This document shows positions 1-32,673 of a stretch of DNA of 32,673 nt, piece by piece (position 1 is the stretch's first letter; each line of letters begins with the position of its first letter). Both the position numbers and the translations under genes were made by a program. Under the pieces are notes generated by a model. The model made no database searches and was not told the DNA's origin. It saw only the letters and a list, made by a program, of their open reading frames with translations. The stretch lies in the IMG/VR virus record IMGVR_UViG_3300011113_000277, positions 1-32,673 of that record. One strand, given 5' to 3'. This DNA is from a virus.

Positions 1-308
1 ACGCCAAGATTCGGGAACGCAGAGAAGCCGAGCTAAGGAAAGAACGGGCGATATTCAAAGCCCTTGAGGAATACAAGCACCGAAAGAAGATTTCGGACGA
101 GGAGTACAAGTTACGGATTGACTTTATCAAGCAGTACGGCACCAAAGAGTGGCAAAAGGTGCTAGACATCAAGACCGAGATTGAGAGGTTAGAGAAGGAA
201 GACAAGCAGTACTTTGACCACGAGTTGGCAAAGGTTAAATGGGTGCAGTTTTGGTGTTTTATGGTAGCTGCTTGGATTTCATGGTATATCGTATGGGGGA
301 GTAAATAA
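1..308 (+). CDS. Hypothetical protein with C-terminal membrane segment (5' partial)
   Basis: The frame is open from the window edge (first full codon at base 3) to a TAA at 306-308, so the start is missing. The visible 101 residues are a highly charged, Lys/Glu-rich and probably helical stretch, followed by one aromatic-rich hydrophobic segment of about 18 residues and a short tail ending GSK. The stop overlaps the holin ATG (TAATG), so the two are probably translationally coupled. Position and topology would fit an accessory lysis or membrane-anchoring protein, but I recognise no family. Confidence 0.75.
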   Translation, partial: AKIRERREAELRKERAIFKALEEYKHRKKISDEEYKLRIDFIKQYGTKEWQKVLDIKTEIERLEKEDKQYFDHELAKVKWVQFWCFMVAAWISWYIVWGSK

Positions 309-715
309 TGTTTCCATTGACCGCAATCGTAGACGTTGGGATGAAAATCCTAGATAAGTTTATCCCCGATCCAGAAGCCAAGGCCAAGGCCCAGCAAGAA
401 CTCTTAAAAATGCAACAAGAAGGACGCCTAGCTGAACTGAATGCCGATAACATCGAAGCCCAAGAACTGACCAAGCGCCAAGAAGCGGATATGAGCAGCG
501 ATTCTTGGCTATCCAAGAACATCCGTCCTATGACCCTAATATTTATTCTAGGTGCCTATTTTATTTTTGCCATGATGTCTGCTTTTGGCTCCAACGCCAA
601 TGAGAAGTATGTAGAATTACTTGGACAATGGGGCATGTTGATTATGTCGTTTTACTTTGGCGGCAGGACCTTGGAAAAAATCATGGATATGAAAGCTAAA
701 AAAGATGCAAAATAA
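308..715 (+). CDS. Holin, GTA-type 3TM family
   Basis: This 135-aa protein resembles the holin family first described for gene transfer agent release (Holin of 3TMs). Such holins form inner-membrane lesions that let the endolysin reach peptidoglycan. The N-terminal half is a charged helix rich in Glu, Gln and Lys (residues 15-65), followed by a Trp-Leu-Ser-Lys-Asn-Ile-Arg-Pro turn. Two strong hydrophobic segments follow (about 73-95 and 104-122), and the tail is Lys-rich. It is immediately upstream of, and overlaps, the endolysin gene, which supports the call. The start is fixed by the TAATG overlap with the preceding frame. Confidence 0.85.
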   Translation: MFPLTAIVDVGMKILDKFIPDPEAKAKAQQELLKMQQEGRLAELNADNIEAQELTKRQEADMSSDSWLSKNIRPMTLIFILGAYFIFAMMSAFGSNANEKYVELLGQWGMLIMSFYFGGRTLEKIMDMKAKKDAK

Positions 716-1235
716 TTTTGAGAGTTGCCTAAAAAACCTGTTAAAACACGAGGGAGGTTTCGTAAATCACCCAAAAGACCCAGGTGGCATGACTAACCTT
801 GGCGTTACCAAAGCGGTTTACGAGGCGTGGGTAGGGCATGAAGTTACTGAAAAAACAATGCGAGAGCTTACTCCAGAAGCCGTAGCACCGTTATATAGAA
901 AGAAATACTGGGATGCTTGCCGAGCTGATGAGCTTGTATCTGGTCTTGACTATGCTGTTTTTGATTGCGCTGTTAACTCAGGGGCAGGGCGTGCTATTAA
1001 GTTTTTACAGAGTTGTGTTGGGGTTAATCCTGACGGTGGTTTTGGCAGCCTTACTATGGCTGCCGTAAATCAATTCCAAGGGGACGTATCCAATACCTTG
1101 GTTAAAGAGTATTGTGAAAAACGCTTAGACTTTTTAAAATCACTTAAGACCTTTGAAACGTTTGGCAAAGGCTGGGAACGCCGTGTAAACGAAGTAAGAG
1201 ATGAAGCCTTAAGGATGGCAGATGCCACTATCTAA
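705..1235 (+). CDS. Endolysin, glycoside hydrolase family 108
   Basis: This 176-aa muramidase-type endolysin cleaves peptidoglycan at the end of infection. The N-terminal GH108 signature is clear: KHEGGF at residues 14-19 with predicted catalytic Glu16, then a DPGG-T-LGVT segment at about 26-35 and RKKYWDACRAD near 65-75. The C-terminal half (about 80-170) matches the peptidoglycan-binding domain that usually accompanies GH108, including the VFDCAVNSG segment. No signal peptide is seen, so export depends on the holin. It overlaps the holin by 11 bases and the next structural gene by 14. Confidence 0.93.
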   Translation: MQNNFESCLKNLLKHEGGFVNHPKDPGGMTNLGVTKAVYEAWVGHEVTEKTMRELTPEAVAPLYRKKYWDACRADELVSGLDYAVFDCAVNSGAGRAIKFLQSCVGVNPDGGFGSLTMAAVNQFQGDVSNTLVKEYCEKRLDFLKSLKTFETFGKGWERRVNEVRDEALRMADATI

Positions 1236-3162
1236 ACTACAGTTTCGCCCTGGAATTAACAAGGAAGTCACTAACTACACCGGTGAGGGTGGTTATTTTG
1301 AGTGCGATAAGATTCGCTTTCGTGCGGGCATGCCTCAAAAGATTGGGGGCTGGGTAGTAGTTACTCCTAGCCAATACCTAGGAATATGCCGATCCCTTTG
1401 GAATTGGGTAACCCTTAGTGGGGATAATTTAGTAAGTGTTGGAACAAACCTTAAGTTTTATCTTGAAAAAGGGGGTGGCTACAACGACATTACCCCAATC
1501 CGTAAAACAGTAAATCCCATGCTTGGGCCACAGCCTCCTGCTACAGGAAACCCCTTTGCTGCAACAAATGGTTTGGCTACTATTGTAGTAACCGACGTAA
1601 ACCACGGTTGTGCCAATGGTGACTTTGTTACGTTTAGTGGAGCGGTTAGCTTGGGTGGTAATATTACTGCCGCTATCCTTAATCAAGAGTATCAAATTGC
1701 TTATATCAACGCCAATAGCTACAGTATTCAAGCACGAGCGGTATCTTTTGTCAGTACCCCAGGTGCGCCTGTTTTAGCTAACGCTAGTGATACGGGTGGC
1801 GGTGGAGCAGTAGTTGTAGCTGCTTATCAAATTCAAACAGGACAAGAAATCTATACCGCAGGTAACGGCTGGGGTGCAAGTTACTGGAGCCGTTTAGCTT
1901 GGGGCTCAGGTGCTCCGCTTAGCGTGGGTGAACAGCTTCGCCTATGGACACAAGATAACTTTGGTGAGGATTTGGTATTTGCCCCTCGAGGCGGACAACC
2001 TTACTATTGGGATGCAACCGATGGCGTAATAACAAGAGGAGTTAGCCTTGCTTCAGAGTCTACTTCTCAAGGGTTTTTAGGTCAGTTTGTGCCTACACAA
2101 ACCAATCAGATTGTAGCCTCTGCTATCCAACGCTTTGTAATTTGCTTTGGGTCTAATTCATACGACTCAACCAATGCCAACACCCCATTTGACCCAATGC
2201 TTGTGCGGTGGTCAGACCAAGAAAACCCGTATGATTGGGTTCCTGCTGCAACCAACCAATCAGGAGAATTCCGTTTAAGTAACGGCTCATTTATTCTAGC
2301 AGCACGAAACACTCGCCAAGAGATTCTAATCTGGACCGATTCGGCTATTTATTCTATGCAATACCTTGGGCCGCCTTTTGTCTGGGGCTTTAATATTATC
2401 CAGGATAACGTAACCTTAATTGGTCCAAACGCTGTAATTACTGCCAACAACATCACGTATTGGATGGGTTCCGATAAGTTCTATTTCTATGATGGCCGAG
2501 TCCAGACTCTGCCTTGCTCATTAAGAAGCTTTGTTTATGGACGACTGAACAAGGACCAAGCCTGGCAGTGCCATGTGGGCTACAACGAAGAATTTAACGA
2601 AGTTTGGTGGTTCTACCCGTCTACGGGTTCAAACGTAATTGACAGCTATGTTATTTATAATATTATTGAAAATAGCTGGTATTACGGCACCATGGCACGC
2701 ACCGCTTGGTTGCATTCTGGCCTACGGGACTTCCCATTTGCTGCGGACTACAACGGACGCCTGCTCTACCATGAGGCTTCTGTGGATGATGAATCAAACG
2801 GCATTACAGCCCTGCCGATTGTGTCTTATATACAGACCTCTGACTTTGACATAGGCGATGGGCATAACTTTGGCTTTGTATGGCGTATCCTGCCTGACTT
2901 GACTTTTGCTGGGTCTACCGCAGCCAACCCTTCCGTTACGCTCACAGTAAAACCAAGGGTTAATTCAGGCACCCCCTACGGCACGGCCAACAGCCCTGCA
3001 GTAACTCGTACCGCTTCGTTCCCGGTTGAGGAATACACCGGACAGGTATACACTCGTATTAGGGGTCGCCAAATGGCCTTTAGGATTGATTCGGCTGCGC
3101 TAGGCGTACAATGGCAGCTTGGTAGCCCTAGGATTGATATTAGACCCGATGGACGCAGATAA
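1222..3162 (+). CDS. Phage tail/stabilisation-type structural protein
   Basis: A 646-aa protein whose opening (FRPGINKEVTNYTGEGG, then CDKIRFRAGMPQKIGGW) I recognise as a conserved start of structural proteins in marine and freshwater phages. These are sometimes annotated as packaged-DNA stabilisation or tail-nozzle proteins similar to P22 gp10. The body is beta-rich with many Trp, Tyr and Gly residues, including a segment QEILIWTDSAIYSMQYLGPP near the middle. Ribosome site AAGGA at 1211-1215 lies six bases before the ATG. It overlaps the endolysin and is joined to the next gene by TAATG. The exact virion role is inferred. Confidence 0.75.
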   Translation: MPLSKLQFRPGINKEVTNYTGEGGYFECDKIRFRAGMPQKIGGWVVVTPSQYLGICRSLWNWVTLSGDNLVSVGTNLKFYLEKGGGYNDITPIRKTVNPMLGPQPPATGNPFAATNGLATIVVTDVNHGCANGDFVTFSGAVSLGGNITAAILNQEYQIAYINANSYSIQARAVSFVSTPGAPVLANASDTGGGGAVVVAAYQIQTGQEIYTAGNGWGASYWSRLAWGSGAPLSVGEQLRLWTQDNFGEDLVFAPRGGQPYYWDATDGVITRGVSLASESTSQGFLGQFVPTQTNQIVASAIQRFVICFGSNSYDSTNANTPFDPMLVRWSDQENPYDWVPAATNQSGEFRLSNGSFILAARNTRQEILIWTDSAIYSMQYLGPPFVWGFNIIQDNVTLIGPNAVITANNITYWMGSDKFYFYDGRVQTLPCSLRSFVYGRLNKDQAWQCHVGYNEEFNEVWWFYPSTGSNVIDSYVIYNIIENSWYYGTMARTAWLHSGLRDFPFAADYNGRLLYHEASVDDESNGITALPIVSYIQTSDFDIGDGHNFGFVWRILPDLTFAGSTAANPSVTLTVKPRVNSGTPYGTANSPAVTRTASFPVEEYTGQVYTRIRGRQMAFRIDSAALGVQWQLGSPRIDIRPDGRR

Positions 3163-4547
3163 TGGCCCTTATCCAGCTTCGCCCATCGAAGGCTCCCAAT
3201 TTAATTATTGCCAGCCCAGAATACAGTCAGCAACAACAGGAATTATTTAAAAACCAGCTACGTCTTTATTTTAACGAGATAGACAACGCTATTGGACAAT
3301 TGGTGCAAGCTATGAGTGGAACAATAAACAACCCAACCTATGTAACGTTCTCACCCACTAACGTAGATGCTTTTAACCGATTGGTAGTAGCTCAGCCTTA
3401 CACAATATTTGACAGCCAAAACCGCTTTGCAATTGATAATCAGTTTGATACCAGCACAGCCTCTGGTGGGTCTACTACTTATTTACCGAATGAATCAACA
3501 GTTCGATTAAATGTAACCACCACTAGCGGCTCTGAGGTGGTAAGACAAACTTACCGCACCATGCCTTACCAACCTGGCAAAGGGCTAGGCTTATTAGCCA
3601 CCTTTACTATGAATGCTGGGAAAACAGGGCTACGCCAACGAGTAGGGTACTTTAATACCCAAAATGGGGTGTTTTTACAGCAAAACGATACTACCCTAGC
3701 GTTTGTTCTTAGGTCTTCTACCAGCGGTGCGCCTGTTGATACTACGATTACCCAAGCCAACTGGAACGGAGACAAGCTAGACGGCACAGGGCCTAGCGGT
3801 CGTATTATCGACGTAACCAAAACCCAGATTTTGGCGATTGACTTTGAGTGGCTAGGGGTCGGAGACGTTCGGTGCGGATTCTTTATTGACGGGCAGTTTG
3901 TAATCTGCCATACCTTCCATAACGATAATGTTCAAACTGCGGTCTATATGACCACGGCTATCCTGCCTGTACGGTACGAAATTAGGAATACGGCTGGCAC
4001 GGCTTCTAGTTCTTCCATGAAACAGATCTGCTCGACTGTCTATTCTTCGGGTGGATACGAACAAACGTCTATTGACCATGTGGCTAGACGGACTACCATT
4101 TTTAATAACATTACTACCGCAGCAACCTTCTTTCCCATCGTTTCTATAAGACTAGCTTCAACGGCTTTAGGTGCGGTAGTCTTGCCTAATCAAGTACAGT
4201 TCCTACCTACAACCAACCAAAACTATGAAGTAGCTTTATTAAAAAACCCAACTTTAACGGGTGCTACTTGGGCTGCTGCCGTACCAACAGACGCTAACGT
4301 GGAGTTTGATGTGGCGGCTACTGCTATTTCTAGTGTTGGGACTATTGTGCAAACGGACTATGTAACTGCTTCTGGAAGTGCCGGGGTTAACCAAACAAGT
4401 GCCGCAACAGGATACAGCTGGGACTTACAACTAGGATCATCTTTAGCTGGGGTTAGCGATATATACACTTTAGCCGTCAGAACCGTTTCTGGAGCTACCA
4501 ATGGAGATGGCGTTGGCTCTATTTCTTTCTATGATTTAACCCAATAA
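3162..4547 (+). CDS. Putative virion protein, tail fibre or adsorption type
   Basis: A 461-aa protein that starts on the TAATG overlap with the preceding tail gene. The N-terminus is short and helical (residues about 20-50, QQQQELFKNQLRLYFNEIDN), which would suit attachment to the tail. The rest is Ser/Thr/Gly-rich and beta-rich, with a segment DFEWLGVGDVRCGFFIDGQF that resembles lectin-like jelly-roll domains of phage receptor-binding proteins. No enzymatic motif is seen. A structural role is well supported by context; receptor binding is inference. Confidence 0.7.
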   Translation: MALIQLRPSKAPNLIIASPEYSQQQQELFKNQLRLYFNEIDNAIGQLVQAMSGTINNPTYVTFSPTNVDAFNRLVVAQPYTIFDSQNRFAIDNQFDTSTASGGSTTYLPNESTVRLNVTTTSGSEVVRQTYRTMPYQPGKGLGLLATFTMNAGKTGLRQRVGYFNTQNGVFLQQNDTTLAFVLRSSTSGAPVDTTITQANWNGDKLDGTGPSGRIIDVTKTQILAIDFEWLGVGDVRCGFFIDGQFVICHTFHNDNVQTAVYMTTAILPVRYEIRNTAGTASSSSMKQICSTVYSSGGYEQTSIDHVARRTTIFNNITTAATFFPIVSIRLASTALGAVVLPNQVQFLPTTNQNYEVALLKNPTLTGATWAAAVPTDANVEFDVAATAISSVGTIVQTDYVTASGSAGVNQTSAATGYSWDLQLGSSLAGVSDIYTLAVRTVSGATNGDGVGSISFYDLTQ

Positions 4548-4598
4548 AATGATACCATTCTATACAAACCATTTACCGCTTATGGAGAGGCCCTGACC

Positions 4599-6698
4599 AT
4601 GGCTCAAGAAGGCATTGCAACCCTACCCCAATCACCCGAAAACCAAGCTCCTGTTGGGCAAAAAATGCCTTTTTCAAGTGAGCTGGAAAACATTAAAGCT
4701 ATCCTAGCAAAAGACAACCCGGAAGCAATTCCTGCCTATGAAGAAGGCATGCAAGCTGCGGTGCAGCAATTAGATTTACCGGTCGAAGATTTACAAGCCT
4801 TAATAGATGGTCTTGAGTATCTTTTGGCTAATGAGCAAAACTACCCCCAAATAAGAGCGCAGTTAATTAGTTCTGGAACTCTAGACGAAGAGGACTTGCC
4901 CCCACAGTTTGACCGTGGCTACTTTACTACCATGTTGGTAATGGCACAAGAAGCCATTAATCGTAAACAGCAGTCTGGCATGAGCCAAATGCCTGAGCCT
5001 CAAGGTTTTCAAAAAGGTGGACTAGCAGGCGCAGCAGAGGCATTACGTCAAAAAGGCCGTGGTGGCGATACCATTTTGGCGCATATTAATCCCCAAGAAG
5101 CCAAGCTATTAAAGGCTATGGGCGGTTCTGGAACCATTAACCCTGCCACTGGAATTATGGAATTTAAGGGTGGAAACCCAATTTCTAGTATTGGCAAAGC
5201 AGTAGGCGGCGCCTTTAAAGCTGTTGGTAATGCTGTTAAATCGATTGCTTCTTCTCCCGTAGGTAGGATTGTTGCTACAGTAGCTTTGACCGCTGCTCTC
5301 GGACCAGCAGGTTTGGGAATGTCTACCATGCTTGCAGCAGGTATTTCTGGTGCAGCAATATCGTTAGCCGGTGGCTCAAACTTAAAACAAGCCCTGATTA
5401 GCGGAGTAACTTCTGGAGCTATGGCAGGGCTTGCGCCGCAAATCTCCAACATGTTACCTGGAACAGGTGGTTATCTAAACGCTGCTGCTACTGGTGCCAT
5501 TATGGGTGCTGGCTATGGGGCAGCAACTGGTCAAAATATTGGTCAAGCTGCTTTGACAGGTGGTGTATTAGCAGGTGGAATGAGCGCTTTTGGTGGAGCA
5601 AACGCCACGGGCCCCGGATCAGGGACAGGTCTATTTTCTCCTGATCTAAAAACAAACCCCACCATAACAGACAATAGCCAGCTATTAAATGCAGATGGAA
5701 CTAGGGCTCCGCTTAGTGGAGGAGCCGTTTCTCCTTCAAGCCAAGGTATTTCTACGTTGGCATCAGGAAACACTAATTTAACTGCTCCTACTCCAGATAT
5801 TGATTATTCAGCAGGACTTAGTGCAGACGTACGTAGCCCTACTTTTGATATAGGTTTTGGTCCAGATAGATTTAGTCCCCCTGTAACTGCTCCAGATACT
5901 TCTATGTCTCAAGGAATGAGAGAGTATGGTGGGCCATCTTCGGTTTCACCACAAAACGTTGCTCCTCGCCCAGACACTTCTATGTCTCAAGGAATGAGAG
6001 AATTTGGTGGCGGGTCAAATCAACCTTCATCCCAAAGCACAGGAATTGGTGGCTTTTATGATAAAGCCAAAGACTACTTATTTAGTAGCGATCCAAAAAA
6101 TCCAGGGTTCTTTTATAACAGCAAAGGCGAAATTAGTATTCCTGCTGTTACTGGAACCGTGCTTGCAGGTGGTGCATTAATGGGTGGATTTACCCCAACC
6201 CAGCCCGCTCCTCCCGGAATAGTAAATCGCAGCGTTACAGGCGAAACACTAGTAGACCGTGACCCTTCTCGCTATATCGTAGGCGATATACCAAACTTTA
6301 ATACTACTCAGCCAAATATGCCCCCGGTAACTTACACAGCAGCGCCGCAGTACGGACGTTCTGCTGTTCCTACCTACACGCCTCCAGCAGGAACAACTAC
6401 AGCAACTAACTATCAGCCTATTCAACAACCATACAATAACCCTTATAATTATTCATTTATGCCTAGGGTGTATGCAGCTAAAGGCGGAATAACCAATATT
6501 TACCCAAGAAAAACAGGGAAAATAGATGGTCCTGGAACAGGTACTTCGGATTCAATTCCAGCGATGTTGTCTGACGGTGAATTTGTATTGACTGCAAAAG
6601 CTGTTAGAGGCGCAGGTAAAGGAAGTCGCAGAGAAGGTGCAAAAAAACTATATCGCATGATGCACGCACTAGAAAAGAAAGCAGGAGGTAGAGTCTAA
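4599..6698 (+). CDS. Large virion protein with GDTxLAH module and Gly/Ala-rich core
   Basis: A 699-aa predicted virion protein. Residues 1-125 are acidic and helical. A module GRGGDTILAH (153-162) follows, running on to MGGSGTINPATG at about 174-185. Then comes a long Ala/Gly-rich, weakly hydrophobic stretch (about 190-335) that could interact with membrane, and a Pro/Ser/Thr-rich linker with a near-duplicate segment DTSMSQGMRE. The C-terminal GPGTGTSDSIPAMLSDGEFV motif is widespread in phage tail and internal proteins. The ribosome site GGAGAGG lies nine bases before the ATG. Specific function is unknown; tape-measure-like or ejection roles are possible. Confidence 0.75.
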   Translation: MAQEGIATLPQSPENQAPVGQKMPFSSELENIKAILAKDNPEAIPAYEEGMQAAVQQLDLPVEDLQALIDGLEYLLANEQNYPQIRAQLISSGTLDEEDLPPQFDRGYFTTMLVMAQEAINRKQQSGMSQMPEPQGFQKGGLAGAAEALRQKGRGGDTILAHINPQEAKLLKAMGGSGTINPATGIMEFKGGNPISSIGKAVGGAFKAVGNAVKSIASSPVGRIVATVALTAALGPAGLGMSTMLAAGISGAAISLAGGSNLKQALISGVTSGAMAGLAPQISNMLPGTGGYLNAAATGAIMGAGYGAATGQNIGQAALTGGVLAGGMSAFGGANATGPGSGTGLFSPDLKTNPTITDNSQLLNADGTRAPLSGGAVSPSSQGISTLASGNTNLTAPTPDIDYSAGLSADVRSPTFDIGFGPDRFSPPVTAPDTSMSQGMREYGGPSSVSPQNVAPRPDTSMSQGMREFGGGSNQPSSQSTGIGGFYDKAKDYLFSSDPKNPGFFYNSKGEISIPAVTGTVLAGGALMGGFTPTQPAPPGIVNRSVTGETLVDRDPSRYIVGDIPNFNTTQPNMPPVTYTAAPQYGRSAVPTYTPPAGTTTATNYQPIQQPYNNPYNYSFMPRVYAAKGGITNIYPRKTGKIDGPGTGTSDSIPAMLSDGEFVLTAKAVRGAGKGSRREGAKKLYRMMHALEKKAGGRV
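5893..6010 (+). repeat. In-frame direct repeat pair, 40 bp
   Basis: Two 40-base copies at 5893-5932 and 5971-6010 differ at only three positions and encode nearly the same peptide, DTSMSQGMREYGG and DTSMSQGMREFGG. The 78-base period keeps the frame, so this is a coding duplication in a low-complexity linker. Confidence 0.85.
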
Positions 6699-7768
6699 TG
6701 CCTGAAATTACCGAACAGATAGTCCGGGAAGCCCCCGAGATAGAAGCCTATAAAATAGGTCTTTTGCGTTCTGCAAAAGGCTTATCTGATACGGCTGTTA
6801 ATTTACCAGGGTACAACATTGCTGGGTTTAACCCAGATCAACTTTATGCTTTTGAAAAAGCACGCTCAGGTATTGGTGCGTATCAACCTTACTTATATGG
6901 TGGCACACAGGCTTTAGAAAAAGGTATTGCCACTACTGGTGAAGCCGCTGATGTATTGCGTGGTGCAGATACTCGTAATCAATTCCAAGCAGCTCAGGCT
7001 GCACAAAATGCTGCTGTTCAAGGAACCATGGGCGCTAGCCGACAGCTTGGTCAGCAAGACATTCAGCAGTACATGAACCCCTACGCTAACTTAGTTTTAC
7101 AACAGCAGTTAGGAGAAATGAATCGCCAAGCAGCTATGCAACAGCAGGCTCTGCAAGGACAGGCAGTTCGAGCAGGTGCGTTTGGCGGATCACGGGAAGG
7201 CATTCAACGTGCTGAGTTAGGTCGCAACTTAATGCAGACACAAAACCAAGCAATTGCTCAATCTTTACAACAAGGGTATGGCCAAGCGTTAGGTACTGCT
7301 CAACAACAGCAACAGGCACAACTAGCCGCTGCTGGGCAATTAGGTAATCAAGCACAAGGAATTGGTGCGTTGGCTGGTCAGCAATACGGAATTGGTCAAA
7401 ACATGGCTCAATCTCTTTCTGGAATGGGCGCTCAACTTGGAAACCTTGGCGTTCAGCAAGGCGCTCTTGGACAATCTGCTCAACAGCTTGGACAACAAGA
7501 CGTTAACTTCTTGTACAACATTGGCCAACAACAGCAAGCTCTTACCCAGCAACAAAACGATGCGCAACGAAATGCGGCATTGCAACAAGCATACGAGCCT
7601 TATCAACGTTTGGCATTCTTGTCAGATATCTACAAAGGTGCGCCGTCATCTCAACAATCTATTTCAGCCGCTACTGCACCTACTCCAAGCGTATTCCAAC
7701 AGGCAGTTGGTACAGGTATCGCTGGTCTAGCAGCAGGCACAGCCGCTAAAAAAGCAGGGCTATTCTAA
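6698..7768 (+). CDS. Gln-rich internal virion protein
   Basis: A 356-aa protein, strongly enriched in Gln and Ala from residue 95 to 300 and predicted to be almost all helical. It carries YMNPY (125-129) followed by RAGAFGGSR (158-166), a pair I recognise from many phage internal or tail proteins of unknown function. The C-terminus turns hydrophobic (GTGIAGLAAGTAAKKAG). The start overlaps the previous TAA (TAATG) and has a strong AGGAGG site upstream. Context places it with the ejection-type proteins; no enzymatic activity is suggested. Confidence 0.75.
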   Translation: MPEITEQIVREAPEIEAYKIGLLRSAKGLSDTAVNLPGYNIAGFNPDQLYAFEKARSGIGAYQPYLYGGTQALEKGIATTGEAADVLRGADTRNQFQAAQAAQNAAVQGTMGASRQLGQQDIQQYMNPYANLVLQQQLGEMNRQAAMQQQALQGQAVRAGAFGGSREGIQRAELGRNLMQTQNQAIAQSLQQGYGQALGTAQQQQQAQLAAAGQLGNQAQGIGALAGQQYGIGQNMAQSLSGMGAQLGNLGVQQGALGQSAQQLGQQDVNFLYNIGQQQQALTQQQNDAQRNAALQQAYEPYQRLAFLSDIYKGAPSSQQSISAATAPTPSVFQQAVGTGIAGLAAGTAAKKAGLF

Positions 7769-7777
7769 GGAGAAGGT

Positions 7778-10210
7778 ATGGATTCGAAGGTATTTGAACG
7801 GGCAATGTTTAAAGCGGAAAGCAAGCCTCGCAAAGCCGATTCTGGAATTATGCAAGGGTTTGATGACGAAGAGCCAAAAGATATCGAAGAGAATGATGAC
7901 GATATGATGGAAGAAGTATCCCGTCGTTCACCTAGCTCTCCTGAAATCCTAATGAATAATCTGCGTGGCGATATGCGTTCGGTTGACGCTCGCTATCAAG
8001 AACTAGCTGAGATGGTAGGCGAAGATGTTGCGATGGAAACGCCTCCTGAAGTATTAGCAATGTTGCAGTCTCAATTCACAGCGCAACAAGCTCCTCCTGG
8101 AATTAGTGGCTTACCTGCTGGTGGAGCGCCTATGGCCCCACCTCCTCCCCCACAGATGGGTGGTATGCCTCCTGCTCTTCCACAAATGCCGCAAGGACCG
8201 ATGCCCATGGACCAAGGACCAGCACCCCAAGGATTTGCCTATGGTGGCATGGTAGGAAGTCCGCCCGGCTACGGACCTATGAATATGATGGAGCCTCCAA
8301 TGTATCAAGGTGCAATGGCTCCTCAAGGCTATGCTTCAGGTGGAATTGCAAGCCTACCTCAATCTGGTGCTAACTATAACCCAGGCATAAGCTACAACGG
8401 TCCTGTTGAATCAGGCGCTAATTACATTCAAGGCGCTGGTCGCAACGGCGACACAATGCTTGCTCACATGACTCCTGAACAACACCAAGTTCTTTCGATG
8501 ATGGGAGGGGGCTCGACCACCAACCCAAAAACAGGTCTGCCTGAGCATTACATGGGTGCAGGAATGGCTACAAACTTAATGCAGCGCATTCAGCCCTACG
8601 CTCAGGCAGCAAACCAAATGATTGGCAGCCGGATGGCACCTGTATTAACGCCACCTAGCATTCAACAAAGTCGTACTACATTAGGCACGTTTGGTCCTAA
8701 GACAGTAGAGGGAATGGAACTAACCTATCCTACGCTCACACAACGGATTGGCATGGCAACAGAGCCTGTACGTAACTACATTGCTAATATGCCTGCCTCA
8801 CAAAAGGCAATTGGTGCGTTATCTACTATCCCAGGAGGCGCAGCGGTAATGAATGCTATGGGCGGTGGAGAGCGTGTGGAGAATATGCCTACTAGCGATG
8901 TCCCTTCTGTAATTGGTGTAAATAAAGAAGGGCAACGTACTTACGCTGAGATACCTGTTCCTCCAAAAGCAGAGGTTCCTAAAGAAAAAACAGAGACAAG
9001 TAAAGTAGTGGCAGACACAACTCCTTCTGCTGCACCAAAAACGGTAGAAGAGCTTATTACTAAGCAAACAAAAGGTGAAAAAACAAATCGCCTAGAAGAT
9101 TACATGAAAGAAAACCTGCCTATATTTGAGAAGTACATGGGCGGTGACAAAGAGTCCTCGCAAATCCAGGCGTTGTTATTGTTGGCAGATGCTGGTCTTG
9201 AGTATGCTACCAAACCTGCTCGTACAGGCATGATTGCCTTGGCTAACGCATTTAAGCGTATGCCTGCTGGTCTTAGCCAGTTGGCTGCACAAGAAGAAGC
9301 CCGTAGAACACAGGTTCGTGGTGCTGCCCTTACCTCTGGCTTGCAAACAATTGCTGCAGAAGACAAAGCTACTGCTGCAATTCAACGAGAACTTATAAAG
9401 AAAGCAATCAGCGCTGGGGAAGTAGTTCCTACAGACCGTGGCGCAGGACTAACCTCTTATGTAGACAAACAAGGCCAACCCAAAGGCATGCAGATTGACC
9501 CGCAGATTGCCAATAGTTTCTTGAACAGTCGTTTTACCCCGCAAGTTCAAAAAGATAAAGAAGGTAATGTAGTTGGGTTTGACAGCCCTTATGCTCGTGT
9601 AAGTCCTACAGCACAAACCCTTAACTTAGACAAAACTACTCGTGAGCGTTTAGCAAACGAAGTATCTCGTCAAGAATCTGCGTTGGCTGCAATTGATGAT
9701 GTAATCAAAGAATACTCAGGAGCATTTGGTCCAAAAGCGTTTTTCTCTAACTTAAAAAACAACGTTTTGGTTCCAGTATCTCCACTAGACCCTAACGTCA
9801 TGACTGAGCAACAACGTACCAAGATCAACATGGCTATCAATAGCGCTACTAAAGCGATTGCAAGGACAGGCGACACAGGAAATATTGCCGTTGCTGAGCA
9901 AAACGCAGCCGCTTCAATCTTAGGTGACAAACCAGGCACATTCTTCTCTGATTCTCAGGCCGCCCTAAAACGTATGATGACTGTGCGTACCTCGTTGGCT
10001 AACCAGCGTTTGAATACTGCGGCGCAGTTGGGCTGGATTAACCAAGATGTTCAGTTAGAAGTACCAAACCTTGGCACACCTGCTGATCCTATTCCACAAG
10101 AAAAGCTAACCTATCTGAAGTCGCTCAAACAAGTTAACCCAAATGCTCAGGTTTACATTAACATTAATGGTAAATCCACTCCTGTTTTGTTGTCGACATT
10201 GAAGGACTAG
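7778..10210 (+). CDS. Large virion protein with repeated GDTxLAH module
   Basis: An 810-aa protein. The N-terminus is acidic (a run of Glu and Asp near residues 27-45), followed by a Pro/Met/Gly-rich region with YGGMV and YASGGIASLP segments. The module NGDTMLAH (223-230) is followed by MMGGGSTTNPKTGLPEH, clearly related to the module in the protein encoded at 4599. The C-terminal half (about 420-760) is helical. AGGAGAAGG lies just upstream of the ATG. A structural, possibly DNA-ejection, role is inferred from position and composition. Confidence 0.72.
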   Translation: MDSKVFERAMFKAESKPRKADSGIMQGFDDEEPKDIEENDDDMMEEVSRRSPSSPEILMNNLRGDMRSVDARYQELAEMVGEDVAMETPPEVLAMLQSQFTAQQAPPGISGLPAGGAPMAPPPPPQMGGMPPALPQMPQGPMPMDQGPAPQGFAYGGMVGSPPGYGPMNMMEPPMYQGAMAPQGYASGGIASLPQSGANYNPGISYNGPVESGANYIQGAGRNGDTMLAHMTPEQHQVLSMMGGGSTTNPKTGLPEHYMGAGMATNLMQRIQPYAQAANQMIGSRMAPVLTPPSIQQSRTTLGTFGPKTVEGMELTYPTLTQRIGMATEPVRNYIANMPASQKAIGALSTIPGGAAVMNAMGGGERVENMPTSDVPSVIGVNKEGQRTYAEIPVPPKAEVPKEKTETSKVVADTTPSAAPKTVEELITKQTKGEKTNRLEDYMKENLPIFEKYMGGDKESSQIQALLLLADAGLEYATKPARTGMIALANAFKRMPAGLSQLAAQEEARRTQVRGAALTSGLQTIAAEDKATAAIQRELIKKAISAGEVVPTDRGAGLTSYVDKQGQPKGMQIDPQIANSFLNSRFTPQVQKDKEGNVVGFDSPYARVSPTAQTLNLDKTTRERLANEVSRQESALAAIDDVIKEYSGAFGPKAFFSNLKNNVLVPVSPLDPNVMTEQQRTKINMAINSATKAIARTGDTGNIAVAEQNAAASILGDKPGTFFSDSQAALKRMMTVRTSLANQRLNTAAQLGWINQDVQLEVPNLGTPADPIPQEKLTYLKSLKQVNPNAQVYININGKSTPVLLSTLKD

Positions 10211-10211
10211 C

Positions 10212-13200
10212 ATGGCTCAAATTACCACACCAGATGGTCAAGTGATTGACTTAGACACTGGCACAGTTGTTGGAAGAACCGAAGCCCCTGTACCTAAGTC
10301 AAAGTTTGAGATACCAGGAAATCCTTATGACTTAGCTAAACAAGCCAGCTATGGCTTTAATGCTGCCCTGTTTTCTCTTCCAGATGCTGCTGTTCGTCAA
10401 ATTGGTAAAGCATTAGGGTATGATGAAAAGAATGTACAGACCTTAACTAAGATTTTTAATAAAGGCGACACAGGCCCAAAGAACTCTGAAGAGCGATACG
10501 CTCGTGCTATTGCAGAAGGGATTGGTGCAAACCTACCTATTACAGGTATTTTAGGGTTTGCTGCTGCAAGCCAAAAGCTAGCTGCCCCACTTGCTGCCGA
10601 TGCTGGAGTGTTAAAACGGGTTGCAAAAGAGACCTTAGACTTTATCCGTAAGAACCCAAAGGCAGCCCTAGCGGCAGATATTACCTCTGGTGGTGCATTT
10701 GGTCTTGCCCAGCAATACACAAAAGAAGAAGAGATGGGCCCGTTAGCTCAAGAGCTAGTCCCACTTGGCGCAGCTATTGTTGCACCAATTGGAGGAGCTG
10801 CGGCAGCTAAAGTTGCTTCTACTGTTAGCCCTAGCGGTATTGCTGCTCGGTATTTGAAACAAGTAGTAAGCCCTTCTGAGCAAAAACTAAGTGAAGTTGG
10901 AAAAGAGATTGCTGGAGAGTATGGTCCATTTACACGACCAATTGCTAACCTGTTAGTTCCCCGTGCAGAAAAAGCCGTGGGCAAAGCTCTAAGCAAAGGG
11001 GAAGTCCAAGAAACACTCAGAAAAGCAGAACAACTAATCACGGACCTCGGAGCACAAGGCGTTAAATTAAACACCGCCGAGCGTACCATGTTGCCTCAGT
11101 TCTTGATTGAACAGGGCAATTTAGTAAAAAATATGGCCCCAGAGCAGCTACAAAAAGAGCTTGCCCGTCGTGCCAGCAACCTAGCTGAGTTTGATAACAT
11201 CATTGAGCGCTTCTCTCCCAAAGCAAACATGCCTATTGAAGAGGCAATTCTTAAAGTAAAAACAGATTCAGAAGAGTTGCAAAACGGTTTGATACAAAAA
11301 ATTGCCCAAGAAAAAGCAGTTGAAGCAGATCGGGTTGCTAATCGCTACTCTTCTATTGATAAGAACTTGGTTGGAAATGAACTGCGTAATACTATCTTAA
11401 GTAGTGGAGAAAGCAGCTTCTTTAATTTACGAAATGTAGCTGACCGCATGGGATTACGCCGTAACTTCACGGATGAGGACGGCGTGCCCCTTCCCACTCG
11501 TGACAACGATGGCAAGTCTTTATTCCCTTCATTTAACATTGAAAAAGACATTAATGCTATTACTGCAAAGTACAATGTTTTAACAGGGCCTATTAAAGAA
11601 TACAGTCCTTACTTGGCAAATGTATTGTCTCGTTACAAAAGTAGACAACAATCCAAGGGCGCAGATGCGTTTGAAAATGAGTTAGTAAAAGAAATTTCAG
11701 AGATTCTTGCTAAAAAAAATCGTCCTCAAACTGCTCCAGGGCCAATGACCCCTTATTTGGCGCCATCTGAACTTGCAAAAGATGCGGCAGACGTTGATTT
11801 GCAGTTCTTAAAATCACAAGAAGGTAACGCTAGGTTTCTTGTTGATTCTCTGATGCGTCCGCCTGCAGGGACTAAAAAACGTCCTGGTTTAGCAGACTTA
11901 GAACCAAGTCAACAAACTAATTTATTGGCACGTTCTTATGGAATTGATCCAGCAGAACTAAGGGCAGCGCAAGACCGTGCTATGGCGTCTGCTAAAAAAG
12001 TAGGCCAAGTTGATATTAACTTTCCGGAAGCAATTGAATTAATGCAGGCGGCCACCCAATCACGGAACTTAGCCATTCAACGCTTTACCGATGCTCAGTT
12101 TGCTGGGCGTGGGCGACAAGCTGCACAAAAAGACTTAGACAAAATTAATGCTGTTTACAAAGACGTAGAAAAGATGTTGTTTGACGCTGTGCCTAAAATG
12201 AGCAAAGAGTACACAGACTTTAAACAAGTCTATAACGACATATACGGCGGTGCATACGAGCGTTATTTACCTATTCTTCTTGGTGCAAAACGACCTACAG
12301 GAGAGTTTTTAACCCCTAATGAAGCTGTAATTAACGAAGCATTTAAAAATGCTGCAAATCTTCGGGACATGAATATCCTAGTGTCAGACACCCAGCAGGG
12401 AAAAGACCTCATGGCTCGTGCATCAATGGATTGGCTGCGTAGCAAAAACATTTTAGATAAAGACGGGTTAGTTGACCCTAACAAACTGCAAGCTGTAATA
12501 AACAGTAATAAAGCAATCATCAACGCTATGCCAGATGTAGTTCGTCAAAACATTACTGACGACTTAGAAATGGGCAAAGCGGTGGCTGCTCGTATTGGAC
12601 AGCTAGAAACCCGTAAAAACGCAGCAATAGACGACGAATTAAACAAACTAATTGCTAGAAGTACAAGAGAAGGTGCTGACCCTAGCGAGCTAATTACCCG
12701 TGCCTTGCGTGACCCAGCAGACATGCGTTTGTTGGTTAAATCGCTAGAAGGCTCTCCAGAGCGTTTAGAGGCATTACGCCGTGCTGTCTACAAAGAAGCT
12801 GCAGACCCTAATGGCAAGGTGATGATTTCGCAGTTCTTGGACCAAGCCAACCCTAAGTCGCTGGCGTTTTTATTTAGCGAAGAGCAGCTTAAAAACCTAC
12901 GCAAAATTGGGGAGTTAGAAAGATTAATTAAATCCTCTCCTGATGTTGCAAACATTCCTTCGCCATTTGAATCAACTAGCGAAATGCTTGCTAAGACAGT
13001 TGGCACGAGCCTGCCTGGCTTAACCAGCTTGGGCCGTTCTATTATGGAAGGCCGTACAGGCGTTACTTGGCCTACAGCCTACGTACTTACTCGTTTTATA
13101 GGTCGCCAAGAGTATGGCATTCTTGACCGTGTGATGCAGCGTGCTGTTGAAGATGCAGACTTTGCAAAAGCGTTGGTACAGCAAGCCCAAGACAAGACTG

Positions 13201-13631
13201 CGGAAGGCTTTGCCAAGCGGATGCAAAACTTCTTTAACAAGAGTGGTGTGTATATCCCTGAAGTGGTATATAACGCTCCTCGTCGTGCAGTAATGACAGA
13301 GACCGCTCAAGCATTACAAGAAGAGCCTATGGTAGAACAGCCTACTATTCCAGCTATGCCACAGCAAGTCACACCTGCACCACCAGCTATGCCACAGCAA
13401 GCCACACCTGCTCCGGTTCAGCCAAGCAACGCTCAACAGCAAATGCAGAAGTTTAATCAACGCTTCCCAGCGCCTCCTACTAAGGGCATACCAGAGCTAA
13501 AGCCTGCGTTCCCGACTACTCCTCCAGCCCCTACTGGGAATGCTGCGGCGATGTACCAATCATTGTTCCCACGGGATACAATCGGTCAAGCTATCCAACT
13601 AAATAAACAACCGCCTCCACCCCAGCAATGA
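10212..13631 (+). CDS. Giant internal virion/DNA-ejection-type protein
   Basis: At 1139 aa this is the largest gene in the window and the last of the plus-strand structural run. After about 35 residues the N-terminal 200 contain several Ala/Gly-rich hydrophobic helices (for example ANLPITGILGFAAASQKLAA) that could insert in a membrane, as in internal ejection proteins of podoviruses. The long middle is charged and helical. The last 100 residues are Pro/Gln-rich with a duplicated PAMPQQ-TPAP unit. AAGGA lies five bases before the ATG. No transglycosylase motif was recognised. The ejection role is inference. Confidence 0.72.
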   Translation: MAQITTPDGQVIDLDTGTVVGRTEAPVPKSKFEIPGNPYDLAKQASYGFNAALFSLPDAAVRQIGKALGYDEKNVQTLTKIFNKGDTGPKNSEERYARAIAEGIGANLPITGILGFAAASQKLAAPLAADAGVLKRVAKETLDFIRKNPKAALAADITSGGAFGLAQQYTKEEEMGPLAQELVPLGAAIVAPIGGAAAAKVASTVSPSGIAARYLKQVVSPSEQKLSEVGKEIAGEYGPFTRPIANLLVPRAEKAVGKALSKGEVQETLRKAEQLITDLGAQGVKLNTAERTMLPQFLIEQGNLVKNMAPEQLQKELARRASNLAEFDNIIERFSPKANMPIEEAILKVKTDSEELQNGLIQKIAQEKAVEADRVANRYSSIDKNLVGNELRNTILSSGESSFFNLRNVADRMGLRRNFTDEDGVPLPTRDNDGKSLFPSFNIEKDINAITAKYNVLTGPIKEYSPYLANVLSRYKSRQQSKGADAFENELVKEISEILAKKNRPQTAPGPMTPYLAPSELAKDAADVDLQFLKSQEGNARFLVDSLMRPPAGTKKRPGLADLEPSQQTNLLARSYGIDPAELRAAQDRAMASAKKVGQVDINFPEAIELMQAATQSRNLAIQRFTDAQFAGRGRQAAQKDLDKINAVYKDVEKMLFDAVPKMSKEYTDFKQVYNDIYGGAYERYLPILLGAKRPTGEFLTPNEAVINEAFKNAANLRDMNILVSDTQQGKDLMARASMDWLRSKNILDKDGLVDPNKLQAVINSNKAIINAMPDVVRQNITDDLEMGKAVAARIGQLETRKNAAIDDELNKLIARSTREGADPSELITRALRDPADMRLLVKSLEGSPERLEALRRAVYKEAADPNGKVMISQFLDQANPKSLAFLFSEEQLKNLRKIGELERLIKSSPDVANIPSPFESTSEMLAKTVGTSLPGLTSLGRSIMEGRTGVTWPTAYVLTRFIGRQEYGILDRVMQRAVEDADFAKALVQQAQDKTAEGFAKRMQNFFNKSGVYIPEVVYNAPRRAVMTETAQALQEEPMVEQPTIPAMPQQVTPAPPAMPQQATPAPVQPSNAQQQMQKFNQRFPAPPTKGIPELKPAFPTTPPAPTGNAAAMYQSLFPRDTIGQAIQLNKQPPPPQQ
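13350..13411 (+). repeat. In-frame tandem repeat in Pro/Gln-rich tail
   Basis: Two 29-base copies (13350-13378 and 13383-13411) with one mismatch and a 33-base period. They encode the peptide PAMPQQ(V/A)TPAP twice, so copy number can change without breaking the frame. Confidence 0.85.
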
Positions 13632-13666
13632 AAAAACCCCCGAAATTTCCTGCTTATGATCGGGGG
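13631..13666 (-). terminator. Intrinsic terminator of the minus-strand operon
   Basis: Read on the minus strand, CCCCCGA pairs with TCGGGGG (7 bp, 16-base loop) and is followed directly by six T residues. It sits 29 bases past the stop of the nuclease gene, and the T-tract abuts the stop codon of the converging structural gene. On the plus strand no T-tract follows, so plus-strand transcripts are not expected to stop here. Confidence 0.8.
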
Positions 13667-13694
13667 CAAGGCAATGTATTTGATTGGATAATGG

Positions 13695-14393
13695 TTACTG
13701 CTCAGACTGTCCGTGAAGAGCGTAGAACCCTTCGAGACGAGCAAACCACGCCTGTTTATACTGCGCCCACTCGCGGCCGACCGACACAAACTCTTGTACC
13801 TGCCCATCCTGGGATGCCATCAGCACAACCCCCTGTTCAATCTCCGTACCATGAACTGCATCATGCGCTAACGCATAAGCTGCAAGCTGGTGAAAGTAGT
13901 CCTCAATCCAATCCCGCTTCTTCATCCGATTAGCTTGTTTAAAGTCTACGATTGCGCTTTTATTGCGATATACCCCTGCCATATCCGTTGATCCAGCGTA
14001 TTTCTGTGGGTAATAAACATTGACCTCGGACCCCCAAACTTCATTTAAATTAGGGAAAAAGTTCTCAGCTAAAGTCATTGCCATCCGATAACCTTTGACC
14101 GCTAACCAAGACGTTGGCACTTCAATCGGGCGGTGTTTGATAAAGCGTTCTAGACAGCCGTGCATGTGCGTTCCAACCATGGCTGCTTCGTTCTTAATCC
14201 TATTCGCTTCTTCCTCTCCAACATTCTTGACCCACGCATCAAGGTGGGATTTATCCTTTGTTGCGTCAAGAACTGTAGTCACAGAAGGTAAGGATTCGCC
14301 CGCTGCAGTTACATACTTGCGTCCTTCGGGGAAATCGTTACGAAGCAAGGATTCATATTTGTATCGTTTAACTACATTGATTAGGTAAGCCAC
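13695..14393 (-). CDS. PD-(D/E)XK nuclease, RecB/Cas4-like
   Basis: A 232-aa nuclease of the RecB-like PD-(D/E)XK superfamily. Visible motifs are GTHMHGCLE (74-82, Glu82), SEVNVY (Glu123), AGSTDMAG (Asp137), VDFKQ (Asp150 and Lys152, the DxK core) and QLAAY (Gln169 to Tyr173, the RecB-type QxxxY motif). These residues bind the divalent metal and cut the DNA backbone. No Cas4 cysteine cluster is seen. It overlaps the upstream SNF2-type helicase by 13 bases on the same strand, suggesting a joint job in DNA end processing, recombination or host DNA breakdown. Context suits an exonuclease. Confidence 0.88.
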   Translation of the reverse strand: MAYLINVVKRYKYESLLRNDFPEGRKYVTAAGESLPSVTTVLDATKDKSHLDAWVKNVGEEEANRIKNEAAMVGTHMHGCLERFIKHRPIEVPTSWLAVKGYRMAMTLAENFFPNLNEVWGSEVNVYYPQKYAGSTDMAGVYRNKSAIVDFKQANRMKKRDWIEDYFHQLAAYALAHDAVHGTEIEQGVVLMASQDGQVQEFVSVGREWAQYKQAWFARLEGFYALHGQSEQ

Positions 14394-15835
14394 GCTTTTA
14401 GTTCCTCTCCCATTACTTCATTAGCAATATTTATCTTCTTACGAAGGGCTTCTACAATCTTTTCATCGACTGTCTTTGGTGCAATCAGGTCGATATAGGT
14501 CATCTTTCTGGTCTGCCCGTAGCGATCAATCCGAGCTTCGGACTGCAACCGCACCTCTAAGTCATACCCGTTGGAGTAATAAATCATGGTAGACGCTGCA
14601 GTTAGGGTTAACCCGTAGCCACCTGTTCTAGGCTGACCAACAAAGAACCGCAGCTCACTGCTCTCGTCTTGGAAACGATTAACAATCTCTTCCCTATCCT
14701 TAGCCTCTGTATCGCCAAAGTAAGTAGCCACAGCGTTCATGCCATACTGCTTCTGTAAGGCAAGCTTAATCGCCTCAATATCGTGCCTAAAGTGGGCCCA
14801 AATAATAATCTTGCCGTCAATCTCTTCTATTGCTGACAACAGCTCATCAAGCCTGTTGCTTTTAAGTGACACAAGTTCTCCTGTGTCTAGCGTTATATGC
14901 CCGCACACAATTTGCTGCAACCGCATAATTTGCGTCAAAGCATTCGCTGTAGAGGTAATACCCTTCTCAAACGTAGCCAAGGCCATCAAAGTCATTTGTT
15001 TGTAGGCTTTTGCCTGCTCGTCGGTAAGCTCTACCTCCCGCCGTACAAAAGTCTTGTCAGGCAAGTCAAAGCATTCTTCTTTACGTATCCTAAAAGAAAA
15101 CCTGCCTATCTTTTCTTGAAGCTCGTCAATCCTCTGATAGCCTATAATCTGTTTAAAGCTATGAGTAGCAAGGTTTCGCTCGATTGTCTTAGCGTATCGA
15201 GATTGAAAAGCATAGTAGCTAGAAAAGCCAAGGCAGTCGTATCCTAAGAAGGCACATTGTTGATATAAATCTAATGGAGATTTAGTAACCGGTGAACCTG
15301 TTGCAATTCGTTTTACTTTTGCTAACGATCCAACTTTTAGTACGTTCTTGCTCCGCCGTGCTTGCGGCGATTTAATTGTGGTGCTTTCATCAATAGCCAT
15401 AAACGTGTTGTGGGCTAATACAAAACGATTTGCAAACTTAGTTCCCTTGTCTGTAGAGAATGCTTCAATGTTCATAATTAAGATTTTTAAGTCCTCTGTA
15501 ATATCAAACATTGAATCCAGCGCCGCCTCCTCAGCCTTACGGGGATTGGGGTTCCAGATAGCAAGGGTATAGCGTACATGCTCAGGAATGTGCTTGGGTA
15601 TTTCAATTCCTGCCCAGTTTCGATAAACACCTTTGGGTGCAACAATCAAAGCGCCGTTAATCTTGCCTTGGTCATACAGCATGGCAATATTATTAATAAG
15701 CATAAAGCTCTTGCCTGTTCCCATGTCGGCAAACAAGGCGGCCTTATCCTTATTCCAGAAACGCTCTAAATACACACGCTGGTGTAAGAATGGTTTGTTC
15801 TTGAATGGATAGTCCATTAAATATGTGTCGGTCAT
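14381..15835 (-). CDS. SNF2-type superfamily 2 helicase
   Basis: A 484-aa two-lobe helicase/translocase. Walker A is ADMGTGKS (about 36-43), motif Ia follows at LIVAPKGVYRNW, the Walker B box is DEST (149-152), motif III is TGSP (179-182), and motif VI is QSEARIDRYGQ (about 431-441). Phage SNF2-like proteins are double-stranded DNA translocases rather than fork helicases. It is transcribed away from the replication operon, with GAAAGAAGAAAG just before its ATG. It is first in a two-gene minus-strand unit with the RecB-like nuclease. In related aquatic phages such helicases accompany family A polymerases and may help fork restart or recombination; that role is inference. Confidence 0.93.
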   Translation of the reverse strand: MTDTYLMDYPFKNKPFLHQRVYLERFWNKDKAALFADMGTGKSFMLINNIAMLYDQGKINGALIVAPKGVYRNWAGIEIPKHIPEHVRYTLAIWNPNPRKAEEAALDSMFDITEDLKILIMNIEAFSTDKGTKFANRFVLAHNTFMAIDESTTIKSPQARRSKNVLKVGSLAKVKRIATGSPVTKSPLDLYQQCAFLGYDCLGFSSYYAFQSRYAKTIERNLATHSFKQIIGYQRIDELQEKIGRFSFRIRKEECFDLPDKTFVRREVELTDEQAKAYKQMTLMALATFEKGITSTANALTQIMRLQQIVCGHITLDTGELVSLKSNRLDELLSAIEEIDGKIIIWAHFRHDIEAIKLALQKQYGMNAVATYFGDTEAKDREEIVNRFQDESSELRFFVGQPRTGGYGLTLTAASTMIYYSNGYDLEVRLQSEARIDRYGQTRKMTYIDLIAPKTVDEKIVEALRKKINIANEVMGEELKAWLT

Positions 15836-15850
15836 CTTTCTTCTTTCTGT

Positions 15851-15860
15851 ACTTGCAAGT
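15851..15860. promoter_or_regulatory. Perfect 10-bp palindrome over divergent promoter, candidate operator
   Basis: ACTTGCAAGT is its own reverse complement and covers the -35 hexamer TTGCAA of the rightward promoter. It lies in the only intergenic region separating the divergent SNF2 and replication units, so a bound dimer could control both. The regulator is unknown. Confidence 0.4.
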
Positions 15861-15880
15861 TTTTAAAACTCGTGTATAGT
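15853..15880 (+). promoter_or_regulatory. Sigma70-like promoter of replication operon
   Basis: TTGCAA (15853-15858), a 16-base spacer, then TATAGT (15875-15880). It lies 34 bases before the first plus-strand ATG at 15914. Downstream of the -10 the leader is A-rich with no clear hairpin. Confidence 0.6.
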
Positions 15881-15913
15881 GTAATACATAAACGAGAAAT
15901 TAGAAAGGTATTT

Positions 15914-16249
15914 ATGGCAACTGTTTATGTAGTCCAAGAGACATTGAATCACGACATCACGTCGGCAATGGACTTTGGCTCGGTTTACGTTATGCTTCCC
16001 CCGGGATCGCAGATAGTGTTTTCCCCAGGTCCCACAATCAGTAGAATTAAGCGTAAACTAAGAACATTCAATGACGATGATTTTTTATTGCTCATTGGAG
16101 ACCCTGCTGCAATTGGTATCGCCTGTGCCGTTGCTGCTGAAGTAAATCATGGGCGCTTTAAGTTGTTGAAGTGGAGTAAGAAGGAAAACCGCTATTACCC
16201 AATATCGGTAGACCTGAATGAGAAAGGAGAAATAGATGAGTTTGTCTGA
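15914..16249 (+). CDS. Conserved phage protein of unknown function, first gene of replication operon
   Basis: A 111-aa protein. I take ATG 15914 as start because AAAGG sits five bases upstream; an in-frame GTG further upstream at 15872 lies inside the promoter. The sequence has the conserved pattern VYVVQE, then DFGSVYVMLPPGSQIVF, then DDDFLLLIGDP and LLKW, which I associate with hypothetical proteins next to phage replication genes. It may fold as an alpha/beta domain. Its 3' end overlaps the next gene by 14 bases. No function can be assigned. Confidence 0.8.
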   Translation: MATVYVVQETLNHDITSAMDFGSVYVMLPPGSQIVFSPGPTISRIKRKLRTFNDDDFLLLIGDPAAIGIACAVAAEVNHGRFKLLKWSKKENRYYPISVDLNEKGEIDEFV

Positions 16250-16790
16250 AATTTTTGAAAAAGATGCTGATGCTCTGACTGTACAGGACGATCAATTAGC
16301 AGGTATTGCTGGCTTAGCTAAGCGTGCCAAAGTTCTCGAAAAAGAAATCGAGGAACTAGAAACAGTAGTAAAGGAAAGAAAAGACTCGATGCGTAAGTTA
16401 CTGGAGGAAACTATTCCAGCAGCTTTGCAAGAGATGGGCATGAAGTCCTTTAAGATGGGTGATGGCTCTTCTATAGAGATCAAACCTTTCTACGGTGCTT
16501 CTATCCCTGAAGCCCGTCGTGCCGAGGCTTATGAATGGCTTCGTGAGCATGGCTACGACGATATTATCAAGAACACGGTGTCAGTACGATTTGGTCGTGG
16601 TGAAGACGAATTGTGCGAATCACTTATTGGACTTCTCCACGAGCGGAGCTACCCAGCCGAGCAAGCGGAAAAGATCGAACCACAAACCCTCAAGGCTTGG
16701 GTTCGAGAAATGACGGAACAAGGCAACGAGTTCCCGACGGAGCTTTTTGGTGCTTACATTGGCCAGAAGGCAACTATTAAATCAGCATGA
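16236..16790 (+). CDS. Coiled-coil phage protein of unknown function
   Basis: A 184-aa protein with a strong ribosome site (AAAGGAG, six bases before the ATG). Residues about 30-65 form a Glu/Lys-rich coiled coil (KVLEKEIEELETVVKERK). A small globular domain follows (MGMKSFKMGDGSSIEIKP, then WLREHGYDDIIKN) and a helical C-terminus. The overall plan, a coiled coil then a small domain, recalls Gam-like end-binding or recombination mediator proteins, but I see no decisive motif. Its location between promoter and primase supports a replication or recombination role. Confidence 0.75.
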   Translation: MSLSEIFEKDADALTVQDDQLAGIAGLAKRAKVLEKEIEELETVVKERKDSMRKLLEETIPAALQEMGMKSFKMGDGSSIEIKPFYGASIPEARRAEAYEWLREHGYDDIIKNTVSVRFGRGEDELCESLIGLLHERSYPAEQAEKIEPQTLKAWVREMTEQGNEFPTELFGAYIGQKATIKSA

Positions 16791-16807
16791 ACTAAGGACC
16801 ACGAATC

Positions 16808-17575
16808 ATGGCAAAGAACGATCTAGCAACAAAAACAGGTAGTACCGCAATAGTATTAGCCTCTAACTTCGAAGAGGATGCACAGTCAGGTTTTAATAAC
16901 ATGACTCAAGAAGATTTTGCTTTACCCTTCTTGAAGTTACTGACCAGCACTTCTCCTGAGATTGGAGAGATGGAAGGCGCTATGCCAGGCATGGTATTAA
17001 ATAGCGTCACCAACGAGTTGTATGATGGCAAAAAAGGGTTGTTGGTTATCCCAACAGCATATGTTCGCCAATATATTGAATGGGCTCCTAGGGGCTCAGG
17101 TAGTGGAGCACCAATTGCTATTCACACAGCAACTAGTGATATTTTGACTCACACACATAGAGAGCCGGGCGACAATAAGGACTATCTTGATAATGGTAAT
17201 TATGTGGAAAATACCGCAAACCATTACGTGATGGTGCTTGGCGAGGATGGCATTCCTAACCCAGCGTTGATTGTTATGCGTTCTACACAGCTCAAAAAGA
17301 GCCGTAAGTGGAACAGCATGATGATGAGCACAAAACTGATGGGTAAGAATGGTCCATATACGCCACCTATGTATAGCCAAATCTACCGCTTAACCACGCA
17401 AGCTGAGTCTAACGACAAAGGTAAGTGGTATGGTTGGGAGATTGAGCGTGTAGGCTCTGTTGAAGACCAGAATATATACGCAGCGGCAAAGTCGTTTGCT
17501 AATTCAATCGGTAGCGGTGAAGTTAAAGTTAAGCACCAGAGCGAAGAGACAGCAAGCGAAGCGGTGCCATTCTAA
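16808..17575 (+). CDS. Replication-operon protein, possible ssDNA-binding protein
   Basis: A 255-aa protein with AAGGA nine bases before the ATG. The N-terminal third contains ALPFLKLLTSTSPE, a segment conserved in phage proteins found next to primases. The middle is beta-rich with many aromatic residues. The end is acidic and finishes VPF (SEETASEAVPF). A flexible acidic tail ending in an aromatic residue is typical of SSB and of T7 gp2.5, where it contacts polymerase and primase. The operon otherwise lacks an SSB, which supports this reading, but I could not confirm an OB fold by eye. Confidence 0.55.
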   Translation: MAKNDLATKTGSTAIVLASNFEEDAQSGFNNMTQEDFALPFLKLLTSTSPEIGEMEGAMPGMVLNSVTNELYDGKKGLLVIPTAYVRQYIEWAPRGSGSGAPIAIHTATSDILTHTHREPGDNKDYLDNGNYVENTANHYVMVLGEDGIPNPALIVMRSTQLKKSRKWNSMMMSTKLMGKNGPYTPPMYSQIYRLTTQAESNDKGKWYGWEIERVGSVEDQNIYAAAKSFANSIGSGEVKVKHQSEETASEAVPF

Positions 17576-17683
17576 TGTTTTAGGGACGAAAGCAGATTCT
17601 ACATATGGCCAAGAATGTATCCTTACCGGGATGCAGTAGTGGAGCGAGTAGTCCCACCCTATTAACCAGAAAGAAGAATTCGG

Positions 17684-19213
17684 ATGGCGGACATCGAGAA
17701 ATTCAAATCTATATTCGAAGGGCTAGATATTGCATATGGCACCTATCGGATTGAGAAGTCACGTGGAGATGGCAAACAAGCGGGCAAGGCAGTTGTGGTA
17801 CGACAACCACCAGTGGACGAGCTGTGGAGTAATCATTTGGCTGGGGTGGAGCCTAGTCTTGGGATCATTCCTATTAGGTCTGACAATACTTGCATATGGG
17901 GTTGTATTGATATCGATCAGTATCCCCTTGACCATTACGCTCTCGTTAAAAAGATTGCAGATTTAAACCTGCCTTTAGTTGTATGCCGTAGTAAATCAGG
18001 TGGTGCGCATGTGTTCTTATTTGTAAAAGAACCTGTAGCTGCACGCCTAATGCAAAACTATTTAAAAACTTGTGCTGCTTTGTTAGGAGAAGCAGGGCGA
18101 GAGATTTTTCCAAAGCAATCTGAGATATTAGTAGACCGTGGCGACACGGGTAATTTTTTAAACCTGCCTTACTTTGCGGGAGATAAAGGAACACGCTATG
18201 CCATCAAATCTGACGGGAGTGCTGCGACTCTTTCAGAGTTCTATGAGCTGTACGAATCAAACGTCCAAGATACGCCGCTGTCGATACCAGAGGCTCCGAA
18301 AGAAGCGGACAATCCGATTAAGGATGGTCCACCGTGTTTGCAAGCGTTATGCACTCAAGGGTTTCCCGAAGGGACCCGCAATAATGGCCTCTTTGCCATC
18401 GGAGTTTATCTTAAGAAAGCACATCCGGTGGGCTGGGAAGACAAGCTCATGGAATACAACATTAAATACATGACTCCTTCTTTAGGAATGAAAGAACTTG
18501 AGCTCATTACAAAACAAGCTGGTAAGAAAGATTACCGTTATAAGTGCAAAGATGCGCCACTCAACTCCTTCTGTAACTCGGGACTGTGCCGAACAAGGAA
18601 GCATGGTATTGGCGGTGACGGCCCTGACGCTCCCCAACTCAGTTCGCTTTCAAAGTATGCTTCAGAGCCTCCACTATGGTTCCTTGACGTCAACGGAAAT
18701 CGAGTTGAACTTGATACAGACAGCCTTTTTATTCAAACAGCGTTTCAAAAATCGTGCGTTGAAAAGTTAAACCTATTGCCACCTACCCTGCGTAAGCAGG
18801 ATTGGGAAGGGCTACTGAATGCCCTGCTAAAAGAGATGGTTGAAACAGAGCAGATTACAGAGGCTTCTGAGGACACCAGCATTACAGGTAAGTTTATGGA
18901 CTTGCTTGAAGAGTTCTGTACGCATATGCAACAAGCGTTAGATCGTGATGAGCTCTTGCTTGGCCGTCCATGGATATCTGACGAGGACGGGCAGACTTAT
19001 TTTAGGATCAAGGACCTTGAGCTTCACCTTAAACGCAATAACTTTACAGGACTGACTGCGCCTAAGATGGCACAGCGCCTACGGGATATTGGTGGCGCAC
19101 CCGTGCCTCTTTTCTTGAAAGGCAGGACAGTACGTTGCTGGAGAGTGCCTAACTTCAAGAAGCAAAGCGCCCCATTCCAGACACCAGAGATGCGTGAAGG
19201 GTCGCCATTTTGA
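17684..19213 (+). CDS. Archaeo-eukaryotic-type primase with PriL-like cysteine region
   Basis: A 509-aa primase of the AEP superfamily, similar to the TOTE-type primase domain. Motif I is IDID (Asp76, Asp78, metal binding). Motif II is SGGAHV (105-110, His109). A third conserved block is FPKQSEI (142-148), followed by GNFLNLPYF (156-164). Residues 216-302 hold Cys218, Cys223, Cys288, Cys297 and Cys302, with PPCLQALC and GTRNNGLF, resembling the PriL C-terminal domain that carries an iron-sulfur cluster. It would prime DNA for the family A polymerase three genes downstream. The stop overlaps the TTG start of the next helicase. The 108 bases before it hold no supported gene. Confidence 0.85.
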   Translation: MADIEKFKSIFEGLDIAYGTYRIEKSRGDGKQAGKAVVVRQPPVDELWSNHLAGVEPSLGIIPIRSDNTCIWGCIDIDQYPLDHYALVKKIADLNLPLVVCRSKSGGAHVFLFVKEPVAARLMQNYLKTCAALLGEAGREIFPKQSEILVDRGDTGNFLNLPYFAGDKGTRYAIKSDGSAATLSEFYELYESNVQDTPLSIPEAPKEADNPIKDGPPCLQALCTQGFPEGTRNNGLFAIGVYLKKAHPVGWEDKLMEYNIKYMTPSLGMKELELITKQAGKKDYRYKCKDAPLNSFCNSGLCRTRKHGIGGDGPDAPQLSSLSKYASEPPLWFLDVNGNRVELDTDSLFIQTAFQKSCVEKLNLLPPTLRKQDWEGLLNALLKEMVETEQITEASEDTSITGKFMDLLEEFCTHMQQALDRDELLLGRPWISDEDGQTYFRIKDLELHLKRNNFTGLTAPKMAQRLRDIGGAPVPLFLKGRTVRCWRVPNFKKQSAPFQTPEMREGSPF

Positions 19214-20712
19214 GCCATATCCATAAAATCTTTGGTCCACCCGGAAGCGGAAAGACAACATATCTGTTGTCTATTGTGGAAAAAGAATTAGAAGAAGGTG
19301 TCTCTTCTTCCAGCATTGGATATTTTTCGTTTACAAAAAAGGCTTCCAACGAGGCAAAAGAACGAGCTATACAGAAGTTCCCACACCTAAACGAGAAGAT
19401 TGACTTCCCGTGGTTCAGAACCCTGCACAGCTTGGCTTTTCGTTGTTTGCATATCTCTGCCAACGACATCATGAAACCAGAGAACTACAGAGAGTTTAGT
19501 AAGGAGACAGGAATTGAAATCAATATTGAATTGGGTGAAGAAGAGTTTATGGTCAGAGCGGACAATCCTATTTTGTCTGAAATCAACATCGCTCGTATTA
19601 AGGGCGAAGACCTACGAGCTTATTACAATCGTAGCAATCTTGATATTGAGTGGCATCACTTTGAGTATGTTGAGCGTGCTTATCGTCACTATAAGCAATC
19701 TAGGGAACTAATTGACTTTACCGACATGCTCGAGCAGATTGTCAATGAGCCAGACAAGCTACCTGTTTTAGAGGCGCTTATCATAGATGAAGCTCAGGAT
19801 CTGAGCCGCTTGCAATGGAATCTTGTAGAAATACTTGCTGCCAAGGCCAAGCGAGTCTACATTGCTGGGGACGATGACCAGGCAGTCTTTACGTGGGCTG
19901 GGGCAGATGTAGATGCCTTTTTGAACTTTGAAGGCAAGATCACAGTACTCGAGCAATCTTGGCGTGTACCTGCCAAGGTGCATGCGGTGGCAGAAGATAT
20001 TGTGCAGCGCATCAGACACCGCCAAGCCAAGGAATGGAAGCCAAGGAATTTTGAAGGGGCAGTACAAACCTACCAGCGTTTTGAGGATGTGGACGTAACC
20101 ACAGGAGAGTGGCTAATCCTAGCCTCTACCAACTACCTTTTGAACGAAGTGCATGGCTGGCTAAAAAGCCTTGGCATCATTTATGAACGCCACGGTCAAC
20201 GCTCGCTACCTGAGAACATGATCGAAGCCGTATACAGTTGGGAACAGCTACGCAAAGGGTTAGAGGTGGAGACCCCTGCCGTAGTAAACGTCTACCGTTA
20301 CCTTGATGCAGACTTCGTGGCTCGAGGACATAAGCGCCTACCCAAGGCACTCCCCGACGAATTACACACCATACACACGCTCAAAGAAAAGCACGGCTTA
20401 TTGACAGATGTAATCTGGCACGAGGCTTTGACCAAGATATCGGAAGATAAACGGGAATATATTATTGCTGCGTTGCGTCGTGGTCGTAAGCTAAAAGGCC
20501 ATATGCCTGTCAAGTTATCCACTATCCACGGAGCAAAGGGAGGTGAGGCGGATCATGTCATGCTGCTCACGGACCTTTCTTCCCGATTCGCCGCAGAATA
20601 TGCGGTGAATAGCGACTCCATTCACCGCATGTTTTACGTAGGTGTAACCCGTGCCAAGAAGAGTCTACATATTATTTTGCCTAAAAACACTAACAGAGGT
20701 TTTCAGTTATGA
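19210..20712 (+). CDS. UvrD/Rep-type superfamily 1 helicase (TTG start)
   Basis: A 500-aa 3'-5' type DNA helicase. Walker A GPPGSGKTT lies at residues 9-17, so translation must begin close to here. The only fitting start is TTG at 19210, which overlaps the primase TGA (TTGA) and has AAGGG eight bases upstream. Further motifs are DEAQD (193-197), GDDDQAVFTWAGA (motif III), STIHGAKGGEAD (motif V) and YVGVTRAKKSLHI (motif VI) near the C-terminus. No DnaB or gp4-type helicase is present, so this is the likely fork helicase of the phage. It ends in an ATGA junction with a tiny downstream gene. Confidence 0.93.
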   Translation: MSHIHKIFGPPGSGKTTYLLSIVEKELEEGVSSSSIGYFSFTKKASNEAKERAIQKFPHLNEKIDFPWFRTLHSLAFRCLHISANDIMKPENYREFSKETGIEINIELGEEEFMVRADNPILSEINIARIKGEDLRAYYNRSNLDIEWHHFEYVERAYRHYKQSRELIDFTDMLEQIVNEPDKLPVLEALIIDEAQDLSRLQWNLVEILAAKAKRVYIAGDDDQAVFTWAGADVDAFLNFEGKITVLEQSWRVPAKVHAVAEDIVQRIRHRQAKEWKPRNFEGAVQTYQRFEDVDVTTGEWLILASTNYLLNEVHGWLKSLGIIYERHGQRSLPENMIEAVYSWEQLRKGLEVETPAVVNVYRYLDADFVARGHKRLPKALPDELHTIHTLKEKHGLLTDVIWHEALTKISEDKREYIIAALRRGRKLKGHMPVKLSTIHGAKGGEADHVMLLTDLSSRFAAEYAVNSDSIHRMFYVGVTRAKKSLHIILPKNTNRGFQL

Positions 20713-20855
20713 ACTTTGAAGAGAAGATTGTTGACTTGTTAAAAGAAGTAAAAGTGCTTTGGAAGTTGGAACAAGAGATCAGAGACCAAGCTATTAATAA
20801 CAAAGTGGTCGAAGACCTTCTTAAAAAACTTGATAAATTAAGAGGACAAAAATGA
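20709..20855 (+). CDS. 48-aa coupled small protein between helicase and polymerase
   Basis: Starts on ATGA at the helicase stop and ends on ATGA at the polymerase start, so it is translationally coupled on both sides. The product is entirely helical and charged, opening MNFEEKIVDLLKEVKVLWKL, with a heptad-like Leu/Val spacing that suits a short coiled coil. It could be a small partner of the polymerase or helicase, or simply a coupling gene. No homologue is recognised. Confidence 0.75.
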   Translation: MNFEEKIVDLLKEVKVLWKLEQEIRDQAINNKVVEDLLKKLDKLRGQK

Positions 20856-22717
20856 GTAACATGACCCTATTCCCTGTGCAGGTAGAGTGGTGTCCTCCGG
20901 ACAACTTCCCAGACTTATCCGCTGCTACGGAGATTGCAATTGACCTTGAGACTTGCGATCCCAATATGGAGTCCTATGGTCCCGGTTGGCCTCGTAAGGA
21001 TGGCTACATTGTTGGCTATGCCGTAGCAGTAGATGGCTGGAGTGGCTACTACCCTGTGGCACATGCTGGGGGTGGCAATCTAGACAAGAAGATGGTCGAG
21101 CGTTGGATGAAAGAAGTCTTAGCAAGCAACGCTGACAAGGTAATGCACAACGCCGCCTATGATATGGGCTGGCTAAAAGCCACAGGCTACACGATCAACG
21201 GGCGCATCATTGACACAATGCTTGCTGCCCCTATCTTGGATGAAAATCGTTTCTCGTATTCTTTGAACGCTCTTGGCTTTGATTATCTGCAGGAAACCAA
21301 GTCCGAAGTAGGCTTGCGTCAAGCCGCCGCAGACTTTAACGTCCATCCCAAAAAGGAACTCTGGAAGCTACCTGCCATGTATGTGGGATCGTATGCCGAG
21401 CAGGACGCCAACCTGACCTTAAAGCTTTGGCAACACTTCAAGCCCCTTATTCGTAAGGAAGAGCTTGAGTCCGTCTTTACCCTTGAAACAGACCTATTAC
21501 CTGTACTGATTGATTTAACCTTTAGAGGTATTCGGTTTGATAGAGCTAAGTGCGAACAGCTCATGGACCAATTCAAAAAGCGTGAGAAAGAAATTAACAA
21601 AGAGCTCAAGCGGATTGTTGGCAAGGATGTCGAAGTATGGGCAGCGGATTCAATTGCCAAGGCGTTTGATGTGCTATCCATTCCTTACTTTAAGACAGAG
21701 AAGGGCGCCCCAAGCTTTACCAAGAACTTCTTGGACAACGTAGATCATCCCGTTGCCAAGATGATTGTGGAAGCCCGTGAAGTCAACAAGACCCACGGAA
21801 CATTCTTAGAACCTTATTTGCAGTACTCAGCAATCGACGGGCGTATCCATCCGCACGTCAACCAGTTGCGCTCCGACGATGGGGGAACCGTTACCGGACG
21901 GTTATCTATGGCTAATCCCAACCTTCAACAAGTCCCCGCCAGACACGAAGTGATTGGACCCCTCGTTCGGAGCCTTTTCTTACCTGAAGAAGGGCACTTG
22001 TGGGCAGCAAATGACTTCTCGCAACAAGAACCACGGATCATGACCCACTACGGGTGTCTGTTAGACCTACCAGGCGCAGAGAAAGCCGCTGACGGCTATC
22101 GGTATGATGCCAAGGTGGACTTCCACCAAATGGTTGCTGACATGGCTGGGATTGATCGTAAGTCCGCCAAGACGATTGGTTTGGGATTGATGTATGGCAT
22201 GGGTAAGGCAAAGATGGCAAACAGTCTTGGACTAGAGATTGAAGAGGCAGATGACCTTATCAAGAAGTTTCACCTAAACGTGCCTTTCCTACGGGGAACA
22301 GTTAACGCTGTAATGAAGCGAATTGACCATCCTGCCGCTAACGGCACCATCCGAACTTTATTAGGCAGGAAGTGTCGTTTTAACCTCTGGGAACCCCAAG
22401 AGTGGGGTGTTAACAAGGCTCTGCCTAGAGAGCAGGCCGTCATTGAATACGGCCAACGGATTAAGCGTGCCTATACCTACAAGGGATTAAATCGCCTTAT
22501 CCAAGGCTCTGCTGCCGACCAGACCAAGGCTGCAATGATAGCGCTTGCTAACGCAGGACACCGTGTTTTGCTACAAGTACACGACGAGATTGCGTTAAGT
22601 GTTGCAGATAAAAAGCAAGCTGAAGAAGCTGCTCAAATTATGATCGACGCTGTACGCCTTGAAGTCCCTAGCAAAGTGGATGTGGAGATTGGCCCATCAT
22701 GGGGTGAAGCCAAGTGA
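20852..22717 (+). CDS. polA: Family A DNA polymerase with 3'-5' exonuclease, Leu at 762 position
   Basis: A 621-aa replicative polymerase. The exonuclease is intact: DLET (Asp31, Glu33), HNAAYD (Asp104) and YAEQD (Tyr181, Asp185). Polymerase motif A has Asp388 in NDFSQQE, motif B runs from Arg436 through Lys440 to Tyr448, and motif C is VHDE (576-579). The residue matching E. coli Phe762 is Leu444, a variant common in viral metagenome PolA and linked to slower, more accurate synthesis. No 5'-3' exonuclease domain is present. It is coupled to the 48-aa gene upstream and to the acetyltransferase downstream. Confidence 0.97.
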   Translation: MSNMTLFPVQVEWCPPDNFPDLSAATEIAIDLETCDPNMESYGPGWPRKDGYIVGYAVAVDGWSGYYPVAHAGGGNLDKKMVERWMKEVLASNADKVMHNAAYDMGWLKATGYTINGRIIDTMLAAPILDENRFSYSLNALGFDYLQETKSEVGLRQAAADFNVHPKKELWKLPAMYVGSYAEQDANLTLKLWQHFKPLIRKEELESVFTLETDLLPVLIDLTFRGIRFDRAKCEQLMDQFKKREKEINKELKRIVGKDVEVWAADSIAKAFDVLSIPYFKTEKGAPSFTKNFLDNVDHPVAKMIVEAREVNKTHGTFLEPYLQYSAIDGRIHPHVNQLRSDDGGTVTGRLSMANPNLQQVPARHEVIGPLVRSLFLPEEGHLWAANDFSQQEPRIMTHYGCLLDLPGAEKAADGYRYDAKVDFHQMVADMAGIDRKSAKTIGLGLMYGMGKAKMANSLGLEIEEADDLIKKFHLNVPFLRGTVNAVMKRIDHPAANGTIRTLLGRKCRFNLWEPQEWGVNKALPREQAVIEYGQRIKRAYTYKGLNRLIQGSAADQTKAAMIALANAGHRVLLQVHDEIALSVADKKQAEEAAQIMIDAVRLEVPSKVDVEIGPSWGEAK

Positions 22718-23151
22718 TTATTGGCAACGACAGGAAAGACGAAGCTCTTAGCTGGGCTCGCAGTCGCATGGGGCTAGAAGGACCCTGTGGGCCTTGCCTG
22801 ACCTTTTCTCGAGTGGACAAGGACAATAACTTCTGTGCGGTGTTTGTTTTCTCTGACCTTAACGAATACAGCGCTTGTATTCATTACGCTGGGCGCCCTG
22901 GTGGTCACGGCTTTGCGCCTGATTTTGTTGCTGCGGCGTTTGATTATGCGTTTATCACGTTGGGGCTATCACGGCTCACGGGCCCTACCCGTGGCTCGAA
23001 CCCGCTTGCGTTACGCATCGCTCCTAAGTTTGGTTTTACCCACGAAGGCGTTATGCGTAAAGCGTTTGTGGATGGTGACGACTGCCATATCTTTGGCTTC
23101 TTGCGTGAAGATTACTTGAACCATAAATGGCGTAAGGGTAAGTCCTTATAG
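22714..23151 (+). CDS. GNAT-family acetyltransferase (GTG start)
   Basis: A 145-aa protein of RimJ/RimL-like GNAT type. The core pattern is visible: a beta strand FCAVFVFSD, then HYAGRPGGHGFAPDF at the acetyl-CoA loop, FDYAFITLGLSRLTG, N-PLALRIAPKFGF and EGVMRKAF. The start is GTG at 22714, overlapping the polymerase TGA (GTGA). GNATs of this kind occur in many phages near replication genes; the substrate is unknown and could be a host protein or a small molecule. Confidence 0.85.
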   Translation: MIIGNDRKDEALSWARSRMGLEGPCGPCLTFSRVDKDNNFCAVFVFSDLNEYSACIHYAGRPGGHGFAPDFVAAAFDYAFITLGLSRLTGPTRGSNPLALRIAPKFGFTHEGVMRKAFVDGDDCHIFGFLREDYLNHKWRKGKSL

Positions 23152-23168
23152 GTATAACTAACCTTGTG

Positions 23169-23174
23169 TATAAT
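23169..23174 (+). promoter_or_regulatory. Candidate -10 element of accessory operon
   Basis: TTGTGTATAATA contains a consensus TATAAT 24 bases before the RHH gene ATG. The same TGTGTATAATA string recurs at other promoters here (31236, 32010). No convincing -35 box is seen, so strength is uncertain. Confidence 0.45.
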
Positions 23175-23198
23175 ATAATTCGATACAGGGAGGTAGTA

Positions 23199-23384
23199 AT
23201 GAAAGAAAGTAAGAAAGAAGTAAAGAAGCAAATTTCGCCGTCTAAACGAAAGAACGCATGGGTTGCTGTGGCTATCCGCAAGGATACTTACAACAAGCTA
23301 TGTGACATGGCCCGAGTGGACAACCGCACCATTGGTGGGGAGATGACTTGGTTAATTGATACAGCATATGAACAGGTGATGTGA
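23199..23384 (+). CDS. Ribbon-helix-helix DNA-binding protein
   Basis: A 61-aa basic protein. The N-terminus is Lys/Ser-rich, then a strand WVAVAIRKDTY, a helix NKLCDMARVDNR, a turn with TIGG and a helix EMTWLIDTAYEQ, the order expected of an Arc/CopG-like RHH repressor. I choose ATG 23199 because GGGAGG lies just upstream; the longer frame from 23166 runs into the promoter. As the first gene after a promoter it could autoregulate this operon. It overlaps the next start. Confidence 0.7.
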   Translation: MKESKKEVKKQISPSKRKNAWVAVAIRKDTYNKLCDMARVDNRTIGGEMTWLIDTAYEQVM

Positions 23385-23620
23385 TGGCAGAAGAACAGCA
23401 AGCTAAGTTAAGCAACGAAGATGCAGAAGCATGGTTAGACATGGTTGACCAATCACGGCTCGAGGCCATGATAATTCTGGACAACATCTCCAAAGGCTTT
23501 ATCCAGCATGAAGAAATTCAAAAGATGAGTACTTTAATTCCGATATGCTTTGATGCGATTGCATTACTCGGACCCAAGCGGTGGCAAAAGTTACTTGACT
23601 TACATTCCACCAAAGAGTAA
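23384..23620 (+). CDS. Hypothetical acidic helical protein
   Basis: A 78-aa product, or 79 aa if GTG 23381 is used; both starts overlap the RHH stop and ATG 23384 forms TGATG. The sequence is acidic and helical with Met- and Leu-rich stretches (LEAMIILDNISKGF) and an ending RWQKLLDLHSTKE. No motif is recognised. It is coupled to the RHH gene and might be its partner, but this is only positional. Confidence 0.65.
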   Translation: MAEEQQAKLSNEDAEAWLDMVDQSRLEAMIILDNISKGFIQHEEIQKMSTLIPICFDAIALLGPKRWQKLLDLHSTKE

Positions 23621-23652
23621 TGTATCGAATAGAAATTAGAAAGGAAGAAATA

Positions 23653-23895
23653 ATGAAAGATAGTTACCTAACCACACTATATGTAGTAGACACCGAATGC
23701 GACATCTATGGTTATTTTGATCCACCTGAACCAGAGTGTGGCCCTGCGGTTTATGTTGAGGACATCCGAGTTCGATGCGAAATGCCGGTTGAAGGTGTTA
23801 GCATTTATGAACTTGTGGCAGCTTGCCCCAAATTGTTTGAAAGTGTAGTTGAAACAGTTGGTGAACGCCTTGCCGAAAACGGATGGGAAATCTAA
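23653..23895 (+). CDS. Hypothetical acidic small protein
   Basis: An 80-aa acidic protein. ATG 23653 is preferred because AAGGAAG sits five bases upstream; an in-frame ATG at 23620 overlaps the previous stop and would add 11 residues. The sequence is beta-rich (LTTLYVVDTECDIYGYF) with paired Pro and Cys residues (PEPECGP, RVRCEM, AACPK) and a helical end. The three Cys are not arranged as a classic zinc site. Function unknown. Confidence 0.65.
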   Translation: MKDSYLTTLYVVDTECDIYGYFDPPEPECGPAVYVEDIRVRCEMPVEGVSIYELVAACPKLFESVVETVGERLAENGWEI

Positions 23896-23897
23896 CT

Positions 23898-24107
23898 ATG
23901 CAAACACCATACAACACCGGTAAAGTAAAAATTGGCGAGCACTACGAGCCTCCAAAGTATGTAGAGTACGACAGCGATATGTTGGAGCTGCAGTCCTACC
24001 TAATTGGCGACCCACGGGTTATTAACCGCAGGTATTGGGCTAATAAGATTGCCCTCATTCTTAGCCTCTTTGTGCTGTTAGTTGTTTTACTTGCGAGTGG
24101 CAAATGA
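23898..24107 (+). CDS. Small C-terminal-anchored membrane protein
   Basis: A 69-aa protein starting at ATG 23898, with a GGGA site nine bases upstream; an alternative ATG at 23883 adds five residues. The N-terminal cytoplasmic part (YNTGKVKIGEHYEPPKYV) is a pattern seen in small phage proteins. Residues about 50-66 form one strong hydrophobic segment (ALILSLFVLLVVLLA) ending GK. It is followed by an ATGA junction. Likely tail-anchored in the inner membrane; function unknown. Confidence 0.75.
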   Translation: MQTPYNTGKVKIGEHYEPPKYVEYDSDMLELQSYLIGDPRVINRRYWANKIALILSLFVLLVVLLASGK

Positions 24108-24376
24108 AGATTGTGCCGTTGACCCCCGCCCCCGACTCCCGTGACAAGGTGGCGGATGTGTTAGAAGAAGCTCGTAATTGGGTTCTAGGCCCAGAAACCG
24201 ATGACCGCCCCAACCTCTCTTGCTTTGTCTTGTTCTTTGAAGAACACCCTGACAGGGTAGATGGGGTTGTTGGCAGTAATTATTTTTATCGGGACTTCCA
24301 TTACGTAAACAGCGTCTTTGGCACAGTAGGCGCTTTAGAAGTAGCTAAAAATGAAATGTTAAGGAGCGAAGAATGA
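24104..24376 (+). CDS. Hypothetical protein
   Basis: A 90-aa soluble protein beginning at an ATGA junction. It has a helical segment KVADVLEEARNWVL and a beta stretch SCFVLFFEEHPDRVDGVVGSN, then an aromatic YFYRDFHYVN. I recognise no family. The stop overlaps the next small membrane gene by ATGA, which continues the tightly coupled operon. Confidence 0.7.
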   Translation: MKIVPLTPAPDSRDKVADVLEEARNWVLGPETDDRPNLSCFVLFFEEHPDRVDGVVGSNYFYRDFHYVNSVFGTVGALEVAKNEMLRSEE

Positions 24377-24552
24377 TTGAACTACTGGTAGCTTATTTGT
24401 TGTGGGAAGGTAGTGCCCCTGCCGAATGGTGGGGATTGTATGTGGCAATAATTGCATTGAACTTGTGGCTTGGTTGGAGTAAGCACAAAAAAATAGAGGC
24501 TGCTAACGCAGAAGCTGATCGTGTAGTTAAAAAACTATTTGAAGGGAAATAA
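24373..24552 (+). CDS. 59-aa membrane protein with two hydrophobic stretches
   Basis: Starts at an ATGA junction with AGGAGCGAAG upstream. The product has a short hydrophobic start (IELLVAYLLW), a small polar turn, then a longer segment (WWGLYVAIIALNLWLGW) and a charged helical tail rich in Lys, Glu and Ala. It looks like a hairpin or single-span membrane protein. Its coding quality is supported by the ribosome site and coupling, not by a known family. Confidence 0.65.
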   Translation: MIELLVAYLLWEGSAPAEWWGLYVAIIALNLWLGWSKHKKIEAANAEADRVVKKLFEGK

Positions 24553-24553
24553 T

Positions 24554-24679
24554 ATGGAAAACATTCTTTGGTATCTTGGTGCATTTGTTATTGTGAGTGG
24601 CATTGTGGTTATTTTGTTTTGGACCACCAGCAAATTTTTAAAAGACACGTTTGGAGATGACCCATGGCAACAAAAATGA
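24554..24679 (+). CDS. 41-aa single-span membrane protein
   Basis: ATG lies one base after the previous TAA. One hydrophobic span covers residues 4-23 (it contains YLGAFVIVSGIVVILFW), followed by a charged tail with DDPWQQK. It overlaps the next gene by 16 bases. Adjacent to two other tiny membrane proteins, so these may act together at the envelope. No homologue is recognised. Confidence 0.6.
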   Translation: MENILWYLGAFVIVSGIVVILFWTTSKFLKDTFGDDPWQQK

Positions 24680-24915
24680 AGGCAACGATTGACCGCAAAT
24701 CAATCAATAAAAAAGAGATTACTGCCGAGGAACTTGTTAAGCTTAAAAACAAGCTCAGTAAAGACGAGCTACTAATCACGGCTCTTGCCTTTGGGCATTG
24801 TGTGTTGTTGATCTCCAAGGCCGCTAAGGTAGATATCCCCCTTGAGTTTTCGTCTGTCAAGGAAGCCCGGCGTTTGGTGCGGGCTTTGCGTAAGCAGGGA
24901 AAGGATAGTGTATGA
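24664..24915 (+). CDS. Hypothetical basic helical protein
   Basis: An 83-aa Lys-rich protein. It opens with a basic segment (KMKATIDRKSINKKE), then a helix EELVKLKNKLSKDELLITALAFGH, and ends with EARRLVRALRKQGK. The charge pattern would allow nucleic acid binding but there is no named motif. The stop overlaps the next start by ATGA. Confidence 0.65.
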   Translation: MATKMKATIDRKSINKKEITAEELVKLKNKLSKDELLITALAFGHCVLLISKAAKVDIPLEFSSVKEARRLVRALRKQGKDSV

Positions 24916-25157
24916 CATGGAATCTTCGTCTGGTGTTGTTGACCACGGCTACAGAGGAGCCCTACATGGAGCTACGAGAAGTGTTTTATGACGACGAAGG
25001 CGTACCCGTGGGCCATACCCGTGCCACGGTTGGTGGGGAAACCCTTGATGAAGTACAGCAGTATCTAGACAGAGCCCACTCTGGAATCATGCGCCCGATT
25101 CTTCGGAATAATGATTTTGTGGGTAAATTTAAAGAACTTGATGATGAATGGAATTAA
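24912..25157 (+). CDS. Hypothetical protein
   Basis: An 81-aa acidic protein starting at an ATGA junction. The sequence is a short beta-rich domain (WNLRLVLLTT, then YMELREVFYDDEGVPVGH) followed by a helix TLDEVQQYLDRAHSG. The pattern is common in small phage accessory proteins that lack assigned functions. Confidence 0.68.
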   Translation: MTWNLRLVLLTTATEEPYMELREVFYDDEGVPVGHTRATVGGETLDEVQQYLDRAHSGIMRPILRNNDFVGKFKELDDEWN

Positions 25158-25158
25158 T

Positions 25159-25482
25159 ATGCAAAAGAAGCATTGTGAAATGATTAAAGCGTGGGCCGAT
25201 GGCTACGAGATTGAGGCGTTTAACCCGGAGCACCAAAAGTGGGTTACGACTCCTGAGCCCGGTTGGTTTGATAGTATTGAGTACCGAGTAAAACCAGGCG
25301 AGGCTCGCCGACCACGGATCACGGAGATTTATGCTCAGATTGATCTGAACCCCTTCACGGGAGAGCCTGAGTTACATACCAACGAGAGCCAAAGCAACGT
25401 TATCTTGCGCTTTGAGAACGACGACCTTGTCGATATCAGTATGGTAGGCGAACCCGACGACGAGCCCCTGCCATGGGAATGA
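25159..25482 (+). CDS. Conserved phage protein with Trp-rich N-terminal fold
   Basis: A 107-aa protein. ATG 25159 follows the previous TAA by one base; the longer frame from 25111 overlaps the upstream gene. The start HCEMIKAWADGYEIEAFNPE, then W-TTPEPGWFD and EYRVKP, matches a small phage domain often found in accessory regions, where the Trp residues pack in a compact beta sheet. The C-terminus is acidic. Function unknown. Confidence 0.72.
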   Translation: MQKKHCEMIKAWADGYEIEAFNPEHQKWVTTPEPGWFDSIEYRVKPGEARRPRITEIYAQIDLNPFTGEPELHTNESQSNVILRFENDDLVDISMVGEPDDEPLPWE

Positions 25483-25670
25483 AACCTTCTGACGAGTATA
25501 AGGTTTGTTCTTTGGAAGATGCCGACGTATTTGCAAGAAAACGAGCCCTAGGCAGAGGACCCTTAAGTGAGGAAGAGATAAACAAGCTCTACCTAGAGCA
25601 TGGTAATTCTGAGTGGGATTGGCAAATTAAGTTTGCTAGAGCAATAGAAGAAAGGCATGGGATTAAATGA
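25473..25670 (+). CDS. Hypothetical protein
   Basis: A 65-aa protein overlapping the preceding gene by 10 bases; ATG 25479 is an alternative start. It is helical and charged, with LSEEEINKLYLEHGN and a WDWQIKFARAIEE segment. No family is recognised, and the ribosome site is weak, so translation may depend on coupling. Confidence 0.62.
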   Translation: MGMKPSDEYKVCSLEDADVFARKRALGRGPLSEEEINKLYLEHGNSEWDWQIKFARAIEERHGIK

Positions 25671-25861
25671 ATTTAGATTGGTTTGATAAAAGTCCTGATA
25701 ACGAAAATGAAGTAAGTTTTTACGGCAGACTTCAAATTCCAAATATGAATGTAAAGTCGTTATGGGTTGGAACGCCATTGTTTAAAGACCATGACTACAA
25801 CATTAAAATTGTTTTTGATAAAACAACAGGCGAACTTAAATCAGCAGAGGTGTTGAAATGA
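25667..25861 (+). CDS. Hypothetical beta-rich protein
   Basis: A 64-aa product starting at an ATGA junction. Aromatic and beta-rich (EVSFYGRLQIPN, then SLWVGTPLF and YNIKIVFDKTTGEL). It ends in ATGA with the following 56-aa gene. No motif is recognised. Confidence 0.65.
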   Translation: MNLDWFDKSPDNENEVSFYGRLQIPNMNVKSLWVGTPLFKDHDYNIKIVFDKTTGELKSAEVLK

Positions 25862-26028
25862 ACGCATACGAATTAGCAGATTTTGTTGAAATTAGTAAGC
25901 CTGATGACAAAGCACATATAACAATAGCAACAATGCTCCGCCAACAAGCCGACTACATTGCTCAACTAGAAAAAGGTTTGGAATCTAGTATGGCGATGAA
26001 TAAGGCACAGGCTGACCGAAATGATTGA
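25858..26028 (+). CDS. 56-aa helical small protein
   Basis: Starts at an ATGA junction. The sequence has a helix NAYELADFVEI, then a segment TIATMLRQQADYIAQLEKGLE with heptad spacing that suggests a short coiled coil. This layout (a small helix, then MLRQQADYIAQLE) is common in tiny phage accessory proteins. Function unknown. Confidence 0.65.
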   Translation: MNAYELADFVEISKPDDKAHITIATMLRQQADYIAQLEKGLESSMAMNKAQADRND

Positions 26029-26051
26029 ACCCATGAATAGGATAGGCTAAG

Positions 26052-26267
26052 ATGAATACAACATTACACGACTATATATCGCTCAAAACCATGGACGACT
26101 TTAAATGCCCTACCTGCAAGCTGTTGATTCAAGCCAAAAAGCTTTCCCTGCTTGCCAAGCAGGTTAGTGACTATAGTGAGTTACAGTACGAAGCGATAAA
26201 ATTAGACCATTACATAAAGGAATTGCATCATGACCACCCAGCACCCGGAACCCCCTGCCCCAAATGA
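26052..26267 (+). CDS. Small protein with CPTC knuckle
   Basis: A 71-aa protein with AGGATAGG upstream of ATG 26052. It contains CPTC at about residues 19-22, then a helical part, and a C-terminal His-rich segment (HHDHPAPGTPCPK). A single CxxC plus the late His and Cys could bind zinc, but spacing is unusual. It overlaps the next gene by 38 bases. Confidence 0.6.
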   Translation: MNTTLHDYISLKTMDDFKCPTCKLLIQAKKLSLLAKQVSDYSELQYEAIKLDHYIKELHHDHPAPGTPCPK

Positions 26268-26592
26268 GTGGGCAGAAAAAAAGATAAAGGACCTCATAGA
26301 CTTTTCCATAGAGCGGGGAGACCGCCTCATGGCAGGGCATGACTTACGGGATAAACTGACCACCTTAGAGCAGCGCCAAGCGCTCCTCATTGCCCACGCC
26401 CAGCGTTTACGCAGGAAGCTAAGCCCTTCTAAGCGGGAGCGCCCTGAAACCCCTAATATTGGCAAAAATGAGCAGTTATTTGACATGTTTGCTGAGAAAA
26501 TCGCTAAAAAGCTCTCGGAAATTGAAAAAAGAGAGGGTTTGGATAAAAAACAAAACAGACCTGACTTGTTTGGTCCGAGAGCAAGCTCTTGA
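26230..26592 (+). CDS. Hypothetical helical protein
   Basis: A 120-aa charged protein, largely helical, with segments IKDLIDFSIERGDRLM and TTLEQRQALLIAHAQRL, then a Ser/Arg-rich linker, and KIAKKLSEIEKREGL. The C-terminus is flexible and ends NRPDLFGPRASS. The antisense frame at this place is a shadow. It ends by overlapping the TTG start of the next gene. No family assigned. Confidence 0.68.
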   Translation: MTTQHPEPPAPNEWAEKKIKDLIDFSIERGDRLMAGHDLRDKLTTLEQRQALLIAHAQRLRRKLSPSKRERPETPNIGKNEQLFDMFAEKIAKKLSEIEKREGLDKKQNRPDLFGPRASS

Positions 26593-26828
26593 AAACGATT
26601 ATTCACGTTAACCAGCATGTGATTAAGTCCAATCGGAAGAACGGGGTCACAGAACCCGTTTTAACGGTGAAAACGTATAAGAGTAATACCTATGCCCATG
26701 ATGTCGTGATTCATGGCCCTAGTCGTGTGGTTTATGCCCCTGACAAGCCCTTATCGTGTGGGGCTCATGTGTGGATTGAAACAGAAGCCCAAGTCGAGGT
26801 AAAAGAAAATGATGGAAAAGGACTTTAA
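26589..26828 (+). CDS. Conserved aquatic-phage protein (TTG start)
   Basis: A 79-aa protein starting with TTG at 26589, overlapping the previous TGA (TTGA). The opening TIIHVNQHVIKSNRKNG, with later VVIHGPSRVVYAPDKPLSCG and HVWIET, is a pattern I recall from many marine and freshwater phage genomes, always as a hypothetical protein. It is basic and beta-rich. Strong conservation suggests a real function that has not been named. It overlaps the next gene by 20 bases. Confidence 0.75.
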   Translation: MKTIIHVNQHVIKSNRKNGVTEPVLTVKTYKSNTYAHDVVIHGPSRVVYAPDKPLSCGAHVWIETEAQVEVKENDGKGL

Positions 26829-27054
26829 AGTTGAAGCAATGGAAGGTGAGGATATCCCTTCGATTCAGGTGATTGTTTTGACGGATGATCGTGGGGTGAG
26901 TTATGAGTATTATGGAGCGCCTTTCATGGATCACGTGCCAAAAATTAAGAATTTGTACATTGGTCCGGTGGTGTGCAAAGAGGATGTGATTGAGTACTTG
27001 GAGGAGGGTTTTGAGAGGTTGGAGAGGAGTGGATCACGGACCACGGCTCACTGA
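26809..27054 (+). CDS. Hypothetical acidic protein, last gene of accessory operon
   Basis: An 81-aa acidic protein with paired start codons (ATG ATG at 26809). It contains IPSIQVIVLTDDRGVSYEYYG and a helix EDVIEYLEEGFERLERSG. It is the last gene before the 311-base repeat-rich noncoding segment. No motif is recognised. Confidence 0.65.
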   Translation: MMEKDFKVEAMEGEDIPSIQVIVLTDDRGVSYEYYGAPFMDHVPKIKNLYIGPVVCKEDVIEYLEEGFERLERSGSRTTAH

Positions 27055-27059
27055 GTGAT

Positions 27060-27078
27060 TTGCTTAAAAAATAGGCAA
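27060..27078 (+). repeat. 19-base repeat, copy 1
   Basis: TTGCTTAAAAAATAGGCAA. Identical to the copy at 27101, with a start-to-start distance of 41 bases, close to four helical turns. The ends TTGC and GGCAA make it imperfectly palindromic. Confidence 0.9.
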
Positions 27079-27100
27079 CTACTGTATGGATATACATGAG

Positions 27101-27119
27101 TTGCTTAAAAAATAGGCAA
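27101..27119 (+). repeat. 19-base repeat, copy 2
   Basis: Exact second copy of the 27060 element. The spacer between the copies contains an imperfect TGTAT/ATACA palindrome. A third, inverted copy with one mismatch lies at 31875. Confidence 0.9.
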
Positions 27120-27156
27120 AAAACGGGGGTATATAGACTTTTTTACGGGCATGATG

Positions 27157-27174
27157 AAAAAAAATATTTTTTTT
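27157..27174. repeat. A8-TA-T8 perfect palindrome
   Basis: Eight A, then TA, then eight T: 18 bases that equal their own reverse complement. Such tracts are curved and melt easily, and can serve as unwinding elements or as weak bidirectional termination sites. Confidence 0.85.
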
Positions 27175-27236
27175 GTGAAAATAGACGTAATAGACGTAAT
27201 GCCGTAATAAGTCAATACCAGTAAGGGTTTGGAGGC

Positions 27237-27271
27237 TTACGTTACCATTACACCAAAATACAGTAACGTAA
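27237..27271. repeat. 9-bp inverted repeat, 17-base spacer
   Basis: TTACGTTAC (27237-27245) and GTAACGTAA (27263-27271) are exact reverse complements. Each arm contains the CGTAA pentamer that also occurs three times just upstream, so a protein binding CGTAA half-sites is plausible. Confidence 0.85.
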
Positions 27272-27365
27272 TTTCTCTGGGGGGACCGTGAGGCTGAAAT
27301 TTTGAATTTAAAAAACTCACTCCTATCAAAAAAAAGACTATAGGAACCATTTTTTGGAGAAACAG

Positions 27366-28055
27366 GTGGGAAAGAAAGACGTTTGGAATGTTGCACCGAT
27401 TCGGGTGAATAAGACAGCTAAGAGATTAGCGACTGAAGTAGCCCCCTTGCGTAAGCAACGCAAAACTGTAAAAGGTAAGGAATGGAAGTTTGTCCAGGAG
27501 CTCGTGTCGGGCGATGGACACGTCACCATGAAAGAAGCAGCGATTCGTGCTGGATATAACGAGAAGAGCGCCTCAGCGATGGCGTGGAAACTTACTAACC
27601 CTGCTTTGAGCCCCCACGTGGTATCTGCTATCCAATCCTATCGAGCAGAACTGAATTCTAAGTATGGAACTAACTTTGATCGCCATATGCGGGATTTGCA
27701 GTTGATTCGGGATAAGGCCTTGGAAGCGGGAGCATATGGTGCTGCTGTTCAGGCCGAGTATCGCAGGGGTCAAGCCTTGGGTACGATTTATGTGGATCGT
27801 AAAGAGATTAGACACGGGTCGATTGATTCTATGAGCAAAGAAGAGGTAGAACGCAAACTGAATGAACTTAGAAGGATTTATGGCGGAACGCCCCAGCCTA
27901 TTCTGGACGTAGATTCTAAGACTGTAGAAATGTCTGTTGTGAATGAACAAGAACCCCCTTTTGAAATGGAAATAGAAGATGACGACGAAACCGGAGAGTT
28001 TGCTGGGGAAGAAAGTACAGCAAAACCTGCCAAAGAGTCACATAACAAGGCTTGA
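27366..28055 (+). CDS. terS: Terminase small subunit (GTG start)
   Basis: A 229-aa protein of the Terminase_2 type that recognises phage DNA for packaging. Residues about 30-110 hold the DNA-binding core: KEWKFVQELVSGDG, then EAAIRAGYNEKSASAMAWKL and a long helix that ends in an AVQAEYRRGQALG segment. The C-terminus is acidic. I choose GTG 27366, with GGAG six bases upstream; TTG 27354 is an in-frame alternative. The large subunit is not in the window. The repeat-rich segment just upstream could contain its target site. The next nuclease gene overlaps its 3' end by 77 bases. Confidence 0.85.
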   Translation: MGKKDVWNVAPIRVNKTAKRLATEVAPLRKQRKTVKGKEWKFVQELVSGDGHVTMKEAAIRAGYNEKSASAMAWKLTNPALSPHVVSAIQSYRAELNSKYGTNFDRHMRDLQLIRDKALEAGAYGAAVQAEYRRGQALGTIYVDRKEIRHGSIDSMSKEEVERKLNELRRIYGGTPQPILDVDSKTVEMSVVNEQEPPFEMEIEDDDETGEFAGEESTAKPAKESHNKA

Positions 28056-28389
28056 ATCTAGAACAGGGTTAGGTATTCCTGATATGTTAATAGCCCTAGA
28101 CCCAGAAGGGTTATTTGTGATGATGGAACTCAAGGTGGTGCAAAAGGGAAAGAAGGTAAATCTTAGCCCGCACCAAATTTCTTTTTTAATCAAACACTCC
28201 AAGATGGGAGCGCCTGTATTCATTTTGGTGCAACACAAACTGCTAGGTGGACCTTTAAATTATCTGTCACTATATGAGGGAAGGAGAGCAATCGAAGTTT
28301 TTGAACGGGGTATAGATGCTCCGTTTTTACTACGATACCTAGCGTCCTCTGTTGATTGGTCAGAAATTAGAAAAAAGTTGTTGACATAG
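27979..28389 (+). CDS. VRR-NUC-type PD-(D/E)XK endonuclease
   Basis: A 136-aa nuclease resembling VRR-NUC and Holliday-junction-resolvase-like proteins. Visible core: RLESRTG (Glu26), GIPDM (Asp35), ELK (Glu50 and Lys52) and SPHQISFL (Gln66), the order expected of the catalytic fold. Such phage enzymes trim branched or linear DNA before packaging or during recombination. It overlaps the terminase gene by 77 bases in another frame, and its last codons include the -35 box of the next promoter. Some residues before 20 could be non-native if a later start is used. Confidence 0.85.
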   Translation: MTTKPESLLGKKVQQNLPKSHITRLESRTGLGIPDMLIALDPEGLFVMMELKVVQKGKKVNLSPHQISFLIKHSKMGAPVFILVQHKLLGGPLNYLSLYEGRRAIEVFERGIDAPFLLRYLASSVDWSEIRKKLLT

Positions 28390-28408
28390 TTTTAGTTTGT
28401 ATTATACT
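28381..28408 (+). promoter_or_regulatory. Strong sigma70-like promoter
   Basis: Consensus TTGACA (28381-28386), 16-base spacer, TATACT (28403-28408). Predicted start near 28414-28416, exactly where a hairpin begins. Confidence 0.8.
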
Positions 28409-28415
28409 TATTCCG

Positions 28416-28434
28416 TGCTCTACAGAATTGAGCA
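28416..28434 (+). promoter_or_regulatory. 5' leader hairpin
   Basis: TGCTC pairs with GAGCA around a 9-base loop, followed by TTTTTAGAAAGGAG and the ATG at 28456. The stem sits at the predicted 5' end of the transcript, so it may protect the mRNA. It has a short T-run after it, so weak attenuation is also possible. Confidence 0.5.
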
Positions 28435-28455
28435 TTTTTAGAAAGGAGAAATAGT

Positions 28456-28716
28456 ATGCAAGTTGTTGACATTGATTATCTAGAAACGTTACCTGTACGG
28501 GAGCGTATTCCGTCGTTGCTTTCGAAGTACAAGCAGGAGATTGTTGAAACGAAGGATTGGTTTTATAAGTTTGAAGATTATGAAATAAATATCTGTGACT
28601 ATCACGAAACAGGTGTTTTCTTTGTTGTTGCGTGTCCTATAAACCCTGATACCGAAATGGCGGATTGGGGTAAAGAAGTAGTGTTGCAAGCAGTTAATCT
28701 TAGAAAGGAGAATTAA
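28456..28716 (+). CDS. Hypothetical acidic protein, first gene of unit
   Basis: An 86-aa acidic protein with AAAGGAG upstream of ATG 28456 and its own strong promoter. It opens with a helical segment RERIPSLLSKYKQEIVETK, then DWFYKFEDYEINICDYHET, GVFFVVAC and a helical end. No family is recognised. Early promoter and small acidic character suit a host-interaction protein, but this is inference. Confidence 0.7.
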   Translation: MQVVDIDYLETLPVRERIPSLLSKYKQEIVETKDWFYKFEDYEINICDYHETGVFFVVACPINPDTEMADWGKEVVLQAVNLRKEN

Positions 28717-28717
28717 A

Positions 28718-29026
28718 GTGCATTGGGAAGATCAATTTAACGAATGGTGCTTGAAGTATCAGCCAATGGATAACCACATTGACATGAACACAGTTACAGA
28801 TAAGTTTGAAACCTACGGGAAGGATTTGGATTTTGTTCGCTCACAAGACCCAAGGTGTGTCTGGACGTTGGTTGATGGTGACGACGGCAATCTGTATATC
28901 AGTAGTGGGTATCACCTTGTTAATCGTATTAATTATTTTGTGACGGCAGTACCTTTTGAAGGTGATTATATGGACGTGCCTTATTTCATTTATGACGAAG
29001 AAGAAGAGGAGTATAAAAATGTCTGA
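28718..29026 (+). CDS. Hypothetical acidic protein (GTG start)
   Basis: A 102-aa acidic protein. GTG 28718 is two bases after the previous stop and has AGAAAGGAG upstream. The sequence has a helical start (HWEDQFNEWCLKYQ), a beta-rich middle (RCVWTLVDGDDGNLYISSGYH) and a strongly acidic tail (YDEEEEEY). The topology of the middle resembles a small beta sheet. Function unknown. Confidence 0.7.
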   Translation: MHWEDQFNEWCLKYQPMDNHIDMNTVTDKFETYGKDLDFVRSQDPRCVWTLVDGDDGNLYISSGYHLVNRINYFVTAVPFEGDYMDVPYFIYDEEEEEYKNV

Positions 29027-29321
29027 ACTAATTGATAAGATGACTGTTAGCTCTCCGTTGATTTTGGAAGGGTCGTGGGGTGTTAGAGATTTAGGGGAGC
29101 ACGAGTCTACCTTAGAACTTTATTACAACAAAGATGACACAGGTTTTATTGAATGGGATATACCAAGCCTTGATAGGTTTGAGTGCATTGGGTTATGGTT
29201 TGAGTTTGATAAAGTTGGTAGTAGGTCGTTAGTAGAGTATGACGGGGTGATGGGCCTGAATGAACATGCTATTGCCCTGTTGCGTAAAAACAATGTGTTT
29301 GTGTCTAAAGACTTTGAATAA
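29019..29321 (+). CDS. Hypothetical acidic protein
   Basis: A 100-aa protein. I use ATG 29019, with GAGGAG seven bases upstream, rather than the frame opening at 28956 inside the previous gene. It is beta-rich (LELYYNKDDTGFIEWDIPS and IGLWFEFDKVGSRSLVEYDG) with a helical end. It overlaps the preceding gene by eight bases. No motif is recognised. Confidence 0.7.
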   Translation: MSELIDKMTVSSPLILEGSWGVRDLGEHESTLELYYNKDDTGFIEWDIPSLDRFECIGLWFEFDKVGSRSLVEYDGVMGLNEHAIALLRKNNVFVSKDFE

Positions 29322-29333
29322 GGAGAAATGAGA

Positions 29334-29972
29334 ATGTTTGATGCTTATATGAAAATCCGGAAAGCCTCACCTGACATATCAGCGAAGGGTGCTTTGGCGT
29401 TGTTGCGTGTGCAGAAGAAGTATGCTGACCTGTGTTTGGATACCAGCTATCACTACTATGGTAAGCCCGTTGAAATTATTTATCGTGACCTGCCAAGAAA
29501 CTGTTCTATTACTTTAGAAGTTGTTCCTGACCATTGTTCTGAAGCCCCGTGGGATTGGTGCGAAGGGTTTGGCACAATCAAGCCCATGCAACGATACGCA
29601 GAGTATGCTGGAAATGGGAATGTTCAGGTACGCAGTTATGGGCGTGAAAACTATTACTACAATTTTGCAGAAGCCTTGAAGAGAGCCCGTAAGGATTATG
29701 AAAATGGCAAAACAGGCAAAGCAGATTTACAGCGTAAAGCCCTTAGTGCAGTAAAGCGTGAGATAGAATATTTTGAAGGTTACATCTGTGATAATTGGAA
29801 TTATGTGTCTGTTCATGTTCAGGCACATAGGGACGGGGAAGAGATTTATGATGAATGGGTTGGCATGTATGAATCTACTTCATGGGAAGAAGGTGCGTAT
29901 GATTTAATTCATGGTGCAAAGCGTGAGATATTTGCCACAAAGTATGCTGGATCTACTGTGGGGACAATATGA
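29334..29972 (+). CDS. Hypothetical Tyr-rich protein
   Basis: A 212-aa protein. ATG 29334 is preferred because AGGAG lies eight bases upstream; ATG 29328 is only two bases from it. The sequence is rich in Tyr, Trp and Cys (TSYHYYGKPVEIIYRD, DHCSEAPWDWCEG, GRENYYYNF), then a helical stretch (FAEALKRARKDYE) and a C-terminal half with SWEEGAYDLIHGAK. I recognise no enzyme motif. It may be a structural or binding protein. Confidence 0.7.
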   Translation: MFDAYMKIRKASPDISAKGALALLRVQKKYADLCLDTSYHYYGKPVEIIYRDLPRNCSITLEVVPDHCSEAPWDWCEGFGTIKPMQRYAEYAGNGNVQVRSYGRENYYYNFAEALKRARKDYENGKTGKADLQRKALSAVKREIEYFEGYICDNWNYVSVHVQAHRDGEEIYDEWVGMYESTSWEEGAYDLIHGAKREIFATKYAGSTVGTI

Positions 29973-30166
29973 TCTACATTACAAAAGAAGAAACTTATGA
30001 TACGGGTGGGAATTGTATGGTTGATGTTCTGACTTTATCCAACGGGAAGGTAGTTTGCATTTCAGATGAATATGTTGGGTTATACAATTCTGTTGACGAC
30101 ATGCTGGAAGATGACGGGACAAAATGCCTTAACGGATTCTGGATTTCACCTGTGGAGGCAGTATGA
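29969..30166 (+). CDS. Hypothetical small protein
   Basis: A 65-aa acidic protein starting at an ATGA junction. Contains VLTLSNGKVVCISDEY and a helix SVDDMLEDDG, then TKCLNGFWISP. It is followed by an ATGA-coupled membrane microprotein. No family recognised. Confidence 0.68.
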   Translation: MIYITKEETYDTGGNCMVDVLTLSNGKVVCISDEYVGLYNSVDDMLEDDGTKCLNGFWISPVEAV

Positions 30167-30225
30167 TATTTTTAGTTTTGCTGGGGTTTATTGTTTTATG
30201 GTGGGTGCTTGACAATCTAGAATGA
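30163..30225 (+). CDS. 20-aa membrane microprotein
   Basis: Starts on ATGA at the previous stop with GGAGG five bases upstream, a near-ideal ribosome site. Almost all residues are hydrophobic (FLVLLGFIVLWWVL) with an acidic DNLE end, giving a single membrane span. Its last codons carry the -35 and lie just before the -10 of the clamp promoter. Too short to be found by length cut-offs; the ribosome site is the main support. Confidence 0.6.
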   Translation: MIFLVLLGFIVLWWVLDNLE

Positions 30226-30236
30226 ATGTGTATTAT
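30209..30236 (+). promoter_or_regulatory. Sigma70-like promoter of clamp unit
   Basis: TTGACA (30209-30214), 16-base spacer, TATTAT (30231-30236), with a TATACA also overlapping. Predicted start near 30243, at the base of the leader hairpin. Confidence 0.75.
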
Positions 30237-30244
30237 ACAAATAT

Positions 30245-30263
30245 GGGTCAAATTGGTTGACTC
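30245..30263 (+). promoter_or_regulatory. 5' leader hairpin of clamp unit
   Basis: GGGTCAA and TTGACTC form a stem of 7 bp (one G-U pair) with a 5-base loop, followed by TTTTTAGGAG and the ATG at 30281. Same design as the other leaders in this region. Confidence 0.5.
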
Positions 30264-30280
30264 TTTTTAGGAGTGTAGAA

Positions 30281-30871
30281 ATGAGAAATATATATTTTGA
30301 TGGTGGTGTTCTGAGTGCTATGTCTATTCTTTCTGCTAAGAAAGATATTCGTTATTACTTGAATGGGGTGTTGCTGGAGGTTGACAACAAACTAATCCGT
30401 GCTGTTGCGACTGACGGCCATTTGTTGGGCGTGTATCAGCAAAGCAATAAGGGTGGTGACGAAGGCGAGCCATTCCGAGTGATTATTTCCCATGAGGTAA
30501 TTGCAAAGCTGGATAAAAAGGTGTTGCAACATACCTTGTCAAAAGAAGGGGATAAGTATGTGATTGACAATATTGGGTTTAGCGGGATTGAAGGCACATT
30601 CCCTGATTACATGCGAGTATTCCCTACGGGCAAAATATCAGGCGAGATTGCTCAATTCAATCCTGACTTTATTGCAAGGTTCACAAAGGTTGGTAAAGCG
30701 TTGGGCATGAAAAACCCTATGCCTACGATTGGACACAATGGCACAGGCACAGCGTTGGTTGATATTGGTAAGCCTGACTATTTTGCTGGATTGATGATGC
30801 CTTATCGGGCAGAGCACACAATGCTTTTTACCCCAGCGTGGCTAACAAAAATGGAGGTTCAACATGCTTAG
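30281..30871 (+). CDS. Two-domain beta sliding clamp (DnaN-like, domain I absent)
   Basis: A 196-aa homologue of the bacterial beta clamp that starts at domain II. Residues 22-50 (DIRYYLNGVLLEV, then AVATDGHLLG) match the E. coli region DVRYYLNGMLFE and TVATDGHRLA almost residue for residue. FPDYMRVFP (107-115) matches FPDYRRVLP, and LMMPYR (171-176) matches the clamp C-terminal VVMPMR. Domain I, about 120 residues in bacterial clamps, is missing; the start is set by AGGAG seven bases upstream and the leader hairpin. The partner-binding pocket residues are largely kept. It has its own promoter, about 8 kb from the polymerase. Confidence 0.85.
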   Translation: MRNIYFDGGVLSAMSILSAKKDIRYYLNGVLLEVDNKLIRAVATDGHLLGVYQQSNKGGDEGEPFRVIISHEVIAKLDKKVLQHTLSKEGDKYVIDNIGFSGIEGTFPDYMRVFPTGKISGEIAQFNPDFIARFTKVGKALGMKNPMPTIGHNGTGTALVDIGKPDYFAGLMMPYRAEHTMLFTPAWLTKMEVQHA

Positions 30872-31016
30872 CCAGCTTTATTTAATTGACCTGTATGACC
30901 AGCTTACACAGCGATATGAAACTGTTATAGGCACATTCAATGACCATATGAAATGGGTAAACAGTAGTGGAATTGTGGTCATCAATGTTGAATCTTACTT
31001 TTACGAAGGGATATAA
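30864..31016 (+). CDS. 50-aa small protein coupled to clamp
   Basis: ATG 30864 has GGAGG six bases upstream and overlaps the clamp stop by eight bases. The sequence opens with a helix (SQLYLIDLYDQLTQRYE) and ends beta-rich (GIVVINVESYFYEGI). The strong ribosome site argues for real translation. No homologue is recognised; being coupled to the clamp it may be a partner. Confidence 0.65.
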   Translation: MLSQLYLIDLYDQLTQRYETVIGTFNDHMKWVNSSGIVVINVESYFYEGI

Positions 31017-31018
31017 AA

Positions 31019-31243
31019 ATGCTTCTAACTGATAAACCCATGAGTATTGCCTTAATTCAACAGCGTTATCACCCTGAAATTTCCGAGGCTATGCTGGAGA
31101 GTATGTTTGATACCCCTGTGAGCGATTTAATAGAAGAATTGTTGCACTACATGGGTCAAGAAAAAACAGACAGATGGGCAAGAGAAATTCAAAAGGATAA
31201 TGAAATAAAAGACCTTTACAAAAATAACCTAGGTTGTGTATAA
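31019..31243 (+). CDS. Hypothetical acidic small protein
   Basis: A 74-aa protein with GAAGGGA upstream of ATG 31019. Helical throughout (SIALIQQRYHPEISEAMLESMF and SDLIEELLHYMGQEKTDRW). Its last codons overlap the -10 of the next promoter. No family is recognised. Confidence 0.68.
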   Translation: MLLTDKPMSIALIQQRYHPEISEAMLESMFDTPVSDLIEELLHYMGQEKTDRWAREIQKDNEIKDLYKNNLGCV

Positions 31244-31244
31244 T
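31215..31244 (+). promoter_or_regulatory. Sigma70-like promoter of Nmad5-like unit
   Basis: TTTACA (31215-31220), 18-base spacer, TATAAT (31239-31244) in the recurring TTGTGTATAATACAA context. Predicted start near 31251, at the base of the following hairpin. Confidence 0.7.
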
Positions 31245-31249
31245 ACAAA

Positions 31250-31267
31250 CACGGGGATATTCCCGTG
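31250..31267 (+). promoter_or_regulatory. 5' leader hairpin of Nmad5-like unit
   Basis: CACGGG pairs with CCCGTG (6 bp, extendable by a G-U pair) with a small loop, followed by CTATTTTTAGGAG and the ATG at 31290. Confidence 0.55.
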
Positions 31268-31289
31268 CTATTTTTAGGAGAAATGAGAA

Positions 31290-31805
31290 ATGAGATTAAA
31301 CAATTCAATCAAACAAGCGTTTGTCAAATCAGTTTTAGATGACTCGGCATTAGTGGATTACAACACCCAAATTGCTGATAGGGTAAAGCAGTATTTTTAT
31401 CAAATTGCCCCTGATGATGTTAAAAAGGTTTATGACAATCCAAAAACCCAAAAGTATATTGGTCAAAATTCTGTTAGCTTGACTTATGGTAGTGAATACC
31501 TTGGTTGGTTTTCTTCCCCTTTAATTCCTTTAGATTGTGCTGTGACTGACATGGATTTTCTTGCTGAACTTGCTTATTTGAAAAAGCAGGAAAACGAACA
31601 GCAAAAGAAGCGTTGGGATTTGGAAACTAAGTTGCGTGGCGTGATTGACAGCTTTACGACAGTCAAAACAGCACGGGAAGCGTTGCCAGAGTTTGCAAAG
31701 TATTTGCCTGAAATTGATGGAAGCAGATGCAAAACTCTGCCAGCAGTTGCTGGATTGGTTGCAGATTTGCAAAACATTGGCTGGAAAACACCCAAAACAG
31801 CGTAA
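31290..31805 (+). CDS. Nmad5-like nucleotide-modification-associated protein (probable)
   Basis: A 171-aa protein. It opens RLNNSIKQAFVKSVLDD, has a middle beta part with SLTYGSEYLGWF, a charged helix (LKKQENEQQKKRWDLETKLRG) and a C-terminal block FTTVKTAREALPEFAKYLPE with TLPAV. This order, especially the Leu-rich helix followed by a T-x-x-x-A-x-x-x-LPE block, resembles the Nmad5 family, associated with phage DNA modification systems. The match is from memory and moderate. ATG 31290 has AGGAG nine bases upstream. It has its own promoter and is followed by a strong terminator. Confidence 0.5.
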   Translation: MRLNNSIKQAFVKSVLDDSALVDYNTQIADRVKQYFYQIAPDDVKKVYDNPKTQKYIGQNSVSLTYGSEYLGWFSSPLIPLDCAVTDMDFLAELAYLKKQENEQQKKRWDLETKLRGVIDSFTTVKTAREALPEFAKYLPEIDGSRCKTLPAVAGLVADLQNIGWKTPKTA

Positions 31806-31836
31806 ATCTTTAATAACAATAAACTATTAAAAACTT

Positions 31837-31870
31837 ATCCCTTATAGTTTTGAACTATAAGGGATTTTTA
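31837..31870 (+). terminator. Intrinsic terminator, possibly bidirectional
   Basis: A 13-bp perfect stem (ATCCCTTATAGTT with AACTATAAGGGAT) closes a 3-base loop and is followed by TTTTATTT. On the minus strand an AAGTTTTTAAT tract also follows, so it could work both ways. It ends the Nmad5-like unit 31 bases after its stop. Confidence 0.9.
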
Positions 31871-31874
31871 TTTG

Positions 31875-31892
31875 TTGCCTAATTTTTAAGCA
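31875..31892 (-). repeat. Third copy of the 27 kb repeat, inverted
   Basis: Reads TGCTTAAAAATTAGGCAA on the minus strand, 17 of 18 bases identical to the two copies near 27.1 kb. It lies directly after the terminator. Confidence 0.85.
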
Positions 31893-31947
31893 GTATATTG
31901 CATATGCACAAACTAGCCCCCTCGCCCCTGCCCCTTGAGCCTCGAAA

Positions 31948-31967
31948 CTTATGGCGTGAGCCATGAG
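31948..31967 (+). other. RNA hairpin with GUGA tetraloop
   Basis: ATGGC pairs with GCCAT around GTGA, and the stem extends to 8 bp with one U-G pair. GUGA is a GNRA-class loop, stable and often used for tertiary contacts or protein binding. Confidence 0.6.
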
Positions 31968-31972
31968 CCTTG

Positions 31973-31996
31973 AGCATAGGGGAAAATCCCTATGCT
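31973..31996. other. 9-bp stem hairpin
   Basis: AGCATAGGG pairs with CCCTATGCT around a 6-base loop. No T-run follows, so it is a poor terminator; it could be an operator or the end of a processed RNA. It lies 17 bases before the -10 of the next promoter. Confidence 0.65.
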
Positions 31997-32013
31997 AATT
32001 ATTTGTGATTGTG

Positions 32014-32019
32014 TATAAT
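32014..32019 (+). promoter_or_regulatory. Candidate promoter (-10 only)
   Basis: TATAAT in the recurring TTGTGTATAATACAA context. No good -35 box; the preceding hairpin at 31973-31996 occupies that position, which could mean activator control. Predicted start near 32026. Confidence 0.5.
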
Positions 32020-32026
32020 ACAATCA

Positions 32027-32047
32027 TGGTTCACGACCCGTGAACCA
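32027..32047 (+). promoter_or_regulatory. 5' leader hairpin
   Basis: TGGTTCACG pairs perfectly with CGTGAACCA around a 3-base loop, followed by CTAACCAAAGGAG and the ATG at 32069. Strongest leader stem of the series. Confidence 0.65.
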
Positions 32048-32068
32048 CTAACCAAAGGAGAAATGAGA

Positions 32069-32296
32069 ATGAAAGACGAACAAGCCTGTATTCAATTTAT
32101 TCGCAAATATGCCGACGACCATTACAACGAAGGTTGGGATTTGGTTGTTGAAGCCTATGCCGACGGCGATTTGCTCGAAGAGCTTTCCGAGCACAATTTT
32201 GACCTTAAAAAGACTATTCAGTCTTTGCAGGACACCATTGATTTGCGTAAGCAATTAATGGAAGAACATCAAGCAGAAGCAAGACAGAGTTATTAA
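32069..32296 (+). CDS. Hypothetical acidic helical protein
   Basis: A 75-aa acidic protein. ATG 32069 has AGGAG eight bases upstream; an ATG two codons earlier is too near the ribosome site, and the longer frame from 32009 lies within the promoter. Sequence: CIQFIRKYADDHYNEGWDLVVEAYADGD in two parts, then helices with LKKTIQSLQDTIDLRKQ. No family is recognised. Confidence 0.7.
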   Translation: MKDEQACIQFIRKYADDHYNEGWDLVVEAYADGDLLEELSEHNFDLKKTIQSLQDTIDLRKQLMEEHQAEARQSY

Positions 32297-32302
32297 CCAG
32301 AC

Positions 32303-32324
32303 TATCACGGCGAAGGCCGTGATA
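32303..32324 (+). promoter_or_regulatory. Intercistronic hairpin before last gene
   Basis: TATCACGGC pairs with GCCGTGATA (9 bp, GAAG loop), then ACCAAAAACTATTAAGGAG and ATG 32351. TATTAA seven bases before the stem could be a weak -10, giving the same arrangement as the other leaders; otherwise it is an RNA processing or stability element. Confidence 0.55.
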
Positions 32325-32350
32325 ACCAAAAACTATTAAGGAGAATTACC

Positions 32351-32673
32351 ATGGGTTTAGATATGTACTTAAATGCAGAGCGTTACATCTGGTCATCTGA
32401 GAAACCAATCTCAGATGAAGTTGCAAACCTCTTGGGTTTGCAATTAGATGGAGAAAGAATGCGTGTCAATTCTGTTGAAGCAGAAGCCATGTATTGGCGT
32501 AAAGCCAATGCAATCCACAAATGGTTTGTGGAGAACATTCAAGGGGGCGAAGATGATTGTCGCCGTTACTACGTGGAGCGTGAGCAATTAGTTGAGCTCC
32601 GTGATTTGTGTGCAAAGCTTTGCACACAAAGGGAAATGGCAGAAGAAACCTTGCCCACGGCTGACGGCTTTTT
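32351..32673 (+). CDS. Conserved phage protein of GLDMYL family (3' partial)
   Basis: The first 107 residues of a gene cut by the window edge. It opens MGLDMYLNAERYIW and contains WRKANAIHKWFVENIQGG, then DDCRRYYVEREQL and a near-terminal LPTADGFF. This set of blocks defines a widespread phage and bacterial hypothetical family, sometimes labelled phosphoglycerate-kinase-like without evidence. AGGAG lies seven bases upstream of the ATG. The remaining C-terminus normally follows soon after the LPT-GFF block. Function unknown. Confidence 0.8.
   Translation, partial: MGLDMYLNAERYIWSSEKPISDEVANLLGLQLDGERMRVNSVEAEAMYWRKANAIHKWFVENIQGGEDDCRRYYVEREQLVELRDLCAKLCTQREMAEETLPTADGF

Follow-up and report, generated by a model that had tools for sequence, protein, structure and literature searches.

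A viral stretch of 32,673 nucleotides (IMG/VR record IMGVR_UViG_3300011113_000277, positions 1 to 32,673; hereafter the window) encodes, at 30281-30871 on the plus strand, a protein of 196 aa that raises the question of how a sliding clamp could assemble and act without domain I. The open reading frame starts with ATG behind an AGGAG at 30269-30273 and specifies three clamp half-domains and then a C-terminal tail; we refer to the product as the mini-clamp. The original prediction, made from the sequence, saw domains II and III of a beta sliding clamp in it and proposed that such chains might close a trimeric ring.

Homology, family and half-domain anatomy

The window protein is homologous to DnaN, the beta sliding clamp of bacteria, and lacks domain I. 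The beta-clamp central domain PF02767 matched it at 2.3e-7, above the Pfam cut-off, and TIGR00663 at 2.5e-10 (residues 14-118 on 141-252), with a score of 39.9 that lies below a curated cut-off of 137.65 set for whole DnaN. Beta clamps of solved structure in the PDB matched the protein down to 1.5e-9 and the family profile down to 1e-29. These matches bear out the predicted beta-clamp homology. PADLOC gave no match for the window protein. An AlphaFold model of the single chain (39 sequences; pLDDT 89.9, pTM 0.84) has a clamp fold. Among the matches listed in a structure search with this model, Z scores ranged from 13.9 to 17.7 and nearly all matches were beta clamps or their complexes, the best of those listed being 6ap4 (Z 17.7); families missing among them are not taken as excluded. 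The model's residues 1-177 can be overlaid on 125-366 of E. coli beta, with 169 residues agreeing at 2.3 A (6fvl, Z 16.2); this superposition is known by its ends, the skipped beta residues inside it not being given.

The protein belongs to a large family. A tblastn search at E <=0.01 retrieved 140 phage records. In 65 of these the match spans 80% or more of the query, and the remainder include full-length clamps, among them the one in Rhizobium phage 16-3. In IMG/VR, 399 of 475 pattern matches encode relatives. The best 80 of the 399 were kept, and 77 remained after one locus at a contig end could not be read (L017) and two broken or cut ones were dropped (L055, L076); the 79 frames read have a median length of 200 aa, with starts chosen by script. 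Bacterial contigs contributed 29 loci, namely 16 full-length clamps, one cut locus (L110) and 12 short members in Pandoraea, Achromobacter, Acinetobacter, Pseudomonas, Shewanella and others, the short members presumably being prophages. Three further scans, partly of the same contigs, yielded 240 loci. The median is 203 aa for the uncut ones, and no locus among the 240 has a stop-to-stop frame longer than 330 aa. After loci cut at the 3' end, shorter than 130 aa or identical were left out, 176 joined the first 96 to give 272 non-identical members; both sets are unthinned for relatedness. PF02767 was found in all 39 members scanned, and in 3 of the 39 the domain I profile also matched weakly (best 0.0016), as homologous repeats might give. 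A near-twin record (G001, 57.8 kb) encodes a mini-clamp 94% identical to that of the window. In ungapped comparisons, dN/dS was about 0.09-0.18 against three near relatives and 0.06-0.17 in two other pairs; judged by these ratios, the gene is under purifying selection.

Each clamp domain consists of two beta-alpha-beta-beta-beta half-domains. In the mini-clamp, half-domain IIa (aa 1-57; 30281..30451, plus strand) has this motif and carries the DIRYYL and ATDGH pocket blocks; its elements in the model are E2-7, H8-15, E29-34, E38-44 and E48-55 (E, strand; H, helix). Half-domain IIb (aa 58-116; 30452..30628, plus strand) has the same motif and then the FPDY linker (E65-70, H71-76, E83-89, E92-95, E98-101, H110-113). 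The next segment (aa 117-176; 30629..30808, plus strand) is IIIb, the second half of domain III with the MPYR end (H128-140, E149-151, E158-161, E168-172). A tail of aa 177-196 (30809..30868, plus strand) closes the chain. DnaN ends at MPxRL, whereas many mini-clamps extend beyond MPYR with a tail that frequently holds a P-x-W motif (P185 in 71/96 members, W187 in 55/96); some members lack the tail.

The model thus shows the beta-alpha-beta-beta-beta motif three times; in the third copy the first strand (about aa 120-126) does not form in the monomer. A full-length DnaN, L097, modelled in the same pipeline (11 sequences, pLDDT 89.9), has after its domain II helix (244-247) a complete IIIa (E255-259, H260-272, E280-286, E289-295, E301-309) and a complete IIIb (E315-320, H321-330, E335-340, E347-351, E357-361). 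Compared with L097, the mini-clamp has lost the whole IIIa set, and the residues matching E315-320 are present but form no strand.

Profiles and lengths place the deletion in the same position. On 7rzm, family-profile positions 16-131 align with 151-264, and the alignment then jumps so that positions 127-184 align with 320-373, a second stretch that is weak by itself (4.0 bits). Against profiles of the six half-domains, derived from 19 full clamps, the best score assigned the third segment to IIIb in 91 of 95 members, to IIb in three and to IIIa in one; the remaining member of the 96 (L111) has no FPx motif and was left out of the scoring. The window protein's own third segment scores -0.9 bits with IIIb, too diverged to score, so it is the family and the model that carry the case for IIIb. 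FPD and MPxR lie 41-79 residues apart (median 66) in those 221 of the 272 members in which the regular expressions could measure the interval (51 unmeasured), and 121-161 residues apart in 17 full DnaNs. When two full-length phage clamps were included in a global alignment by MAFFT, the third segment fell on IIIa, with only MPxR at the C-terminus; this placement was set aside, since profile scores, HMMER local alignments and both models give IIIb. The superposition on 6fvl also fits IIIb holding its place beside IIa.

Taken together, the sequence profiles, the lengths and the AlphaFold model agree that the mini-clamp consists of domain II and the second half of domain III, with about 55 residues of IIIa missing, and thus supplies three of the 12 half-domains of a ring. 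We hold it as very nearly certain that the chain comprises one and a half clamp domains, has largely kept the peptide pocket and has lost both halves of the dimer interface. A DnaN chain has three domains, or six half-domains, where we found three half-domains; a PCNA or gp45 chain has two complete domains, where we found 1.5. The predicted span, beginning with domain II and reaching the C-terminus, is right for domain II and for IIIb, and wrong for IIIa, which is absent by profiles, length and models.

Peptide pocket and basic helices

The clamp-binding motif (CBM) pocket was compared at 18 positions, taken from PMC11139829. By sequence, 13 of the 18 have the E. coli residue in the window protein, and the pocket blocks originally noted are kept. 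Among the 96 members, identity to E. coli is complete for R152 and P242 (96 each) and high for T172 and G174 (93), H175 (92), L155 and P363 (91), M362 (88), V247 (82), V360 (79) and R246 (78). It declines through R365 (71, with K in another 20), N320 (59), L177 (53) and Y323 (43) to R176 (21), M364 (14) and V344 (0); the counts at domain III positions depend on the third segment being IIIb. In window numbering, the pocket residues are R24, L27, T44, G46, H47 and L49 in IIa and P108, R112 and V113 in IIb, and the corresponding counts are 96 for R24 and P108, 93 for T44 and G46, 92 for H47, 91 for L27 and P174, and 88 for M173. The pocket at the IIa/IIIb seam is therefore largely kept by sequence, and it is predicted to bind peptides.

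The three presumed DNA-facing helices carry a net positive charge in 95/96 members (mean +3.2), against a mean of -3.3 for the rest of the protein; their summed charge is +5 in the window protein and +2 in E. coli. The loop A19-K20-K21-D22 is among the best-conserved parts (K20 in 92/96) and aligns with the DNA-contacting Gln149 loop of beta as described in PMC11139829. Basic helices by themselves are no proof of a ring. The conserved pocket together with the basic face would favour a tethering role on DNA over that of a simple sponge.

Upstream signals and genome context

A promoter-like site, TTGACA-16-TATTAT (30209-30236, plus strand), precedes the gene and has 11 of 12 consensus bases. It overlaps a recurrent 14-mer (TGTGTATTATACAA at 30227-30240), and a small inverted repeat lies in the 5' leader (30245..30263, plus strand). 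The 14-mer, TGTGTAT(T/A)ATACAA, occurs at 30227-30240, 31235-31248 and 32010-32023, and with one mismatch at 23165-23178; with up to one mismatch, four copies were found in the window and 0.03 were expected. One copy precedes the mini-clamp, and a hairpin and a GGAG..ATG start follow three of the four. The 14-mer that overlaps the promoter-like site of the mini-clamp recurs before two neighbouring genes. From their sequence context, these sites look like a set of phage promoters, and the mini-clamp gene is probably expressed early. A strong promoter of its own, as first proposed, is plausible given the consensus match and the recurrent 14-mer; the promoter scan taken as a whole did no better than shuffled sequence (12 promoter-like sites versus a mean of 11.2).

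A missing domain I might have been encoded elsewhere. PF00712 (domain I) was above cut-off in none of 33 mini-clamp records, the window and G001 included, many of these records being fragments; a single sub-threshold match, in G009, lies inside its mini-clamp. Domain I is thus absent from the protein and was found nowhere else in these records, in line with the original prediction. The clamp-loader family PF13177 was found in none of the ten records tried, among them G001 (the window record was not one of the ten). A family-A polymerase is present in 18 of the 33 records (E <=0.001; 15 above the Pfam cut-off), and in BcepC6B the mini-clamp gene directly follows it; in the other 15, neither a phrog_17 nor a PF00136 polymerase was found. 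In the 23 contigs of the window's own PolA lineage, the mini-clamp was found once, in the near twin, and a PF02767 search agrees. The 22 contigs without it include six of 56.8-68.0 kb, the rest being shorter and many of them fragments, and the complete circular relative DSL-LC04 also lacks it. The mini-clamp is probably an accessory gene and no obligate polymerase subunit.

A possible client in the window is the phage family-A DNA polymerase (20852..22717, plus strand), whose N-terminus, MSNMTLF (motif at 20858-20872), resembles the AMSLF motif of the clamp-loader subunit delta reported in PMC11139829. The PolA of DSL-LC04 starts VKTMSLF. The motif-like N-termini of the lineage (window 20852-20872 and relatives L148-L227) include NMTLF, TMPLF and QMAMF, and HTVC023P has QLTLTF. 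Within the first 16 residues, a strict clamp motif was found in 24 of 77 lineage PolAs versus 0.48 expected on shuffling, and a relaxed motif, written after several of the N-termini had been viewed, in 55 of 77 versus 6.15 expected; start codons were picked by script, and three of 80 PolAs were left out (L179, L180, L221). None of 17 mini-clamp phage PolAs, that of the window among them, has the strict motif. Fourteen of the 16 other mini-clamp phage PolAs have neither the strict nor the relaxed motif in their first 16 residues, and the two that have one are near twins of the window. Among all window proteins, the strict motif occurs twice versus 3.9 expected on shuffling, and in no replication protein.

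Because the lineage with the motif mostly lacks the mini-clamp, its PolAs probably dock, judging from their N-termini, on the host beta clamp, with the mini-clamp as an added accessory. The 15 of 33 records without a recognised polymerase and the 14 of 16 PolAs without the motif leave a general role as a polymerase tether unsupported. The suggested link to the phage PolA is weak, as the mini-clamp did not turn up in most contigs of the closest polymerase lineage.

Assembly, function and comparison with known systems

In the beta dimer, strand b4'' of domain III packs against b8 of domain I (PMC4858162), with I272, L273, E298 and E304 facing I78, R103 and F106 (PMC11139829). This places IIIa against Ib, so both sides of the contact are absent from the mini-clamp chain; the head-to-tail IIIa-Ib dimer of DnaN has neither of its half-domains here. 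With the pocket kept and the ring-closing parts lost, the protein must either find a new mode of assembly or serve as a decoy. According to PMC11139829, a monomeric beta variant binds DNA and cannot tether Pol III, and a tethering role would thus need an oligomer.

The anatomy suggests how an oligomer might form. Clamp domains have approximate two-fold symmetry inside, and the first strand of IIIb, left without a partner, calls for a second chain. We hypothesize that this beta-derived chain of three half-domains, in the arc order IIb-IIa-IIIb, would use the IIIb face that packs on IIIa in beta to pack on the IIIb of a second copy. Two copies would then make one full clamp domain and a C-shaped half ring of three domains, like one beta chain, and two such arcs could close into a four-copy ring of 12 half-domains. 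The mini-clamp would sit on DNA without a phage-encoded loader and tether proteins with clamp-binding motifs: the phage PolA in the window lineage and, where a phage has no recognised polymerase, the Pol III of the host or proteins of repair and recombination. We give an even chance to the mini-clamp being such a clamp-like adaptor, accessory and independent of a loader, whose orphaned half-domain mediates dimerisation. The four-copy ring of D2 symmetry, with IIIb-IIIb and IIb-IIb joints, 12 half-domains and pockets on both faces, is a good deal more speculative; if true, it would have no preferred direction, would need no phage loader and would add a third stoichiometry of clamp rings.

Coevolution was examined with an effective number of 85 sequences for 155 columns (3 of 272 rows dropped for gaps). 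The coupling 11-74, between the two domain II helices, fits the model and was equalled by 1.3% of random blocks. The coupling 50-168, between a IIa and a IIIb strand, also fits (z 4.4), although 15.5% of random blocks equalled it on the top-three measure. For packing of the IIa and IIIb helices there was no signal (equalled by 34%). The pairing of IIIb with IIIb (120-153 and 124-151, antiparallel register) was not significant, with 12% of blocks equalling it. Of two control strand pairings, which we presume from clamp topology, one gave no signal (68%) and the other a weak one (9.5%).

The main rival to the tethering adaptor is a decoy: a clamp fragment that forms no ring and titrates host proteins bearing the motif, such as delta and Pol III alpha, early in infection. 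The largely kept pocket beside a lost dimer interface, the promoter-like site of its own, the occurrence in phages whether or not they have a recognised polymerase, and the accessory distribution would all suit it. Moreover, in a direct comparison given in PMC11139829, delta bound a monomeric variant of beta some 50 times more tightly than it bound the dimer, although the delta-beta affinities given in that source differ widely. However, a decoy needs no basic DNA-facing helices, yet these are net positive in 95/96 members, and the A19-K20-K21-D22 loop (K20 in 92/96), aligned with a DNA-contacting loop of beta (PMC11139829), is among the best-conserved parts. We regard the decoy as a serious contender that is nonetheless rather unlikely. 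The clamp-like role and the competition for host clamp partners that were both raised at the outset are thus possible.

The same tether might alternatively be a hub for recombination or repair, serving phage annealing and nuclease proteins instead of a polymerase. Two records without polymerase, L084 and L023, have Erf-, RecT- or RecE-like genes within 10 kb of the mini-clamp; these two loci are also the only ones read for such genes, and we consider the hub improbable. The trimeric ring of six domains, which the absence of domain I and a chain size between one and two domains would suit, is very unlikely. The ring-shaped clamps described in PMC9690074 and PMC4858162 have six domains, however many chains they are made of. 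With IIIa missing by profile, length and model, a chain has 1.5 domains, so three chains would bring 3 x 3 = 9 half-domains where the rings described have 12, and strand b4'' of domain III, which makes the ring contact in beta (PMC4858162), is gone. A trimer like that of PCNA or gp45 thus has no support: besides having too few half-domains, the protein has neither the strand nor the helix through which domain III makes the contact in beta.

The last reading comes from public labels. PHROG 3007 (phrog_3007), which matched the window protein at 3.6e-24 (residues 10-178 on 9-187 of 190), and many of the phage records matched by tblastn name the family a RusA-like Holliday junction resolvase. We dismiss this reading as having next to no likelihood, because Pfam, searched with an E limit of 1, gave no RusA family in any of the 39 members scanned, Bcep781 has a separate RusA-annotated gp22 lying 7.7 kb from its clamp-type gp15, and the fold matches beta clamps. 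On these beta-clamp relatives the RusA label appears to be an annotation error, and phrog_12598, another PHROG match of the window protein, could share it. Other public names are "DNA polymerase III beta subunit" and, for Bcep781 gp15, "DNA Pol III b subunit fragment". PHROG 3007 takes in Bcep781 gp15 and BcepC6B gp31, and the relatives read under the RusA label have the architecture of the window protein. BcepC6B gp31 (L006:12001-12603) is annotated from an internal GTG, and homology starts at another GTG 87 bases upstream. Rhodococcus phage REQ2 gp51 (266 aa; L141:36591-37391) came up in the structure search as a candidate full two-domain clamp and reads instead as a mini-clamp with a Lys/Ala-rich tail, although in the first half of the protein the Ia profile beats the IIa profile. 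Its tail of about 50-60 residues is Lys/Ala/Pro-rich and histone-H1-like and could add DNA binding. The family is thus already in databases, often misnamed. No functional study of it was found in the literature searched, which covered few subscription papers, so an earlier description is possible.

A widespread phage family without the ring-closing half-domains, and with the pocket and the basic face, tests the limit of clamp reduction, and it tests whether half-domains from two chains can rebuild one clamp domain. Its recognition corrects a misleading resolvase label on many phage genes. Furthermore, the mini-clamp is a natural minimal protein bearing the clamp peptide pocket, which is described as a drug target in PMC11139829.

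With E. coli DnaN, the mini-clamp shares sequence, fold (2.3 A over 169 residues), the CBM pocket and basic inner helices; DnaN has 366 aa with domain I and IIIa, whereas the mini-clamp has 196 aa without both. Like the trimeric PCNA and T4 gp45, it is built of clamp-domain repeats with fewer domains per chain than DnaN, but those chains have four half-domains and the mini-clamp three. The herpesvirus proteins UL44 and UL42 are processivity factors that act without a loader or a ring, UL44 as a C-shaped dimer in the account of PMC9690074; the likeness is one of working only, and the mini-clamp is clearly derived from beta. Finally, phage Gp168 binds the host clamp, as the title of 7evp states, and offers a parallel to the inhibitor reading; the chain that the mini-clamp model matched, 7evp_A, is the 377-residue beta clamp and not Gp168.
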